NCBI GenBank assembly: GCA_021463865.1
Contig: JAJTXY010000003.1
Coordinates: 124,001 to 188,000 of the forward strand
DNA length: 64,000 nucleotides
Origin: Anaerolineae bacterium
GTDB taxonomy: Bacteria; Chloroflexota; Anaerolineae; Aggregatilineales; J027
Direction: 5' to 3'
The translations under genes were made by a program, and so were the position numbers. Positions 1-64,000 of this stretch are shown here, piece by piece. Every line of letters begins with the position of its first letter. Positions within the stretch are counted from its first letter, which is position 1. Under the pieces are notes generated by a model. The model did not search any database, had not been told where the DNA came from, and was given only the letters and a program-made list of their open reading frames with translations.

Positions 1-2
1 TC

Positions 3-542
3 CTCAATCAGAAATCACCACTCCGGCAACTCATTGTCACCATCACCAAGCCGGGGATTATTTGGATGTTCTATACCCTCAATTTGTGGATGTGGCACGA
101 CTCTGAAATGTACGAACGCGCCACGACTCACAGCACTGTCCATAACATCCAGCATTTGTTGTTTTTCGGCACGGCCCTTGCCATTTGGTGGCACACCACC
201 GACGCGGCCCCCAAATTTCATAAACACCGCACCTATGGCAAGCGTATGATGTTCGCCGCCGCCACCTATTTCCAAAATTTGCTGCTTGGCATCTATATCA
301 CGATGTCACCGGAGTTGATTTACACCTATTACGCCACCGTGCCGCGTATGTGGGGGATTGAGGCCCACCGTGACCAAACCATCGGCGGCCTGATTATGTG
401 GATTCCGGGTGGCATGATGTATGGCTACACCATTTTGATCTTGATTTCGCGGCTGATGGATTATTCCGAGAAGCAGGCCCAAATTAAGGCCAAAAAAGCG
501 AGTCTCAAACGCCAGCAGACCAAAGGAATCGCAACGCCATGA
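3..542 (+). CDS. ctaG: Cytochrome c oxidase assembly factor CtaG (5'-truncated)
   Basis: The frame is open from the left edge, so the N-terminus lies outside the window. The visible part is a multi-membrane-segment protein typical of the caa3_CtaG family, with the helix motif LNLWMWHD, then NIQHLLFFGTALAIWW, and the late segment GLIMWIPGGMMYGYT. CtaG proteins help assemble the copper site of caa3-type oxidases in the membrane. The C-terminus is a basic cytoplasmic tail (KAKKASLKRQQTK). Its stop overlaps the next start by four bases (ATGA), so the two are translationally coupled. The following heme O synthase gene supports the assignment. Confidence 0.85.
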   Translation, partial: LNQKSPLRQLIVTITKPGIIWMFYTLNLWMWHDSEMYERATTHSTVHNIQHLLFFGTALAIWWHTTDAAPKFHKHRTYGKRMMFAAATYFQNLLLGIYITMSPELIYTYYATVPRMWGIEAHRDQTIGGLIMWIPGGMMYGYTILILISRLMDYSEKQAQIKAKKASLKRQQTKGIATP

Positions 543-1066
543 AGCGGTTGGGGCTACTGATGGTATTGCTCGGTGCGACCTTTATCCCAATGGCGCGTAC
601 AGATGCACATGGCTTGGGCAATCAAAAATTGGAGCAAGTCGAAGCCGGGCCGTACCTAGTTTCGGCATGGACAGACCCCAAAGATGTCACCATTGAGGAT
701 GAATTACACGTCACTCTCTCGGTACAGGATCAAGAAAAAGACTTTATCTTAGAAGCCGATGTACGAGTAAGCGCGGTTTTGGCATCTGATCCTTCAGTGA
801 CAAAATCGCAGCAGGCTACCCATGACAACGCCACCCAAAAACTGTTTTATGAAGCCCCTTTGCGGCTGGATAAATTAGGTCGGTGGCAGATCACGATTGT
901 AATTGAGGATGAACTAGGTCAGGGCACGGCTAGTTTTGAACTTGATGTTGCCGAAGCCTCAAACAAATGGACGCGCTGGTTATGGCCTGTGTTGGGAGTA
1001 ACCGCCGTAGTCATCATCTTGGCATTCGGGATGTATCGCAAGAATAAACCACAAGGGAGTAAATGA
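539..1066 (+). CDS. YtkA/FixH-like membrane-anchored protein of the oxidase cluster
   Basis: This 175-residue protein has an N-terminal signal segment (about residues 1-23), an extracytoplasmic beta-rich domain starting near PYLVSAWTDPKD, and one C-terminal membrane helix (about 147-166) with a basic tail. The domain resembles YtkA/FixH-type proteins, which sit in oxidase and copper-handling operons. It overlaps ctaG by four bases and is followed after one base by the heme O synthase gene. No His/Met-rich copper site is obvious, so a copper-delivery role is only inferred from the neighbours. It could simply be a structural accessory protein. Confidence 0.65.
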   Translation: MKRLGLLMVLLGATFIPMARTDAHGLGNQKLEQVEAGPYLVSAWTDPKDVTIEDELHVTLSVQDQEKDFILEADVRVSAVLASDPSVTKSQQATHDNATQKLFYEAPLRLDKLGRWQITIVIEDELGQGTASFELDVAEASNKWTRWLWPVLGVTAVVIILAFGMYRKNKPQGSK

Positions 1067-1067
1067 T

Positions 1068-1976
1068 TTGAGCATTCGGCAAGACACCAATACCCTTACC
1101 GTTACTAGCGAAGTATCGCTGTGGCAAACACTATCCAGCCTATTCAAATTACGCATTGTCAGCTTACTGTTATTTGCGGCGGTGGGTGGCGCTTTTTTGG
1201 GAGCGGCGGGTCGCCCCGGTCTTCTAGACATGCTTGTTCTCTTGGTGACGGGTGGCCTTTCAGCGGCAGGGGCATCGGCCCTTAACCAATATATCGAGCG
1301 TGACTCCGACGGCGATATGAAACGCACCCGTCAGCGTCCATTGGTGACAGGCCACATCCAGCATCCCGAATACGTCTTGTGGATTGCCCTTGCGATGATT
1401 TTGCTACCTGTCGCGGCGGTCTGGCCCTTCAATCCCGAACTTGGCTTTTTTCTGCTATTAGGGGCAATGATTTACGTTGGCGTCTATACCATTTGGCTGA
1501 AACCCCGCACCATGATGAATATCGTGATTGGTGGAGCAGCGGGAAGTTGTGCTGTATTGAGTGGTGGGGCAGCGGTTGGCGCGTGGAATGATCCCGGCGT
1601 CTTGGCCCTTGCCGCAATTGTGTTCCTGTGGACACCCACCCATTTTTGGGCACTTGCCATTCTATATCGGGATGACTACATCGCCAGCAAAACTCCCATG
1701 CTGCCTGCCCAGACTTCGGCGCGTACTTCCGCCATTTGGGGTTTTGTTCATGCCATCGGCTTGGCAATCTTGGCGCTTGCGCTGGGTGCGGATTCTGCGT
1801 TGGGTCTGCTTTATTTTGTACCTGCCGCGCTGATGACCCTTTATTTCCTGATGCACAGCCTGCGCCTGATTTTTGTGCCAACGCGCCAACAAGCCCTCAA
1901 GTTATTCCTGACCAGTAATCTCTATCTCGCTGTGATTATCCTGTTTGTGTGCATTTCATCGGTGGCGGGCTACTAA
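1068..1976 (+). CDS. ctaB: Protoheme IX farnesyltransferase (heme O synthase)
   Basis: This enzyme transfers a farnesyl group to protoheme IX to make heme O for the terminal oxidase; it is an integral membrane UbiA-superfamily protein. The 302-residue product shows the NxxxDxxxD prenyl-diphosphate site as NQYIERDSDGDMKRTRQRPL, the second Asp-rich loop in YRDDYIASKTPMLP, and the heme O synthase signature TPTHFWALAI. About nine hydrophobic helices fit the family. I chose a TTG start because AAGGGAG lies eight bases upstream. It belongs to the oxidase assembly operon. Confidence 0.93.
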   Translation: MSIRQDTNTLTVTSEVSLWQTLSSLFKLRIVSLLLFAAVGGAFLGAAGRPGLLDMLVLLVTGGLSAAGASALNQYIERDSDGDMKRTRQRPLVTGHIQHPEYVLWIALAMILLPVAAVWPFNPELGFFLLLGAMIYVGVYTIWLKPRTMMNIVIGGAAGSCAVLSGGAAVGAWNDPGVLALAAIVFLWTPTHFWALAILYRDDYIASKTPMLPAQTSARTSAIWGFVHAIGLAILALALGADSALGLLYFVPAALMTLYFLMHSLRLIFVPTRQQALKLFLTSNLYLAVIILFVCISSVAGY

Positions 1977-2009
1977 AAATCCGCTCCACTCAACCGAAGG
2001 CGAATCGGA

Positions 2010-2435
2010 ATGTTAGCGACTTCAGATTTACCAACCCTGAACGCGATTTTGAATACAACAGCGGCGATTCTGCTGAGTTTGGCCTATTATTTCATCAAAC
2101 ATGACCGCTGGAAGGCCCACCGCGCCACCATGATTGCCGCTGTCGTTGTTTCAGCCGTATTCCTGACCTCGTATCTGATTTACCATGCTCAAGTCGGCTC
2201 CAAACCCTATGAGGGTGAGGGTATTCTGCGGATTATCTATTTCCTGATTCTCATCCCGCATGTGATTTTGGCGGCGGTCAATGTGCCGTTTATTTTACTG
2301 ACTCTGTGGCGGGCCTACAAAGACCCCTTTGATGGACGCCACCGCAAAATTGCCCGCTACGTCTGGCCCGTGTGGATTTATGTCTCGGTGACAGGCGTAC
2401 TGGTCTATATCATGCTGTATGTGTCCGAGCATTAG
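2010..2435 (+). CDS. DUF420 membrane protein (oxidase assembly, CtaM/YozB-like)
   Basis: This is a 141-residue protein with four predicted membrane helices and the pattern of DUF420 proteins: FIKHDRWKAHRATM after the first helix, then a Tyr/His-containing segment (SYLIYHAQVGS), and a closing motif RHRKIARYVWPVWIYVSVTG. Members such as CtaM in Gram-positive bacteria are needed for heme-copper oxidase maturation. It lies 33 bases after ctaB and closes the oxidase cluster. The exact activity is not known from sequence. The next gene is convergent. Confidence 0.8.
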   Translation: MLATSDLPTLNAILNTTAAILLSLAYYFIKHDRWKAHRATMIAAVVVSAVFLTSYLIYHAQVGSKPYEGEGILRIIYFLILIPHVILAAVNVPFILLTLWRAYKDPFDGRHRKIARYVWPVWIYVSVTGVLVYIMLYVSEH

Positions 2436-2450
2436 CTCCGAAAATCAAAT

Positions 2451-4064
2451 TTATTCTGCCACCTGACTTGGATTAAATTGTTGGGTTGGCTCACCAGCGA
2501 CGGCGCTATCTTTGGCGTTCAGATAGGTGCGTCGAATCTCGGCAACCAGCGTAAATTCATCGGGTGGCAGGCTCCCCCACAAATCCGCCGGGGTAGCAAT
2601 CCGTCCCCGATTATTGGCGACATAGGTTTTCAGCCACGCAAAAAATGCCGCATCCCCCACCATGTCTCGAACATCTTGCAGCATCAACACGCCGCGTAGA
2701 TAGACCGCATCAATGTAACCCCTAAACGCCGTGAAATTGTACACGGGCGAATCTACCGCGTCTTCGGTGGGGTGTTTTAGAATACGGAAATTCCACCACC
2801 AATTGACTCGTTCGGGGTCGGTACGCTCAAAAAACAACAGTTCGCTGTACGTCGCCAATGCCTCATCCAAATAAGGGTTAAGGCCCTGATCGTTGCTTAC
2901 GAGGCCATACCACCACTGATGGGATATTTCATGGGCGGTGATAATGGTCAGCCAATCGTTATTGTTGCCGCTCCATGTCCGAAACCACGCCTCGCTGACA
3001 AACACTATGCCTGTAAATTCCATGCCGTCAGGGAAATCACCTTCAACAATCACAAGGCGGTCATAGGGATATGGTCCATAGGATTGAGCAAAGACAACGA
3101 GAGCTTTTTGGGCGGTATCGAGGGCATGGCCCGCCGGATTCAGGCCTGTCGGAGCGTTATCGGGAAAATAATAGAGTTCAACCAGCACCCCGCCTGCCAT
3201 CGCGCTCGTTTTCTGGACGGCATCGCTTAGACTGATAGATAAATCGCGGGCGCCGTCGAGTTTAAATGTCCAAACATTAGTTTCTGGTTGGGCAACTTCA
3301 CCCGGTCCTGCCACTTGCAAAGAGGGGGGCGCATTGACCACCGTCAGTTCCACATCATAATCGCCCGCTATCGGCATGGTTTGCTCGCCAATGTTGTATT
3401 CACGCGGCACGTACCAATTACCATCCCCCTGATAAATAGCGATGGTCGGCAGCCATAGCCCCAAATTCGTCTGGCGGAAGCTGTACCCCAGATAACCCCA
3501 ACGGCCTCCATAGCTGTCATAAATCGTGGGTAATTTGAGGCTGAAATTTAAATGCAGCACAATTTCACAGTTCGAGCCGAGTTTATCCTGTAATGGGACA
3601 GATAAGCGTGTCCCCTCTAAAGTGACACCCTCTATAACATGCCCATCTGCATCCACCACCTGCTCCAATGTCATAATATCCGGCAAATGATTGGGTTCGG
3701 CGTGGAATACAATCTCATGCAAAAAATCCTGTGAATCATTGCGGTAAATCGTGGTTTGCTGCACTTGTACGGATTGAGTCGGCCAATCGAGTGTCGCCTC
3801 CGCCTCATAACGTACTTGGCGCAGGGTGATATCACTGGTGCAAACAGGTTCAGGCGTGTTGGTCGGAATCGGGGTGGCATTAATTTGGCCCGCAACCAAT
3901 GGCGCTTGGCTTGGTATGGGGGGTAGGGTAAATAAAGCTGCTGGTGGTAATGTTCGGGTGGGCAGGGCATTGCCTTCGTCCGCCCCACTCAAATTGCACG
4001 CCATCACGCCAAATAATAGACCGACCCAGATACCTAATCCCAATTTTTTCAACACCGATGCCAC
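2451..4064 (-). CDS. M1-family metallopeptidase, predicted lipoprotein
   Basis: Zinc metallopeptidase of the gluzincin M1 type, predicted to act outside the membrane. The zinc site HEISH is at residues 378-382 and the third ligand Glu401 follows exactly 18 residues later. The stretch DGMEFTGIVFVS (346-357) corresponds to the GAMEN exopeptidase loop, here diverged. The N-terminus has a hydrophobic signal with a lipobox-like MAC around Cys23, then a Thr/Pro-rich linker. Start is GTG. At 537 residues it has the N-terminal beta domain and catalytic domain but not the large C-terminal domain of aminopeptidase N. Substrate unknown. Confidence 0.85.
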   Translation of the reverse strand: MASVLKKLGLGIWVGLLFGVMACNLSGADEGNALPTRTLPPAALFTLPPIPSQAPLVAGQINATPIPTNTPEPVCTSDITLRQVRYEAEATLDWPTQSVQVQQTTIYRNDSQDFLHEIVFHAEPNHLPDIMTLEQVVDADGHVIEGVTLEGTRLSVPLQDKLGSNCEIVLHLNFSLKLPTIYDSYGGRWGYLGYSFRQTNLGLWLPTIAIYQGDGNWYVPREYNIGEQTMPIAGDYDVELTVVNAPPSLQVAGPGEVAQPETNVWTFKLDGARDLSISLSDAVQKTSAMAGGVLVELYYFPDNAPTGLNPAGHALDTAQKALVVFAQSYGPYPYDRLVIVEGDFPDGMEFTGIVFVSEAWFRTWSGNNNDWLTIITAHEISHQWWYGLVSNDQGLNPYLDEALATYSELLFFERTDPERVNWWWNFRILKHPTEDAVDSPVYNFTAFRGYIDAVYLRGVLMLQDVRDMVGDAAFFAWLKTYVANNRGRIATPADLWGSLPPDEFTLVAEIRRTYLNAKDSAVAGEPTQQFNPSQVAE

Positions 4065-4158
4065 TCCGATTGATCAATCAAAAAATCACGCAATAGGTTT
4101 ACACCAAATGTCACAAATCGTCGAATACGCCTACCCGATGATGGCTCGGCGGCTACCT

Positions 4159-6201
4159 TTAATTTGGATTACGCATTACCAACATCAGCGTAATGTCATC
4201 TGACTGCGGTGCATCCCCGACAAATTCATGAATATCAGTGACCACCGTATCGCGCATATGGTTACAACTCAGTGCAGGATTAGCCCTAATGGTCTTGAGC
4301 AAGCGAGCTTCGGAATACAAATTACCCGCGATGTCCTGCGCCTCGGTCACACCATCGGTATACATAATTAACACATCGGCAGGGGCAAGCTGATGAGACT
4401 GTTGTTTCCATTTACCCGTATCAAACATGCCCATCGGGATACCCGTCTTGGCTAATTTTTGTACCCCCTCACCATCCTTGATATTCAAAACAAAGGCCGG
4501 GTTATGCCCTGCACTGGCATAGGTCAACATCCCATCGGCAGGGTTCAGCACCCCATAAAAGACCGTCACAAAAAGATTGGTGCGCGTATCCTGCAAAATA
4601 CGTTGATTGGCAGCCCGTAACACCGTCGCAGGCTCGTCAGGATATTCAAAGGCATAGGTACGAATCAAAGTGCGGCTGAGGGCCATAAACAGCGCCGCGC
4701 CTGTCCCCTTATCCGCCACATCCGCCACCACAAAACCAATTTTACCGTCGGGGAAGGGAATCAAATCATAAAAATCACCGCAAGTCTCGCGGGCGGAGTC
4801 AATGGTCGCCGCCAACTGCCAACCTGTTACTTGTGGCAGTTCACTGGGTAAGAAACTGGCCTGTACCTTGCCTGCAAACGCCAATTCTTGCATCGTTTTC
4901 TGATGAGCTAGGGTCTCCTGATAGGTCTTGGCACTATGTAAAGCCGAAGCGATTTGTGCAGCGAGGGACTGCAACGGTAACTTAAAGCGATCCATCTTGC
5001 CGATGCGGAGACCCCCAAAATAAATGCCGCCAATTGTCTCACGGGTTTCCGCATCCAATATGGGTACAGTCAGCATCGAAAAGATCGCGGGTTTATTTGC
5101 CCAAGGCATGATTTCTTTCGCTTTGATGGCAACGGGTTCTTTTTGGGTACTTAACCACTGCCAAAAATCATCATCGGGCTGATACTGATTAACCACGTGA
5201 TCCAGCAAGGTGCGATCTGGATACAATCGAATAAAGATTGCTGAACTGAGAAACATCGGCGGGACATGCGTTTTTAAAATCTCCGGCAGCGCCGAAGCAT
5301 CCGGTGGCCCGTTCAAGATTGCGCGGCTCATCTGCTCCAAAAGTTCCATTTCACGCGAGCGCTGCTGACTGCTGTCTACTGATTTACTTAGGCGATAGAG
5401 CAGCACACAAATGAGCAATAAGCCCGTCGCAAACATCAAAAAGGCTAAGAAACCGTCCCCTGAATAAACGCCAGCCCCCAATACCCCAAACGGTTCGATG
5501 AGAAAACTAGTAGCCATTGACAGGAGAACCACCAACAAAACATTTCTGAAGCCAGCCCGAAACTCTGGCGAGATATAGATTTGACGCAATATGTACATGG
5601 TGTAGGGAAGGTCAAACAATTGGGCAATCCCAATATGGGCCAGAATCGCTACCAAGCCTAACACAAAGTCATCGGCCTGTAGGCTTGGTAGGGGATATTC
5701 ACCGCCTAGTCCCTCATAAATACCTAAAGCCAGCAACCCTGCTATCGTGCATGAGACAACTTCCCCAAGAAATCGGCGGACGACATTCCAAAATACAAAA
5801 CTCACACGGGGTGCACGCCACCATTCATAGAAGTAGTCCCCAACCGCCACTAGAAACTGAAGCCAGAAAACGGTTGGGCCAAACAGCAACACCCCTGACC
5901 ACGTAATAATCGGCGCAAGTGACCCCTGTGTAGAGACCTGTTCTGTTCCCATAGACAAAGCGAGGAAAAAGTCGAGCCGCTCGGCTAAGGCGATAAAAAC
6001 CAGCAAGGTCAATAACATAGGCCATTCGCGTTGTATCACCTCTTGATCAGTTTCTAGTACCAGCCAAACAATCCCTATCAAAACCATTGGCGTGTACAAA
6101 AGAAACGCTAAGGTATCGGCAATCAACCCAATATTGCGAGCACCAAGACTGTCAAAAGCGGGGTGAAGCCGTTTGGAAATTTTCGTAAGCAGTGCGTTCA
6201 T
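4159..6201 (-). CDS. Membrane SpoIIE/RsbU-type serine phosphatase with GAF domain
   Basis: The product (680 residues) has an N-terminal block of about seven membrane helices (roughly 20-275), a GAF-like region (about 290-425), and a C-terminal PP2C domain of the SpoIIE type (about 445-680). Metal-binding acids are visible in CGDFYD, VVADVADKGTG and MYTDGVTEAQD. Such proteins dephosphorylate anti-anti-sigma partners and control a partner-switching stress response. No STAS or RsbW-like gene is in this window, so its target is elsewhere. The membrane part probably senses a signal. The 3' end lies 94 bases from the M1 peptidase start on the same strand. Confidence 0.87.
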   Translation of the reverse strand: MNALLTKISKRLHPAFDSLGARNIGLIADTLAFLLYTPMVLIGIVWLVLETDQEVIQREWPMLLTLLVFIALAERLDFFLALSMGTEQVSTQGSLAPIITWSGVLLFGPTVFWLQFLVAVGDYFYEWWRAPRVSFVFWNVVRRFLGEVVSCTIAGLLALGIYEGLGGEYPLPSLQADDFVLGLVAILAHIGIAQLFDLPYTMYILRQIYISPEFRAGFRNVLLVVLLSMATSFLIEPFGVLGAGVYSGDGFLAFLMFATGLLLICVLLYRLSKSVDSSQQRSREMELLEQMSRAILNGPPDASALPEILKTHVPPMFLSSAIFIRLYPDRTLLDHVVNQYQPDDDFWQWLSTQKEPVAIKAKEIMPWANKPAIFSMLTVPILDAETRETIGGIYFGGLRIGKMDRFKLPLQSLAAQIASALHSAKTYQETLAHQKTMQELAFAGKVQASFLPSELPQVTGWQLAATIDSARETCGDFYDLIPFPDGKIGFVVADVADKGTGAALFMALSRTLIRTYAFEYPDEPATVLRAANQRILQDTRTNLFVTVFYGVLNPADGMLTYASAGHNPAFVLNIKDGEGVQKLAKTGIPMGMFDTGKWKQQSHQLAPADVLIMYTDGVTEAQDIAGNLYSEARLLKTIRANPALSCNHMRDTVVTDIHEFVGDAPQSDDITLMLVMRNPN

Positions 6202-6284
6202 AGGCCCGTTTTCTTAAATAATTGACTATAAATCAACTGTTATATCGCCATAGTGCGGTACACGCCATTTTTACCACGAGAAAC

Positions 6285-6312
6285 AAAAAAGCCCCATCTG
6301 GTCAGGGGCTTC
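6285..6312 (-). terminator. Rho-independent terminator of the glycosyltransferase gene
   Basis: Read on the minus strand, AGCCCC and GGGGCT form a six-base-pair stem around a nine-base loop, followed by TTTTTTGTTT. It lies about 20 bases past the stop of the 6333-7898 gene and separates it from the phosphatase gene. Confidence 0.85.
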
Positions 6313-6332
6313 ATCATCTCAAGTGAGGGAGT

Positions 6333-7898
6333 TTAGTTCTTTTTCGTGACCTTAAATTCCAGCGGCATCCCCAACATCAATTGCGTTTGGGCCTGTACCA
6401 CCGGGAAAGCCACACAGATCAAGGTGATGGTCGGCAGCATCGGAATGCTCAACAGGGTCATCAAGCGTTCTTTGCGTGTACTGACATTCCCCGCCGGACG
6501 CGGTGGTCGCAACCGAGCATCTACAAAAAACACAAACAGCGTCATGATAATCACAATCAAAAACCCGACCTGCAACAAGACAAACGGCAGGGCATTCGAG
6601 TTCTCCCGTACCACTTCGGGGTGCAATAGTGCTGGAAGCTGTGTTCCCAACGTGATAATCACCCAGCCTGCTCCGGCCAGTAAATTGTCATGGGCTACGC
6701 GAAAAACCAGCTTAAACCCATTCATGAAACCTGTTGAGGGGTGTTCATTCATTTGCCCGATGGCATAGCCGATTTCTTTGGCCCCCCACGCATGACGCAG
6801 CGTTTGGCGATAGCGGCGCATCACGGAATCCCAAACATTTTTCCCCGTTGTGGCACACGCCAAAAATGGGAAAAACATAGGACGCAGCACCAAATCACCT
6901 TCGCGTTTGAAAAACGACTTGATATACATATGCCATTCGTCGGCAATCACATCCGAGTCCCAATAGCCCATGTTGTCCAACAATTTCAGGCTCATGGAGT
7001 AGGATGACATCGGCAGAGCACGCCACCATGGGGCCGCGATATAGGCCAATTCCCATGCCGAGGAATAGGCGTGCAGCAAGCGCATAAAGGGATTAATGTC
7101 CCATACATTACCATGATAGCGGATCGGGGCTTGCCAAAACGCGGAATAGCGGCGGTCATCGAGGGCAAACATCACCCCCAACGCCTCAAAGTGGCGCGGA
7201 TGCCAAAGCGTATCGGCGTCCATCGTTGTCACGACAATGTGATGAATGTTCATGCCCATTTCATCCACCAACTGCCGACGTGCCCAGCGTGCCGCCCATG
7301 CTTGATTGGCCGATTTGCACTGAATCTCGTTATGCAATCCTTTGGGATGCACCGGGAAGAAAAAGTTGGCAAATAGACGATCATATTCTGCTTTGAGGAT
7401 TTCACCTTTGGCAATACCATCGGGGTCGCCGGATTCCATCGCCAAAACTATCGTGATGGCATCCAGCGCGTTGGGCTGCATTGCAAGACGATCTAAGGTC
7501 GTCCGCAAGGTGTCGAGGTCTTCTTTGTAATTGGGGATGATGATGACGTGATGCACTTTTTCCAACGGCAAACTGAGGTCGTTGGCGTGTTTGGCATAAT
7601 ATTTGCGCCAATCCCGGGCTTCCCATGTGCGAATGCGCCGCAGGCCCATCAAAACAGCAACCCCAGCAAACAGAAAACGCACGGCAGAATACATGCCCAA
7701 CAGTGCTGCACCCAACATCATCGTCATGGGAGCATAAATCGCACCGAGCACCACAACGCCTAGTGCCAGCCACGCCAATCCACCGGGGATGGCATCAAGG
7801 ATGGATTCAGGGATACGACGCGGCACAGCACCAGCATAAACCCGTGTGGCGCCAAGCTGCACATTATTACGACGATTCCCTCTCGATTGATAGGGCAC
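6333..7898 (-). CDS. Family 2 membrane glycosyltransferase
   Basis: Membrane-embedded glycosyltransferase (521 residues) with the GT-A fold. Two helices (about 40-85) precede a cytoplasmic domain beginning VIIIPNYKED, a DxD metal/sugar-nucleotide site at Asp227-Ala-Asp229, a catalytic-base region ADEWHM (319-324) and RRYRQTLRHAWG, which resembles the QxxRW region of processive synthases. Three C-terminal helices follow. It may make or extend a cell-surface polysaccharide; the sugar cannot be read from sequence. Start GTG at 7898 is supported by GGAGAGG five bases upstream. It is a single-gene unit ended by its own terminator. Confidence 0.82.
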   Translation of the reverse strand: MPYQSRGNRRNNVQLGATRVYAGAVPRRIPESILDAIPGGLAWLALGVVVLGAIYAPMTMMLGAALLGMYSAVRFLFAGVAVLMGLRRIRTWEARDWRKYYAKHANDLSLPLEKVHHVIIIPNYKEDLDTLRTTLDRLAMQPNALDAITIVLAMESGDPDGIAKGEILKAEYDRLFANFFFPVHPKGLHNEIQCKSANQAWAARWARRQLVDEMGMNIHHIVVTTMDADTLWHPRHFEALGVMFALDDRRYSAFWQAPIRYHGNVWDINPFMRLLHAYSSAWELAYIAAPWWRALPMSSYSMSLKLLDNMGYWDSDVIADEWHMYIKSFFKREGDLVLRPMFFPFLACATTGKNVWDSVMRRYRQTLRHAWGAKEIGYAIGQMNEHPSTGFMNGFKLVFRVAHDNLLAGAGWVIITLGTQLPALLHPEVVRENSNALPFVLLQVGFLIVIIMTLFVFFVDARLRPPRPAGNVSTRKERLMTLLSIPMLPTITLICVAFPVVQAQTQLMLGMPLEFKVTKKN

Positions 7899-7994
7899 TC
7901 AAGCCTCTCCGAGATTAAGCGCGAAATGGGATTCTTAAAGATAAACACTTCACGCTGAAGACGAAACTAATAGTTCGATTGTTCCATTCAACTG

Positions 7995-8009
7995 ACAATA
8001 TTTTATTGT
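7995..8009. promoter_or_regulatory. 15-base AT-rich palindrome (6-3-6) in divergent intergenic region
   Basis: ACAATA and TATTGT are perfect inverted repeats separated by three T residues. The site lies between the divergent glycosyltransferase and TIR-domain genes and could be an operator for either. No dedicated regulator gene is adjacent, so the function is speculative. Confidence 0.35.
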
Positions 8010-8028
8010 AACAGATAAATGGGGCAAC

Positions 8029-8081
8029 AGGTTAACCTACCCTCGGCGGTTTTTGACAATCAACCATACTAAAAATATAAT
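8029..8081 (+). promoter_or_regulatory. Perfect consensus sigma70 promoter with upstream palindrome
   Basis: TTGACA (8053-8058) and TATAAT (8076-8081) are separated by exactly 17 bases. The expected transcript start is near 8088, giving a leader of about 44 bases before the TIR-domain gene at 8132. A perfect 10-base palindrome AGGTTAACCT (8029-8038) sits 14 bases upstream of the -35 box and may bind a regulator. Confidence 0.8.
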
Positions 8082-8131
8082 TTCCTTGGTATTTTATATA
8101 TGATTTACAAATCCGTATAGGGAAGTGTTTT

Positions 8132-9280
8132 ATGCACATCTTTATTAGCTATGCGAAAAAGGATTCTCAAAACCTAGCCTTCCGCCTGTATGACGAACTA
8201 AATGCTATCCAAGGAATTACCGCATGGGCTGATAAGTCGCTGATTCCTAGCGAAGAATGGGATCAAGATATCCAAAGCAATATTGATAACTGCGACCTCA
8301 TGATTGTCTTACTTTCCCCAGATGTTAACCGCCCCAAAACAGATCGCCAAGATTCGAGTTTTGTATTAAAAGAAATATCACGTGCGAAACGAAAACTCAA
8401 GAAAATTCTGCCAATTATGGTTGAACCTACCGATATTCCACTGGAAATCGAAAGAATAGAATACATTGATTTTACCTCCAATCAGCAAGTAGGGCTGAAT
8501 CGCTTATTCAAATATCTATATGAACTTTTAAACAGAGGCCCATATGAACCTTTACCCATTTTCTCTTTGCCATCGCCATTTGATTGGTGTGAAATACCCA
8601 GTGGTTTTGTGACTATAAAAGATGAGAACACCAATGGAGGATCAAAAGGAGGTATCTTCGAAATTGATCGGTTTTCGATCTCCAAATATCCCATTACAAA
8701 CGCTCAATTTCAGCTTTTTTTGGGGGACTATTCGAATCCGAATTGGTGGGATTACTCAAATGAATCGCTGTCTTGGTTTAGAGACAATCCTCAACCAGTT
8801 GAAACTTCATTTGAGGGAAGCGATTTGCCACGAACGAATGTCAGTTGGTACGAAGCAGTAGCTTTTTGTAAATGGCTTAGTAACAAGACTGGATACACAA
8901 TAAGCCTTCCCTCAGAACAACAATGGCAGCGGGCCGCCCAAGGGGACTCAAGTTGGGCATATCCTTGGGGTGATAGATTTAGCACCAAATTCTGCAATTG
9001 TAATTCTGAAAAAACCACATCTGTCATCAAATATCCCGAAGGGGCAAGTCCTTATAAGGTGATGGATTTGAGTGGTAATGTTTGGGAATGGTGTGCTTCT
9101 GAATGGGAAACGGGCAACCTTGGTTTGGCCCATTATCAAAGCAAAAGCCACCGTGTCTTGCGCGGCGGCTCTTGGAAAAACAATGATTTGACTTATTTTA
9201 GATGCGATTTCCGCCGCAAACATCTGCCATCGGGTAGAGGCAACACCGCGGGATTCAGGATTGTAAGGCGATTTGGGTAA
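8132..9280 (+). CDS. TIR domain fused to FGE/C-type-lectin-fold domain
   Basis: The N-terminal TIR domain (about 1-135) begins MHIFISYAKKDS and has IDNCDLMIVLLSPD and FVLKEI, where Glu81 corresponds to the catalytic Glu of NAD-cleaving TIR enzymes. The C-terminal domain (about 148-382) is of the formylglycine-generating-enzyme type, with PITNAQF, PRTNVSWYEAVAFCKWL, LPSEQQWQRAAQGD, DLSGNVWEW and RVLRGGSW. The two copper-binding Cys of true FGE fall at Asn350 and Tyr355, so this domain probably binds ligand rather than oxidising sulfatases. ATG start with GGAAG seven bases upstream. Composition is A+T-richer than the neighbours. A role in NAD-depleting immunity or signalling is an inference. 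Confidence 0.85.
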   Translation: MHIFISYAKKDSQNLAFRLYDELNAIQGITAWADKSLIPSEEWDQDIQSNIDNCDLMIVLLSPDVNRPKTDRQDSSFVLKEISRAKRKLKKILPIMVEPTDIPLEIERIEYIDFTSNQQVGLNRLFKYLYELLNRGPYEPLPIFSLPSPFDWCEIPSGFVTIKDENTNGGSKGGIFEIDRFSISKYPITNAQFQLFLGDYSNPNWWDYSNESLSWFRDNPQPVETSFEGSDLPRTNVSWYEAVAFCKWLSNKTGYTISLPSEQQWQRAAQGDSSWAYPWGDRFSTKFCNCNSEKTTSVIKYPEGASPYKVMDLSGNVWEWCASEWETGNLGLAHYQSKSHRVLRGGSWKNNDLTYFRCDFRRKHLPSGRGNTAGFRIVRRFG

Positions 9281-9283
9281 AGT

Positions 9284-10120
9284 CTATAGATTTTCTAGGT
9301 CATTTCGAGTGAGTTTTTCGTCGTAATACTTTTCGGCGGCAAGCCTCATGTCATTCAGTGTTTTCATATTTAGACCCGCATTGATTAAGGCACCACCAAC
9401 GGGAATAAACGAGAGGATAGCTTTACCGCCAACTTTCGCCGCAAATCGCGTCGCAACTTTGGTTGCAACCTTTTTTCGTACCGCACGCCCAACTGTCTTT
9501 TGAGCAACTTTCTTGGTGGCATATTTTTTGGCCGCTCGTGCCGTAACGGAACTAGCTGCCGACATTCCAATTGTCTCTAATAACTTAGCTGATTTGGCAT
9601 CGCTAGTAACATCGTTTGCGAATAATTGAAGGGCAGTCAAGGTATGGATCAGAAGCTCATCAGAATTTAGTGGCGTGTTTTCTACTGTATCGTCAACCTT
9701 TTCTTGAATATCCTCGTTTGAGAGATAATAATGCAACGCATCTACAGAGATGGCTTTGAAAGCTACAACATTGCGGTCATATTTCGAGTCATTAGCCCAA
9801 ATTGCAAGCACATTGGTAATGTCTGAATATTCTTCCGTCTCGATTGGAAAAGCATCCTTTAATGTCCCAATACCCCAGCTTACCCTTGCCATTTTATGCA
9901 ATAAAAATCCAATGCCTGCGATCATAGTCAGACCACCCAAGCCGGGAATAGCCATTTCTGCAGCACCTGCTATTGCGCTAGCACCAATTTCCTGTTGATT
10001 CCACTTTTCAAGATAGCCACAGCGTTTTGCGGCCTCGATTGCCTGTGGGCAAGCACTGCTCAGGCGATAATCTTCTAATTTAGTGTCAATAAATTCAGTT
10101 ACTTGCTCTTTTAGTCCCAT
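9284..10120 (-). CDS. EcsC-like protein of unknown function
   Basis: This protein of 278 residues resembles the EcsC family at its C-terminus: FIPVGGALINAGLNMKTLNDMRLAAEKYY matches the usual Pro-x-x-Gly-Ala...Asn...Ala-x-x-Tyr pattern. It has a hydrophobic glycine-rich hairpin near residues 45-75 (IPGLGGLTMIAGIGFLLHK) and a strongly basic Ala/Lys/Arg stretch around 200-235, so membrane association is likely. I chose ATG at 10120; a TTG four codons upstream would sit directly on the AAGGA ribosome site. It converges with the TIR gene, the stops being three bases apart, and shares its A+T-rich composition. Confidence 0.6.
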   Translation of the reverse strand: MGLKEQVTEFIDTKLEDYRLSSACPQAIEAAKRCGYLEKWNQQEIGASAIAGAAEMAIPGLGGLTMIAGIGFLLHKMARVSWGIGTLKDAFPIETEEYSDITNVLAIWANDSKYDRNVVAFKAISVDALHYYLSNEDIQEKVDDTVENTPLNSDELLIHTLTALQLFANDVTSDAKSAKLLETIGMSAASSVTARAAKKYATKKVAQKTVGRAVRKKVATKVATRFAAKVGGKAILSFIPVGGALINAGLNMKTLNDMRLAAEKYYDEKLTRNDLENL

Positions 10121-10154
10121 GTTTGAGTACAATCCTTATAGTAAGTTAACTAGA

Positions 10155-10181
10155 ATTATATACAAGTATACAATAAATCAA
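10155..10181 (-). promoter_or_regulatory. Probable promoter of the EcsC-like gene
   Basis: On the minus strand TTGATT (10181-10176) and TATAAT (10160-10155) are separated by 15 bases, slightly short of optimal. The -10 box is about 35 bases upstream of the ATG. This suggests the EcsC-like gene is transcribed independently of the upstream cell-wall operon. Confidence 0.5.
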
Positions 10182-10228
10182 CACTGGTATCAAAACTGCC
10201 TTCTTTAAGAATATTTTAAAATACCTCT

Positions 10229-10702
10229 TCATTTCAAATTCTTCGCCATGACGATATTGGTCGTTTCATAGCCGATTTTCTGATACAGGGCATAGGCCGA
10301 TTGGTTGTGTCCAAAAACGTGCAGTCCGATGCTCTCCAAACCCACTTTTTTGACTTCATCTTCCAGCGCCAGCATCGCTTGGGTCGCATACCCCTGCCGC
10401 CGAAATTCCTCATAAACCAGTACGTCATATATCCACGCCGACTTTTTCCCACCCTCGCCACGCGCGGCAAACCAGATCGCCCCGACATTTTGCCCTTTGT
10501 CTTCATCAAAAATCGAAAATAGGTATTGGTCGGGTGAATGAACGCCATTGGGAAGCAGGCGGGCAAACTCGGCTTTGGAAAGTTCCATCGCTTGGTCAGC
10601 AGGCCAATTTCCCGCTTTCACTTTTTCATTGGCATAATCCACCATCAAAAACTCAAGATAGGGCACAAGTTCTTCTTCGGTCATGGGATTCAAGCGCGTC
10701 AT
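10229..10702 (-). CDS. GNAT-family N-acetyltransferase
   Basis: Acetyl-CoA-dependent acyltransferase of the GNAT fold, 157 residues. The core shows AWIYDVLVYEEFRRQGYATQAM, where RRQGYA is the acetyl-CoA pyrophosphate loop (R/QxxGxG/A), followed by IGLHVFGHNQSAYALYQKIGYE, the usual closing motif. The frame is open further upstream, but that part overlaps the preceding gene, so I start at the ATG at 10702, ten bases after the upstream stop. It is the last gene of the cell-wall operon. The substrate is unknown; modification of a precursor or of a toxic amine are both possible. Confidence 0.85.
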   Translation of the reverse strand: MTRLNPMTEEELVPYLEFLMVDYANEKVKAGNWPADQAMELSKAEFARLLPNGVHSPDQYLFSIFDEDKGQNVGAIWFAARGEGGKKSAWIYDVLVYEEFRRQGYATQAMLALEDEVKKVGLESIGLHVFGHNQSAYALYQKIGYETTNIVMAKNLK

Positions 10703-10712
10703 AAAAATTGAT

Positions 10713-11462
10713 TCACTCCTCAGTGATGAATACAGCAAAGCGATAGGCATAGGCTTGATGGAATTTTCGGGCAGGTAACCACGCATGGGCCTGTAATTCA
10801 GGATAGCGACCGGAGGGGTTGTGAAGTAGATAAGCAGTCGGGCGTCCCCCCCGCCATAGAAACCCATGCAGCAGCACCGAATGGCCTCCATAGCGGCGCG
10901 ATTGTGGTTTTTGCTCCCCAAGCTCCGGTGTCACCGTCGCGGCGACCAGATGCCCTTGCCACAGATGATAACAAATTCCGAGGGGGGACGCATAGCTGTA
11001 GCCATTAAGTTGTAGGCCATATTGGGCGGCTAATTTAACCTGTGCGGCGAAGTACCAGCCTTCATCAATCCAGCGGCCCTGTGCATCCCGCACCACATAG
11101 CCCCTTTCAGCAAGGCCCTCTTGCGTTAACTGCCATAACGTTGGCGTGGCGTTATTGGGTTGGTGCGCCTCAATCGCCATTTTAATGACCGCCAGCGCAC
11201 ACACCCGATGTGACCAAAAAGCATAATCTTGGGGGTCAGGTGAACCGAAAACTGCCCAATTGGGGTCGTGTGTGCCATCATAACCGTGATGGATGTAATC
11301 ATTGATGCGTTCAGGGCTGGCAAATTGGGGGATATAGGGAACATCAAACGGCACACGATATTCCCCATCGGGCAAATCAGCTAATTTTGAACGCCACTCC
11401 CTCCCATTCCGCCATGCCATCAGCGGGTCTATGAGGCGGTGGAGTTCATTTTTGAGCCGCAT
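10713..11462 (-). CDS. C39-like papain-fold cysteine peptidase domain protein
   Basis: A 249-residue protein with the arrangement of Peptidase_C39_2-type domains: VPYIPQFASP near residue 41, Cys88 in WSHRVCALAVIKM, His194 in YGGHSVLLHGF and Asn215 in LLHNPSGR, giving a plausible Cys-His-Asn triad. There is no signal peptide or membrane helix, so it is predicted cytoplasmic, which is unusual for this group. Its ATG overlaps the ddl stop by one base (TAATG), so it is translationally coupled to D-Ala-D-Ala ligase. That placement suggests a role on a cell-wall precursor or related peptide. Confidence 0.7.
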   Translation of the reverse strand: MRLKNELHRLIDPLMAWRNGREWRSKLADLPDGEYRVPFDVPYIPQFASPERINDYIHHGYDGTHDPNWAVFGSPDPQDYAFWSHRVCALAVIKMAIEAHQPNNATPTLWQLTQEGLAERGYVVRDAQGRWIDEGWYFAAQVKLAAQYGLQLNGYSYASPLGICYHLWQGHLVAATVTPELGEQKPQSRRYGGHSVLLHGFLWRGGRPTAYLLHNPSGRYPELQAHAWLPARKFHQAYAYRFAVFITEE

Positions 11463-12652
11463 TATTTCTTGACACCTGCCACCCCACGAGTCGCCGCATG
11501 TTCCAATAATTTGCTACGATAGTCGAAGGTGGTTTGGCGTTTTTCGGCATGGCGCTGCAAACCAAGTTGAATCAATTCGTCCACGACCTGCGCGGCGGTC
11601 TTGCCCGATTTTTCCCATAAATAAAAGGAGAGCGACCCCGGCAGGGTATTGATTTCATTCAGCCACACCTCGCCCAAATCTGGTTTGACCAGAAAATCAA
11701 TCCGTGCGATGCCCTGCCCTTGAATGGCAAGGAAAGCACGCTTGGCGATGTCTTGAATCTTGGCGGTCAATTCAGGGCTAATCGGGGCGGGGATAATACG
11801 ATCCGCGCCTTTCATGCCTGCTGATTTACCCCCCTTGCCACGCATGTATTTTTCGTCATAGGTCAAAAAGGCTTCACCAGAGAGGGGCTGCTCCAAAACT
11901 GACGCTTCGATTTCAATATTGCCCATCACCGAGCAGTTGATTTCGACCCCGCCGACGAGCGCACGTTCGACCAATAAATCTTGGGCAAGGCTGGCAGCAA
12001 CATCAATATGAAGTCGCGCTTGGTCTTCATTTTCAATTTTGGCAATCCCGATGCTCGAACCGAGGGTAGCGGGCTTCACAAATGCTGGATAACCCTGCTC
12101 GGTGATGCGCTCCAAAATCGGGGTGGGGTTCGCCAGCCAATCACGCCGCGTAAAGGCAACCGCCTCCAACACGGGGATGTCATATTGTTTCAGCAGAGCC
12201 TTCGCCACGATTTTGTGGTTGGCAATCGCCGAAGCCAAAACACCTGTGCCGATGTAAGGGATGTTCGCCATTTCCAACAGCCCTTGCAACGTGCCATCTT
12301 CCCCATGTGTGCCGTGTACCGAACAAAAAGCGACATCAAGGCGCTGGAAGGTATTTTTTTGCAGACGGCCTGCCAATGGGGGGTGAATGATGCCCGGATA
12401 GCGGGTATTGGAGGAAAACATCACTTCGTAAACCGTTGCGACCTGCGAAATATCGTCCAATTGATAATTTTGGATGTCGCGCAGACCCGGCCCACTCAGC
12501 CAGCGACCATCACGGGGGATATACAGCGGCACAATCTCATATTTATTAGGATTCATGGCCTGCATGATCTGTTGGGCCGTCACAATCGAAACATCGTGTT
12601 CCACCGAACGACTACCAAAAATCACGCCCACCGTCAATTTGTTATTTGCCAT
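11462..12652 (-). CDS. ddl: D-alanine--D-alanine ligase
   Basis: ATP-grasp enzyme that joins two D-Ala residues for the peptidoglycan stem peptide, in the cytoplasm. The 396-residue sequence has GVIFGSRSVEHDVSIVTAQQI at the N-terminus, the ligase signature HGTHGEDGTLQGLLEMANIPY, GSSIGIAKIEN, the metal-binding segment ARIDFLV and LNEINTLPGS. Length is slightly above the common 350-370 because of a C-terminal tail. It lies 46 bases downstream of murF and is coupled to the C39-like gene. All features of an active enzyme are present. Confidence 0.95.
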   Translation of the reverse strand: MANNKLTVGVIFGSRSVEHDVSIVTAQQIMQAMNPNKYEIVPLYIPRDGRWLSGPGLRDIQNYQLDDISQVATVYEVMFSSNTRYPGIIHPPLAGRLQKNTFQRLDVAFCSVHGTHGEDGTLQGLLEMANIPYIGTGVLASAIANHKIVAKALLKQYDIPVLEAVAFTRRDWLANPTPILERITEQGYPAFVKPATLGSSIGIAKIENEDQARLHIDVAASLAQDLLVERALVGGVEINCSVMGNIEIEASVLEQPLSGEAFLTYDEKYMRGKGGKSAGMKGADRIIPAPISPELTAKIQDIAKRAFLAIQGQGIARIDFLVKPDLGEVWLNEINTLPGSLSFYLWEKSGKTAAQVVDELIQLGLQRHAEKRQTTFDYRSKLLEHAATRGVAGVKK

Positions 12653-12698
12653 ATTTCATGATTCCCTAGTAGGGGCAAAGCTAAGATTTGCCTTGTAT

Positions 12699-14333
12699 TT
12701 ACATATAGTTATCGGGCAGGTCATTGAGAATCAGTACCGCGTCACCTGCCTTCAATTCAGCTTGATACCATTGAATCGCTTCGGTCACGGTCTCAAAAAC
12801 ATGCAGATGAGCTTCATCAAACCCGGCATTTTTGACGCCGCGCTGAATCGGTTTGGTTTGCTCCACCCCTACCAACACAATATCGGTACAGGCCGCCGCC
12901 GCCCGCTGACCCAATTTTTCATTTTCCTGTTCATGCAGCGGGCCGAGTTCGACCATGCCGGGGGTAATCAGCACCCGCCGCCCATTTTGATTGAGTTTCA
13001 ACACCTCAAGGGCACTCGCCGACCCGACGGGATTGGTGTTGTAGGCATCATCCAACATCATAACCCCATTCGGCAGGCGGGTTTGTTTAAGGCGGTGTTC
13101 CGTAGCGGTTAACGTCGCTACACGCAATCCGATTTCCGCCAGCGACATACCCAATTGATGCGCTACCGCCGTCGCCAACAAGATATTCGTGACATTGTGC
13201 AAGCCAATCAAGGTCGTGCTAAAGGTGCGTTCCTCACCCGTCTGCCGATCCACCACGTCAAATTTGAGGCCATCAAGGGTATGTTGGATATTTTGGGCGA
13301 TAAGGCGGGCATCTTCACGCGGCGGATTGCCATACGACACCCCAATACACGTATCAGGATAACCACGCTGACCCATGCCTCGCACCAATTCATCATCGAA
13401 ATTAAAAACGACAAACCCATCTTTTGGCACGGCCTCCACCAACTCATATTTGGCAGTGATGACATTTTCCAATGTGCCAAAACGCTCTAAATGCTGGGGA
13501 CCGACAGCCGAAACAATGCCTGCTTGGGGCTTGGTCAGTTCACAAATGCGTTTGATTTCGCTGGGAATGTACGCCCCCATCTCGATAATGAAATAATCAT
13601 CGCCTGCTTTGGGGTCAAAGTCATTATTGATGACCAGACACACTCCCATCAGTGTGTTATAGCTTTTCGGCGTCTTGATGACCTTATAACGTCCACTCAA
13701 AATATGATATAGATAATCTTTGGTGCTGGTCTTGCCAAAACTGCCCGTGATGCCGATCACCTTGACCCGCGATTGGGCCAAGCGCTGACGGGCACGTTCG
13801 CGGAACATACGCCGCATCGAAGATTCAACCGGGTACATCAGGATATTGGCGGCGGAAAGGACCAGTGGTGTGAGCAGATAGGCGATCATGCCAATCAGCG
13901 AGACTGCTCCCAATGTACTGCCCGTGATTTCATCGGCTAGGCTTGCCAACATCAGGGATAAGCCCAAATTGAACACAATCGCCAGTGCAAACGCCGTACC
14001 CAATAATCGCACGGCACGTTGAGTGGCTTTGAATGTTTTCTTAACTTCTTTGACAGGTTCGGGCCATACGATAAACACAATAATCGCTGCCCAAAAACCC
14101 ACATGAATCGCAAGGGTATCAGGGGCGAAGGCCGTCAACGCGATAAATAACACCAGACCCGTGACCACCCCCTCTACAAAACGGTTGGGCGTGCTGCGTT
14201 CGCGTTTGGCAATGATCCAACGCAAAAAACGGCTGGACATGTATTCTTCAATTTGGAAAAAACGGGCCAACCGATAAACGCGCCAGCAAGTCAGTGCGGC
14301 CCAAAACGCAGCCAAGAGTAGTACAGCAATCAT
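12699..14333 (-). CDS. murF: UDP-MurNAc-tripeptide--D-Ala-D-Ala ligase with N-terminal membrane domain
   Basis: Mur ligase (544 residues) that adds D-Ala-D-Ala to the UDP-MurNAc tripeptide. The ATP site GITGSFGKTSTK places the P-loop Lys at 201; SYNTLMGVCLVINND and MMLDDAYNTNPVGSASALEVL are typical of MurF. Unlike classical MurF (about 450 residues, soluble), it begins with some 185 residues containing five hydrophobic helices, replacing the usual UDP-binding N-terminal domain. This membrane-tethered form suggests the lipid-linked or membrane-near precursor is used. It sits next to ddl, which makes its dipeptide substrate. A related Mur-ligase activity cannot be ruled out. Confidence 0.82.
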   Translation of the reverse strand: MIAVLLLAAFWAALTCWRVYRLARFFQIEEYMSSRFLRWIIAKRERSTPNRFVEGVVTGLVLFIALTAFAPDTLAIHVGFWAAIIVFIVWPEPVKEVKKTFKATQRAVRLLGTAFALAIVFNLGLSLMLASLADEITGSTLGAVSLIGMIAYLLTPLVLSAANILMYPVESSMRRMFRERARQRLAQSRVKVIGITGSFGKTSTKDYLYHILSGRYKVIKTPKSYNTLMGVCLVINNDFDPKAGDDYFIIEMGAYIPSEIKRICELTKPQAGIVSAVGPQHLERFGTLENVITAKYELVEAVPKDGFVVFNFDDELVRGMGQRGYPDTCIGVSYGNPPREDARLIAQNIQHTLDGLKFDVVDRQTGEERTFSTTLIGLHNVTNILLATAVAHQLGMSLAEIGLRVATLTATEHRLKQTRLPNGVMMLDDAYNTNPVGSASALEVLKLNQNGRRVLITPGMVELGPLHEQENEKLGQRAAAACTDIVLVGVEQTKPIQRGVKNAGFDEAHLHVFETVTEAIQWYQAELKAGDAVLILNDLPDNYM

Positions 14334-14335
14334 GC

Positions 14336-15118
14336 TTAGTCCTGTTTGAAAAAATGAGTCACGACATGCACAAAACGCGGCAGATTTTCTAGATAGGCGA
14401 AATGCCCCGCGCCCTCAAACACTATCAAGCCCGCATCGGGGATTTCCCGCTCCAACACAAGCCCCTCCGCCAACGGGGTATCCCTATCCTGATCGCCCCA
14501 AAATAATAAGGTGGGGGCTTGGATGCGTCGCGCATAGGGGACTAAATCTTGGGCGACGACCAATTTAAAGGTTTCCGCCAACGGGCCAGCATTTAAATAA
14601 TCCGATGAGCCGAATTTTTTACGCAGATACAGGCGCGTCTTTTCTTTTAATCCATCCAGACCCGGCAGGCTCAAAACCGTCATCAATACTTGGCGGCCCG
14701 TATAATACATCCGCAGTTTGGGCGGAGGGGGTAATTTGACACCCGCGCTGTTGGAGAGAGCGATTTTGCGAACCCGTTCAGGATAATCCGCCCCCAAAAT
14801 TAAGCTGATACGTCCGCCAAAGGAGTGCCCGATTAAAAACACCTTGTCTAAACCTGCCGCATCCAAATATTGCACCACCCATCGTGCATAATCCGGCACA
14901 CTCCACGCCGTTGGGGGCAGTTCGGTTTCCCCAAAACCGGGTAGATCAAGCACATGCGCGGTATAATCATTGCCCGCCATTTGCACCGCTACCGGGGCCA
15001 TGCTATGAATCGCGCCACCCCAGCCATGCAGCAAAAGCACCACCGGCCCTTCGCCAATGACCGCCACACGGGTTTTGAGGCCGCCGATGGTGTGATATTG
15101 AATCGGCAGGTCAATCAT
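14336..15118 (-). CDS. Alpha/beta hydrolase
   Basis: A 260-residue alpha/beta-fold hydrolase with oxyanion motif LLLHGWGG, nucleophile Ser99 in IGHSFGGR, acid in WGDQDRDTP and a C-terminal His in EGAGHFAYLE. No signal peptide is seen, so it is cytoplasmic. It starts four bases inside the end of the MurA-like gene (ATGA overlap) and ends two bases before murF, so it is firmly within the wall operon. The substrate is unknown; a thioesterase or carboxylesterase role is equally compatible with the motifs. Confidence 0.85.
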   Translation of the reverse strand: MIDLPIQYHTIGGLKTRVAVIGEGPVVLLLHGWGGAIHSMAPVAVQMAGNDYTAHVLDLPGFGETELPPTAWSVPDYARWVVQYLDAAGLDKVFLIGHSFGGRISLILGADYPERVRKIALSNSAGVKLPPPPKLRMYYTGRQVLMTVLSLPGLDGLKEKTRLYLRKKFGSSDYLNAGPLAETFKLVVAQDLVPYARRIQAPTLLFWGDQDRDTPLAEGLVLEREIPDAGLIVFEGAGHFAYLENLPRFVHVVTHFFKQD

Positions 15119-16407
15119 AAATCGGCTACCTGAATTTGAGCGCCGAGCGCGACCAGTTTTCGCACCACATTTTCAAAAACGTAGTTCATCAAGTCCGCGT
15201 TATCAATGGTGGATTTGCCTTCAGCACACAGCGTCGCCGCAAACAGGGCCAAGCCCGTCCGTACATCCGGCGAATCAATATATTCCCCGCGCAGTGGACT
15301 CTTGCCGATGACGATGGCACGGTGGGGGTCACACAATAAAATTTGCGCCCCCATCCCTTTCAATTTATCGGTAAACAGCAGGCGGTTGTCGTACAGTTTT
15401 TCGTGAATCAGGGTGGTGCCACGAGTCTGGGTTGCCAGAACCGCCGCCATCGCTACAAGGTCGGAGGGGAATCCGGGCCATGGGGCCGTATCAATCGAGA
15501 CATCGGTTTCATCCGCCAGCCGCGCCACCCGCATATTTTGTTGTTCGGGGATGTGTAAAATGTGTTTGCCATTGCCATTTTTCGGCGCTTCCAGATAAAA
15601 ATTCAGACCGAGACGCTCATAGCCCTTGAGAATCATTTGCAGGTCGGGCGGGTGGACATCATGAATGGTGATATGCCCCTCGGTCATGGCGGCAATCGCA
15701 GCGATACTGGCGATTTCAATATGGTCGGAGGGCAAATCAATCGTTGTGCCTTTGAACCCCTCCCCGATGCCATAGATGGTCAGCAAATTCGAGCCAATGC
15801 CCTCAATTCTTGCGCCCATCTGCACCAATTGCTGCTGCAAGGCGCGTAAATGGGGTTCGGAGGCGGCATTATAAATCGTGGTTTGTTTGCCGAGCGCCGC
15901 CGCCAACATACAGACCAGTGCCGTCGCCGTCACGCTCATTTCGGTCAATAAAATAGACTTGGTGTCCCATTCAACCGCTGTTAGGTTGACCGCTGTGCCA
16001 TCAATTTCGATTTCTTGACCCAAGTCACGCAAAGCCGTCATATGCGTGCGTATACGACTAAGCGATTCGGCCCATTCAATCCGCACATGCCGCCGACGGG
16101 CAATCATCGGCGCGAGAAATAACATACTGGCAGGGGCACGGCGGGTCGTGGTCAGATCAAGCACTCGGCTTTTAACATGCGGCGTCGTAATTTGCAGTGT
16201 GCCGGGTTCAGTTTCGGTTACGCTTGCGCCAAGCTGTCGAGCGATTTCTAAGACGTTCGCCACATTTTGGGCATTGGGGACACGGCGTAAGATAACAGGG
16301 GCATCAGTCAATAACGACGCAGCTAATGTCGCAATGGCGGCGTTGCTGTTGCCGGAGGGGTGATAATCGCCATGCAGCGGCGCTTGGCCCTCAATAGTCA
16401 GTTGCAT
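15115..16407 (-). CDS. MurA/EPSP-synthase-fold protein lacking key MurA residues
   Basis: The 430-residue sequence aligns by eye with UDP-GlcNAc enolpyruvyl transferase MurA along its whole length: HPSGNSNAAIATLAASLL at the N-terminus, NAASEPHLRAL, TAPWPGFPSDLVA (retaining the Asp of the FPTD motif) and DVRTGLALFAATLCAEG (retaining DxR). However, MurA's Lys22 corresponds to Ser21, and the loop that carries the catalytic Cys (residues about 108-125) has no Cys or Asp in its place. It may be an inactive or repurposed homologue, for example with a regulatory role. It heads the wall operon and has GAAGGG six bases upstream of the ATG. Confidence 0.75.
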   Translation of the reverse strand: MQLTIEGQAPLHGDYHPSGNSNAAIATLAASLLTDAPVILRRVPNAQNVANVLEIARQLGASVTETEPGTLQITTPHVKSRVLDLTTTRRAPASMLFLAPMIARRRHVRIEWAESLSRIRTHMTALRDLGQEIEIDGTAVNLTAVEWDTKSILLTEMSVTATALVCMLAAALGKQTTIYNAASEPHLRALQQQLVQMGARIEGIGSNLLTIYGIGEGFKGTTIDLPSDHIEIASIAAIAAMTEGHITIHDVHPPDLQMILKGYERLGLNFYLEAPKNGNGKHILHIPEQQNMRVARLADETDVSIDTAPWPGFPSDLVAMAAVLATQTRGTTLIHEKLYDNRLLFTDKLKGMGAQILLCDPHRAIVIGKSPLRGEYIDSPDVRTGLALFAATLCAEGKSTIDNADLMNYVFENVVRKLVALGAQIQVADL

Positions 16408-16448
16408 GAAAAGCCCTTCAATAAATTTTGGGTATAAAATCGAATCGG

Positions 16449-16477
16449 ATTATCCATAATGGGTTGTCTCGCGTCAA
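16449..16477 (-). promoter_or_regulatory. Sigma70-type promoter of the six-gene cell-wall operon
   Basis: On the minus strand TTGACG (16477-16472) and GATAAT (16454-16449) are 17 bases apart, each one mismatch from consensus. The expected leader is about 35 bases. It drives the genes at 16407-10229, which have gaps of -4 to 46 bases. Confidence 0.7.
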
Positions 16478-16566
16478 GCAGTGGTTTCCTGACAGTATTT
16501 TCCTTATACAGTTCAGCGAGTTAATGTAGTGTAGCTACCGAACTCAGTAAAGAAGGGCAATGGGGT

Positions 16567-17928
16567 GTGCGAACAATAAAATTACTTCTCATTAGCTTAC
16601 TCATAGCCATCATCTGTACCTTTGTCCCGTCGAGGCCAATTGCAGGGCAGGACAATCACTATTATTATGCCTACGCTTTTCAAATACTCGGTGGGAATAT
16701 CGCTGTTTTTGCTGTTGATCCTCTAAATCCGAGTGCATCAATCCATTTATTCAATACACTGGCTCCAGATGACCACCTATTAGATATTGCCCTAGCCAGC
16801 CCTGACGGACAATGGATCGCCTTAGTTTTGTTCAGCCCTTATGGGCAAAGTGTGATTCGGTTAGTAAATGTCAATAATGCAGAAATTATAGATATTCCTA
16901 TGGAGGTTGGCTTTGGAATAGTCATCGAATATGAAGAACCGGAGCTGCTCGGGCAGCTTCAAGGTATTGCATGGTCTCCCAATGGCCTGTATTTAGGATT
17001 CATTGGGGATGATGGGGAAACTGCCAATCTCTATGCTTATGACATGGCACACCGAATGTTGATTCAAATTACGTCCGATAATCGTAAGTACACCTTAGCA
17101 TGGTCGCCGGATTCTCAGCATCTAGCCACTTCCTCAACGGATTGCTCCTCTGGTCTTTGCAATATTCAAATTGAGACCTATAACTTCGATTCAAGACAGC
17201 GTGAAGCAATAGCTTCCGTTGGACTGGGGGGCACAGGTGGTCTAGTGGCTCTTTGCCAAATACGCTGGTCACCAGATAATCGCTATGTGAGTTTCGCAAA
17301 GTCGTGCGATATTCTGGACAATGCAAGCCCTAAAGAACTATATCTATTGGACTCTGTAGAAAATAGGCTCATTCAACTCACAGACTATACAACGATTGCG
17401 ATTCAGCCTCCGGGTGCACCGATTGATTTCTATCCAATTCGTTGGGCAGCCTATGATCCTGTTTGGGTAGATAATCACACCATGCTGGTGGGTAGCGTTC
17501 ATGCGGAAGATACGGTAGACACCGCCATCTCACAAATTATTGCCTACGATGTTCAAACACAGACACAATCTATCCTTCGTGACGACATTATGTCAACCCA
17601 TTGGGCTATTAACCCTGTTTCACGGGCAATTGCTTTTCATTCAGTTACAGACTACCGGAGGCCACAGAACCATATTGATGTTCAAGTGGCAACCTACGCA
17701 AATGGGGTTTTGAGTACGTCTATCACCGCACCAGCAGGCTGTGACCTAGCTTGGTCGCCGGATGGTGAATACTTGGCTTATACGGATAGAGGGCAACCAC
17801 TTATCCATTGTTATTCATCTGTAGACGGGATTGTTTTTATTGCTAACTCGACTGGGCAAATAATAAATCAACCACTTTCGGCATCGGGAAGCATTCGGCC
17901 TGTTGGTTGGGTTGAGCTTACGAAATAA
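16567..17928 (+). CDS. Exported TolB/PD40-type beta-propeller protein
   Basis: This 453-residue protein begins with a signal segment (LLLISLLIAIICTFVP) and then contains several blades of the TolB-like type, recognised by repeated WSPNGLYLGF, LAWSPDSQHLA, IRWSPDNRYVSF and LAWSPDGEYLAY motifs. Propellers of this kind usually mediate protein or ligand binding outside the cytoplasm. GTG start, with AGAAGGG about nine bases upstream. Composition is A+T-richer than the flanking operon. No partner gene is adjacent, and the specific function is unknown. Confidence 0.8.
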   Translation: MRTIKLLLISLLIAIICTFVPSRPIAGQDNHYYYAYAFQILGGNIAVFAVDPLNPSASIHLFNTLAPDDHLLDIALASPDGQWIALVLFSPYGQSVIRLVNVNNAEIIDIPMEVGFGIVIEYEEPELLGQLQGIAWSPNGLYLGFIGDDGETANLYAYDMAHRMLIQITSDNRKYTLAWSPDSQHLATSSTDCSSGLCNIQIETYNFDSRQREAIASVGLGGTGGLVALCQIRWSPDNRYVSFAKSCDILDNASPKELYLLDSVENRLIQLTDYTTIAIQPPGAPIDFYPIRWAAYDPVWVDNHTMLVGSVHAEDTVDTAISQIIAYDVQTQTQSILRDDIMSTHWAINPVSRAIAFHSVTDYRRPQNHIDVQVATYANGVLSTSITAPAGCDLAWSPDGEYLAYTDRGQPLIHCYSSVDGIVFIANSTGQIINQPLSASGSIRPVGWVELTK

Positions 17929-18036
17929 ATCTCCTAGCCAAACAGTCTCATTGACAGGCGGAAAAATTTCGTTAAACTTCGCCCCGTTGCTTGTAGGCCC
18001 GCAACTTCCTGCGGGGAGAGGTGTTTCCTTATTTTG

Positions 18037-18678
18037 ATGAAGAATGATACGCGCCCACCAGACTTCGATTATGCCAGCGCCGAAGAAAGCGAACTGGTCG
18101 CCCTTGCCGCCGAAGACAAGATGGCTTTTGGCGAGTTGTATCAACGCTACGTCAAGCGCATATACAACTATTTCTATTATCGCATGGGCAGCCACGAAGA
18201 TGCCGAGGATTTGACGGCACGGGTGTTTATTCGGGCAATGGCACATATCGAAAATTATGATGATCGCGGTGTGCCCTTTTCGGCATGGCTCTATCGTATC
18301 GCGCATAATTTGGTCGCCAATTGGCATCGGGACAATGATCGGCATAAAGTCATCCCCCTTGATGAATTTTTGGCAAACAAGATTTTGACCGATGCACCCG
18401 ATACCTTGACCGAACACAAGGAAGAACAAGAATTGCTGCTGGCAAGCATTCGCCGCCTGCCCGAAGAACGCCAACAATTGATCTTCCTCAAGTTTGTCGA
18501 GCGCATGTCCAACCAAGAAATTGGCGAAGTCATGAACCGTACCGAGGGTGCGATTAAATCACTTTATCATCGCACTTTGTCCACCCTGCATGACGATTTG
18601 ACCGCCAAAGGGATTTCATTTGGGAGGGTTGCTGAGGAAGTCAAACGGAAACGTCGGGTCAGAAAAAACAATGCCTAG
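18037..18678 (+). CDS. ECF-type RNA polymerase sigma factor
   Basis: A 213-residue sigma70-family factor with region 2 (FGELYQRYVKRIYNYFYYRMGSHEDAEDLTARVF, residues about 32-66; FSAWLYRIAHNLVANWHRD) and region 4 (LPEERQQLIFLKFVERMSNQEIGEVMNRTEGAIKSLYHRTL). It directs transcription of an unknown regulon. I start at ATG; a TTG codon immediately before it is an alternative. GGGGAGAGG lies 16 bases upstream, so the exact start is uncertain. The next gene, 32 bases downstream, encodes a small membrane protein that may control it. Confidence 0.9.
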   Translation: MKNDTRPPDFDYASAEESELVALAAEDKMAFGELYQRYVKRIYNYFYYRMGSHEDAEDLTARVFIRAMAHIENYDDRGVPFSAWLYRIAHNLVANWHRDNDRHKVIPLDEFLANKILTDAPDTLTEHKEEQELLLASIRRLPEERQQLIFLKFVERMSNQEIGEVMNRTEGAIKSLYHRTLSTLHDDLTAKGISFGRVAEEVKRKRRVRKNNA

Positions 18679-18710
18679 ACACTAAGCTCTGAGTTTTTAA
18701 GGAATACGCG

Positions 18711-19157
18711 GTGAACGCAAGCAACAACCAATACGAAATCATCCTCCAAAATCTCCTTGCCGATCATGCTGATGGTTTATTGAAAGGCGTCGTCAGCACA
18801 ACGGCCCTCTTAACCCGCTATGGCTTAACTGGCGATTTGTACGTCAAGAATTTGATTCATATTGCCGAACAAATCCAACTAGCGATGCCCGAAGTCGAAC
18901 CCTCGGAAGCCTTTGTCGCGGCCCTGTATGCTCAACTCGTCGGTGAGCATGACCACAATATGTTTGACCGCCTGATGGCATGGCGAATTGAAAGATTGCG
19001 CCACCTGCCCCCCCACATGCAATTACTCGGTGGACTGACCTTGACAGCCGGGTTATACTGGATCGTCACGCGGGGTCGGGGTGTCAACATTCAGAGCGTG
19101 GTCAAGGCTGCTGGTGATTTGTTGCCAACATTGTCCTCCTCCGAACGTAGCGCCTAG
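18711..19157 (+). CDS. Small single-pass membrane protein, possible sigma-factor partner
   Basis: A 148-residue protein of unknown family, with a GTG start and AAGGAA upstream. Residues 1-95 are acidic and helical; one hydrophobic helix (about 100-118, LLGGLTLTAGLYWIV) follows, then a short polar tail. Its place directly after an ECF sigma gene is where anti-sigma factors usually lie, but the zinc-binding HxxxCxxC motif of ZAS anti-sigma factors is absent. An anti-sigma role is therefore inference from position and topology only. Confidence 0.6.
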   Translation: MNASNNQYEIILQNLLADHADGLLKGVVSTTALLTRYGLTGDLYVKNLIHIAEQIQLAMPEVEPSEAFVAALYAQLVGEHDHNMFDRLMAWRIERLRHLPPHMQLLGGLTLTAGLYWIVTRGRGVNIQSVVKAAGDLLPTLSSSERSA

Positions 19158-19220
19158 AACCGTATTCCTGAAAATTAAATAATCCCCATTAGGTGAGTTC
19201 TGAAAGGAAGCCGACGTCTT

Positions 19221-20360
19221 ATGCCGCCGGAACGTTATGCCAAAATTGCAGGCTGGGGGAAGTACGTCCCTGAGCGAGTACTGACCAACGCCGATCTCGA
19301 AAAAATGGTGGATACGAGCGATGAATGGATTACCCAACGGACCGGGATCAAAGAACGCCATCTCCGTACCGAAAAAGATACCAATTCCAGTATGGCCGTC
19401 GCCGCCTCAATCCCCGCGATTGAAATGGCAGGCTTAACCGCCAAAGACCTTGATCTAATTATTGTTGCTACTTCTTCACCAGACTATTTATTGCCGCCGG
19501 TGTCTAGTCAAATCCAACACATGCTTGGGGCGGAGTGCGGTGCATTCCAACTGGGGGCAGGTTGTTCGGGTTGGGTTTATGCACTTACCACCGCCGACCA
19601 GTTCATCAAAGCGGGTGGCTATAACAATATTTTGGTCGTGGGGGTCGAAATTATATCCTTTGCTCTCGACTACACCGATCGTACCACCTGTGTTTTGTTC
19701 GGGGATGCCGCTGCCGCTGTGGTCTTAACCGCCACCGATCAACCCAGTGGGGTACTCGCCTTTGAACTTGGCTCGGATGGGTCAGGGGCTGAGGCGCTGA
19801 TTGTCCCCGCTGCTGGCAGCACCAAGCCGATTGATTTTGAAGGCATAGAAAACCGCGAAAATTTCATTCGGATGGATGGACAAACGGTGTTCAAATTTGC
19901 GACTCGGGCCGTAGCTGGTTCGCTTAAGCGCGTGGTTTCTCAAGCGGGTTTACTCCCCGACGACATCGCCCTATTCATTCCGCATCAAGCCAATGCCCGC
20001 ATTATCGAGGCGGGAGCCAAATTACTGCGGCAACCGCTGGACAAGTTTTATGTCAATGTCCATAAATATGGCAATACTTCAGCCGCGTCCGTGCCACTGG
20101 CAATGGTTGAGGCGATTGAAGAGGGCCGTCTTAAACCCGGTGATAAGGTGGCGATGGTGGCTTTTGGCGCAGGTTTGACATGGGCCGCCGTTGTTGTACA
20201 AATGGGTGAAGGGGAGATTAGTCCCGCCCATACGCTCTTTTCCGCTGGACGGGCCGCCTATCTTGCCAAGAAAGCCCAAAATCGGGTATTGGATGGGGTA
20301 CAGGCTGCCTTATTGCCTCTCTATACGTGGCGTCACAAGAGCCGCAAGCGTCGTAAATAG
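19221..20360 (+). CDS. fabH: 3-oxoacyl-ACP synthase III (FabH-like)
   Basis: Condensing enzyme that starts fatty acid synthesis by joining acyl-CoA with malonyl-ACP. The catalytic triad is readable: Cys115 in QLGAGCSGWVYAL, His255 in FIPHQANARII and Asn285 in KYGNTSAAS. The glycine-rich C-terminal motif is FGAGLTWAA. The protein is 379 residues rather than about 320: roughly 50 extra residues end in a very basic tail (WRHKSRKRRK). This tail is unusual and could bind membrane, ACP or nucleic acid. Other thiolase-fold enzymes (e.g. HMG-CoA synthase-like or OleC-pathway enzymes) are less likely given the motif set. Confidence 0.9.
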   Translation: MPPERYAKIAGWGKYVPERVLTNADLEKMVDTSDEWITQRTGIKERHLRTEKDTNSSMAVAASIPAIEMAGLTAKDLDLIIVATSSPDYLLPPVSSQIQHMLGAECGAFQLGAGCSGWVYALTTADQFIKAGGYNNILVVGVEIISFALDYTDRTTCVLFGDAAAAVVLTATDQPSGVLAFELGSDGSGAEALIVPAAGSTKPIDFEGIENRENFIRMDGQTVFKFATRAVAGSLKRVVSQAGLLPDDIALFIPHQANARIIEAGAKLLRQPLDKFYVNVHKYGNTSAASVPLAMVEAIEEGRLKPGDKVAMVAFGAGLTWAAVVVQMGEGEISPAHTLFSAGRAAYLAKKAQNRVLDGVQAALLPLYTWRHKSRKRRK

Positions 20361-20386
20361 ACAGGTTTGCAAAAATCTGATTTGGA

Positions 20387-20424
20387 AGGGGGTAGGTTTC
20401 ATCAAAGAGCCTACCCTTTTTGTT
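20387..20424 (+). terminator. Rho-independent terminator after fabH
   Basis: GGGTAGG (20390-20396) pairs with CCTACCC (20410-20416), followed by TTTTTGTTT. It also lies against the 3' end of the convergent EthD-like gene. Confidence 0.85.
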
Positions 20425-20741
20425 TAATTCAGCGGCGTGTTGTCTTCAAACACATCTACGAAAATCAAGTCCACAATATTCCCCGCATATTCCATCAAAG
20501 CACGTCCAGCAGCAGCCCCCTGCGGTGAAGTCATCGCGGCGTCCATTTTTTCGTAACTGTCAAAATAGAATTCAAGGATGCGATAGTAGGGCGATGCCCC
20601 AAACGGCCCCCCCAGTACCGTATTGGCTTGACGGCGAAGAATACCCGGCATTTGTTCCAGCAGAGGCAGAGTACGCACATAACCCTCTTCAAAGGCGTCC
20701 TCATCACGCGGATGTTTAAATAACAATACCAGTTTGACCAC
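20424..20741 (-). CDS. EthD-family protein
   Basis: A 105-residue ferredoxin-like-fold protein of the EthD type: it opens VVKLVLLFKHPRDEDAFEEGY and continues with LLEQMPGILRRQANTVLGGPFGASPYYRILEFYFDSYEKMDAAM, the usual EthD core. I place the start at GTG (20741) because AGAGGAGG is seven bases upstream; the frame is open further upstream without support. EthD proteins are dimeric and associated with oxidative degradation operons, but most have no assigned reaction. It stands alone here, convergent to fabH. Confidence 0.82.
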   Translation of the reverse strand: MVKLVLLFKHPRDEDAFEEGYVRTLPLLEQMPGILRRQANTVLGGPFGASPYYRILEFYFDSYEKMDAAMTSPQGAAAGRALMEYAGNIVDLIFVDVFEDNTPLN

Positions 20742-20908
20742 TGGGCCTCCTCTTGGACGAAAATGCCATGAATTTACGAATTTTAGCGACAAAATTATAG
20801 CATCATGCTTACTAAATGAACTATGATATTTCGCAAACGGCTTGCACGATGTAAACTGACAAATTAACGCCAATCACATTGAAAATACCTCAAAAACATC
20901 CATGACCC

Positions 20909-23686
20909 ATGTTTTTGAGCAAAGGATTAAACCTGCGTATGAACGCATTTTTTGCCCCCGCCATCGCGCTAATGAATCGGCTTAAGTATCCAGCTAAGTT
21001 TTCACTTATCGGATTGCTTTTGCTGCTGCCATTAGCCTTTAGCTTAAACCAGTACCTCCGGCAAATTAACAAAGACATTGATTTTGCAAACAAGGAGCAG
21101 GTGGGGCTGGAATATAACCAACCTGTGCTGACACTTTTACAACACATCCAACAGCACGCCGCGCTTGCCACCATTTATCTAGGGGGGCAGACGGAATATC
21201 AAGACGAGCTAGAAGCCAAGCAAGCCGAAATAGACCTCGATATTCAAGCGGTAGACAAAATAGACGCCAGATTGGGCAAGACGCTTGGGGCTACGGAATA
21301 TTGGGAAGATTTTAAAACCTCATGGGCACGTCTAAAGGTCAATTTTTATGAATTAAGCGCCGAACGAAGTATTGATGGTCACGATGTATTGGTAGACGAA
21401 ATTCTTGATCTCATCACCGTCGTGGGCAATAACTCTAACCTGATTTTAGATCCGCGCATCGAAAGCTACTATTTGATGGATACGCTGGTCATCCGGCTGC
21501 CCATGCGAACCCAATTTCTCAGCCAAATTCGCAATTATAGTTTAATCATTACCACCAAAGACGAAATTACCCCCGCCGAGCAAACACGCCTTGAGCTATT
21601 TTCTGGCCTTGTAGAATCCAATTTAACAAGCAATCTCAAAGGATTTGATTACGTCTTCGGGGCAGACTCCGATGTAGAAAATGCTTTAGAAGAGGACGTT
21701 GAACGTCATAACCATACCATTGAGCAATATTTACAGACCATCAATGGCGTGTTTTTGCGGGTGGTGCGCGAGGAAAACGCGACCATAACGCTGGACTCAG
21801 ATCGTTTCTATGAACTTTCAACCGAGGCAATTGATGAGAACTTCACCTTCTATAATCAAGTCTCGCCTGAACTGGACAACTTATTACAAGAACGCATTGA
21901 TGAGTTTGCGATGCGCCGGAACGCCGTCATTGCCGTAGCGTTGGTAGGGTTAGCGATCACTGTCTATTTATTTATTGGATTTTATCTGGCGGTCAAGAAA
22001 ACCATCGCGGCGTTGGATTACACCTCAAAACGCATGATTAGTGGCGACACCAGCGACACATTTAAACTTGACAATCATGATGAATTGGCACAAGTTGCCA
22101 ATTCCTTTAACAACATCGCTACCGAGTTGATGTTGACCCGTGACCGCGCCCTAGAAGCCAATCGGGCCAAGAGTACCTTCCTTGCCAATATGAGTCACGA
22201 ACTGCGTACCCCGTTGAATGCCATTTTAGGTTATACAGGCCTGATGTTAGCCAGCAAATATGGCCCAGTGACCGAGCAGCAGCAAGACCGGATGCAGCGT
22301 GTGATTGACAACGGCCAGCATCTGTTGGGGCTAATTAATGATGTGCTTGACCTCAGCAAGATTGAGGCCGGCAAGATGGAGCTTTATCTGGAAACCTTCT
22401 CGGTGACAGAACTGCTGGAAACCGTTGCCAATACAGGTCGTCCGCTGGTTGAAAAGAACAATAACGTCCTTGAGGTGATGCAATATTCCACCAATTTAGG
22501 GGCGATGCACGCCGACCTGACCAAAGTGCGCCAAGTCCTCTCCAATCTAGTAAGTAACGCTGCCAAATTCACCCAAAACGGCAAAATCACCCTCAGCGCG
22601 GCCAGCCGATATACACATGGCATGGAATATCTGGTCTTCCAAGTAGAGGACACAGGGATCGGGATTGCACCCAGCCAGATTGACAACGTGTTTAAAGAAT
22701 TCACACAAGCCGACTCCTCGACCACCCGCAAATATGGCGGTACAGGCTTGGGATTAGCCATTTGCCGTCATTTCAGTCTGATGATGGGCGGGGACGTCAA
22801 GGTCGAAAGCGAATTGGGCAAGGGATCAACCTTTACCGTTACTCTTCCGCGCCGTGTGATTGATCCAACCGTCAAACCACCTACCCCTATTCAAGAAGCG
22901 CCTGCCCCGATACCACTTCCAGTAGAGACCCCATCAGCAAGCGCGAACAAGAATGTGACCATCTTGGTGATTGATGATGACTCCGCCGTGCGTGAAATGA
23001 TGGATCACTATCTCACCAAAGAAGGCTTCAAGGTCGTAACGGCCTCTGGTGGACGCGAAGGCCTCCGCTTGGCAAAGGAATTACACCCGACGGTCATTAC
23101 CCTCGATGTGATGATGCCCGATATTGATGGATGGGGGGTCTTGGCCCTGCTCAAGGCCGACCCCGAAATCGGCCATATCCCCGTTGTAATGGTCACAATC
23201 GTGGATGACCGCAAAATCGGCTTTACGCTGGGGGCATCCGATTACATTACCAAGCCGTTACGTGCCGAAATCCTACTCAAGACACTGCGAAAATATGGCT
23301 GCGAAAATCCCCCCTGCCCGGTTATGGTGGTCGAAGACGACACCTCGACCCGCACGATGGTACGCGAAATCTTGGAAAGCGAAGGCTGGCGCGTCAGTGA
23401 GGCCGAAAATGGCAAGGTGGCCCTACAGGTCATGGCAGAAAATCGGCCTGCTGTCATCGTCTTGGACTTGATGATGCCGGAAATGGATGGCTTCCAATTT
23501 ATCGAGGCCATGCGCGAACATGAGGAATGGCGGCGGATTCCCATTGTTGTCGTCACTGCCCTTGACCTTACGAGCGATGATCGCCAACGGCTGAACGGCT
23601 ATGTTCAAAAGGTCATTCAAAAAGGCCAATATCGGCGTGAAGAATTGCTCAAACAGGTACTTGATTTGGTCAATGCTTATGGATAG
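20909..23686 (+). CDS. Membrane hybrid histidine kinase with two receiver domains
   Basis: Sensor kinase of 925 residues. A helix near 30-47 and another near 341-362 flank a large extracytoplasmic sensing domain; a HAMP segment follows. The HisKA domain carries His430 (MSHELRTPLNAILGYTG), and the ATPase domain shows DTGIGIAPSQ and YGGTGLGLAIC. Two receiver domains follow a Pro-rich linker: the first has Asp733 (TLDVMMPDIDG), the second Asp853 (VLDLMMPEMDG). There is no Hpt domain and no separate regulator gene beside it, so the phosphate acceptor after the receivers is elsewhere. ATG at 20939 is a possible later start. Confidence 0.93.
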   Translation: MFLSKGLNLRMNAFFAPAIALMNRLKYPAKFSLIGLLLLLPLAFSLNQYLRQINKDIDFANKEQVGLEYNQPVLTLLQHIQQHAALATIYLGGQTEYQDELEAKQAEIDLDIQAVDKIDARLGKTLGATEYWEDFKTSWARLKVNFYELSAERSIDGHDVLVDEILDLITVVGNNSNLILDPRIESYYLMDTLVIRLPMRTQFLSQIRNYSLIITTKDEITPAEQTRLELFSGLVESNLTSNLKGFDYVFGADSDVENALEEDVERHNHTIEQYLQTINGVFLRVVREENATITLDSDRFYELSTEAIDENFTFYNQVSPELDNLLQERIDEFAMRRNAVIAVALVGLAITVYLFIGFYLAVKKTIAALDYTSKRMISGDTSDTFKLDNHDELAQVANSFNNIATELMLTRDRALEANRAKSTFLANMSHELRTPLNAILGYTGLMLASKYGPVTEQQQDRMQRVIDNGQHLLGLINDVLDLSKIEAGKMELYLETFSVTELLETVANTGRPLVEKNNNVLEVMQYSTNLGAMHADLTKVRQVLSNLVSNAAKFTQNGKITLSAASRYTHGMEYLVFQVEDTGIGIAPSQIDNVFKEFTQADSSTTRKYGGTGLGLAICRHFSLMMGGDVKVESELGKGSTFTVTLPRRVIDPTVKPPTPIQEAPAPIPLPVETPSASANKNVTILVIDDDSAVREMMDHYLTKEGFKVVTASGGREGLRLAKELHPTVITLDVMMPDIDGWGVLALLKADPEIGHIPVVMVTIVDDRKIGFTLGASDYITKPLRAEILLKTLRKYGCENPPCPVMVVEDDTSTRTMVREILESEGWRVSEAENGKVALQVMAENRPAVIVLDLMMPEMDGFQFIEAMREHEEWRRIPIVVVTALDLTSDDRQRLNGYVQKVIQKGQYRREELLKQVLDLVNAYG

Positions 23687-23773
23687 TCAGAGGGGATGGT
23701 ATCTTTCACCCCCATTTCGACTATAACCCCCACCTTTTAGGGCAGGCCACGCGACATCCATCCCCCATGCCTC

Positions 23774-23782
23774 TGCTATAAT
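23774..23782 (+). promoter_or_regulatory. Extended -10 promoter for the DUF2207 gene
   Basis: TGCTATAAT combines a TG extension with a perfect -10 hexamer (23777-23782). No good -35 hexamer is visible at the expected distance, which is common for extended -10 promoters. The leader would be about 40 bases. Confidence 0.6.
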
Positions 23783-23828
23783 TAAAAACGGCCCTTATTC
23801 ACCAATCCTCAAAAATAGGAATGGCACA

Positions 23829-25748
23829 ATGAAAAACGGTACAAAAATTGGGATAGCCCTGCTAATTGCAGGTGGTATAGTTTTTAGCTTATTTGCACGG
23901 AACTTTTCAGCATTTAGCACGGGCGATGGGCGTTCACTACGTTGGGCGCGTTACGATGTGACCATAGACAATGTGGATACCTCCGCCAATCGCTACAACG
24001 TCACCGAAAGTTATGTCCTCGATATTGAAACTGGCCCGTATAGTTTTGGCTTTGCTGAAATCCCCCTCAATCGCACCGAAAATATTGATAACGTCACCGT
24101 GTCAGATGCGGGAACAGCCCTGACGCCGGGGTGTATTGACGTGGCGGGCTATTATTGTGTGACCAATGACGGCAAATGGCTGTCCATCAAATATTTTTTT
24201 CGCTCCCAAGCCCAAAGTGGACAAACCCGCACCATTGATATTCGATATACGGTCTATGGCGGCCTGCGTTCGTATGAAGACGGCGATCAATTGTATTGGG
24301 TTGCCATCCCCGGTGATCGAGCATTTCCAATTGATGAAGCCCTCGTCACGGTCAATATGCCTGCTGGAACGCCGATTGATAAAACCGCCAGCTATCCCGA
24401 CACATGGAAAGAGGATGTGCAGGGTAGCACCATCACATGGAAATCCCCCGGCGTCATGGAAAAAGGCGATGAATTGGAAGTACGGGTGCAGTATCCGCAT
24501 AACCCCCAAATGGAAAAACCCGATTGGCAAGGGGGCTATGACCGCGAACGTTTCTATGTCGAAAATATCCAGCCGATTATTTCGCTCATTCTTGTGATTT
24601 TGGGCGCACTTATTGGTATTGGCACGGTGGCGCTGGTGTTGGTGCGTTTCATGACGCGCGGACGTGACCCGCAGGCCCTTGTCGTACCCGAATATTTGAC
24701 CGAACTCCCTGATGAAGAACTGCCCGCTGTGGTCGGTCTGCTGTTGGATGAAAAATTCGACATGCGCGACATGATGGCGACGTTGGTAGATTTGGCGCGG
24801 CGCGGCTTCTTGGTGATTGAGCAAAAAGATAAAGAGGGCGTTTTTGGCATGTTTGGCAGCACCGAGTTTGTGTTCCACAACACTAAAAATTTCGACGCCC
24901 CCCTGACCAATTATGAACGTGAATTGATGTCAGGCATCTTTGGTTACAACTTTGCCAAAGACGAGGTTGAACTATCCGACCTCAAAGAAAAGTTTTATAA
25001 GAAAATCCCCGGCATCAAAAAAGCCATGTATCAAGAGTTGATTGAGCGTGGTTATTTTGAGAAAGCCCCGGATGCGACCCGCCAACGCTGGTACATGATG
25101 GGGGTCATTGGCCTAGTGGTTGGATTTTTGGGAATCTGGTTCTCCGACGGCCTCAGCTTTATTTCCCCGCTGATTATGGCCCCGGCGGTAGGCGTGGTCA
25201 TCGGCAGTGCGGCGGCATTTTTGTTCGCGGATGTCATGCCAGCCAAAACCCAAAAGGGGTCACAAGCGGCGACCAATTGGCGGGCTTTCCGTAAATATCT
25301 GGGTGACATCGAAAAACACAGCGATATGCAGCAGGTTAGCAGCAAATTTGACCAATTTATCCCCTACGCCGTCATGTTTGGCATCGAGCAGGACATCATC
25401 AAACGTTTTGCCAATGTCCTGACTGCCATGCCGACTTGGTACTATCCAACCTCGGTGGGTGGCCCATGGGGGCGGGGCTATCGGCATAATCCGACCCCGA
25501 TGACAGGTATGGGCAAGGCTGCCCCAATGAGCGACATGGACAACATGGGTGGTGGCTTTGGTGGATTGAATGATATGAGCCAATCTATGTCACAAGGACT
25601 AAATTCCATGAGCAGTGGCCTGACCCGTATGCTAAACGACGCCTCCCGCACCATGACTAGCTCACCCAAGAGTTCCGGCGGTGGTGGATTCAGTGGTGGT
25701 GGCGGCGGCGGCGGTGGTGGCGGCGGTGGCAGCCGAGGTTTTGGATGA
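23829..25748 (+). CDS. DUF2207 membrane protein with Gly-rich tail
   Basis: The 639-residue protein matches the layout of DUF2207 proteins: an N-terminal membrane helix, an extracytoplasmic beta-rich domain (about 35-235; IDNVDTSANRYNVTESY at its start), a helix near 252-275, a cytoplasmic stretch with the conserved LVDLARRGFLVIEQKDKEG, a helical hairpin near 425-470, and a C-terminal low-complexity tail of almost pure Gly/Ser. The function of the family is unknown. TAGGA lies close upstream of the ATG. It is followed after 18 bases by a membrane/zinc-ribbon protein that is probably its partner. Confidence 0.8.
   Translation: MKNGTKIGIALLIAGGIVFSLFARNFSAFSTGDGRSLRWARYDVTIDNVDTSANRYNVTESYVLDIETGPYSFGFAEIPLNRTENIDNVTVSDAGTALTPGCIDVAGYYCVTNDGKWLSIKYFFRSQAQSGQTRTIDIRYTVYGGLRSYEDGDQLYWVAIPGDRAFPIDEALVTVNMPAGTPIDKTASYPDTWKEDVQGSTITWKSPGVMEKGDELEVRVQYPHNPQMEKPDWQGGYDRERFYVENIQPIISLILVILGALIGIGTVALVLVRFMTRGRDPQALVVPEYLTELPDEELPAVVGLLLDEKFDMRDMMATLVDLARRGFLVIEQKDKEGVFGMFGSTEFVFHNTKNFDAPLTNYERELMSGIFGYNFAKDEVELSDLKEKFYKKIPGIKKAMYQELIERGYFEKAPDATRQRWYMMGVIGLVVGFLGIWFSDGLSFISPLIMAPAVGVVIGSAAAFLFADVMPAKTQKGSQAATNWRAFRKYLGDIEKHSDMQQVSSKFDQFIPYAVMFGIEQDIIKRFANVLTAMPTWYYPTSVGGPWGRGYRHNPTPMTGMGKAAPMSDMDNMGGGFGGLNDMSQSMSQGLNSMSSGLTRMLNDASRTMTSSPKSSGGGGFSGGGGGGGGGGGGSRGFG
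25676..25733 (+). repeat. GGT/GGC low-complexity tract encoding poly-Gly
   Basis: The end of the DUF2207 gene contains a run of GGT and GGC codons interrupted by a few Ser and Phe codons, coding for a flexible Gly tail. Such tracts are prone to slippage, so length variation between strains is possible. Confidence 0.8.
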
Positions 25749-25766
25749 TAAAAAAGGATACGACAC

Positions 25767-26273
25767 ATGAACCGATTGTTAGGCATTATTTTACTGGTGG
25801 TTGGGGTGCTGATTGGCCTCATTGCAGCGGCATGGCTGTTCACCAATGATGAATTGGAGACCCCCGCAAAGATTTTGGGGTTGGGCATCGCCTTGCTGGT
25901 CGTGGTCGCGCCATTGGTCGGTGCAGGGATTTATATGACCGCCTTTGGTCAAAAAGAGGCCAAGAGCCAAGCCGAAGCCTCCCAACAACGCAAACTGCTC
26001 AATATTGTACAGACCAGCGGCGAAATCAAGGTCAATGAACTGGCTGTCGAGCTACAAATGCCCCCCGATCAGGTCAAAGGTATGATTTACCATCTGGTCG
26101 GGTTAGGTGTCTTTAGCGGCTATATCAACTGGGACAAGGGCGTTTTGTATTCCAGTGACGCCAGCAAACTGCGGGCCATGAAGCAGTGCCCCAACTGTGG
26201 CAGCGAATTGGAACTGGGTGGCAAGGGGGTCGTCAAATGCCCCGCCTGTGGTACGGAGTTTTTCTTGTCATAG
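25767..26273 (+). CDS. Two-helix membrane protein with winged-helix and zinc ribbon
   Basis: A 168-residue protein whose first 55 residues form two membrane helices, followed by a charged linker (KEAKSQAEASQQRKLL), a winged-helix-like segment (about 72-125: IVQTSGEIKVNELAVELQMP then VKGMIYHLVGLGVFSGYI) resembling PCI/DprA-type wings, and a C-terminal zinc ribbon with CPNCG and CPACG. Such an arrangement could bind protein or nucleic acid at the inner membrane face. It is 18 bases behind the DUF2207 gene and the two are probably co-transcribed. No specific function can be given. Confidence 0.72.
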   Translation: MNRLLGIILLVVGVLIGLIAAAWLFTNDELETPAKILGLGIALLVVVAPLVGAGIYMTAFGQKEAKSQAEASQQRKLLNIVQTSGEIKVNELAVELQMPPDQVKGMIYHLVGLGVFSGYINWDKGVLYSSDASKLRAMKQCPNCGSELELGGKGVVKCPACGTEFFLS

Positions 26274-26285
26274 ACAATAAAGAAG

Positions 26286-26318
26286 GCCCTTCACGAGATC
26301 ATGGTGAGGAGCTTTTTT
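26286..26318 (+). terminator. Probable terminator after the zinc-ribbon gene
   Basis: GCCCTTCAC (26286-26294) pairs with GTGAGGAGC (26304-26312) with one mismatch and one wobble, followed by six T residues. It closes the DUF2207 operon. Confidence 0.65.
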
Positions 26319-26333
26319 GATAAGAGCAGATGG

Positions 26334-26603
26334 CTAGATTTTCAATTCGCGTTGGCCCATTAAGCGCCATCCGAAGCCGCGCGGAGCAGTCACTGGAGCA
26401 AGTACCGACTTGTTTTGCAGCGCCTTCAATTCGTGTTGGGCGGCTTTATGAGTGGGGTTGATGTGCAGGATTCTTTCAAGGCAATAGGCACGCTCGGCTT
26501 GACTTCTCACCCGCTGGATCAACCGCCACCAATCCATTTCAAGATTCGAGTCCTGTTGCAGGGCCTGAAGGAATAATGCGCTTGGATTTGCTACAGTGTT
26601 CAT
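26334..26603 (-). CDS. Small TPR-like hypothetical protein
   Basis: An 89-residue helical protein. The segment from about 36 to 71 (RVRSQAERAYCLERILHINPTHKAAQHELKAL) looks like a single tetratricopeptide unit, with the familiar ILxxNPxHxxA pattern. I start at the second ATG (26603) since a GGGGGA site lies ten bases upstream; an ATG six codons earlier is possible. It has no membrane segment or catalytic motif. It may be a helper that binds another protein, but nothing nearby names a partner. Confidence 0.5.
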   Translation of the reverse strand: MNTVANPSALFLQALQQDSNLEMDWWRLIQRVRSQAERAYCLERILHINPTHKAAQHELKALQNKSVLAPVTAPRGFGWRLMGQRELKI

Positions 26604-26676
26604 GATTAGATTATCCCCCATGAGCTATGGTGTACTGTACAAATCTTCTGTCGCGCTATTTACACGCTTCAGGCTT

Positions 26677-26710
26677 GCAAAAAACAACTCCCCTCAATTT
26701 TTGGGAGGTC
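26677..26710 (-). terminator. Terminator of the 3-hydroxyisobutyrate-type dehydrogenase gene
   Basis: On the minus strand CCTCCC and GGGGAG form a short strong stem around an AT-rich loop, followed by TTGTTTTTTGC. It lies just past the stop at 26718. Confidence 0.7.
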
Positions 26711-26717
26711 GAATGAT

Positions 26718-27608
26718 CTAGCTCCCGACCTCAATCCCCGACAAATTTTCCAGCGCCTTCACCAGTGCGTGATTGCCTTCATGCCCCAAACCACGTGCTT
26801 GCAGGGTGCGATACAGATTAAAAATCAGATTGGTGCCAAGTGCCGGAATCCCCAATTGGTCAGCCGCCTCCAAAATCAAGCGCACATCTTTTTGTTGCAA
26901 GTCAATCGTGAAGCCGGGACGCCAATCACGTTTGATGGCTTGGGGGCCGCGATTGCTTAACATCCAACTCCCTGCCGCGCCTTGTGATACCGCGTCAATC
27001 GCCTTTTGCAAATCCAAGCCACCTGCCTGTGCAAACAACAGAGCTTCGCTGACGGCAAGGCAGTTAATCACTACCAATATCTGATTAAACAACTTAACCA
27101 TCTGGCCTGCCCCATGACCGCCGACGTGGGTGATGGTTTTGCCCATCGCCTTGAAATAGGGCATGGCGCGTTCCAATTGATCGGCTTCGCCACCGACCAT
27201 AATCGCCAACGTGCCTTTTGCCGCGCCTTCACTCCCGCCGCTGACCGGGGCATCCAGCATAAAAACACCTTTTTGGGCAAGGCGTTCAGCAATTTGCTGG
27301 GTGGCCTGTGGGCTGATGGTACTCATATCAATCACCAACGACCCCGATTTTGCCCCACGTATGACCCCGACCTCACCAAGAATGACTTCTTCAACATCCG
27401 GGGTATCACTTACGCAAACGAAGATAATATCGCTGTGGGCGGCGACATCGGCAGGGCTGGTCGCGGCAACCGCACCCTCTTTGACTAATTCGTCCGCTTT
27501 GCTGGCGGTACGATTCCACACCCGTACTTCAACTCCGGCTTTCAACAGATTGCACGTCATGCCCCGACCCATAATGCCAAGCCCAATAAACCCGACTTTT
27601 TCACTCAT
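26718..27608 (-). CDS. NAD(P)-dependent 3-hydroxyisobutyrate/tartronate-semialdehyde-type dehydrogenase
   Basis: Beta-hydroxyacid dehydrogenase of 296 residues. The Rossmann motif VGFIGLGIMGRGM is at the N-terminus, the substrate-binding DAPVSGGSEGAAKGTL follows, and the catalytic Lys is about residue 172 in GAGQMVKLFNQ. These enzymes oxidise 3-hydroxyisobutyrate or reduce tartronate or succinate semialdehyde; the sequence alone does not distinguish them. I start at ATG 27608 (MSEKVGF) with GAGG eight bases upstream rather than at a codon 11 residues earlier. It is a single transcription unit. Confidence 0.92.
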   Translation of the reverse strand: MSEKVGFIGLGIMGRGMTCNLLKAGVEVRVWNRTASKADELVKEGAVAATSPADVAAHSDIIFVCVSDTPDVEEVILGEVGVIRGAKSGSLVIDMSTISPQATQQIAERLAQKGVFMLDAPVSGGSEGAAKGTLAIMVGGEADQLERAMPYFKAMGKTITHVGGHGAGQMVKLFNQILVVINCLAVSEALLFAQAGGLDLQKAIDAVSQGAAGSWMLSNRGPQAIKRDWRPGFTIDLQQKDVRLILEAADQLGIPALGTNLIFNLYRTLQARGLGHEGNHALVKALENLSGIEVGS

Positions 27609-27766
27609 ATTAAGCCTCAATAATCCTTGAACAAAAGCCACCGAATTTGAATTTGTATGATACCTGCTATCTCAAGATATTGTCACTTTTTGATTTTGAT
27701 TTACAATCATAAGTAAGCCATATATATAATCGTTTTTATCCATTTTTGAGTATGGAGTTCAGTTTT

Positions 27767-29224
27767 ATGGACGACCAACAGCCAAACGATTCTTCAGAAG
27801 ACCAAGAAATCGAACAAGATACGCCACGTAAATTCCCAAAGCTACCGCGTCGAAAAACTAAACAAGCCAATAGTGACACTCCCGTTGATACTCCTGCTGA
27901 GGGGCGAAAATTTAGTGAACAAATTGCCCGAATAACTATTGAGCCTGCTCAAGAAACCTTTGGCAGATTACAGCGGCGTTTTGGGGAGGATTATTATGTT
28001 ATTTTGAATGAAAACCCAATTGTGACTGACACCTTATCTCGTTCAGACCTTCTCTACGAAAACCAAACCCTATTGTATACGGCTTTTAATGTCCACTGGG
28101 TAACAACTGTGTTTTGGGGATCGGCTGCAAAGGCAGTAACGCAATTTGAGCATGGTATCGGTTCTGTCACAGGCCGATGGTTTCATTACGGGCCGGGCCA
28201 TTTAAAACGATGGGATGAAATCAATAAATTTATGGATACCGCTGTGGGTAGAGGGCACAGGCTAAAATTTGGACATTCCATTGACTATTTGCCGCAGATT
28301 ATAGAGGATTTTGGGCTTGAGGGGGTGCCCGCATATGTTATGCACTTACTTCAGGACTTCACCACCGTGGATGGCATACCAATCGTCCGAAATGCGTGGG
28401 AGGTCAAAAGGCAGCTAGAGCTAGTTGGTTTATCCACTAAAACGGCTGCTCGGCTGGTATCAATCAATTTCGCTAGAACCATATCATCTATCACAACGGC
28501 GATTTGGCTATATCAACTATGGCAAGATGCAGATGCTAGATTCAAACTTTCTAAACAGTCAAAGTATGAGAATTACATTAAAACAGCGCAAGGGGCGGCA
28601 GAAAACAGCGACTATACGGCAGCCATAATAAATTTACAAAGAGCGCTAGAACTTGAACGCGACCCCCAAACACTCATGACATTAGGCCATATTTACATGC
28701 AAAGAGCAGCCAACCGACTGCGATCCCATCAGGCTTTTACTGAGGCTGTGACGATGCTATCTACGGACATTAACACCACTGTTGACTATGGTGGTGCAAA
28801 TCTAAGTTTACGTGGAATTGCTGGTACTCAGGCTCTTTCAACCGCAGATGTGTTGTCTGAAATTCACCCCGAACATTGGAACGACTATATTCAAGATTTG
28901 GTCAACGCCACTGTTTATTCGTTTGCTTCAACCGCCGAAAAGCAATTTGAAAGCCGTGTCACTGACCCGCTGGTTGCCCCTGCCAAATTCTCCGCCGCTA
29001 TCAACTACTATTTAGCTGCGAAATCAGCCTGTTACTATCCATTGATGCAAGACCGCCAAGAGGTAGTTGTTAGCAATCTTAAACAGGCACTTCGTTCACT
29101 TGGGTTAGTAGCTCAATATAATGAAGAAAACCTTCGTGAACCCATCAGCACCATTCAAAGATTGTGGGTGATGGAACTTATGCCGCCCGATGAGATAGAA
29201 ATTGCTTTGGGTACTTATCTTTAA
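27767..29224 (+). CDS. Orphan protein with TPR-like region
   Basis: I do not recognise the family of this 485-residue protein. Residues 1-50 are acidic/basic and probably disordered (DSSEDQEIEQDTPRKF). The middle part is mixed, with Trp- and His-rich stretches such as GRWFHYGPGHLKRWDEI. A helical part near 270-320 (AAENSDYTAAIINLQRALEL) looks like TPR repeats. There is no signal peptide or clear membrane helix. I prefer ATG 27767 since GGAG lies nine bases upstream; ATG 27752 is an alternative. A+T-richer than neighbours and monocistronic, so it may be acquired. Confidence 0.6.
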   Translation: MDDQQPNDSSEDQEIEQDTPRKFPKLPRRKTKQANSDTPVDTPAEGRKFSEQIARITIEPAQETFGRLQRRFGEDYYVILNENPIVTDTLSRSDLLYENQTLLYTAFNVHWVTTVFWGSAAKAVTQFEHGIGSVTGRWFHYGPGHLKRWDEINKFMDTAVGRGHRLKFGHSIDYLPQIIEDFGLEGVPAYVMHLLQDFTTVDGIPIVRNAWEVKRQLELVGLSTKTAARLVSINFARTISSITTAIWLYQLWQDADARFKLSKQSKYENYIKTAQGAAENSDYTAAIINLQRALELERDPQTLMTLGHIYMQRAANRLRSHQAFTEAVTMLSTDINTTVDYGGANLSLRGIAGTQALSTADVLSEIHPEHWNDYIQDLVNATVYSFASTAEKQFESRVTDPLVAPAKFSAAINYYLAAKSACYYPLMQDRQEVVVSNLKQALRSLGLVAQYNEENLREPISTIQRLWVMELMPPDEIEIALGTYL

Positions 29225-29261
29225 AGCGAGTTGTCATTTTCGCCAAATACCCACTTGGGCG

Positions 29262-29290
29262 TTCATCTGGGGCGGTTTTTATGTTATACT
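29262..29290 (+). promoter_or_regulatory. Promoter of the DEAD-box helicase gene
   Basis: Extended -10 box TGTTATACT (29282-29290) with a weak -35 TTCATC (29262-29267) at 17 bases. The expected transcript start near 29297 gives a leader of about 170 bases before the ATG at 29467. Confidence 0.55.
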
Positions 29291-29391
29291 GTTCTCTGGC
29301 GTTAAATACACTGCGCCACAAGCCCCCACTAACTGCATGGTCTACGATTTGGATGATTCTAGCCCTGCTGTTGAAGCTTGGGCTTAATGCT

Positions 29392-29411
29392 GTCTGGAAA
29401 ACTTGCCAGAC
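29392..29411 (+). promoter_or_regulatory. Hairpin in the helicase mRNA leader
   Basis: GTCTGG (29392-29397) and CCAGAC (29406-29411) form a perfect six-pair stem with an eight-base loop about 55 bases before the helicase start. There is no T-run, so it is not a terminator; it could affect mRNA stability or cold-dependent translation. Confidence 0.4.
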
Positions 29412-29466
29412 GGGGAACACTGGTTCATCATCATTCAAAAGTAGTTCGGAGCATCAACAAATTTCC

Positions 29467-31167
29467 ATGAGTCAAACATTTGAGAGCCTGGGCCTCGATC
29501 CCAGATTAGTACAGACCGTCACGGAACTGGGCTATACTGACCCTTCGCCCATTCAGGTCGCCGCAATTCCGGCCTTGTTGGGTGGCACGGATATTCTAGG
29601 CCAAGCCCAAACCGGGACAGGTAAAACCGCAGCATTTGCACTGCCGATGCTGCATCAATTGGATTATTCGGCGCACGGCGTACAAGCATTGGTCTTGACA
29701 CCCACGCGCGAACTTGCCACACAAGTTTCCGAAGCGATTTATCGTTATGGCAAACATGTCGGCGTGCGTGTTGTGCCTATTTACGGTGGGCAGTCCTACA
29801 GCCGCCAGATGAAACGCCTCGAACGGGATGTGCATGTCGTCGTTGGCACGCCCGGACGCACCCTCGATTTGATTAAGCAGGGCGTGTTAAATCTTAAAGG
29901 CGTCAAGGTCGTCGTGTTAGACGAAGCGGATCGCATGTTAGATATGGGCTTCATTGAGGATGTCGAAGCGATTTTGGCGGCGACCCCTGCCGAACGGCAA
30001 ACGGCCCTGTTCTCCGCGACGTTCCCCACCGAAATTCGGGAACTCGCCAACAACTATATGCACAATCCGCAGTCAGTGTCGGTCAGCCGGGGCACATTAA
30101 CCGTTCCCCAGACCGAACAACGCTACTATCTACTACACGAATCGTCCAAACTGGCAGCGCTCACCCGTTTGCTGGAAACCGAGGATATGCAAAGCGCCTT
30201 GATTTTCACCCGTACCAAAGCGGGGGCATCGGAACTGGCCGATCAACTGTTGGCGCGGGGATTTGCTGCCGAAGCCTTACATGGCGATTTGGCCCAAGAA
30301 GTGCGTGAAACCGTACTGCGTCGCTTCCGCCGTGAACAGGTGACGATCTTAGTCGCAACCGATGTCGTGGCACGCGGTGTGGATATTCCACAGGTGTCGC
30401 ACGTCTTTAATTTTGATATTCCACTCGACCCCGAAGATTACGTCCATCGTATTGGCCGGACAGGGCGTGCGGGTCGGTCAGGGGTCGCCGTGACGCTGTT
30501 GACCCCCCGCGAAAAATTCCGTCTAAAATCCATCGAGCGCCTTATCAAGCAGCCCGTCAAATTGGCGAAGCTGCCGGGTAAAGAGGAAGTCCGCCACAAG
30601 CGCGAGGAACGGTTTATTCAAAAGCTGAGTGATGTTTTTGCTGATGCCGACCTCGACAAAGAACGGACATTGGTGCAGGAACTTGCCGACCTCAATTACG
30701 ATCTGCACGAAGTTGCCGCCGCCGCCATCAAGCTGGCCCGTGCCAATGAAAGCAACCGTCCATTGGAAGATGTTGAAGAAATTCAGGATCGGCCCGAACG
30801 AGATCGCGCTGGAAAATCCCGTGATGGTCGGCCCTTCCGTGAACACACCCATAAGAGCCATCGCCCCGGTGAGCACGGCGAAAAAGGCGAACGGCGTGAA
30901 CGCAGCAGCGGCCCTCGTTCGCATGAACCCGGTATGGTGCGCATGATCCTTAATGTTGGGCGCGAACATGGCATCCAGCCCAAAGATGTGGTCTATACCA
31001 TTGCCAGTGAAGCCGGGATTCCGGGTCGGGCGATTGGGGCGATTGAAATTCGTCAGCACCAAACCTATGTGGACGTGAAAGAAGCCCATGCCGAGCGCGT
31101 GCTGCGTCAAATGGAACACGGCATGATGCGTGGTCAACGAGTCACTCTCGTTCGCGCCGATAACTAG
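29467..31167 (+). CDS. DEAD-box RNA helicase with DbpA-like RNA-binding domain
   Basis: ATP-dependent RNA helicase of 566 residues, probably acting in ribosome assembly or mRNA remodelling. Motifs in order: Q motif TDPSPIQ, AQTGTGKT (47-54), PTRELA, VGTPGR, DEAD (152-155), SAT (183-185), ARGVDIP and HRIGRTGRAGR. A highly charged Arg/Glu/His-rich linker (about 435-490) leads to a C-terminal DbpA/CsdA-type RRM-like domain (PKDVVYTIASEAGIPGRAIGAIEI). The frame is open further upstream, but conserved sequence begins at MSQTFESLGL, so I start there. The leader is long, which fits cold-shock-type control. Confidence 0.93.
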   Translation: MSQTFESLGLDPRLVQTVTELGYTDPSPIQVAAIPALLGGTDILGQAQTGTGKTAAFALPMLHQLDYSAHGVQALVLTPTRELATQVSEAIYRYGKHVGVRVVPIYGGQSYSRQMKRLERDVHVVVGTPGRTLDLIKQGVLNLKGVKVVVLDEADRMLDMGFIEDVEAILAATPAERQTALFSATFPTEIRELANNYMHNPQSVSVSRGTLTVPQTEQRYYLLHESSKLAALTRLLETEDMQSALIFTRTKAGASELADQLLARGFAAEALHGDLAQEVRETVLRRFRREQVTILVATDVVARGVDIPQVSHVFNFDIPLDPEDYVHRIGRTGRAGRSGVAVTLLTPREKFRLKSIERLIKQPVKLAKLPGKEEVRHKREERFIQKLSDVFADADLDKERTLVQELADLNYDLHEVAAAAIKLARANESNRPLEDVEEIQDRPERDRAGKSRDGRPFREHTHKSHRPGEHGEKGERRERSSGPRSHEPGMVRMILNVGREHGIQPKDVVYTIASEAGIPGRAIGAIEIRQHQTYVDVKEAHAERVLRQMEHGMMRGQRVTLVRADN

Positions 31168-31177
31168 GCAATCGAGC

Positions 31178-31209
31178 GGGGAGGAGTGTTAAATTCCTCC
31201 CCTCTTTTT
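31178..31209 (+). terminator. Rho-independent terminator after the DEAD-box helicase
   Basis: GGGGAGGA (31178-31185) and TCCTCCCC (31195-31202) are perfect complements with a nine-base loop, followed by TCTTTTT. Confidence 0.9.
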
Positions 31210-31222
31210 CCCCCACAGGCCT

Positions 31223-33100
31223 TTATTCCTGCGTCAAACTCAACTCATATTCCCCATTGCCGCCAAAGCGCGTCACCCGAATAATATAAGTCCCGGCCAC
31301 TCCCGGCGTAAAGCGCAACACCGAATCCGTAAGTTTGAATCCAGCGGGTAGGGTATTGGCGTCATCATTATTGGCAATCTCGTTTTGATTGCCATCCAAC
31401 AAAATCAGCATGGTATCCAGTATTTGCTCCTCAGATACATCCCGCAGTGTAATCAACACCGTATCGCCGGGCAGGGCCTCAAAGGTATAATCCTGTTCAG
31501 GGCTGAGGTTGTTTAAAATGCCACGCACCGTTGTGCCATAGGTGATCGGGCCGCCGCTTGTCCCAACACTCACTTGCGAATCGTCTATTTCGGGGGAACG
31601 TCCCGGCATTGCCAAAACACTTTCCCCGCTAAATGAAAACGCCTGCATCTGGGCAAAACCCGTCGTGGGGTTGGTCTCCGCAAAATAAATCACGCTGTCT
31701 CGGCTAATACCTAGACCCGCTGGCATGAGATATTCACCCGGTTGATAGGCCCCACCGCGTGTCGCATCATAGGGAATGCCAAAGCGATCCAGTAATTCCC
31801 CAATGCTGGTCAATTGAATAAAGCCCTGATTTTGGGTGGCAATGACAATCATACCGGATGGCCCGGTGGCAATATCCAGCGGCACCGCTTCGTCGAGGAT
31901 TTGTTCATTGATACGTGTAATCAGTGGTGTGCCATCCCAGTTCAACATCTGCAAGCCGCCTTCTTTGCCAACCACAAACAAGCGGTCTTCGTTGACTTCA
32001 TTGGCAAGGTGTAGATCTTTCATTCCCGGCACAATCGTATCAAGATCAATCATTTGCAGCAGATTACCGAGCGAATCAAAACGATAGAGGCGCTGAGTCG
32101 GGGCGATGGCATGGCCTTCCGAGATGACCCACACATCCCCCTCTTTGGATACCGAAATTGAACGTGGCATTCCGGGGGCAAATTGGCCGGGGGCATCGCC
32201 TTCCACCCCCCACGAATTGGCAAATCCACCCACACGATCTGTCACCATAATGCGCTGATTACCGCGTTCGGTTGCATTGGCAAAATACAGGCGTGCGTCC
32301 GGCCCGATGGCGACATCTACATAGTTATCATTGTCATAGATGGGTGGCAAGAAATTCATAAATTCGCCTGTCTCTTGGTTGAGCGCCAAAAAGCCGCGAG
32401 GCCCAGCCGCGACATACATCACCCCAAAATCATCATAGGTAATACCACCGAGTGTCAAGGGCGCTTCTCCCGGCAGTTGACCAGATTGATACTGCCACAA
32501 CACCCCCCCGTCATCATCGGGCAGGGCGTCAAACGGATTGGTCAAACCGGCGGGCAGGCTAAAATTGAGGGTTTGCACCAATGCCTCAAATTGGGCAACA
32601 ACAGTAGGCCAAATACTTTCCTGTGCCAAGCCACGCACCACCGCCAAACGTGCCCCAACTATATTCAGTAGAGCCACACGGGTCGCAATCGCACTGTCAG
32701 GAATGGTGAATTCGGTTTGATAGCCTGTCGCGTTGCCATACACCACCGACTCTGGGGCACTGGGTGTTGCACCGGATGGCGCCAGTCGTACCAACTGATC
32801 TGGCAAGCCTGCCGCATTTTGCAGCCCCAAACCATTGTAACTGCCTACCACAATCGAAAAAATCAATCCCTGTGGGAGTTGATTATTGGCAAATAAATCG
32901 AGGTCGGCTTGTGTTCCGGCGGTTAAGCGGTCAGCCTCCACCTGCACCATCCAATCGGCAGGCATGTCAAATGAAATCCCCATCTCCACATTCTCAAAAT
33001 GGGTGGTCGTGCCTTGTGCGGCAACTGGCAATAGGGGGTGAAGGATAAGTGTGATTAAAACAAGGGCAATGAAAGGCTTCAGGCGGCCCATAATACTCAA
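31223..33100 (-). CDS. Exported NHL-type propeller protein with pre-peptidase C-terminal domain
   Basis: A 625-residue secreted protein. Signal segment (about 8-29, ALVLITLILHPLLPVAA), an N-terminal domain near 35-180 of the kind with VEMGISFDMPADWMV, a propeller region of about 200-500 (YVDVAIGPDARLYFAN, ISVSKEGDVWVISEG), and a C-terminal PPC domain (about 525-625) ending RFTPGVAGTYIIRVTRFGGNGEYELSL. PPC domains are often carried by secreted proteins. No catalytic motif is seen. TTG start at 33100 is favoured because GGAGG is six bases upstream, while the ATG three codons later is too far from it. Confidence 0.75.
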   Translation of the reverse strand: MSIMGRLKPFIALVLITLILHPLLPVAAQGTTTHFENVEMGISFDMPADWMVQVEADRLTAGTQADLDLFANNQLPQGLIFSIVVGSYNGLGLQNAAGLPDQLVRLAPSGATPSAPESVVYGNATGYQTEFTIPDSAIATRVALLNIVGARLAVVRGLAQESIWPTVVAQFEALVQTLNFSLPAGLTNPFDALPDDDGGVLWQYQSGQLPGEAPLTLGGITYDDFGVMYVAAGPRGFLALNQETGEFMNFLPPIYDNDNYVDVAIGPDARLYFANATERGNQRIMVTDRVGGFANSWGVEGDAPGQFAPGMPRSISVSKEGDVWVISEGHAIAPTQRLYRFDSLGNLLQMIDLDTIVPGMKDLHLANEVNEDRLFVVGKEGGLQMLNWDGTPLITRINEQILDEAVPLDIATGPSGMIVIATQNQGFIQLTSIGELLDRFGIPYDATRGGAYQPGEYLMPAGLGISRDSVIYFAETNPTTGFAQMQAFSFSGESVLAMPGRSPEIDDSQVSVGTSGGPITYGTTVRGILNNLSPEQDYTFEALPGDTVLITLRDVSEEQILDTMLILLDGNQNEIANNDDANTLPAGFKLTDSVLRFTPGVAGTYIIRVTRFGGNGEYELSLTQE

Positions 33101-33322
33101 AATATGCCTCCAACGGAAAACAGTAGGTAATCAGCCTACATTGTAGCGCAAACGGCATGGTTCGCGTTACGCGGCAGACAACCTGCGACAATACGTTCAC
33201 CATACGCAGGCCGAAGGTACGGTAGGCTAGTCATTCAATATAGGGTAGGATAGTAGATGTTGCTAAAATCCGAAAAATGTAAATTGCCGAACCTCACTTA
33301 ACTAAACTGCAACAGGTTTGCC

Positions 33323-36300
33323 GTGAGTCAGCGAAATTTCCAATTAGAGCGTTTTTATTACGGGGTTTTGGCTTCTAATAAAGAGGCAAAACCAACCGTC
33401 CTTGCCCGCAGCCCCAATCTTACTCCTGACCACTTGGCCGAATGTTTGGCGATTGGGCGTATTACCCCTCCCCCTCCCAACCAAACCTCGGAAGAGATGC
33501 CGGCGGCAGTGGGGTTGTTTCGCGGCGAGAAGGTAGATTTTATTCTGGCGATTGCCCAGTTGACTTCGGCGGGTACCCCTCAACTGATGTATGTTGGCGT
33601 GCCCAACGCCCCCATGCAGTGGCTAGGTGGCAACTTGGGGCCATTTAAGGCGCTGGGATACAACCAGATGCCAGTCTTTGAGCAACTACGCGAGGTGACA
33701 CCCTTTGCCCTCAATGACCCGCAACCTTTAAGTGCCGACGAACAAAGCGATGCCATGTTGGATTTGATGATGTATTGCCAAGACAACATGAAAATCGTCG
33801 AAGGGCTGCTAACCGCGCTGATACAGGGCAAAAATCTAGCGATTCTCCATGCCCCGCCCTCGCTGGAAAAACGACTGCGGTTCGTCGAGGCCCTCAATTG
33901 TTTATTGCCGCTGCCTGCCCGTATCGCTATGACCTTTGCGACCCATGTGGCAAAATCGGATACTTCCGTCGCGCAGGTAAAATTCCTCGCCGCCGATACC
34001 GTGCTAGAAGATCATATTATCTATGATTGGGCTAGTGGTGAAATCACCCCCACCAATTATGATCGGCATGATTATGCCCATTTCATCATTTCACAATTGC
34101 GGCTTGACCCCTCAAAGGCTGTCGAACAAACGGAGACTCTCGCCAAAACAGCCGTGTGGCGGGCTATTCGCAAAGACACGCTTTCAACTGCGCTAGATTG
34201 GGTAGCCCGTCGCGCCAAAATTGACAGTGTGGTCTTGGCAGGTCAACCCGCTGACCGTGCGCTTGTCTCCTCGGTCTTGCGCCAAGACCCGACCTTGCCA
34301 GATGAACTGCGTGTTGAATATGCCAAACATTTGCTATCGTTTACATTGGCGCTGCGTGATTGGCCGCCCGCCGACATCATCCCTTCGTTGTGTGCTGGTT
34401 ATAAAGATGTGGCCGAGGCTGTTTTTACACAGCTAAGGCACACCGCCGAGGGGGATCAAGCTCTTGCGACCTTTGACCTGATTGAATATTGGATTCAAAA
34501 TGTGGCCGAAGCAGTGGTCTTGCCGTGGCCTGCCATTCTCTATCGTGCTGCTGCTAGCCACCTAACCCACTTCATTACTCAACAGAAACCCCAAGAGGCT
34601 GCTCAATTTTTGCTGCGACTCGCCAGTATGCCCCCAACAATGCAGGTGGATAAATTTGCCCTGCAATTAGTGGCCCAATTCCAAACGGCTGCCCACACCT
34701 ACCCTGAAATCGCCGAAGCCATCCTGATCTTGGCAGCAATTCACCTGCCCCCCGGCAATTTCCAGCAGTTATTGGGTGATATGCCGTTTGTGATGAAACT
34801 ACCCAAACCTATTCAGCGCATTATCGCTGTGCTGCAATTGGGGGCCGGGGCCAATATCACTACACCGATTCACCCGCTTGCCTCCGCTGCTGCCAGTATC
34901 CCCCAACCTTTCCGGCCAGTTGTCTTGGTGCGCTTGGTCGAGATGGTGACAAATTTGCAGCGTACCGAATTGATTGACCAGCCTGTTTTGGAAGGGTTGC
35001 TCCATCTGGCAGGCACGAAACAAGCCGAGCAGCATGAGGCAGTAATTACCTATCTGCTAGAAGATCTTACGCGGCCCGAACGAATCCGTATTCTGCCGCC
35101 ACCAGCATGGAAGATTTTGCCAGAACTCTATTTTGCGGTTGGGCGCTATGCTGATGGTATCCGCCTGCTTGAATATTTCCAGCGGGAAGTTTTTACCAAT
35201 GAACGTCTGAAAATGTTCGTAGATTTTATCGGGGATATTTTTCTTAACAGCCGCCTTGAAAGCGACAAACTGCTGTTGGTATTAACGGCATTTGAGGGTA
35301 GCCAGATTCAGCCTGAAGCGCGGGTACGTTCATTTTGCGCGGCTTTGATTAACAAAAAATGGTCGGTGGCGATGGTGGATGCTGCCCGCCGCATGACCAC
35401 CATGATTTTTAACGACGAGCATTTACTAGAAATCATTGGCAAAGAACAAGGACTACGTTTACTGGAATTCCATGCCAATCGCAAGGACGCCCTCGATGCC
35501 TTGCGTGTTGCGACGGCTTTGACCAATCTCGCCAGCAAAATCGGCAACGATGGCCCACTGCTGCTGGTCAAAATGTGGGAATTTGTGTCATGGCAAGATG
35601 AGGTCAAAAGCGCAACGTTGGAACTCCTGCGGCGCTTTATTCGACAAATGCCCCCCGAAAAAGCACGTGGTCTACCTGCCTACTTTGGTCAATTTCTGGG
35701 GACAGAGATCGGTGAGGCTCTCCAGACCACCCGTGCTTTGAGCATCATTTTGGGGAATCAAGATTTGCCGCATTATGCTGAGGCACTGCAAATCACGGCG
35801 ACCTTTTTTACCGATATTGCCACAACTTATCACGAAAATAAAGATCGCCCCCCGCAGCATCGCCTCCGCCGTGACTTGGAATCTATGCCGGGAAATCTGA
35901 GCGAAGACGAACGCGCACGTCTAGCGCAGGACTTATTGGAGATTATCCAATTCGTCTTTGCAATGGGCAGCCACGCCGGACGCGACATTGCCAAGCGTAA
36001 ATCCGATGATAAACCCGTCAAACGCAAGACCCAGACCCAAGAAGTAATATTGGGAACAGCACCACAAACCCCAGTCGAATTTCTGGAATGGATGGGGGGT
36101 TATTTCACCAAGATTGATGTGACCGATTTAGGCTTGGCTCTCGAATCACCCACCCATATTTTTGGCAGCCGCACGATTAATGGGTTGTATCGGGAGGTGC
36201 GTACCATCCACACCCTACTGGCGAATCTCAATCTCGCGCTGCCGATTGATCGCCCTACCAGTCAATCGCCGTTTACGGCCAAAGATTTACGTGCAGAAGT

Positions 36301-36553
36301 AGCTAGTTTGTGGGATGCCGAAAGCCTTGTGCAGCAGCGTCGGTATCAATCCGTCCTCGGTGAAGAATCCCAGAAATTGGCAGCCCTTCTACAAGTCATG
36401 GCAGGGCACACCAACGACAAAATCACCGGAGATCACCCACAATCACGCCAATTAGACACAGGTAAACGTCAGCCCGAAAATGAATTGGAAGCCCTGCGGT
36501 GGATTAGTGGTTATTTTGCCCGAACGCACGAACGCCGACCACCGGGAACATAG
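33323..36553 (+). CDS. 1,076-residue orphan, tentatively GTPase-associated-protein-1-like
   Basis: A very large predicted cytoplasmic protein with a GTG start and no signal peptide. The first part (about 1-160; FYYGVLASNKEAKPTVLARS) and the next (about 150-220; LLTALIQGKNLAILHAP, then LLPLPARIAMTFATHVAK) resemble the layout of GTPase-associated protein 1 modules of bacterial conflict systems, but I make this link only tentatively from memory of the family pattern. The rest is mainly alpha-helical repeats without motifs for ATP or GTP binding. No GTPase gene is adjacent. It probably acts as a scaffold or adaptor. Confidence 0.55.
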   Translation: MSQRNFQLERFYYGVLASNKEAKPTVLARSPNLTPDHLAECLAIGRITPPPPNQTSEEMPAAVGLFRGEKVDFILAIAQLTSAGTPQLMYVGVPNAPMQWLGGNLGPFKALGYNQMPVFEQLREVTPFALNDPQPLSADEQSDAMLDLMMYCQDNMKIVEGLLTALIQGKNLAILHAPPSLEKRLRFVEALNCLLPLPARIAMTFATHVAKSDTSVAQVKFLAADTVLEDHIIYDWASGEITPTNYDRHDYAHFIISQLRLDPSKAVEQTETLAKTAVWRAIRKDTLSTALDWVARRAKIDSVVLAGQPADRALVSSVLRQDPTLPDELRVEYAKHLLSFTLALRDWPPADIIPSLCAGYKDVAEAVFTQLRHTAEGDQALATFDLIEYWIQNVAEAVVLPWPAILYRAAASHLTHFITQQKPQEAAQFLLRLASMPPTMQVDKFALQLVAQFQTAAHTYPEIAEAILILAAIHLPPGNFQQLLGDMPFVMKLPKPIQRIIAVLQLGAGANITTPIHPLASAAASIPQPFRPVVLVRLVEMVTNLQRTELIDQPVLEGLLHLAGTKQAEQHEAVITYLLEDLTRPERIRILPPPAWKILPELYFAVGRYADGIRLLEYFQREVFTNERLKMFVDFIGDIFLNSRLESDKLLLVLTAFEGSQIQPEARVRSFCAALINKKWSVAMVDAARRMTTMIFNDEHLLEIIGKEQGLRLLEFHANRKDALDALRVATALTNLASKIGNDGPLLLVKMWEFVSWQDEVKSATLELLRRFIRQMPPEKARGLPAYFGQFLGTEIGEALQTTRALSIILGNQDLPHYAEALQITATFFTDIATTYHENKDRPPQHRLRRDLESMPGNLSEDERARLAQDLLEIIQFVFAMGSHAGRDIAKRKSDDKPVKRKTQTQEVILGTAPQTPVEFLEWMGGYFTKIDVTDLGLALESPTHIFGSRTINGLYREVRTIHTLLANLNLALPIDRPTSQSPFTAKDLRAEVASLWDAESLVQQRRYQSVLGEESQKLAALLQVMAGHTNDKITGDHPQSRQLDTGKRQPENELEALRWISGYFARTHERRPPGT

Positions 36554-36592
36554 GTAGAATCGTGTCGAAGGGGAACCATGCCCTGAATTGGG

Positions 36593-37393
36593 TTACTTTT
36601 TGACCCCAGAGATAATATGAGCGGGTACATCAAAGATGACCTCGCCTTCTGTTGTAACATATGAGCTTAAGGTCTGTTCAGCTTCCCTTAGTAAAAGCTC
36701 AAATTGACGGTCATTCAGCATATCCGCAAGTACCCAGCCCTTTACGTCGGTATACACCCAAGATTGAATTGAAGGAAAATGGGCAGTCCCACGCACGGTC
36801 GTAATTGTAGCCTCGGGGATACCTGCTTCGCTGAACAATTTTCGAAGCACTTGCGGCTCCCCTAACACGAATGGAGCGTGCAGGCTACTGGCTACTGCCT
36901 CTCCAAACAAGCGTTGTAAGAGATTAATCAGTGTGAAATAACCGGGCGTATGGTCAAGAGAATCCCAAACGGCAATCGCAAAATGCCCCCTAGGCCGTAG
37001 CACCCTAACCATTTCTTGAAGAGCCAAAGGCCGATTCTCAAAAAACATTAATCCAAATTGGCTAACCACTACATCAAAGGAGTCATTATCGAATGGTAGG
37101 GCCTCTGCTGTGCCGTGTCGCCAGTCAATAGATGGTGCTTTATGGGCAGCCACAGCCAACATCCCATCGTTTATATCTAATCCAACGATTGAACTGCCTT
37201 CTCCAAGACGTTCTGCAATTGTGCGGGCCAAAATACCTGTTCCACACGCTACATCCAATACATGCTGGCCCTTTTGAATGTGTGCGGCATCCGCGACTCG
37301 GCCTGCCCACTGCTGAAACAATGCTGGCACAAAAAAATCCTCGTATACCTCTGCGGCTTTGTGGCTTACTTGGCCTCGGTCAAAATTGTCCAT
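36593..37393 (-). CDS. Class I SAM-dependent methyltransferase (UbiE-like)
   Basis: A 266-residue methyltransferase of the Methyltransf_11 group. S-adenosylmethionine motif I is HVLDVACGTGILARTIA, followed by SSIVGLDINDGMLAVA, the motif II-like ALPFDNDSFDVVVSQFGLMFF and MVRVLRPRGHFAIAVWDS. The C-terminal part is divergent and determines an unknown substrate. It is divergently transcribed from an HxlR regulator with a 105-base spacer carrying two inverted repeats, so it is likely regulated by that protein. A+T-rich relative to the neighbourhood. Confidence 0.88.
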   Translation of the reverse strand: MDNFDRGQVSHKAAEVYEDFFVPALFQQWAGRVADAAHIQKGQHVLDVACGTGILARTIAERLGEGSSIVGLDINDGMLAVAAHKAPSIDWRHGTAEALPFDNDSFDVVVSQFGLMFFENRPLALQEMVRVLRPRGHFAIAVWDSLDHTPGYFTLINLLQRLFGEAVASSLHAPFVLGEPQVLRKLFSEAGIPEATITTVRGTAHFPSIQSWVYTDVKGWVLADMLNDRQFELLLREAEQTLSSYVTTEGEVIFDVPAHIISGVKK

Positions 37394-37405
37394 TCAATTC
37401 TCTCC

Positions 37406-37431
37406 ACTATGACTATCTTTCAAACCATAGT
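37406..37431. promoter_or_regulatory. Inverted repeat ACTATG-N14-CATAGT
   Basis: Perfect six-base arms (37406-37411 and 37426-37431) just upstream of the methyltransferase gene, in the divergent spacer with hxlR. A possible second operator for the HxlR-type protein. Confidence 0.4.
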
Positions 37432-37454
37432 AGAATCGCCTTCAATCAGACACT

Positions 37455-37471
37455 AGTTCAAAAATTGAACT
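37455..37471. promoter_or_regulatory. 17-base palindrome, candidate HxlR operator
   Basis: AGTTCAA and TTGAACT are perfect seven-base arms around AAA. The site lies 28 bases before the regulator's ATG, between the two divergent genes, as expected for an autoregulated dimeric winged-helix repressor or activator. Confidence 0.6.
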
Positions 37472-37498
37472 GGTTGGCATTTAGAGGATAAAAGACTG

Positions 37499-38191
37499 AT
37501 GTCGAAATACGGTCAATATTGTCCGATTGCTCAAGCATTAGAGATTGTGGGAGACCGCTGGACACTGCTTATTATTCGTGACATGCTTACAGGGACAACT
37601 CAGTTTAATGATCTCGAACGTGGTTTGCCCGGACTTTCACGAGGGCTTCTAGCAGCACGGTTGCGACAGTTGCAAGCAGCAGGTGTAGTTGAAAAACGAT
37701 ACAACAACTCAGGTCGTAAAACAACCGAATATCATCTCACTAAAGCAGGCCAAGAGCTACAAACTGTCATCAATGCCCTACTACTATGGGGCACAACGTG
37801 GGCCTTCGGAGACCCATCTCCAAAAGAACTTGACCCGCTGCTGCTCATGTGGTGGATACGTAGTCGAGTTGATAGAAATGAACTACCCGAAAATCGCGTT
37901 GCAGTTCAGTTTGATTTTCGCGGTGCACGAACTCGTACCTATTGGCTCGTTTTGGCAAGAGAAGATGTCACTATATGCCTAACTGAACCCGCTTATGATA
38001 TTGATTTGTTAGTAGAAGCCGACCTTTCATCATTTTTTAAATTGTGGTTGGGAGTTGTTGATTACGATGAAGCTCTCGAAAAAGGAGATATCAATCTTGA
38101 GGGAATCCCTCAACTAGTCAGGGCATTTCCCAATTGGTTTATGTGGAGTCCGGCAAGAGAGGTTGTCCGTACACTAAAAAAGCCTGATTAA
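37499..38191 (+). CDS. HxlR-family winged-helix transcriptional regulator
   Basis: The N-terminal 100 residues are a clear HxlR domain: CPIAQALEIVGDRWTLLIIRDML, then FNDLERGLPGLSRGLLAARL (recognition region) and the wing VEKRYNNSGRKTTEYHLT. Cys8 lies at the place of the conserved HxlR Cys that can sense thiol-reactive compounds. The C-terminal half (about 110-230) is an extra domain, resembling SCP2-type lipid-binding folds seen in some HxlR proteins (LAREDVTICLTEPAYDIDLLVEADL). AGAGGA precedes the ATG by about ten bases. It most likely controls itself and the divergent methyltransferase. Confidence 0.9.
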   Translation: MSKYGQYCPIAQALEIVGDRWTLLIIRDMLTGTTQFNDLERGLPGLSRGLLAARLRQLQAAGVVEKRYNNSGRKTTEYHLTKAGQELQTVINALLLWGTTWAFGDPSPKELDPLLLMWWIRSRVDRNELPENRVAVQFDFRGARTRTYWLVLAREDVTICLTEPAYDIDLLVEADLSSFFKLWLGVVDYDEALEKGDINLEGIPQLVRAFPNWFMWSPAREVVRTLKKPD

Positions 38192-38240
38192 GGTTCTCAA
38201 TTTTTTGGACGTATCCAAAGGTATTTATGCACAAGACCGC

Positions 38241-38268
38241 TTGCCGGATTTTAGCGGTGGTTTATACT
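38241..38268 (+). promoter_or_regulatory. Promoter giving a leaderless HTH mRNA
   Basis: TTGCCG (38241-38246) and TATACT (38263-38268) are 16 bases apart. The expected transcript start is about 38275, essentially at the ATG (38276), and no ribosome site is seen. Confidence 0.6.
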
Positions 38269-38275
38269 TAATCTC

Positions 38276-38533
38276 ATGACAAGCAAAACACATCATTCCG
38301 AACGTCCACCTATTGAACCCAACCGCGTCTATTCGCGTTTAGAGGCCGCCGAAGTCCTCAATGTAAGCCTAAGCACGGTGAAGCGCTTGATCGCCTCTGG
38401 TCAACTACGCGCTAGCCAACCGCCTACTATGCGCCGTGTATTCATCACAGGCCAAGCCATGTTAGAATTTTTGCAGGCAACCGAACTTCGTCCCGGCGAA
38501 TATCGGGATGAGGGTGATGACGACGACGAGTAG
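38276..38533 (+). CDS. Small excisionase-type helix-turn-helix protein
   Basis: An 85-residue DNA-binding protein with a MerR/excisionase-type HTH: YSRLEAAEVLNVSLSTVKRLIASGQLRA, then RRVFITGQAMLEFLQA, the pattern of HTH_17 proteins. The tail is very acidic (EYRDEGDDDDE). It is short enough to be a DNA-bending cofactor rather than a classical repressor. No phage or integrase gene is nearby, so a chromosomal regulatory role is more likely. It lies 11 bases before the M15-like lipoprotein gene and is probably co-transcribed. Its own promoter appears to produce a leaderless message. Confidence 0.8.
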   Translation: MTSKTHHSERPPIEPNRVYSRLEAAEVLNVSLSTVKRLIASGQLRASQPPTMRRVFITGQAMLEFLQATELRPGEYRDEGDDDDE

Positions 38534-38544
38534 TTAATAATTCC

Positions 38545-39423
38545 ATGAAAAAACTAAAATTCCATAGTGGGGTATTGGTCAGCGGCCTTTTGTTGATAAC
38601 GTTTTCTATTGCCTGTAGTTTGCAGGCACAAAGTCAAACGATCCGCCCCGAAAAATCCGTAAATATCACCGATGCCTCACTGGTCAATACCAATCTATCC
38701 AACCCAACCGTCATTGCAGCCGCACCGCAGCGTGCTACCCCGACCCCAACACGCACCTTTACACCCTATCCAAGCCCAACGACCAGCATCACGCCCTCTC
38801 CAACACTGACCCAAGCACCAACGATCACTCCACCATTTACGGCCATTCCCAGCCCAACCGCTTTTACCGAGCCAGTGGGGTGTATGAAACCGCCGGATGA
38901 TTATAGTCGTATCCAAATTGGCAATGCGACCCTGAATAACCGCACCTATTGGATGTTGCAGCGTGCCCAACAGTTTTACAGTGGCACGATTCCGATTACG
39001 GGCGATGCGATTACGCAAGGGTCGTATAATCCGGGAGGTGTTGGAGCCAGTTTTGGAACCCATGACGGCGGCGGCGCAGTGGACATCAGTGTACGCAATC
39101 TGCCCTATGATTGGACGATCAAATGGGAAGACATCCCACTCATTATTGACGCCCTTCAACTAGCTGGTTTTGCGGCGTGGTATCGGGACGAGCGTGAAAA
39201 TTTACCGCCTCATATTCATGCCATTGCCATCGGCGACGCTGAACTTTCTTTGGCTGCCAAACTCCAACTCACCGGACGTTATGGTTATTTTCGGGGCTAT
39301 GATGGCTTCCCGCGCGAAGATGGGATTCCACTGCTGCCACGACATGGCGGCTTGGTTATCTGCCAATGGATGCTCGACATGGGTTATTATGACATGCGCG
39401 GTGAACCTCTCCCGCCAGAATAA
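38545..39423 (+). CDS. Lipoprotein with M15-peptidase-like domain
   Basis: A 292-residue protein: signal with lipobox ending at Cys24 (FSIAC), a Thr/Pro/Ser-rich linker of about 60 residues (60-110), then a domain with SFGTHDGGGAVDIS and PPHIHAIAIG. The His173...Asp180...His225 pattern fits the SxHxxGxAxD and HxH zinc motifs of VanY/M15 D,D- or L,D-carboxypeptidases. It would act on peptidoglycan outside the membrane. It follows the HTH gene by 11 bases. The catalytic Glu before the last His is not obvious, so activity is uncertain. Confidence 0.65.
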   Translation: MKKLKFHSGVLVSGLLLITFSIACSLQAQSQTIRPEKSVNITDASLVNTNLSNPTVIAAAPQRATPTPTRTFTPYPSPTTSITPSPTLTQAPTITPPFTAIPSPTAFTEPVGCMKPPDDYSRIQIGNATLNNRTYWMLQRAQQFYSGTIPITGDAITQGSYNPGGVGASFGTHDGGGAVDISVRNLPYDWTIKWEDIPLIIDALQLAGFAAWYRDERENLPPHIHAIAIGDAELSLAAKLQLTGRYGYFRGYDGFPREDGIPLLPRHGGLVICQWMLDMGYYDMRGEPLPPE

Positions 39424-39458
39424 GCCGCCACAATCCTCAAACTTGATTAAAGAGAATT

Positions 39459-39497
39459 AACTCCCCCTTCGCCAGATTTTTAAGTGGGGAGTTTTGA
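39459..39497 (+). terminator. Terminator after the M15-like lipoprotein gene
   Basis: AACTCCCC (39459-39466) pairs with GGGGAGTT (39486-39493), followed by TTGATTTT. It separates the HTH/M15 unit from the sugar transporter genes. Confidence 0.7.
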
Positions 39498-39563
39498 TTT
39501 TCTGCGCTAATGTAGTACCTTTGGTAACAAAATGCGTATTCTTTTCTTATCAGGAGCATTGGA

Positions 39564-40931
39564 ATGTTCAAAAAACTATTTTTACTGGCGATTTTGGGTG
39601 CGATGGTTGGGGGGACAGCGGTTGGTTTGCAACCTACGCGATCCACTCAAGCACAGGACAAGGTAGAAATCACCTTCGTGCATATTTTTGTAGACGACGG
39701 CAACGATAATCGGGGTCAAATCGTGCAGGCATTGGTTGACCAATTTATGGCGGAACATCCCGATATTCAAGTGAACATCCAATCCACCACGACTGACTAC
39801 CAAGAGGTGTTTAACAATGCCCTGTTGGCCGCGGAACAAGGTAGCGCCCCGCATGTGGTTCAGCTAGAAGAAACCTCCACCCAATTGGCGGTGGATTCGG
39901 CCTATTTCCTGAAAATCAGCGATATTGCCACCGAAGAACAAAAAGCTGAACTAGAGGACTTTTTCCCGCAGATTTTGAATTTCTACACGATCAATGATGA
40001 GGTATGGAGCCTACCATGGAACTCTTCGACCCCGCTACTGTATTACAACAAAACCTTGTTTGAAAAAGCGGGCCTCGATCCCAACACCCCACCCAAGACA
40101 TTTGCTGAGGTACTCGCTACCTGTGATACCCTGATGAATGCAGACCTCAATCTGGCGGGTTGCATCAATTGGCCGATGGCCGCATGGTTCCCAGAAGTAT
40201 GGGTCGCCATGCAAAACGCGCTGCTACTGGACAATGACAATGGACGTACAGGACGGGCCACCGAAACTTATCTCAACAGCCCCGAAATGCTCTCGGTTCT
40301 TCAATGGTGGAAAGAGATGGCTGACAAGGGCTATTATGATTACACAGGCAAACCCAGCGACTATGTAGGCGAGGCTACTTCATTTATTACCCAGCGTTTC
40401 CCGATGCACATCAACAGCACAGCAGGGTTAGCCAATTTCATCCGATTCGCCAATACCCTCGGTTATGAGCTTGGCGTCGCTCCGATTGTTATTCCCAACG
40501 AACAGGCCACACAGGGGCTGTATACAGGTGGGGGTAGCTTGTGGGTGACAGGTGGACATTCCGAAGAAGAAATTGCTGCCGCTCGTGACTTTGTCTTTTT
40601 CATGACCAGCACCGCCAATAATGTCGAATGGCATAAAAATACAGGTTATATGCCCAATCGTTTTAGCTCGTTGGAAGCACTGGAAGCCGAGCAGTGGTAT
40701 GAAGCCAATCCCTTCTATCGCGTGGCCGTTGACCAACTGCTCAATACGACGGTCTCTGCCGCAACCGCCGGGCCAGTGATGGGGCCAGCAGGCCAGATTC
40801 GGGATTATCTCATTGAAGCGATTCAGTCGGTCATAGATCAGGGCGAAGACCCGTCAGAGGCTTTGGATGTCGCCAAACAGCGATCAGACGATGCACTTGA
40901 CGAATATAATGAACTGGTAGGCGGTAATTAA
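39564..40931 (+). CDS. ABC transporter sugar-type substrate-binding protein
   Basis: A 455-residue extracytoplasmic solute-binding protein of family 1, similar in pattern to glycerol-3-phosphate and oligosaccharide-binding proteins (UgpB/MalE type). It has a signal peptide (about 1-30), VTTTDYQEVFNN-like start of the first lobe, LPWNSSTPLLYYNKTLFEKAGLDPNTPPKTF in the usual hinge area (split across 130-160), and GGGSLWVTGGHSEEEIAAARDFVFFM near the end. It delivers substrate to a membrane permease; the cognate MalG-type permease is 77 bases downstream, with a stem-loop between. Substrate identity is unknown. Confidence 0.9.
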   Translation: MFKKLFLLAILGAMVGGTAVGLQPTRSTQAQDKVEITFVHIFVDDGNDNRGQIVQALVDQFMAEHPDIQVNIQSTTTDYQEVFNNALLAAEQGSAPHVVQLEETSTQLAVDSAYFLKISDIATEEQKAELEDFFPQILNFYTINDEVWSLPWNSSTPLLYYNKTLFEKAGLDPNTPPKTFAEVLATCDTLMNADLNLAGCINWPMAAWFPEVWVAMQNALLLDNDNGRTGRATETYLNSPEMLSVLQWWKEMADKGYYDYTGKPSDYVGEATSFITQRFPMHINSTAGLANFIRFANTLGYELGVAPIVIPNEQATQGLYTGGGSLWVTGGHSEEEIAAARDFVFFMTSTANNVEWHKNTGYMPNRFSSLEALEAEQWYEANPFYRVAVDQLLNTTVSAATAGPVMGPAGQIRDYLIEAIQSVIDQGEDPSEALDVAKQRSDDALDEYNELVGGN

Positions 40932-40942
40932 AGCTGGTATCG

Positions 40943-40967
40943 GGGGCGGTCTGACAATAGCCGCCCC
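40943..40967 (+). terminator. Stem-loop between binding-protein and permease genes
   Basis: GGGGCGG (40943-40949) and CCGCCCC (40961-40967) form a perfect seven-pair stem. The following TTTCATGG is a poor T-run, so it more likely protects the binding-protein mRNA or attenuates read-through than fully terminates. Confidence 0.6.
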
Positions 40968-41008
40968 TTTCATGGAACTGAATTAAATAAAAGCAAGAGT
41001 TTCGTCCT

Positions 41009-41926
41009 ATGGGTACCCTTACACAAACTCAAGAAGTGAATATCCTCCAAGCGAACGAGGAAGACATTGCCGACACCCGGCGCAAAACATACCCAACCGG
41101 GAAGCGCCCACGTTATGGTATCCACGCGATGCTAATCGCCATCTGTATCTTCTTATCGCTACCAGCCTTGTATGCCCTGCAAGTTTCGACCCTGACCTTT
41201 CAAGAAGCGCTTCAGTCCAACCCTCCCCAGCTATTTCCACCAAGCAACGACTTCTCTAACAATGTGCAGGCGTTGTTTGACCACCAAAATTTCGGGCATT
41301 TGCTCATGAATACCTTCATCGCAGCAACGGTGGTCGTCGTCGGCAAAACACTCACAGCGATGTTGGCGGGGTTGGCTTTTGTCTATTTTCGATTTCCGGG
41401 CAAATGGTTTTTGTTCTTTTTCGTCTTGTTGACGCTACTGATGCCCACCGAAATCATTCTGCTGCCCTTGTTCCGCTTAGTCGCCGATTTGGAATGGGGT
41501 GACAAGAATCCGCGTTTGGCCCTTACCATCCCCTTTTTGGCAACCGCCACCGGCGCGTTTTTGTTCCGTCAACATTTCAGCAATATCCCGCGCGAATTGG
41601 CCGAGGCTGCCCAAATTGATGGCGCGACCCCACTGCGTTTTATGACTTCGGTGCTGCTACCCATGTCATGGAACGTGATTGTGGCCCACGCGGTCATTCA
41701 ATTTGTCTATATGTGGAATCAGTACGTGTGGCCTTCATTCATCGTATCAGACTACAATGACCAGATGATTCAAGTTGCGGTACGGCGCACAGTGAATCTG
41801 AGTGCCCAGACGGATTTCGGGGTATTGATGGCTGCTGGCGTGGTTGCTTCGATTCCTCCCCTAATTGTGTTCATCCTCGTGCAGAAACAGTTTATGAGTG
41901 GATTTGCGCTGACAAGAGATAAGTAG
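41009..41926 (+). CDS. ABC transporter permease, MalG/UgpE type
   Basis: A 305-residue inner-membrane permease with six helices after a 45-residue polar N-terminus. The cytoplasmic coupling loop EAAQIDGATPLRFMTSVLLPM matches the EAA motif of binding-protein-dependent permeases, placing it in the MalG/UgpE subgroup. Such systems normally require a second permease (MalF/UgpA type) and an ATPase; neither is in this neighbourhood. It probably works with the preceding binding protein and with partners encoded elsewhere. Confidence 0.9.
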   Translation: MGTLTQTQEVNILQANEEDIADTRRKTYPTGKRPRYGIHAMLIAICIFLSLPALYALQVSTLTFQEALQSNPPQLFPPSNDFSNNVQALFDHQNFGHLLMNTFIAATVVVVGKTLTAMLAGLAFVYFRFPGKWFLFFFVLLTLLMPTEIILLPLFRLVADLEWGDKNPRLALTIPFLATATGAFLFRQHFSNIPRELAEAAQIDGATPLRFMTSVLLPMSWNVIVAHAVIQFVYMWNQYVWPSFIVSDYNDQMIQVAVRRTVNLSAQTDFGVLMAAGVVASIPPLIVFILVQKQFMSGFALTRDK

Positions 41927-41934
41927 TTTTCGAA

Positions 41935-42855
41935 ATGGCAGCCTCCAATTGGCCCAGACAGATTATTGCTTTTATCCGTCTGGGTCGTTTTATTTTTTTG
42001 ACAGGTGGTTTCATCCTCTACGGTTTAGGGGGAGCCATTGCCTACTCAGTGGGCACATCCATCCATTGGCGCATCTATCTTTGGGGGCAGGTCATCGTCA
42101 CCCTAACCCAATTGATGACCCACTATAGCAACGACTATTTTGACTTTGAGGCCGATAAAGCCAATCTAACTCCCACGCGATGGTCAGGCGGCAGCCGTGT
42201 TTTGCCCTCTGGCGGATTGCAACCCTCTGTTTCTCTGTATGCCGCGCTTGTGCTGCTGACCAGTGGGCTTTTATTATCTATCTTGCTTGCCAGCAGTGAA
42301 AAACCCGGCCCATTCACACTACCGATTTTGTTGACCGCCATCGGTCTATCGTGGGCGTATAGTTCGCCCCCTTTCCGGCTGCACTGTCACGGATTGGGCG
42401 AAATTGCAGCGGTGATTATTTTGGCGTTTTTAGCCCCTCTGCTCGGTTTTTATCTCCAAGTAGGCGAAATCCAGAAAATCGCTGTCTTGCCGCTGCCGAC
42501 ATTGGCTTTTTTGCAGTTGAATATGCTGCTGAGTGTTCATCTACCCGATGCTGAGGGGGACATCCTTGTCCGCAAACATACCTTAATTGTCCTATTAAGC
42601 CGACCAGCCGCGCGTGTTCTCTATACAACCACCCTTGCGATGGCCTATCTCTGGTTGCTCATCGCGGGCGAGCTAGGGCTTCCAATCGAAGTCCAAATTG
42701 CTGGATTATTGCCCTTGCCCGTTGCGTTATGGCAGCTTTGGCGTATCTGGCACGGGGCATGGTTTGAACAAAAACGATGGGAAAGTATCGCCTTTATAAG
42801 CATTGGATTATTGATGAGTACGGTATTTTTGATGCTGTTTTCGTTTCCGATCTAA
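41935..42855 (+). CDS. UbiA-family prenyltransferase (MenA-like)
   Basis: Membrane prenyltransferase of 306 residues with about eight to nine helices. The first Asp-rich site is NDYFDFEADKANLTPTRWSGG and the second is HLPDAEGDILVRKHT, as in enzymes that attach a polyprenyl chain to 1,4-dihydroxy-2-naphthoate or related aromatic acceptors. It starts eight bases after the permease gene, but this is probably chance co-transcription. MenA is the likeliest role in a respiring organism with menaquinone, but the acceptor cannot be proved from sequence. Confidence 0.82.
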   Translation: MAASNWPRQIIAFIRLGRFIFLTGGFILYGLGGAIAYSVGTSIHWRIYLWGQVIVTLTQLMTHYSNDYFDFEADKANLTPTRWSGGSRVLPSGGLQPSVSLYAALVLLTSGLLLSILLASSEKPGPFTLPILLTAIGLSWAYSSPPFRLHCHGLGEIAAVIILAFLAPLLGFYLQVGEIQKIAVLPLPTLAFLQLNMLLSVHLPDAEGDILVRKHTLIVLLSRPAARVLYTTTLAMAYLWLLIAGELGLPIEVQIAGLLPLPVALWQLWRIWHGAWFEQKRWESIAFISIGLLMSTVFLMLFSFPI

Positions 42856-42857
42856 AC

Positions 42858-43223
42858 TCAGTCCCTCCGCAGCCGAAACATCGAAAACCCGTCCATCCTA
42901 AGGTTGCCTTGACCCGGCTCGCCGTAATGAAAAGCGATTTCTTGAATAGATTGAGCCGATAACCATGCAGGCTCAATATGAGAGATGGTCTTATTCTTGA
43001 TTCGCTGTGATAATTCATTGGCAAAATAGCGATAGATAAAATCGCCATTCTCTCGCAAAACTTTGGCATCTTCGGGGTAGCGTTTCTCAAACTCAATAGC
43101 TATTTGATAAACCGTCAAAAATGGCCTTCCAAAATCCTCAAAATGATGGTCTTTAGGCAAGTTCACGTCCTCAAGGATGCGCGTAATTTTCTGTTCAATA
43201 CCCAGTTGTTCCCAATTACTCAT
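42858..43223 (-). CDS. Small hypothetical protein
   Basis: A 121-residue soluble protein that I do not recognise. It begins MSNWEQLGIEQKITRILEDV, is rich in charged residues and aromatic residues (FEDFGRPFLTVYQIAIEFEKRYP), and is predicted mostly helical. The start at 43223 is supported by GGAG about eight bases upstream; the open frame before it has no support. The gene converges with the prenyltransferase gene, the two stops being two bases apart, and diverges from the NlpC/P60 gene. Confidence 0.6.
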   Translation of the reverse strand: MSNWEQLGIEQKITRILEDVNLPKDHHFEDFGRPFLTVYQIAIEFEKRYPEDAKVLRENGDFIYRYFANELSQRIKNKTISHIEPAWLSAQSIQEIAFHYGEPGQGNLRMDGFSMFRLRRD

Positions 43224-43303
43224 GTTTTTGCTCCATAGTAGGGACAGGCAACAATTTGGGGTATTATAACCGAAGAATGAGGCCGAAAAGGAAGCGATTT
43301 CAT

Positions 43304-44569
43304 ATGAGTGCATTTGAGCTATTCCGAAAATTACCACCCAATGTCGTGCCAGAAATGCTCGATCCCGAATTTTGGCTGGCTCGTGTTCCTGATCCTGATG
43401 CGATATTGCAAACCCCGGACACCGTTGCCAATTTTAACCGCTGCGTCCATTCAACATTGGAAATCCCCGATTTCCGTGACCTGCCTATGGTATTAAGTGC
43501 AGATAGCATTTTGCAGCAAATCGGCATGTATCAACCTCCTACCCGAACTCGCTATGGCGCGGCAGGACAAGAATTAGATGATGCTTATTTTGCAGCCCTC
43601 TTAGAAAATGCCAATCCGTCACTCATGGGCGATATTCCTTTGCTCTATGGCTTGGCAACCGAGCGCACCCATCTGCGAACCTTCCCGACCAGCGAAGTAG
43701 CGACTTCCGTTCCGTTGGATTTTGCGATTGACCGCTTTCAGGAAACCGCTGTTGATGTCGGTTGGCCTGTCGCTATTTTGACCAGCAGCCGCGACGGTCA
43801 GTGGTTTTTCTGCCTGACACCCCTCTATTGGGGTTGGCTACGTCAGGAGCATGTCGCTATTGCGCCACGTGAAACCGTCATCGAATATGTGGAATCCCAA
43901 CCCTTTGTTGTCACGGTTGCCAATCGTGGCCTCGTTGCCACCCGCAATGAGAATGGTGCGACTCCTCAAATGGGTACCCGCCTGCCATTGATCGAAGAAA
44001 CCACGACCACCTACCTTGTCCGTGTCCCGGTGCGTAATCCTGATGGCACATTGGCGCTGGTCGAAGGAACTATTGATCGTTCGGTTGGTCAATTTCGCAT
44101 TGGCTATCAACCGCTCACGTTGCGGAATGTCTTTTACAACGCTTTCAGTCTATTGGGGGAGTCCTATGCGTGGGGATGCTCACGTTTAGGTATCTTTGGG
44201 CGGGACTGCTCCCGTTTTGTCAAAGACGTCTACGCACCAACCGGAGTGGTATGGCCGCGTAATGCTAACGAGCAAGCCACCGTCGGGGCCAGACAAGTGT
44301 TTTTTTCGGTCAATATGAGTGAGGCAGAACGCAAGCAACTTTTGATTGAGCAGGCCGCACCGGGGGCATTGTTGGAACTCGACGGGCACGTCATGATGTA
44401 TATCGGGCATGTAGGCGGCGAACCCTATGTCATCCACGACACAAATCGCCGCCCTTGGGCCTGTATCTTGGTCTCGGATTTGAGCGCAGGCGCAGGCACA
44501 GAAAGCGGCTCTCTGTTGCAACAATTGAATGTGGCGGTGGTAGTGGGCATCGAAAACGGCAAGGCCTAG
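43304..44569 (+). CDS. NlpC/P60 endopeptidase with SH3 domains
   Basis: A 421-residue gamma-D-glutamyl-diamino acid endopeptidase-type protein. The N-terminal part (about 1-110) has the N_NLPC_P60 pattern, two SH3-like regions follow (about 120-270), and the C-terminal papain-like domain has Cys302 (GRDCSRFVKDVY), His362 (LDGHVMMYIG) and His378 (VIHDT). Enzymes of this layout cut murein tripeptides to release L-Ala-D-Glu. There is no signal peptide, so it may act on imported peptides in the cytoplasm. AAAGGAAG lies upstream of ATG 43304. Downstream epimerase and lysA fit the pathway. Confidence 0.85.
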   Translation: MSAFELFRKLPPNVVPEMLDPEFWLARVPDPDAILQTPDTVANFNRCVHSTLEIPDFRDLPMVLSADSILQQIGMYQPPTRTRYGAAGQELDDAYFAALLENANPSLMGDIPLLYGLATERTHLRTFPTSEVATSVPLDFAIDRFQETAVDVGWPVAILTSSRDGQWFFCLTPLYWGWLRQEHVAIAPRETVIEYVESQPFVVTVANRGLVATRNENGATPQMGTRLPLIEETTTTYLVRVPVRNPDGTLALVEGTIDRSVGQFRIGYQPLTLRNVFYNAFSLLGESYAWGCSRLGIFGRDCSRFVKDVYAPTGVVWPRNANEQATVGARQVFFSVNMSEAERKQLLIEQAAPGALLELDGHVMMYIGHVGGEPYVIHDTNRRPWACILVSDLSAGAGTESGSLLQQLNVAVVVGIENGKA

Positions 44570-46158
44570 ACTCGCCGTTTTAAATGATACGCCCCTTGCA
44601 AGCGCAGCCCTGTCACGCTGCCATCAGCGGTCATCTCAAATTCAACAAGGCCCATCTTGCAGGCAAAAGCAGTATCACTGAGCGCAACACAGGCGTACTC
44701 TGCCGCCATTTCATCTGAATAAACATGCAGCAGGTCATCTTGCAGCGTGACCCTGATCTTATCCACCCCCACATAGACCCCAGTGAATTTTTGCCACAGA
44801 TCAAGGTCTTTGAGGATGGGGAGAGTATAGTCTATGCGACGGCACGGTGCGCCATTCAGCATGATATACTGAGTTGGGCCTGACGCTTCCGGCACGAACC
44901 CGATTGAGACGATTTCGCCACCCGATTTAGCGAAATAAACATTAGGCCGATGGGCTTCTAACTGCGTTTTTTCGCCATGCCACTCCAACATTAGGCCCTC
45001 ATCTTCCGTTGAAATCTTGGCTAGGCCGCGTAGTTGCCCGACATAATGACCTGCACAGGTTGACCAGTGAGATTTTTCAGAGGGAATGGTAGCTGGGGCA
45101 GGCTGTACAGTCGGGAGGTCTAGCCATTCGGCAATTATCCGGTCTACGATGGCATACAGCGCGTCCCAAAACCCAAAAGCGCGATTACAGGTGATGATGA
45201 CTGCTCGTTTCACTTCAGGCAGGATGGTCATGATGCTGCCATATGTACCAACCGCGCCTTGATGCCCCACCCGCCGTAGTCCTTGTGCATGGTCAAGACT
45301 GAGGGTTAAGCCATAACCCGCCCCGCTGACGGTCATCATATCCCCTTGAAGCGTTTGCATCTGTCGAATGGATTCAGTTGAAATAATATGCTGATTTCCA
45401 AAGCGTCCTTCATGGATCAGCATTATGGCAAAATGGGCCAAATCCGTGACATTGGAAATCACCGACCCGGAAGGATAACCCGCCGCATTATCGCCAAACC
45501 GATGCTGGGCACTTAATGTACCATCATCATTTAAGTCGTGCGAATGGGCCAGCGCATAGGTCATAGCGACGGTGGGGTCAAACGTGCTGTAACGCATATT
45601 TAGCGGGTCAAAAATATGTTCCTGCATCAATTGCGTATAGGGTTTGCCGCAGACCACCTCCGCAATATATCCCAACAAACGGATGCCGGGATTGCTGTAC
45701 GAATAAATTTTGCCGGGAGGAGCGATCATTTCATAACGCGGGATTTGTTCGCGGATGTAATCCCGCAGACCCGCCGGATCACGTCGCCCAAAAGGTTCAT
45801 GGCTGGTTGGTAATCCTGATGTATGACTCAATAACATCCGTAGGGTGATTTTTTCGGCTGCCCCTGCCTCACTGAACCTCAAATCTGGCAGGTATTTTTG
45901 CGCGAGGGCATCTAGCTCTAATTTGCCCATTTCAACCAACCGCATAATGAGTGTGCCCGTCATCGGTTTGGTGATCGAGCCGATGCGAAACAGCGTTTGC
46001 GGCGTCACGGGTACACCGCCATCCTCGACACTCGTCACACCAAAACCACGCGCATAGAGAATTTCTTCGCCTTCGACTAATGCCAATGCCAAGCCGGGTA
46101 CTTGATGGGCCTGCATTTGCGATACAATATGCCGTTCAAGTGCAAAAATATTTAACAT
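44566..46158 (-). CDS. Beta-lactamase-fold serine hydrolase (class C/PBP type)
   Basis: A 530-residue serine hydrolase of the beta-lactamase/penicillin-binding family. The catalytic SxxK is Ser61-Ile-Thr-Lys64 (FRIGSITKP), the second motif YSN is residues 154-156, and the hydrophobic AmpC-like fold continues with HQGAVGTYGSI. A C-terminal extension of about 150 residues is beta-rich. No signal peptide is obvious, so a cytoplasmic D-aminopeptidase or esterase acting on small peptides is possible. Its stop overlaps the NlpC/P60 stop by four bases. Located inside the murein-peptide cluster. Confidence 0.85.
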   Translation of the reverse strand: MLNIFALERHIVSQMQAHQVPGLALALVEGEEILYARGFGVTSVEDGGVPVTPQTLFRIGSITKPMTGTLIMRLVEMGKLELDALAQKYLPDLRFSEAGAAEKITLRMLLSHTSGLPTSHEPFGRRDPAGLRDYIREQIPRYEMIAPPGKIYSYSNPGIRLLGYIAEVVCGKPYTQLMQEHIFDPLNMRYSTFDPTVAMTYALAHSHDLNDDGTLSAQHRFGDNAAGYPSGSVISNVTDLAHFAIMLIHEGRFGNQHIISTESIRQMQTLQGDMMTVSGAGYGLTLSLDHAQGLRRVGHQGAVGTYGSIMTILPEVKRAVIITCNRAFGFWDALYAIVDRIIAEWLDLPTVQPAPATIPSEKSHWSTCAGHYVGQLRGLAKISTEDEGLMLEWHGEKTQLEAHRPNVYFAKSGGEIVSIGFVPEASGPTQYIMLNGAPCRRIDYTLPILKDLDLWQKFTGVYVGVDKIRVTLQDDLLHVYSDEMAAEYACVALSDTAFACKMGLVEFEMTADGSVTGLRLQGAYHLKRRV

Positions 46159-46201
46159 GGCTAGAGTTTCCAGTTAGATTGTTGAGGCGAAAACACCGCT
46201 T

Positions 46202-46561
46202 ATGAACATATATACTCGCTTACAACCGCTGTTATTTGTGAGTAATTTGGTAGCTGAAAAAGAATTCTATCTTAAATTAGGGTTTGATGTATCGTATGAG
46301 TCGGATGATTTTGTCGCCATCTCATTCGCTGATTGTGTCCAATTTGGCCTGTTGGATAAACCGGATTTTCGGATGAACGAAAACGTCCCCCTGATCTGGC
46401 AAATCGGCACGACGAGTGTACGAGAGGTCTATGAAATCGGCAAGAACGCTTATTTGGAGGTTGTCGAAGAACCTACCGTGCAGGCATGGGGCGAATGGAC
46501 AGTCAAAATCAAATCCCCCAGTGGGTATATTGTCATCTTTGAAGGGCCTGAACATAAATGA
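46202..46561 (+). CDS. VOC-family (glyoxalase/bleomycin-resistance fold) protein
   Basis: A 119-residue protein with the vicinal-oxygen-chelate fold: LQPLLFVSNLVAEKEFYLKLGFDVSYESDDFVAISF at the start, and WTVKIKSPSGYIVIFEGPEHK at the end, the typical closing strand with a metal-site Glu. It may bind a small molecule or catalyse an isomerisation; the substrate is unknown. Its stop overlaps the epimerase start (ATGA), so they are coupled, suggesting a helper role in the same pathway. Confidence 0.8.
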   Translation: MNIYTRLQPLLFVSNLVAEKEFYLKLGFDVSYESDDFVAISFADCVQFGLLDKPDFRMNENVPLIWQIGTTSVREVYEIGKNAYLEVVEEPTVQAWGEWTVKIKSPSGYIVIFEGPEHK

Positions 46562-47598
46562 TGCTCATCCGCAGCGAAAAATTATCCCTGCAACTCGAAA
46601 ACCCATTCAAAATTTCGTATGGCGCGACGACTTCCCGCCAAAATGTGCTCGTGCATATCCATGACGGAGAATTGACCGGAATTGGTGAGGCCGCCGTTGT
46701 GCCCTATTATGGCGAAACCCCCGAACGAGTCTGCGCTTATTTTGAAGACCCGACCCTACCCAACGCTATTGGGGAAGATATGCGGTTGTTGGAGGATACC
46801 CTTGACCGATTACCCGAATCGGCATCCTCAGCAGCACGCGCGGCGGTAGATATGGCCCTGCATGACCTGTGGGCCAAAAAACTCGGTCAGCCCCTCTATC
46901 GGCTGTGGGGGTTGAATCCTGACCAGTGCGCCACCAGTTCTTACACCGTTGCCCTCGCCGATGATGAACCCGCCTATCGTAAACTGCTTGAAACGGCTTG
47001 CGATTATCCGGTGGTCAAATTGAAATTAGGCAGTGGCAGCATTGATACTGATTTGCAATTCACCCGCCTAGCCATGAGCACACTATCGGCCCAAATCTGT
47101 GTAGATGCCAATGGTGGATGGTCGGCCCAAGACGCGCTCACCATTATTCCCCGTCTGGCCGAAATGGGCGTGATGTTTGTGGAGCAACCTGTCGCCAAAG
47201 CCAATTTTGAAGACTGGCGTACCCTACGTCAACAACTTCCAGCCGATATGCCGCCCTTGATTGCTGATGAATCGGTGCAGGGGGTGGAAAGCATTCTCCC
47301 CTTAGCAGGATTGGTGGACGGCATCAATATCAAGTTGGCGAAATGCGGCGGTCTGCGACCTGCCCGACACATGATAATGCTGGCGCGTGCGTTGGGGCTG
47401 CGGATCATGATCGGCTGCATGGTCGAAAGTTCGGTGGCAATTTCAGCAGCGGCGACCCTGACCCCTCTGGCCGATTATGCGGATTTGGATGGCAATTTGT
47501 TAATCACCAATGACCCGTATCGGGGGGCACGTAATATTCATGGTAAGTTAACCCTTCCCGACCTCCCCGGTCTAGGAGTAGAACGCCTTGTTGAATGA
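46558..47598 (+). CDS. Dipeptide epimerase (L-Ala-D/L-Glu epimerase type)
   Basis: Enolase-superfamily enzyme of 346 residues that would epimerise L-Ala-D-Glu from murein to L-Ala-L-Glu. The KxK motif is VVKLKLG, the metal ligands appear in CVDANGGWS, FVEQPVA and IADESVQ, and the second catalytic Lys is in GINIKLAKCGG, the DxD/KxK order of the muconate-cycloisomerase subgroup. No active-site residue seems missing. ATG overlaps the VOC gene, and its end overlaps lysA by 11 bases. NlpC/P60 and lysA neighbours favour a murein dipeptide substrate. Confidence 0.87.
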   Translation: MMLIRSEKLSLQLENPFKISYGATTSRQNVLVHIHDGELTGIGEAAVVPYYGETPERVCAYFEDPTLPNAIGEDMRLLEDTLDRLPESASSAARAAVDMALHDLWAKKLGQPLYRLWGLNPDQCATSSYTVALADDEPAYRKLLETACDYPVVKLKLGSGSIDTDLQFTRLAMSTLSAQICVDANGGWSAQDALTIIPRLAEMGVMFVEQPVAKANFEDWRTLRQQLPADMPPLIADESVQGVESILPLAGLVDGINIKLAKCGGLRPARHMIMLARALGLRIMIGCMVESSVAISAAATLTPLADYADLDGNLLITNDPYRGARNIHGKLTLPDLPGLGVERLVE

Positions 47599-48817
47599 CT
47601 CTTTTCGTTATCAGAATGGTGAATTAACCTGCGATGGTGTCCCCCTGCGTGAGATTGCAGCGGCACACGGAACCCCGACCTATGTCTACAGCGCCAACCG
47701 CCTGATTCAAAATGCCCAACGTCTGCAACAAGCCTTTTCCTCCCTCGGCGCAACCCTGCATTACAGTCTCAAAGCCAACAATAATCTCGCTATTATTCGC
47801 TTGCTGGCAAATTTGGGCTTGGGCATGGATGCCGTCAGTGCTGGGGAAATTTATCGTGCTCAACAAGCCGGGGTTGGCCCATCTCATATCGTCTTTGCGG
47901 GTGTTGGCAAAACCCGTGAAGAATTGACCTATGCGCTGCAAGTTGGAGTTGGCTGGTTTAATGTCGAGAGTCACAGCGAACTACAATTGCTCAATCAATT
48001 AGCGGGGGAGTTGAAAAAATATCCATCGGTTGCCCTGCGCCTCAATCCCGATGTGCAAGCCAAAACCCACCACCACATTGCCACCGGGCATTTTGGGGCA
48101 AAATTTGGCATGAGCGCCGAAATGATTGCCCATATTTTGGCCCACCGCGATGAAACACCTCATCTCCGTATTCACGGCCTGCATGTGCATATCGGCAGCC
48201 AATTGGGGGACGTAGACGAGACCGTTGAGGCCGTGCGCCGCGCCCAACAACTCGCCGCTCCCTATCCTGATCTACGTACCCTCAATATCGGCGGCGGTTT
48301 CCCGGTGCGTTATGTGGAAAGTGACGAATACCCCCAACCTGAACATTTTGCCGACGCACTTGCGCCCGTTTTGAAAGGGTGGCAAGTCATGATGGAGCCG
48401 GGACGCTCGATTGTCGCCGACGCCGGAGCGCTGTTGATTTCGGTGTTATATCTCAAAGATCAAGCAGGTCAGCATTTCGCCATTACCGATGGGAGCATGA
48501 CCGAACTGATCCGCCCCGCCCTCTATGAAGCCGTCCACCCGATTTTGCCGATGAAAAACGCGCCAGTCACCCAAAAAATGATTATCGTGGGGCCAGTCTG
48601 TGAATCTACCGATGTGCTGAATCGTGAGGTGATGCTGCCAACTTTGCAAACAGGTGATTTATTAGCGGTGATGGTCGCAGGGGCATATGGCATGGTCATG
48701 GCCTCCAATTACAATATGCGAACTCGTCCGGCGGAAATCTTGGTGGAAGGCGACCAATGGCGGGTGGTACGGCGGCGCGAAACATGGGACGATTTATTAC
48801 GACAAGAGCTTTCTTAA
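47588..48817 (+). CDS. lysA: Diaminopimelate decarboxylase
   Basis: PLP-dependent alanine-racemase-fold enzyme (409 residues) that decarboxylates meso-diaminopimelate to L-lysine. PLP Lys62 is in HYSLKANNN; HVHIGSQLG, NIGGGFPVRY, EPGRSIVADAG and the C-terminal GPVCESTD and GAYGM are all typical. TTG start within the end of the epimerase gene; a second TTG is one codon later. Translational coupling to the epimerase suggests use of meso-diaminopimelate freed from murein, though a plain role in lysine biosynthesis is equally possible. Confidence 0.93.
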   Translation: MLNDSFRYQNGELTCDGVPLREIAAAHGTPTYVYSANRLIQNAQRLQQAFSSLGATLHYSLKANNNLAIIRLLANLGLGMDAVSAGEIYRAQQAGVGPSHIVFAGVGKTREELTYALQVGVGWFNVESHSELQLLNQLAGELKKYPSVALRLNPDVQAKTHHHIATGHFGAKFGMSAEMIAHILAHRDETPHLRIHGLHVHIGSQLGDVDETVEAVRRAQQLAAPYPDLRTLNIGGGFPVRYVESDEYPQPEHFADALAPVLKGWQVMMEPGRSIVADAGALLISVLYLKDQAGQHFAITDGSMTELIRPALYEAVHPILPMKNAPVTQKMIIVGPVCESTDVLNREVMLPTLQTGDLLAVMVAGAYGMVMASNYNMRTRPAEILVEGDQWRVVRRRETWDDLLRQELS

Positions 48818-48834
48818 AACGCTTACCACAAAAT

Positions 48835-48863
48835 TTGACAGGAATCCTCATAAAAAATAAAAT
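48835..48863 (+). promoter_or_regulatory. Strong sigma70 promoter for the peptide-binding protein
   Basis: TTGACA (48835-48840) and TAAAAT (48858-48863) are exactly 17 bases apart. The leader is about 65 bases. It lies 18 bases past the lysA stop and makes the binding-protein gene an independently expressed unit. Confidence 0.75.
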
Positions 48864-48934
48864 CCGGTGAAACGTTCAACTTTGGGAGTCCCCTCTCCAT
48901 AATTTATTTAAAAGTACCCATAGGAGTGTTTTTG

Positions 48935-50698
48935 ATGCGTAAGAGAACTTTTAGTCATCTGTCTGCGCTGACCTTGTTGTTGGCGCTTATCGTATCTATT
49001 CTCCCTAGTGGTTTTGCAGCGGCGAGTGATACCGAATTCACCGTCGTGGCCCTCTATCGTCAAGATACCCCTGTTACGCTCGACACCGCAACCACTACCG
49101 AAATTAGCTCGCTTGACCCCCAACTCGGCACTGATGTGGTCTCGATTGAAGTCTATGAAAATCTGTTTCTGGGCTTGACCGATCTCGATGCCTTCACAAA
49201 TGAAGTCGTGCCGGAACTAGCCACCTCTTGGACGATTAGCGAAGACGGCCTCACATGGACATTTACCCTGCGCAATGATGTCAATTGGATGCGCTATGAC
49301 CCCACCAGCGACACCGCTGAAGTGGTGCGTCCTGTCGTGGCAGGCGACTTTGTATATGCCATCAAACGCGCCTGTGACCCACGTATTGCCAGCTATTATG
49401 GCAGCATCGCCTCAACCGTCATCGCGGGGTGCGACTTGATTAACCAGACCAGCAGCGATGCCATGACCGACGATCAGGTCTATGGGGATACCACCAAAGT
49501 CTCCGCACCCGATGACTCTACCGTCGTCATTGAATTGCAATTTGCGGCGGGTTATTTCTTCTCGATGACCCCCATGTGGATGATTCGTCCTCTGCCCCAA
49601 GAAACAATCGAGGAATTTGGCGACGATTGGACTGACCCCGGCAACATTGTGACCAACGGCCCTTATTTTGTGAAAGAAGTCGTTACGGGTGTCCAGCGGA
49701 CCTTTGTTCGCAATGATGCCCTCCCCGCTGATTTGGGCGATGGTGGCAATATCGAGATGGTACGCGCCACCTTCATTGAAGACGAAGGCACAACGTATGC
49801 GCTCTACCTGTCCGGTCAATTGGACACGGCGGGTATTCCTGATGCTGAACTGGAAAGTGTGCTGACTGACCCAGAACGATCACAACAAGTTAAGCAGTTC
49901 TTTGACTTGGCGACCAATTATTTCGCCTTTGACTACGGCAAAGCCCCCTTCGACAACGTTCATGCTCGCCGTGCGTTTAGTGCCTCGATTGACCGCGTGA
50001 AAATGGTTGAAGAAGTGGCGGCTGGTCAGGGTGTGCCAATGATCCACTTTACACCACCCTCGATGTTTGGTGCTCCACCCATCAATGAAGTTGGCATAGG
50101 CTTTGATGTAGCATATGCTCAAGCCGAATTCGCCGAGGCAGGCTATCCTGATTGCGAGGGCTTCCCCAATATTCGGATTTTGTCCACCGCCCGTCGCGCC
50201 GCTGCCGTTGAATTTTTGTTGGCCGCCGTTGAAGAACATCTCGGCTGCGACCCCGGCGTGTTCACCGCCGAGCAGGTCGAATTTTCGGTACAGCAAGAAT
50301 TAACCAGCCCACAAAGTCCTTCTTCTGACCGCCCCAATATGTGGTTCAGCAACTGGTATGCGGATTATCTCGATTCACACAATTTTGTCGGCGACGTTTT
50401 AAGTTGTAATGTAGCAAATCGTTTCCTCCGTCCATGCAGCGAAGTAGATGATCTCATTGACGAAGCAGCAGCGGAAACAGATCCCCAAATCCGCACCCAG
50501 TTGTATGCTGAAATTGAAGATATGTTCTTCGGGGAAGAGGGTGAGTTCCCATTCATCCCCTTATATACTCCCGGAGCTTATGTGATGTACCAACCGTGGT
50601 ACACTGGCCCATTCGACACCGATGGGTTGTCAGGTGGCAGCCATTGGGATTCGCGTAATATTGATATGGCCGCGAAACTAGCCGCGCAAGGCTCGTAA
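48935..50698 (+). CDS. Oligopeptide-type ABC substrate-binding protein
   Basis: An extracytoplasmic solute-binding protein of family 5 (587 residues), the DppA/OppA type. It has a basic signal peptide (RKRTFSHLSALTLLLALIVSILP), the start of lobe 1 at ISSLDPQLGTDVVSIEVYENLF, and WTISEDGLTWTFTLRNDVNW, the usual family signature. Start ATG 48935 with TAGGAG eight bases upstream; a GTG three codons earlier overlaps the ribosome site. It is likely to bind peptides, perhaps murein peptides given the neighbours. No permease or ATPase gene follows, so they must be encoded elsewhere. Confidence 0.9.
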   Translation: MRKRTFSHLSALTLLLALIVSILPSGFAAASDTEFTVVALYRQDTPVTLDTATTTEISSLDPQLGTDVVSIEVYENLFLGLTDLDAFTNEVVPELATSWTISEDGLTWTFTLRNDVNWMRYDPTSDTAEVVRPVVAGDFVYAIKRACDPRIASYYGSIASTVIAGCDLINQTSSDAMTDDQVYGDTTKVSAPDDSTVVIELQFAAGYFFSMTPMWMIRPLPQETIEEFGDDWTDPGNIVTNGPYFVKEVVTGVQRTFVRNDALPADLGDGGNIEMVRATFIEDEGTTYALYLSGQLDTAGIPDAELESVLTDPERSQQVKQFFDLATNYFAFDYGKAPFDNVHARRAFSASIDRVKMVEEVAAGQGVPMIHFTPPSMFGAPPINEVGIGFDVAYAQAEFAEAGYPDCEGFPNIRILSTARRAAAVEFLLAAVEEHLGCDPGVFTAEQVEFSVQQELTSPQSPSSDRPNMWFSNWYADYLDSHNFVGDVLSCNVANRFLRPCSEVDDLIDEAAAETDPQIRTQLYAEIEDMFFGEEGEFPFIPLYTPGAYVMYQPWYTGPFDTDGLSGGSHWDSRNIDMAAKLAAQGS

Positions 50699-50722
50699 TC
50701 CAATGTTTAACTTCTAAAATAC

Positions 50723-50753
50723 AGGGCGATTCATCACGAGTCGCCCTTTTTGT
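50723..50753 (+). terminator. Rho-independent terminator after the peptide-binding protein
   Basis: AGGGCGA (50723-50729) pairs perfectly with TCGCCCT (50741-50747), followed by TTTTTGTTT. The right half overlaps the 3' coding end of the convergent TMEM175-like gene. Confidence 0.9.
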
Positions 50754-51390
50754 TTAGGGTCTCTCCTCCTTTTTTGGCCCGGCCCGGCAAAGCAAAAAAG
50801 AGTGCCAGCCCAAAATTGATGGCAAGGCTTAATGGCACACTGATAAATGCGGCGAGAAACGCAGCTAGATACATTAATGGCCCATAATTGTATTGTTGGG
50901 TAATGGCATTGACCTGTGTCAAATCCGTTTTGCGATCAATCAGCCGGTTGTGGTGGGAGGCATAGCGCCAAAGACCATTAAATGCAATCGCTGTCACGAC
51001 AAATGTACCACTATAGACCAAAGCGGCTGTCCGGCGTTCATCCGGGTTGTCCAGATGATCGGCTAACAATGAGGTGGGGAAGTTAACAAAGGTAATCATC
51101 ATGAGTAGCAGAGTATTCAGCCCCAAAAAGACGTCATCTACCCGCTTAATCAAATGAAACAGCCGATGATGATTAATCCACATAATACCAATCGTAAAAA
51201 AACTGATGATATAGGCGAGATAGGCGGGCCAAATATCCCGTAGCCCATCGGCTAATCGCTGTCCTTCTGCCAAGTGCGGCACACGAATTTCCAGCACCAG
51301 CAGGGTAATGGCAATCGCAATCACACCGTCGCTAAAGGCTTCTACTCGTCCAGTCTCTTTGACATCCGATTCGGTATCCGGGGGGTACAT
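50734..51390 (-). CDS. TMEM175/DUF1211-family membrane protein
   Basis: A 218-residue integral membrane protein of the DUF1211/TMEM175 family, some members of which are potassium-selective channels. The signature RVEAFSDGVIAIAITLLVLEI contains the FSD motif that lines the pore in the first helix. Five further helices follow, with GIMWINHHRLFHLIKR as another conserved loop. The short C-terminal tail is basic. Channel activity in this protein is an inference from the family. It stands alone on the minus strand between a terminator and the ABC exporter operon. Confidence 0.85.
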   Translation of the reverse strand: MYPPDTESDVKETGRVEAFSDGVIAIAITLLVLEIRVPHLAEGQRLADGLRDIWPAYLAYIISFFTIGIMWINHHRLFHLIKRVDDVFLGLNTLLLMMITFVNFPTSLLADHLDNPDERRTAALVYSGTFVVTAIAFNGLWRYASHHNRLIDRKTDLTQVNAITQQYNYGPLMYLAAFLAAFISVPLSLAINFGLALFFALPGRAKKGGETLNKKGDS

Positions 51391-51479
51391 TGGCCGACCT
51401 CGAAAAATTGAAATGGAAACGGCCTGAAATATAACGATTTCAGACCGTTAAAGGTACTAGAAAAAAGGATAGGTCAGTC

Positions 51480-52724
51480 TTATTGTAATCCGCGTGTCAG
51501 CGACCATTCACGCCCAAACATCCACGCCGCTACCCCAATACCCCCCGCCGCATAAATCAGACCGCTGATGAAATTGATTGTTAAGCCACCTGTGGAAAGC
51601 GATTCACTAAACAAGTCTCGAATCGCCACAATCGTGCCAAACAGCGGAATGGCATACACCACATCGGCGACATTGGCAGGCATACTGAAAATGGTCAACA
51701 GCACCGTCGCGGGTAGGCCAAGCTGCACCAGCGCCATAAACAAATTGGCCTCGCGGTAATTGGCGGCATAGGCACACCACGCCATCACCAGTCCGTTGAG
51801 CATGACCGTGAAGGGGATAATCATGACGACCAGTGCCGCTAATAGACCTAGCACTCCGCTGCCGCTTTCGGCCAAGATTTTGATGGCATCCCCTGTTGTC
51901 AGGCTGTCGGCATTGGAAAATTGTGGACTGGCATCACTAAAGGCGCTTAACAATAAGCCCTCAGTCAACCACATGCTCATCACCGCCATGGACGCGATAA
52001 ACACTACCGTCATTTTGCCCATGACAATCCCAACACGGCTGGCAGGTGTCACGAGAAGATTTTCAACGGTCTGGCGTTCTTTTTCACCGACGGTAGTATC
52101 CAAAATGAGGCCCATGCCCCCGCCAAGCAACCATGAAGTCACAGCCAGCGGCAGAAAAATCGTGCCAAAAATGCTGTTGCCATCTTCATCAGCCGATGTG
52201 CCGACAGAGGCCTCCGTGCGTTGGGTAGCCTCGCCAATTTGAATCGGTTCCAGCCAATCGCGGTCTAACCCCTGTGAGGCCAAGCGTTCATCCAGCAAAT
52301 CATCACTGTAACCTTCGATCACGCCGCGTACCGCCGAACGCCCAAAAAAAGTGATGATCGAGTTATCTTTGGTGATAACCTCTAAATTGGCTGTGCCGTT
52401 GCCGTCCAATTGGGCCTTAAAATCTTCGGGCAGTGCCACAATGACGATGGCTTCATCGGCAGAATTTTCGTCTAAGACCTTGATGGCGTCTTCTTTTTTT
52501 AAACGCTCGACCAGTTCGGGTGCTTGGTCGCTGTTTTCGATGAAGATCGGGAAGCCCTCGTTGGCGATACGAATGACCTGTGTGCCAATGAATAGGCCCG
52601 CGCAAATCGCCAAACCGGGCAGGAGAATCGGCGGCGCAAACAGCCAAAACAATGAACGGCGGTCACGCAGCAATTCTCGAAATTCCTTGCGAAATACAAT
52701 GCGGTAGACACTACGCAGTCTCAT
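51480..52724 (-). CDS. ABC-2-type transporter permease (NatB-like)
   Basis: A 414-residue membrane subunit with a helix near 25-50, a large extracytoplasmic domain (about 55-185) and five to six helices in the C-terminal half. The segment TVGEKERQTVENLLVTPASRVGIVMGKM is the hallmark of the NatB/ABC-2 family. It would pair with the ATPase encoded three bases upstream to export an ion, drug or lipid. This is the last gene of a four-gene minus-strand operon that begins with restriction-modification genes. Confidence 0.9.
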   Translation of the reverse strand: MRLRSVYRIVFRKEFRELLRDRRSLFWLFAPPILLPGLAICAGLFIGTQVIRIANEGFPIFIENSDQAPELVERLKKEDAIKVLDENSADEAIVIVALPEDFKAQLDGNGTANLEVITKDNSIITFFGRSAVRGVIEGYSDDLLDERLASQGLDRDWLEPIQIGEATQRTEASVGTSADEDGNSIFGTIFLPLAVTSWLLGGGMGLILDTTVGEKERQTVENLLVTPASRVGIVMGKMTVVFIASMAVMSMWLTEGLLLSAFSDASPQFSNADSLTTGDAIKILAESGSGVLGLLAALVVMIIPFTVMLNGLVMAWCAYAANYREANLFMALVQLGLPATVLLTIFSMPANVADVVYAIPLFGTIVAIRDLFSESLSTGGLTINFISGLIYAAGGIGVAAWMFGREWSLTRGLQ

Positions 52725-52727
52725 AAT

Positions 52728-53507
52728 TTATTCCGACTTGTGCTTTCTCTTTTTATCAGCAGCTTCGCGTTCGGCTTCTTGGAGCAGGGCTTCCGCACCC
52801 ACAATCTGGACAAAGGCTGTTTCTAGGCTGTCGGCGCGATATTTTTCGGTTAATTCGGCAGGCGTGCCCGATTCCAAAATCTCACCACGATGGATAATGG
52901 CTACCCGGTCACACAGCCGCTCGACTTCATCCATATGGTGGGTGCTGAGGATGACACAGCGACCTTCGGACTTGAATTTTAGAATAATCTCACGCACCGC
53001 CCGTGTGCTGACCACATCCAAGCCCTGTGTCGGCTCATCCAAAATGACATTGGGCGGATTGTGAATCAGCGCCATGCCCATGACGACCTTCCGCACCATG
53101 CCGCGCGAAAATCCTTTGGCCCGGCGATCTGCAAAATCACGCATTTCGAGTGCCCCAATGAGGTAATCAATGTGGCTTTCCAGACCCGCACCATCAAGGC
53201 CATGTAGGTTGCCGATATAGCGTAAATGTTCGCGGGTGGTGGAATGGGCATACAGTCCGGCGCTTTCGACCAAAATACCGAGTCGGGACCGCACCTTATC
53301 TTTGTGATGGCGGATGTCGAAGCCATCAATTTTGGCCGTACCATCACTCGGTTCGACGACGGTGGACAGCATCCGCAGGGTGGTGGTTTTGCCCGCCCCA
53401 TTCGGCCCTAATAAGCCAAAAACCTCGCCTTCACGGGCTTGGAAAGTGACATTTTTGACGGCTTGAAATTTTTTGAACTGCTTGGCGAGTTCTTGGGCTT
53501 CAATCAT
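52728..53507 (-). CDS. ABC transporter ATPase (NatA-like)
   Basis: A 259-residue ATPase with Walker A GPNGAGKTTT, the signature region KGFSRGMVRKV, Walker B VILDEPTQGLD and the switch His in LSTHHMDEVE. The ABC signature reads FSRGM instead of LSGGQ, a variant found among ABC-2 exporters. The charged C-terminus (EAADKKRKHKSE) is typical of NatA-like subunits. It starts six bases after the DNA methyltransferase gene and ends three bases before the permease, so the operon is tightly packed. Confidence 0.93.
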   Translation of the reverse strand: MIEAQELAKQFKKFQAVKNVTFQAREGEVFGLLGPNGAGKTTTLRMLSTVVEPSDGTAKIDGFDIRHHKDKVRSRLGILVESAGLYAHSTTREHLRYIGNLHGLDGAGLESHIDYLIGALEMRDFADRRAKGFSRGMVRKVVMGMALIHNPPNVILDEPTQGLDVVSTRAVREIILKFKSEGRCVILSTHHMDEVERLCDRVAIIHRGEILESGTPAELTEKYRADSLETAFVQIVGAEALLQEAEREAADKKRKHKSE

Positions 53508-53513
53508 AGTGGG

Positions 53514-54464
53514 TTAGAAGGGCCATGTTAATTGAATAGTCGGTTCGGTTTCGGTAGATTCGTGTCCATTATCGCCGTTTGCAGCCGACTTTTTGCGTTT
53601 CTTCTCAGTCGAAGTTAACTGCTTGGGGAATAATTCGGCGGCATCACAATCCCGGATGCTTTGGATTTTGCCTAGAAACATCGAAACCGGATAGCCTTGA
53701 TAGAGCGTCGGTTCTTTGATTTCATCCAGTTTTTTCTGGGCCACCCCATAATAAAACGGATCCAGTTCAATGCCGATATAATTGCGTTGCAGTTTTTTAG
53801 CGGCAATCGCAGTCGTGCCCGTACCTAAAAATGGGTCTAATACTACATCCCCGACATCTGTCGTCATCAAAACCAATCGCTCTAGCAGATGAATGGGCAA
53901 TTGGCAGGGATGTTCATCGCGGCGGCTGGCATGACGAATACGGTGAATATCCGTCCAAACGTCACTGACCAGAAAACCAAATGGGTGCATCTGGTCTTTT
54001 TTACCACCGTAATCTTTCAAATAAGCATCACATACCCGGCATTTTTTGTGCGGGGCGCGGATTTCATAAAATTTCGTACCCTTTGGCTCTTTGCTATAAA
54101 ACAAAATGCCATAATGAGCGGGCAGCAGCGTTTTACCGAGTGGGGCGCTCATGGCATCCCACGCAATCCAATGCCGAAAATGGGCATGTTTGTTGAGGAT
54201 AGTGGCATAATACGTTAGCCATTTGGGGATGTTATGCACCAAAATTGAGCCTGTTGGTTTTGTGACACGCACTAATTCCAACAACCACTTTTCGCACCAC
54301 TCCACATAATCATCTAGTGGGAGGCGATCATTGCTTGAGCCGTATTTTTTATCCAAATTAAAAGGCGGGTCGGCAAAACAGACATCAATGGTGTTATCTG
54401 GAATGGTAGCGAGTTTTTCTAGGACATCGCCTAGTAAAATTTGGTTCAGTGGAAGTGTCATCAC
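53514..54464 (-). CDS. Beta-class DNA methyltransferase
   Basis: A 316-residue adenine-N6 or cytosine-N4 DNA methyltransferase. The catalytic DPPF (residues 32-35) precedes the SAM motif DPFLGTGTTAIAA (about 210-222), the order of the beta class. A middle target-recognition part contains KKCRVCDAY with Cys142 and Cys145, perhaps part of a small metal site. The C-terminus is Lys-rich and acidic and likely disordered. GTG and ATG starts one codon apart are both served by GAGGG. The gene two bases upstream encodes a probable restriction enzyme. Confidence 0.92.
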   Translation of the reverse strand: MMTLPLNQILLGDVLEKLATIPDNTIDVCFADPPFNLDKKYGSSNDRLPLDDYVEWCEKWLLELVRVTKPTGSILVHNIPKWLTYYATILNKHAHFRHWIAWDAMSAPLGKTLLPAHYGILFYSKEPKGTKFYEIRAPHKKCRVCDAYLKDYGGKKDQMHPFGFLVSDVWTDIHRIRHASRRDEHPCQLPIHLLERLVLMTTDVGDVVLDPFLGTGTTAIAAKKLQRNYIGIELDPFYYGVAQKKLDEIKEPTLYQGYPVSMFLGKIQSIRDCDAAELFPKQLTSTEKKRKKSAANGDNGHESTETEPTIQLTWPF

Positions 54465-54466
54465 AT

Positions 54467-55429
54467 CTATCCCTCTACTACAGGCTTCGACTTTACGGTA
54501 AAGAACTTCTCAGGTATATACTTGCAGATAATCGCTTCAAGACGGTCAAGTGTGTTTAGATTGATAATGTAATCGCAACCCGCGTGTAGTTTTCTCAAGT
54601 CAGACCGCCGGGCTAACCAGCCTGCACCATCTACAAAATTTACAAAAACTCGATTCACGCCATACCGGATGTTCTTGCTCTGCACATCCAAATACATGTC
54701 CCGCTGTTCATTAGCTCTTTGGGTCTGACCGCTCGAAGTCGTCTCCATATAGGAAGTCATAATCATAACGTATGGGTCGGTGATAGACGGAATTACATGA
54801 TCTACTTCTTTGGCAACTAATGGCACCTGACCTTTGGCATGAATCAAGCCATATTTGTCGAGAATATCATTGAGATACCCCCGGATGATATTTTCAATAG
54901 CATCACCCTTTTTATCCGTATATTCGCCATTTAACTTGCGCCGGATGGTATTCTGAATCAGTTGAGGGTCGCGTATTAAGGTATCCCAATTAACTGGCAA
55001 GGCAAGCTGGTCAAGATAAAAAGCGGCGACATCTTTGGCAAGTAAGGGGTTTTCCCGTCCTTGAATAAACAGATAGGCTATTCGTTCAGCAAAGTCACGC
55101 TCATTTTTTAATTTGCGATGAACCGAATCAATTCCCCATTCGGCGGCATAATCACCCTTGGCAAAACGTTCCGCCGTTAAAATACGTAAAAACTTTTCTT
55201 GAGATAGATTGGTTAAAGCTAAAACTATGCCCAGAAAATTGTCGTCCGCTTGTAAAAAGTTAACGAGATTTTCAATTGGGTCATCCGCCGCAGTGTAGTT
55301 TAGAAGTGCGGCTGAAATCGAGTGAACTCTTTGACTCATCTCCGCTTCAAGGGAGTCTATGATTGCCAATGGAGTACAGGTTCCAATAAATTCCTGCAAA
55401 GATGGTTTAGGCAAACAGATCAGGGTCAT
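54467..55429 (-). CDS. Probable type II restriction endonuclease
   Basis: A 320-residue protein that I identify mainly by its place: it ends two bases before the DNA methyltransferase gene and is A+T-rich like many restriction genes. Near residues 175-240 the sequence has GDAIENIIRGYL, KEVDHVIPS (Asp210) and YMETTSSGQTQRANEQ, reminiscent of the D...ExK region of PD-(D/E)xK nucleases with a Ser/Gly-rich loop, but the canonical Lys is not clear. The specificity is not predictable. A different toxic or regulatory role in the methylase pair remains possible. Confidence 0.62.
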   Translation of the reverse strand: MTLICLPKPSLQEFIGTCTPLAIIDSLEAEMSQRVHSISAALLNYTAADDPIENLVNFLQADDNFLGIVLALTNLSQEKFLRILTAERFAKGDYAAEWGIDSVHRKLKNERDFAERIAYLFIQGRENPLLAKDVAAFYLDQLALPVNWDTLIRDPQLIQNTIRRKLNGEYTDKKGDAIENIIRGYLNDILDKYGLIHAKGQVPLVAKEVDHVIPSITDPYVMIMTSYMETTSSGQTQRANEQRDMYLDVQSKNIRYGVNRVFVNFVDGAGWLARRSDLRKLHAGCDYIINLNTLDRLEAIICKYIPEKFFTVKSKPVVEG

Positions 55430-55502
55430 GTTTGATTTCCGAACAGAAGTGCTATAAGAAAAATTATATAACAGGTATAGGCAAGAACAGGTTGGTGTTT
55501 CG

Positions 55503-56711
55503 TTAGTATCGGCCCAATTGATTGTAGACGTTCAGGAGACGTGGCACAATCACCGACCAATCAAAATGGGTCTGCACAAATTGACGGGCAACCGCGCCCA
55601 TTTCCTTACGACGCGATTCATCCGCCAGCAAATTATTTACGCAGTTCGCAAAATCGGCAGGTATATCGGCAATCAGCATTTCATGACCCGATTGTACACC
55701 CAAGCCCTGTGCACCAATATCTGTCGAGACGACACCACAACCTGCTGCCATCGCCTCCAATAATTTGAAGCGTGTCCCGCTGCCCATCCGTAATGGTGCT
55801 ACGTAGACCTGCGCTCCCTGCAAATAGGGTGCGATTTCCGGCACGGCTCCAGTAATCACGATATGTGGATTGTTACGCAAAGGGTCAAGGCGGGCATGGG
55901 GGCGCTGGCCCACCACATAAAACCGCACGTCGGGAAATTGGGCCGCAATCGCCGGGAGGATAGCTTCGGCAAACCACAATACCGCGTCCACATTGGGGCG
56001 ATAATCCATTGTACCCGTAAAGACGATGGCGTGCTCACCCAATGCTTGAATACGCGGCAACTGCAAATACGGCGCAGTATCAATCCCATTTTCGACCACC
56101 GTCACTGGCGTGGAGGATAATTCTTGCAGCAGCACCCGATCTGGCTCACTGACCGCCAAGACATGGGCAGCAATAGCGCAAATATGGCCTTCAAAACGAG
56201 TCAAGCGCTGCCACTGCACCCATGAATAAACCGCCCCGATGATGCGCCGGGGATTACGCCGATCTGTACTAAACATGGTGCGTTGTAAATCGGCCTCCGC
56301 ATTGAGTGAGCCATAAATCAGCGGCAGTTTGGGGTACCACTCATGAATCAGGGGCAGATAGGCCGCCATTTCGAGGCTTTCAGCATGAACCACATCGAAA
56401 GTCTGTTCCGCCAATAATTTGCGAAGTGCCTCCACCATCGCATCCGACCAAAAACGCCGTCCCATATCGGGTTGGGAGGTCAGGGCCAAATCACGCAGAC
56501 GGTCTTGGATACGACGGGTTGGTGGGGGGACAATCGTAATCCCTGTGCAAAACTCATGCAGCGGGGTATTGCTTGGCGGGTTGGCAGCAAAACACAGCAG
56601 GTGTAAGGAATGACCTGCGTCCGCCGCGCCACGCATCAATCCAAAAGCACGCAGCGCACCACCACTGTGAGGGGGATATGGGAAATGGGAAGTTAAAAAT
56701 AGGACGCGCAC
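55503..56711 (-). CDS. Glycosyltransferase family 4 (GT-B)
   Basis: A 402-residue GT-B glycosyltransferase. The N-terminus RVLFLTSHFPYPPHSGGALRAF has the usual substrate-side glycine loop, VVHAESLEMAAYLPL follows, VTVVENGIDTAPYL marks the domain junction, and the donor site contains VAPLRMGSGTRFKLLEAMAAG with the EX7E-like Glu. It transfers a sugar from a nucleotide donor to an unknown acceptor in surface glycan synthesis. It is ten bases downstream of a response regulator gene on the same strand. Confidence 0.9.
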   Translation of the reverse strand: MRVLFLTSHFPYPPHSGGALRAFGLMRGAADAGHSLHLLCFAANPPSNTPLHEFCTGITIVPPPTRRIQDRLRDLALTSQPDMGRRFWSDAMVEALRKLLAEQTFDVVHAESLEMAAYLPLIHEWYPKLPLIYGSLNAEADLQRTMFSTDRRNPRRIIGAVYSWVQWQRLTRFEGHICAIAAHVLAVSEPDRVLLQELSSTPVTVVENGIDTAPYLQLPRIQALGEHAIVFTGTMDYRPNVDAVLWFAEAILPAIAAQFPDVRFYVVGQRPHARLDPLRNNPHIVITGAVPEIAPYLQGAQVYVAPLRMGSGTRFKLLEAMAAGCGVVSTDIGAQGLGVQSGHEMLIADIPADFANCVNNLLADESRRKEMGAVARQFVQTHFDWSVIVPRLLNVYNQLGRY

Positions 56712-56720
56712 ACCAACCGT

Positions 56721-57614
56721 CTACACCGTATCGGGATTGGGAGCGCTAGGAGCTAATTGACGGGAGTTTAAAACGGCGGTCTTTAGCCCATTGACATCCA
56801 CAAATGACCCATCCGTCGAAAGCACCTGTCCAATCAACAATTGCAGCTTATTTTCACCCATTGCTTGACGGGCTTTTTCGCGGTCTTTCAGCGGATAGAA
56901 ATATTCCATAGACTGCTGCAAACGGATTTGAATGCGTTCACGCAACCCTGCGACACGCTCTTTATTACTGATAATGATAAACTCATTGGCTTCCATGTGC
57001 CCAATAAAATCTTCGGTACTGCCTGCCTCACGCACGGCGTTATTCATCATCAAACTGACAGCCCGCAGCACGTCGTCAGAGGCTACAAATCCATACAGTT
57101 CGCGGAAATTTTCGAGGCCGACAATCGCAATCGAGAGGATGGCCCATTCATTTTCACTGAAGATCAATTTTTGAAGCTGCTCATCTACCATCGCCCCTTC
57201 CGCTAGATTCGTGATGGGGTTAGTGAGCGGCTGTTGAATCGCACTGCGAAGGGCATTACGAACACGCAGGCGAAGTTCTTGAATATCAAACGGCTTGGTG
57301 ATGTAATCTACTACGCCCAATTCCAAACCCGCCAATTTATCTACCCGGTCACGTTTTTCGGTCAAAAAAATCACCGGAATACTTGCGGTGCGGCGATTGG
57401 TACGGATGCGGCGGCAGACTTCATAGCCGTCAATATCGGGCAGGCGAATATCCAACACTACAAGATCGGGGGCGGTTTCTTTGCTGACCCGCACGGCATC
57501 CTCACCCCATGCTGCCGTCGAAACATCATAGCCCTGCACCCGAAAATAGGCATTGAGCATTTCGGCAAGGTCAAGATCATCTTCTACAATTAAAATCCGT
57601 GCTTTTTCGGTCAA
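56721..57614 (-). CDS. Response regulator with degenerate GGDEF domain
   Basis: A receiver domain (residues about 5-120) with acidic pocket ILIVEDDLDLAEML, phosphoacceptor Asp in VVLDIRLPDIDGYEV, and TKPFD near the end, followed by a C-terminal domain of about 150 residues that matches the GGDEF fold by secondary pattern (ILSIAIVGLENFRELYG, then HMEANEFIIIS). The GGDEF signature is replaced by MEANEF, so c-di-GMP synthesis is unlikely; a regulatory or dimerising role is more likely. TTG start at 57614 has a GGGGG site six bases upstream; ATG at 57647 lacks one. Confidence 0.85.
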   Translation of the reverse strand: MTEKARILIVEDDLDLAEMLNAYFRVQGYDVSTAAWGEDAVRVSKETAPDLVVLDIRLPDIDGYEVCRRIRTNRRTASIPVIFLTEKRDRVDKLAGLELGVVDYITKPFDIQELRLRVRNALRSAIQQPLTNPITNLAEGAMVDEQLQKLIFSENEWAILSIAIVGLENFRELYGFVASDDVLRAVSLMMNNAVREAGSTEDFIGHMEANEFIIISNKERVAGLRERIQIRLQQSMEYFYPLKDREKARQAMGENKLQLLIGQVLSTDGSFVDVNGLKTAVLNSRQLAPSAPNPDTV

Positions 57615-57840
57615 GGCGAACCCCCAATGAACCGCATGAATCACCATTGGAACAAAGTTAATGTAGCACACGCAATAGGGGCTTGTCAAACCATCGTCTA
57701 ACCTTCGGTGGGTAAGTTCAAATTTGGTTGGCACACCGCGCCGACTCACCAAAATGACCAAATTTGATTGACCTTGCCCTGCGTGAATGTCAAAATCGCT
57801 CGACCATTAATAAAATAGTCTTTTCTAGCGAGAAAACCCC

Positions 57841-59154
57841 ATGACATCCGTAAATCTGTCCGAAAGTCAACCTCAATATGCTGTCTCAGATGAACATCTG
57901 ATTGATATTGCCACTCATCCCAGCCGCATGGAAGCTATTCCGCCCTCGCGCATGTTCACGATCAAAAAATCTTTACAAAAATATCGCAGTCATGCGGGAG
58001 CCGATACACCCATTTATGACGCTTCACAAGGCGATGGGGGTGAAAGCCTACCGGGGGTGCCGCGTGCCATTTTGGAACGGGCCGCCCAGATGCAAATCGA
58101 AGCGGGGACTGGTTATGATGCCCCGGCGGGGACTGAACGTTTCCGCAAAACCACTGCTGAACAATATTGGAAAATTGACCCTGCCACTGGTTGGGGGGCA
58201 AACAACGTAGTGGCGGTTCAGGGTGGACGTGATGGCTTGCAAAAAGCCTATGAAGCCATGATTCATCTGGGGCATGGACGGATTGGCGATGTCCTAATTA
58301 CCTCCGCCGTTCCTTGGATTAGCTATAATTGGGGACCCTATGCGATGGGCTTAAATGTTTTACGCGCCCCCGGTGATCCCAACGCCGCATGGGTCTATAC
58401 CGAAGATGCGCTGGTGGAAGCCGTCCAATATGCCAAAAATTCAGGCCGCCTGCCCGCCGGGATATTGATTACTTCACCCGACAATCCGACTGGGCGCACC
58501 CTCGACATTGAAATCCAAATCGCCCTTGCGAAAAAGGCCCTTGAACTTGGTGTCTCCTATGTTCTATTCGACTGGATTTATCACTATGTCACGCAAGGTC
58601 AGCCGCATGACATCAATGTGGTGTTAAATGCGTTTGAACCCGCCGAACGTGACCGCCTGATTTTCTTGGACGGCCTCACCAAATCACTTGGCGCATCGAA
58701 TATCCGAAGCTGTCATCTGGTTGCCTCCAAGCAGGTATGCGATTTCATTACCAGCCGCGCTTCCCATGCCGTCATCACCAGCTTTTTCAGCCAAGCTATC
58801 GCTATTGCCGCTTATGAAGTCGGTTTTGCCGAGGCGTGCAAGAGCATCGTCGAACCGACCAATGCCAGCCGCCAAGTGATGCGTAAATTCATCGCTGATA
58901 AGCAGTTAAAGGCCATCATGGGGGATGGTTATTATGGCTTCATTGACGTAACCGAATGGATTGAAAAGAAGGGTCTAGCCGATTCCGCTGAGTTGGGCCA
59001 GAAGGTCGCCGAGCAGTTCGGGGTCGCGGTGGTGCCGGGGATTTTCTTCTCGGATGCCGCCAAGAATTGGGTACGCTTCTCCTATGCCCTGCCGCCAGAG
59101 CGCACCGCCATCGCCATCAGCCGCTTCTATGAAGGTCTCAACGGGCTGGAATAG
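57841..59154 (+). CDS. PLP-dependent aminotransferase class I/II
   Basis: A fold-type I aminotransferase of 437 residues. The PLP Lys281 is in LDGLTKSLGASNIR, the cofactor-binding SPDNPTGRT is near 212-220, and the C-terminal Arg for the substrate carboxylate is likely in NWVRFSYALPPE. The sequence FDWIYHYV in place of the usual DEIY suggests a diverged subgroup. The amino donor and acceptor are unknown. It is a single gene with ATG start, between a divergent regulator and a convergent DUF3592-like gene. Confidence 0.88.
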   Translation: MTSVNLSESQPQYAVSDEHLIDIATHPSRMEAIPPSRMFTIKKSLQKYRSHAGADTPIYDASQGDGGESLPGVPRAILERAAQMQIEAGTGYDAPAGTERFRKTTAEQYWKIDPATGWGANNVVAVQGGRDGLQKAYEAMIHLGHGRIGDVLITSAVPWISYNWGPYAMGLNVLRAPGDPNAAWVYTEDALVEAVQYAKNSGRLPAGILITSPDNPTGRTLDIEIQIALAKKALELGVSYVLFDWIYHYVTQGQPHDINVVLNAFEPAERDRLIFLDGLTKSLGASNIRSCHLVASKQVCDFITSRASHAVITSFFSQAIAIAAYEVGFAEACKSIVEPTNASRQVMRKFIADKQLKAIMGDGYYGFIDVTEWIEKKGLADSAELGQKVAEQFGVAVVPGIFFSDAAKNWVRFSYALPPERTAIAISRFYEGLNGLE

Positions 59155-59157
59155 ACA

Positions 59158-59961
59158 TTAGTTCTTAGCATCCGATTCCACGATAGGTCGGGGCTGGCGT
59201 CGTGTAAACAATAAGTTGAGCGCGGCGGGAAAAACCACAGCCCCGGCTACTATTGAGGTCAAATAAGCCCCATACAGTGATTTACTACGCAATTCTGGTT
59301 CTAACAGAATGTCGTGATATTCTGTGGGTATCTGCTGCTCAATGCTCTCGCGAGGATCCACAGGGTTATAGACGATGTTGTAAGGTTGCCCAATAATTTC
59401 GGCACGAAATGATGCAAGTGTTTGCCCACCCTCAAAATGAACATACTCCCATTCGTGAATGATGGAATAACGATTGTCATAGGTGATCCCATCAACCTTA
59501 TAGGCATAGATTTTCCTGATTTCTCTACCATCATCCTGACGTGTTTCGATGTCCTGAATCGTAGCCTGTGTTGGCATCCACGTGTAAAACTCATGGGCTT
59601 TGACGATAAGGCTATCTCTAACCATCAAGCACAAAACACTTAGGGCAATCAAAATCGTCGTCAAGAAAAATAGAAAAAGCGCACTTCGTCGCGGGTACTT
59701 GATACGTCGTTTGGTATCATAGTTGGGTGGCTCGTATAGAGTGGCTGAGTAGGGATGGTATTTCTCTATTTTGATATCGTTACTCAGATGTTCAAATGAT
59801 TTAAAAAAGAGGGTTTTGTTCCAATAGAGGCGTGGCCTTGAGACTATTAATCGACTTTGTTCTCGTTTGATCGAGTCTATTAACCCATACCGAATAAACA
59901 CAAGGGCAACAAAAAACATCAACCCAGTTTTCAAACAGGCGATACCAATAATCTTTTCCAT
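59158..59961 (-). CDS. DUF3592-like membrane protein
   Basis: A 267-residue protein with one helix at the N-terminus (about 1-25), a polar part with KYHPYSATLYEPP, a second helix near 95-115, an extracytoplasmic domain with ATIQDIETRQDDGREIRKIYAY and PYNIVYNPVDPRES, and a last helix near 230-250. The middle pattern matches DUF3592. These proteins have no established function. I prefer ATG 59961 with GGGGG five bases upstream over TTG 59973. Convergent with the aminotransferase gene. Confidence 0.68.
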   Translation of the reverse strand: MEKIIGIACLKTGLMFFVALVFIRYGLIDSIKREQSRLIVSRPRLYWNKTLFFKSFEHLSNDIKIEKYHPYSATLYEPPNYDTKRRIKYPRRSALFLFFLTTILIALSVLCLMVRDSLIVKAHEFYTWMPTQATIQDIETRQDDGREIRKIYAYKVDGITYDNRYSIIHEWEYVHFEGGQTLASFRAEIIGQPYNIVYNPVDPRESIEQQIPTEYHDILLEPELRSKSLYGAYLTSIVAGAVVFPAALNLLFTRRQPRPIVESDAKN

Positions 59962-60118
59962 GACTGCCCCCAAAACTCCATCAACCTATATCAAGTGTAG
60001 TACCCGCCCCAAGCCCAATACAGCCCTATTTAATGGGGGTCTAGTCCATCAATTGTTAAAATTTGTGTGGCTTTTGTGGATTATGCTCAACCTCACACCA
60101 TTTTGATGTGGCGTGGGC

Positions 60119-60147
60119 TTGAACCCCTTATAAAACCCTCCTATAAT
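60119..60147 (+). promoter_or_regulatory. Possible promoter for the GT39-like gene
   Basis: TATAAT (60142-60147) with a TGAAC-containing -35-like element 17 bases upstream. The leader of about 105 bases contains an A+T-rich stretch. Confidence 0.4.
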
Positions 60148-60259
60148 GTTTAAGCGTGTTAAATTCATTTAAGAATCATAAATATTGTCAGCACCCTGCT
60201 TAAATTTTGTAATCACCATCATCCGTCATTATCGAATCCATTCATTCCCATAGGTTGAT

Positions 60260-61936
60260 ATGCCATTCCAGAATTCCCGTTTCATCGCGTTTTGTGTCCG
60301 TAACAGTCGAATGTTTATCTTTATCGGGCTGGCGGTGCTGGTTCTGTTGACCTCGCTCACCAATGTGCCCTCGCTACGACCACAAGGGCGGGACAGCGGC
60401 ATTTTTGCCTATACCGGACAGGTCGTCAAAGAAGGGGGAGCACCCTACCGCGATGCGTGGGACAACAAACCCCCATTGGTTTATTTGCTGAATGCCGCTG
60501 CATTTTCGATGTTTGGGGTCAATCGCTGGGCCATCTGGATTATCGAAATTATCATACTGGCGGTGACGAGCCTGTTGTTTTTTAATCTCGTCCAGACCCT
60601 CTATAAACGCCAATGGTTCGCGCTGTTCGGCACGCTATTGTTTATTATGTTGATGCGCCAGCCAAAGCTCATCGGCGATGGGAATTACACCGAAAGTTAT
60701 GCCCTGTTGTTTCAGGTGCTGTGCCTGATTTTTGGCTATCAATTTCTGCAAAAACCCGCCGCCAAGTGGTGTTTCTGGTTCGGCCTAACCGCCAGCCTTG
60801 CATTTATGGCAAAACAAACCAGTGCCGGGGTCGCGGTGGTGTTTATCCCTGCCTTGTTCCTGACCCGCCACGAAATTATTCGTTCACCCCGCCGCAAGAC
60901 ATGGATCGTGGCAATGGGGTTGGGCACGCTGGCAGGTTTGGGCGTCATGGCGATTTATCTGGCCTATAATCAGGCGCTGATGGAAGGCATCGAAGCTATT
61001 TTCATCACCCCATCACAACTGCATAACTGGATTAGCCGCCGCAATGTGCCGATTTGGGAGACGGTCTATACCTCACTGACCAACAAGCTCGTTCAATCGC
61101 TGCTGTTCCCATTGGCCCCACTCTATCTGACCGGGGCGGTTGTCGCCATTCGTTCGGCGGTGCGGCGTGCCTCGGATAATGCCGAATCGTTGACTCTCAT
61201 GACCTTCCAAGTGTGGGTAGCACTGTGTTTTGTGCTGGATTTCGTTGCTGCCAACATCACCAATCGTGCCTACTATCACTATTACATTACACCCCTGCCC
61301 GCCATGACCTTGCTTATTTTGATGGGTCTCATCGCGCTGTCCAAACTCCACTGGTCACATCCGGTGCATAAGGTCATTCGCGTCGGTGCGTGGTCATATG
61401 CCACCCTCGTATTTATCAGCCTTGCCACTTTGATTGTCTCGACTTTCGTCTATTTTGAGCGCAACGGGGATTTATTTGGGCCAGCGATTGAATGGCGCTT
61501 GGCGAATTATGCCGAAGCCCATACCGACCCCAACGACAAAGTATTGGTCTGGGGGGCCGCCAGCGGCATCAATTTTCAATCGGATCGCCGCAGTCCCACT
61601 AATTTGCATTATGCCTATCCACTGCTTGTGCCGGGTGAAATCAGCGAAGAATATGTGGCGGATTTGCTGCAAGATTTAAACGAAAATCCACCGGAAATGA
61701 TTATTGATACCACCTTGCAGGATGGCAACCGTGTCCCGCCGCTTGATCCGGCCCTGCGACATGAATGGTGGCGTTCCGGCGGGCGGCGTGATGTTGAAAA
61801 TCTGAAACCGATTTATGATTTTGTGGATGAACACTGCGTCATCGTAGATGAAATCCGGCAGGCCATGATTTACCGCTGTCAATATTTCCAAGTGTTTGAA
61901 TTTAACGCGCCTGCCACCCGCGAACCAAGTTTTTAG
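60260..61936 (+). CDS. GT39/ArnT-like membrane glycosyltransferase
   Basis: A 558-residue membrane protein with about ten helices in the first 400 residues. The first extracytoplasmic loop has GRDSGIFAYTGQVV with the catalytic-type Asp, then GGAPYRDAWDNKPPLVYLLN, the signature of the PMT_2/ArnT group that uses polyprenyl-phosphate sugars outside the membrane. The C-terminal 150 residues form a soluble domain. The sugar and acceptor are unknown. It could serve protein or lipid glycosylation. Confidence 0.85.
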   Translation: MPFQNSRFIAFCVRNSRMFIFIGLAVLVLLTSLTNVPSLRPQGRDSGIFAYTGQVVKEGGAPYRDAWDNKPPLVYLLNAAAFSMFGVNRWAIWIIEIIILAVTSLLFFNLVQTLYKRQWFALFGTLLFIMLMRQPKLIGDGNYTESYALLFQVLCLIFGYQFLQKPAAKWCFWFGLTASLAFMAKQTSAGVAVVFIPALFLTRHEIIRSPRRKTWIVAMGLGTLAGLGVMAIYLAYNQALMEGIEAIFITPSQLHNWISRRNVPIWETVYTSLTNKLVQSLLFPLAPLYLTGAVVAIRSAVRRASDNAESLTLMTFQVWVALCFVLDFVAANITNRAYYHYYITPLPAMTLLILMGLIALSKLHWSHPVHKVIRVGAWSYATLVFISLATLIVSTFVYFERNGDLFGPAIEWRLANYAEAHTDPNDKVLVWGAASGINFQSDRRSPTNLHYAYPLLVPGEISEEYVADLLQDLNENPPEMIIDTTLQDGNRVPPLDPALRHEWWRSGGRRDVENLKPIYDFVDEHCVIVDEIRQAMIYRCQYFQVFEFNAPATREPSF

Positions 61937-61998
61937 CCCCATGAGTGGGTATTGATAGTAGAAACACATGGTCATGTAACGATAAGGAAATTTTCGGG

Positions 61999-62559
61999 AT
62001 GCGACACAAAATACACTTAATTGCACTCATCGCTTTGCTGCTATTTTTGGCAGCGTGTAACAATGACAATGATTCTTCTGATGGTGATACTGGCGGTAAT
62101 TCAGTCGCACCAACCCTGACCCCAACAGCAGCCTTAAGCCCTGTTACCATCAATCCCAATGCCAACGGGATTCAACAAGAAACAATAGCGGCCCAAAAAC
62201 TTGGCCCCGGCGAAGGGCGTCTAGTGCTCAATATTTCGATGCCAGAGGGTTACAAATTTAACAATCTTGCCCCGTTTGTTGGTGAATTTAGTTCCGACAA
62301 CAGCGCGGTTTCGATTACCGAGGTCGACGCCAAAATTGAAGAAATCGAACCCAAACTGCCCATCGTGATTCCAATTACCCTGCGCCCCGGTGAAGCCACA
62401 ATGACCCTCAACCTCAGCATCTATTGGTGCGAGGCCGTCAATGAGACTTTGTGTTTTGTAGACCGCCGTGAGGTCAAAGTGCCGCTGACCGTTGCCGCCG
62501 ATGGTATTACCACTCAAGCATTGGCAGACATAGCGCTCGTGCCGCCAGTTGTGCCGTAA
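61999..62559 (+). CDS. Small lipoprotein with a DsbD-alpha-like domain
   Basis: A 186-residue lipoprotein: signal and lipobox at FLAAC, a Thr/Pro/Asn-rich linker, then a beta-sandwich-like domain. ISMPEGYKFNNLAPF and the Cys pair in YWCEAVNETLCFVDRREVKVPLTV resemble the C-terminal domains found after NHL-repeat thioredoxin proteins and the DsbD alpha domain. A redox role is possible but unproven. AAGGAAA precedes ATG 61999 by about eight bases. It may be co-transcribed with the glycosyltransferase 62 bases upstream. Confidence 0.65.
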   Translation: MRHKIHLIALIALLLFLAACNNDNDSSDGDTGGNSVAPTLTPTAALSPVTINPNANGIQQETIAAQKLGPGEGRLVLNISMPEGYKFNNLAPFVGEFSSDNSAVSITEVDAKIEEIEPKLPIVIPITLRPGEATMTLNLSIYWCEAVNETLCFVDRREVKVPLTVAADGITTQALADIALVPPVVP

Positions 62560-62567
62560 ATTGTAGG

Positions 62568-62596
62568 GAGGGCGGTGTAACTATCGCCCTCTTTTG
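62568..62596 (+). terminator. Rho-independent terminator after the small lipoprotein gene
   Basis: GAGGGCG (62568-62574) pairs perfectly with CGCCCTC (62585-62591), then TTTT. It also faces the convergent YhhN-like gene. Confidence 0.88.
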
Positions 62597-62597
62597 A

Positions 62598-63233
62598 TTA
62601 CCGCATAATAGACAAGGCAATCAACCACTGCGCGGAGAAATACGTCCCCAAAATGACTAACCTCGACAGATGGAAGGGCTGTTTAAAGCGGTTATAGGCC
62701 AGCACCGCATCGGAGGCCATAAACAGCGTTGCCCCCAGCGCCGCCAACCATGACCCCGTTTGCTCAGTATCAATCCAACGTCCAATCGCCATCCACCCCA
62801 TCGTCAAGATGACCAGCATGTAGACCATGACGGGGATTTTCATCTCCCCCAACGTGGACAGCAAAATTACCACCATGCCCGCGCCGAAAAGCAGCAGTGG
62901 AACCGCTACCCACAACACTATCGGCAAATCACCTTCAACGGCAAATGCGACGATGTAAAAAATATGGGCAATCAAAAAGCTGACAAGGCCGGGGACAAAC
63001 CGATCTTGGGGCAGCATCAAGAAAATATCACCACCGACAGAAAACAGCAGGCCAATTAAAATCAGGATTTTATAGGTGTCCGAGATGGGGTCGAGCGAAA
63101 GCGCCATTAGAATGATGAACACCATCGTTAGGGGTTTAAAAAGATAGATGTGCTTTTGTGGGCCAAAATATTCAGCGCGGATATGCAAAGCGGCTGAAAC
63201 CAACGTCAGTATGGAAAACACCGCGATTAACAA
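62598..63233 (-). CDS. YhhN/TMEM86-family membrane protein (lysoplasmalogenase-like)
   Basis: A 211-residue protein with about seven helices and the YhhN signature: KPLTMVFIILMAL, FSVGGDIFLMLPQDRFVPGLVSFLIAHIFYIVAF, and ATLFMASDAVLAYNRF with its conserved SD. Homologues such as TMEM86 hydrolyse the vinyl-ether bond of lysoplasmalogens in membranes. The two Asp residues needed for this fold (GGDIF and SDAVL) are present. The organism's lipids are unknown, so activity is inferred. Confidence 0.87.
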   Translation of the reverse strand: MLIAVFSILTLVSAALHIRAEYFGPQKHIYLFKPLTMVFIILMALSLDPISDTYKILILIGLLFSVGGDIFLMLPQDRFVPGLVSFLIAHIFYIVAFAVEGDLPIVLWVAVPLLLFGAGMVVILLSTLGEMKIPVMVYMLVILTMGWMAIGRWIDTEQTGSWLAALGATLFMASDAVLAYNRFKQPFHLSRLVILGTYFSAQWLIALSIMR

Positions 63234-63254
63234 GGTCGAATCCCTTTCCAGTGT

Positions 63255-64000
63255 TTAGGGCGCGACCTGTACCACCTCGGTCTTTGTCCATGTTTCCGCA
63301 TCGGGGGATGACCACAGCGCCGCGCCGGAAGAATCCAATACCCAGAGTGTACCCGTCATCCCCAACCCATAAAAGTAGGCATTCACCGAATCAGGGATTT
63401 TGATGAGTTGCCATTCCCCGTTGGCCCGTGCATACAATTTGCCACCTGCCACCACAAAAAATCGCCCGTTAAACTGCCGAATGGCATCAATGTCCTGATT
63501 ATCCGGCAAGGGGATAGGCTCACTCCATGTCGCGTCGGCATAATTCCAGCGATAGATCCCCTGTGTGGTAATTGCAATTAAATTCTCATCCTCATCAAAC
63601 CACGTGGATTTGACTGGGGCAGGTGCATTAATCGGCTTCCACCCCAAGCCCAAATCTGGCGATTGGAAAAGCTGGTCGCCATTTTGCAGGATGTGGGTGT
63701 GATTGCCCATCATCACTAGATCACCTGTCGGCTGGTCAGGCAGAGGAACATCCAACAATGTCCAATGATCTGGCCCACGCATAATCTCACCCGTGCCCAT
63801 CGAAAATAGATAGCCGTGTGTCATTTCCAAAAGCTGTGACGGCACATCATTCACTACTTCCCATACGCCTTCCCGATTCACCCGCAGCCCCTGATTGGTA
63901 GCGGCCCATAACACACCGTTCGGGTCAACATACAGGTCATTGACAGGCGTCTCAAGAGCAACAACTTGCCATTCAGGGGCATCATTATCGAATTCGATGG
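63255..64000 (-). CDS. Beta-propeller protein, 5'-truncated by the window edge
   Basis: The frame is open to the right edge, so only the C-terminal 248 residues are seen. Repeated short blades carry Trp/Gly motifs such as GVWEVVND, DGDQLFQSPDLGLGWKP, GIYRWNYADATW and LYARANGEWQLI, which fit BNR/sialidase-type or YCF48-like propellers. The end is ALWSSPDAETW...VVQVAP. No catalytic residue is visible in the part present, so it is probably a binding or sensing protein. Its N-terminus and any signal peptide lie outside the window. Confidence 0.72.
   Translation of the reverse strand, partial: IEFDNDAPEWQVVALETPVNDLYVDPNGVLWAATNQGLRVNREGVWEVVNDVPSQLLEMTHGYLFSMGTGEIMRGPDHWTLLDVPLPDQPTGDLVMMGNHTHILQNGDQLFQSPDLGLGWKPINAPAPVKSTWFDEDENLIAITTQGIYRWNYADATWSEPIPLPDNQDIDAIRQFNGRFFVVAGGKLYARANGEWQLIKIPDSVNAYFYGLGMTGTLWVLDSSGAALWSSPDAETWTKTEVVQVAP

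What the first reader, a model, noticed from the sequence alone, without database searches (positions are those of the whole stretch)
8132..9280. TIR domain fused to an FGE-like domain without FGE chemistry
The TIR half keeps the Glu81 expected of NAD-cleaving TIR enzymes, while the FGE-like half lacks the two copper-binding Cys (Asn350 and Tyr355 instead). This looks like a TIR effector switched by a ligand-binding lectin-like fold, a composition fitting immunity or signalling systems and not a sulfatase-maturation enzyme.
Basis: partly seen in the sequence, partly recalled or inferred. Interest (0 to 1): 0.7.

Follow-up and report, generated by a model that had tools for sequence, protein, structure and literature searches.

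The report
TIR enzyme fused to lectin-like sensor
This gene joins an NAD-cleaving-type immune domain to a lectin-like binding domain from a family that the same genome rewrites with a mutating retroelement, so it is probably an immune sensor whose binding target has become fixed.

Summary
An intact 382-aa ORF (8132-9280 +) carries TIR_2 (residues 3-124) and an FGE-sulfatase domain (177-379). Glu81 aligns with the Glu of solved TIR NADases; Asn350/Tyr355 replace the FGE copper cysteines. No sulfatase was found in the genome, but ten FGE-domain genes were, five fused to TIR. Two of those, elsewhere in the genome, look like textbook diversity-generating retroelement (DGR) targets: Avd, template repeat, and differences almost only at template adenines. 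Orthologues of a third keep a 94% identical TIR beside a 32% identical variable region. The window's FGE half, variable region excluded, falls inside that hypervariable clade (support 0.999). The window gene is not a live target of either template: 39 of 80 and 41 of 82 non-adenine positions differ. It sits with an EcsC-like gene in a 2.17-kb A+T-rich insert absent from 4 of 4 sister species. Best reading: a minimal, NTPase-less TIR-lectin sensor/effector, uncoupled from its DGR and carried in a small acquired cassette. TIR/FGS conflict proteins and DGR-free paralogues are published, so it is a new member of a known kind. NADase activity, trigger and the EcsC link are untested.

The parts
8068..10235 (.). 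Inserted two-gene cassette, about 2.17 kb
   Evidence: Flanks of 4 of 4 other genus genomes align up to 8044-8067 and again from 10236-10239; G+C of its two genes 42-43% against 50% for the window.
8132..9280 (+). TIR-FGE gene, 382 aa
   Evidence: Intact ORF; Pfam domains.
8138..8503 (+). TIR domain, residues 3-124
   Evidence: TIR_2 1.5e-19; fold match to TIR structures.
8372..8374 (+). Codon of Glu81, putative catalytic Glu
   Evidence: Invariant in 13 of 13; Glu column in 5 displayed PDB alignments.
8660..9268 (+). FGE-sulfatase / C-type-lectin-fold domain, residues 177-379
   Evidence: PF03781 4.2e-40; fold matches.
9176..9265 (+). Segment matching the DGR variable region of sister genes, residues 349-378; holds N350 and Y355
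   Evidence: Aligned to the variable regions; not a live match to either template repeat.
9284..10132 (-). EcsC-like gene, 282 aa, convergent with the TIR-FGE gene; functional link unproven
   Evidence: PF12787 2.3e-05, below the curated cut-off; weak PADLOC PDC-S30/S29; within the insert.

Best explanation
A minimal sensor/effector of the TIR + FGS (FGE / C-type-lectin) conflict-protein kind. The C-terminal lectin-fold domain is the binding surface for an invader or stress ligand. Binding or clustering brings the N-terminal TIR domains together, and these cleave NAD+ through Glu81, either depleting NAD or making an ADP-ribose-type signal. The binding domain belongs to a lineage whose members are diversified by DGRs; in this gene the link to a template repeat is lost, so its specificity is now fixed, and it was acquired in a small cassette. 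SHOWN: domains, Glu81 column, missing FGE copper ligands, lectin-fold similarity, DGRs on sister genes, hypervariable orthologues of the nearest in-genome relative, no live pairing with the two templates found, insertion. INFERRED: NAD cleavage, ligand recognition, switching, antiviral role.
For: Domains; Glu81 conserved; TIR and lectin folds; FGE Cys pair absent here and in 9 of 9 FGE genes of the genome whose ends were seen; no sulfatase match. Live TR/VR pairs on two other TIR-FGE genes: C7 20 of 31 A and 0 of 83 non-A positions differ, C35 25 of 34 A and 1 of 89 non-A, with Avd over the NCBIfam cut-off at both and one RVT_1 in the genome. C34-type orthologues in 4 species: TIR 94.3%, FGE body 72.5%, variable region 32.2% mean identity. 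Window FGE half in the C34/C5 clade at 0.999. Empty site in 4 of 4 sister species. Published proposal that FGS domains bind invader molecules and work with TIR and other effectors (PMC8195603, section 7 read).
Against: No activity, ligand or phage phenotype is known. TIR-like folds include nucleoside hydrolases with equal Z. No NTPase and no recognised defence neighbour, unlike the published FGS systems. C34-type variability occurs also in G001 and G004, where no RVT_1 was found, so its cause there is open. The domains were folded apart from shallow alignments.
Confidence: 0.6

Rival explanations
1. Two-component, Thoeris-like module: TIR-FGE senses a ligand and makes an ADP-ribose-type messenger that triggers the neighbouring EcsC-like protein as effector.
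For: The two genes are alone together in one insert; the EcsC-like gene has no match in the 4 sister species and weakly matches PADLOC candidates PDC-S30 and PDC-S29.
Against: Convergent, not an operon. Among the loci held, many with only 1.5 kb of flank, the EcsC-like protein is found beside no other TIR-FGE gene; G119 and G054 have none within 19 kb. Its relative in G007 has no TIR gene in the 3.2 kb seen.
Confidence: 0.13
2. The TIR is not an enzyme but an assembly domain, and the protein is a signalling adaptor unrelated to immunity.
For: Some TIR domains are scaffolds (established knowledge, recalled); no defence neighbours recognised.
Against: Glu81 invariant in 13 of 13 and aligned with NADase TIRs.
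Confidence: 0.15
3. Still a DGR target in trans, of a template repeat not seen in the assembly.
For: The genome has an RT and two Avd genes; remote targets are published (PMC7517822, passages); assembly is 97.21% complete in 59 contigs.
Against: 39 of 80 and 41 of 82 non-A positions differ from the two templates. The PF03781 search itself picks up both templates as short fragments and shows no third. An AAC-rich template pattern has two exact matches, both known templates; the 15 others have 1-2 mismatches, against 53 control matches. The same segment is 50% identical to G054's, no more variable than its TIR (46%) or FGE body (44%), though 33% to G119's against 47% and 51%.
Confidence: 0.06
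4. Decaying relic without function.
For: Accessory, absent from sister species.
Against: Intact ORF with conserved E81, D34, Y7 and FGE core residues.
Confidence: 0.04
5. An FGE- or EgtB-type oxidase.
For: Sequence and fold similarity to FGE, EgtB, PvdO and ToxD.
Against: Both FGE Cys absent; no sulfatase match; NCBIfam EgtB 57.4 vs 360 bits, SenA 56.7 vs 420, PvdO 40.8 vs 500.
Confidence: 0.02

Closest known systems
FGS (PF03781) conflict proteins with N-terminal effectors (PMC8195603 section 7; PMC7159879 passages)
   Same: FGS/lectin-fold domain joined to effectors including TIR; DGR present elsewhere in the genome.
   Different: The published type read here has a STAND or other NTPase, or vWA/MoxR partners; this protein has TIR directly on FGS and no NTPase.
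DGR variable proteins with C-type-lectin fold and their DGR-free paralogues (PMC7517822 and PMC10907252, passages; TvpA 2Y3C)
   Same: Same fold, same C-terminal variable segment, same genome as live TIR-FGE targets; TIR-like N-termini and dispersed paralogues are reported in cyanobacteria.
   Different: No template pairing here; carried in a two-gene insert; probably Chloroflexota (inference).
TIR NADases of SPARTA, Cat1, AbTIR, SARM1
   Same: TIR fold and Glu column.
   Different: The attached sensor is an FGE-like lectin fold, not APAZ, or the sensor domains of Cat1 and SARM1 (those partners are recalled).
Thoeris (ThsB TIR + ThsA)
   Same: Weak ThsB-type TIR match, best 3.7e-6; two-gene unit.
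   Different: Neighbour is EcsC-like; no SIR2 or Macro domain among the five neighbours scanned.

Membership tests
TIR NADase | TIR fold | tested here: met
   TIR_2 1.5e-19; SPARTA Z 15.4, SARM1 Z 12.8
TIR NADase | Catalytic Glu in place | tested here: met
   By alignment only: 5 of 5 displayed PDB alignments, 13 of 13 relatives
TIR NADase | NAD+ hydrolysis | not testable with these tools
   Needs an assay
Formylglycine-generating enzyme | Two copper-binding Cys | tested here: not met
   N350 and Y355 instead
Formylglycine-generating enzyme | Sulfatase substrate in the genome | tested here: not met
   0 PF00884 matches at E 0.001; rings in 10 of 14 controls
DGR variable protein | C-terminal C-type-lectin fold | tested here: met
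   TvpA Z 20.1, Mtd Z 12.8
DGR variable protein | Template repeat matching the gene except at adenines | tested here: not met
DGR variable protein | RT and Avd available | tested here: met
   One RVT_1 and two Avd genes elsewhere in the genome, none beside this gene
STAND NTPase-FGS conflict system | FGS domain with N-terminal effector | tested here: met
STAND NTPase-FGS conflict system | NTPase domain in the protein | tested here: not met
   Pfam shows TIR and FGE families and a sub-threshold DUF4062 only
Thoeris | Adjacent ThsA effector | tested here: not met
   No SIR2 or Macro domain in the five neighbours scanned

The most novel reading that the evidence does not exclude
The 2.17-kb insert is a self-contained two-gene immune module of a new type: an NTPase-free TIR enzyme gated directly by a retroelement-bred lectin-fold receptor, frozen after selection, that signals to an EcsC-like effector. 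Such cassettes would spread ready-made specificities bred by DGRs in other genomes, an inheritance of selected receptors between lineages.
Probability: 0.12. Interest if true: 0.75.

Novelty: new member of a known kind. Interest (0 to 1): 0.45.

Why it matters
Published proposals treat FGS / C-type-lectin domains as DGR-bred immune receptors, and one paper (PMC10907252, passage) says those on STAND proteins have not been characterised by experiment. This family offers a small 382-aa test case without an NTPase, with live, hypervariable and apparently fixed relatives in one genus, so ligand gating of a TIR enzyme could be tested directly. It also suggests that such receptors can move between genomes in small cassettes once they leave the DGR.

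Tried and rejected
Rejected: FGE/sulfatase maturation (no Cys pair, no sulfatase match). Live target of the two templates found (non-A mismatches). Phage-borne origin: phage matches lie in the FGE half only, 11 records, listed identities 24-34%. Plasmids: 252 records, all under 60% identity, 5 with at least 80% of the query. EcsC-like protein on plasmids: no match; in viral contigs: none. Window protein in viral contigs by its own peptides: none; TIR-only scan: none. Rfam on 6000-12000: nothing. tRNAs in the window: none. I do not treat G119 and G054 as simple orthologues: TIRs 71% identical, FGE bodies 41%, and their FGE halves fall in other clades. The DGR in G003 contig C69 has another target and does not explain the C34-type variability.

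VIA-align rows are a second look at Foldseek's matches. The tree has 33 sequences and 200 columns; a span filter dropped the FGE halves of C7, C15, C27 and C45, and L060 was left out. FGE C-terminal ends were seen for 9 of 10 FGE genes: eight, C45; the one at the end of contig C36 was not. The template scan is ungapped and missed the C35 pair, whose alignment has a 3-base gap, so a gapped template for the window gene would have been missed too.

Full report
OBSERVATION. The ORF at 8132-9280 (+) is intact, 382 aa. Pfam gives TIR_2 at 3-124 (1.5e-19) and FGE-sulfatase at 177-379 (4.2e-40), far beyond chance. E81, N350 and Y355 are numbered rightly. In 13 aligned TIR-FGE proteins E81, D34, Y7 and D11 are invariant. 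A profile of 7 TIR domains finds 67 distinct PDB sequences, led by Cat1, with AbTIR, TIR-APAZ proteins and SARM1 among them; the E81 column holds Glu in the 5 alignments displayed. The FGE motif GGSYMCHRSYC, recalled and matched to PDB chains of FGE, puts N350 and Y355 where the Cys pair should be.

STRUCTURE. The domains were predicted apart. TIR: pLDDT 78.2, pTM 0.74, 3 sequences; SPARTA 8ifl_A Z 15.4 (2.9 A, 123 residues), SARM1-NAD 7anw_A Z 12.8 (2.8 A, 123 residues); a 2'-deoxyribosyltransferase (7o62_B, Z 13.9) and DNPH1 (9ia6_A, Z 13.5) score alike, so the fold alone does not prove a NADase. FGE half: pLDDT 72.7, pTM 0.79, 19 sequences; PvdO Z 21.4, TvpA 2y3c Z 20.1 (2.9 A, 202 residues), human FGE Z 19.9, Mtd Z 12.8.

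GENOME. The better of two relatives found in named genomes is from an Anaerolineae MAG, so Chloroflexota is an inference. PF03781 gives 14 matches: I read them as ten genes (C58 and C45 each split in two) plus two short fragments. Five of the ten carry TIR_2: the window gene and those on C34, C5, C35 and C7. No sulfatase match. The Cys pair is absent in 9 of 9 FGE genes whose ends were seen.

DGRs. The two short fragments are template repeats. On C7 a 606-aa TIR-FGE gene is followed by the genome's only RVT_1 gene, an Avd gene (108.6 bits, cut-off 80) and the template; template and variable repeat differ at 20 of 31 adenines and 0 of 83 other bases. On C35 a 909-aa TIR-NACHT-FGE gene has Avd (95.8 bits) and a template but no RT; 25 of 34 adenines and 1 of 89 others differ. 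The window gene against these templates differs at 17 of 31 A and 39 of 80 non-A, and at 18 of 34 A and 41 of 82 non-A: not a live target of either. An ungapped scan of the window and all loci held at that time, with 31 distinct variable segments, found only the C7 pair.

RELATIVES. By FGE half the nearest gene in the genome is C34 (52%). Its orthologues in four species have mean identity 94.3% in the first 150 columns (TIR), 72.5% in the FGE body and 32.2% in the 30-column variable region; the C5 type in five species gives 74.3, 63.1 and 36.3%. That is what targeted diversification would leave, but two of the four C34 genomes (G001, G004) gave no RVT_1 match, and C34 and C5 of this genome also differ from both templates at many non-A positions (C34 28 of 82 and 32 of 84; C5 25 of 82 and 21 of 84), so the cause there is open. 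A tree of 33 FGE domains without the variable region places the window gene with L077 and the C34/C5 types at support 0.999. In the order, 95 of 121 genomes have an FGE-module match at E 1e-40 or better. The closest full-length homologues, G119 (47%) and G054 (46%), share TIRs at 71% but FGE bodies at 41%, so receptor halves seem to be swapped behind a TIR. The window's variable segment is 50% identical to G054's (TIR 46, body 44) and 33% to G119's (TIR 47, body 51): the first speaks against hypervariability, the second does not.

INSERTION. In 4 of 4 other genus genomes the gene at 6333-7898 (94-99% identical) and the gene at 10713-11462 (88-91%) are closely linked without the TIR-FGE and EcsC-like genes; flanking DNA (80-93% identical) ends at 8044-8067 and resumes at 10236-10239. 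The two genes have 42-43% G+C, the window 50%. The EcsC-like protein has no match in the 4 sister species and matches in 2 of 5 other family genomes, one at 27% identity, one marginal. It matches EcsC below the cut-off and PADLOC candidates PDC-S30 and PDC-S29 (2.4e-06, 1.7e-05). Among the loci held, many with short flanks, it occurs beside no other TIR-FGE gene, so partnership rests on co-insertion only.

MECHANISM. The lectin half binds a ligand, TIR halves cluster, Glu81 cleaves NAD+. Binding and clustering are inferred from the fold, from kinship to DGR-bred proteins and from how TIR enzymes work (recalled); cleavage rests on Glu81 and the fold.

LITERATURE. [quoted passage not shown] PMC7159879 and PMC10907252, passages: FGS/CLec with TIR and DGRs in conflict systems. 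PMC7517822, passages: dispersed DGR-target paralogues and TIR-like N-termini in cyanobacteria. Searches: TIR + FGE-sulfatase + DGR, 0 papers; TIR domain + FGE-sulfatase + NACHT, 0; EcsC + defense system + phage, 1, seen in the listing only. The library holds open-licence papers only.

VERDICT. New member of a known kind.

Noticed in passing
L036:4872-8208 (own genome, contig C35): A TIR-NACHT-FGE gene with variable repeat, Avd and template repeat but no RT nearby; the only RVT_1 of the genome is on contig C7, so an RT would have to act in trans.
   Followed up: partly
L244:6680-14173 (genome G003, contig C69): An unrelated DGR: Avd-like gene, template at 7101, RT, and a 1539-aa target; 17 adenine and 0 other mismatches in 80 bases.
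   Followed up: no
L002, L064, L066, L093 (C34-type TIR-FGE genes of four species): TIR 94% identical beside a 32% identical variable region, although two of the four genomes gave no RVT_1 match.
   Followed up: partly
L238:8998-10206 and L239:9692-10876 (G119, G054): TIR halves 71% identical, FGE bodies 41%: signs of receptor-domain swapping.
   Followed up: partly
L039 (own genome, contig C27:17000-27000), 937-aa open frame on the minus strand: Ser/Thr-kinase-like protein (read from sequence, no family scan) with a C-terminal FGE domain.
   Followed up: no
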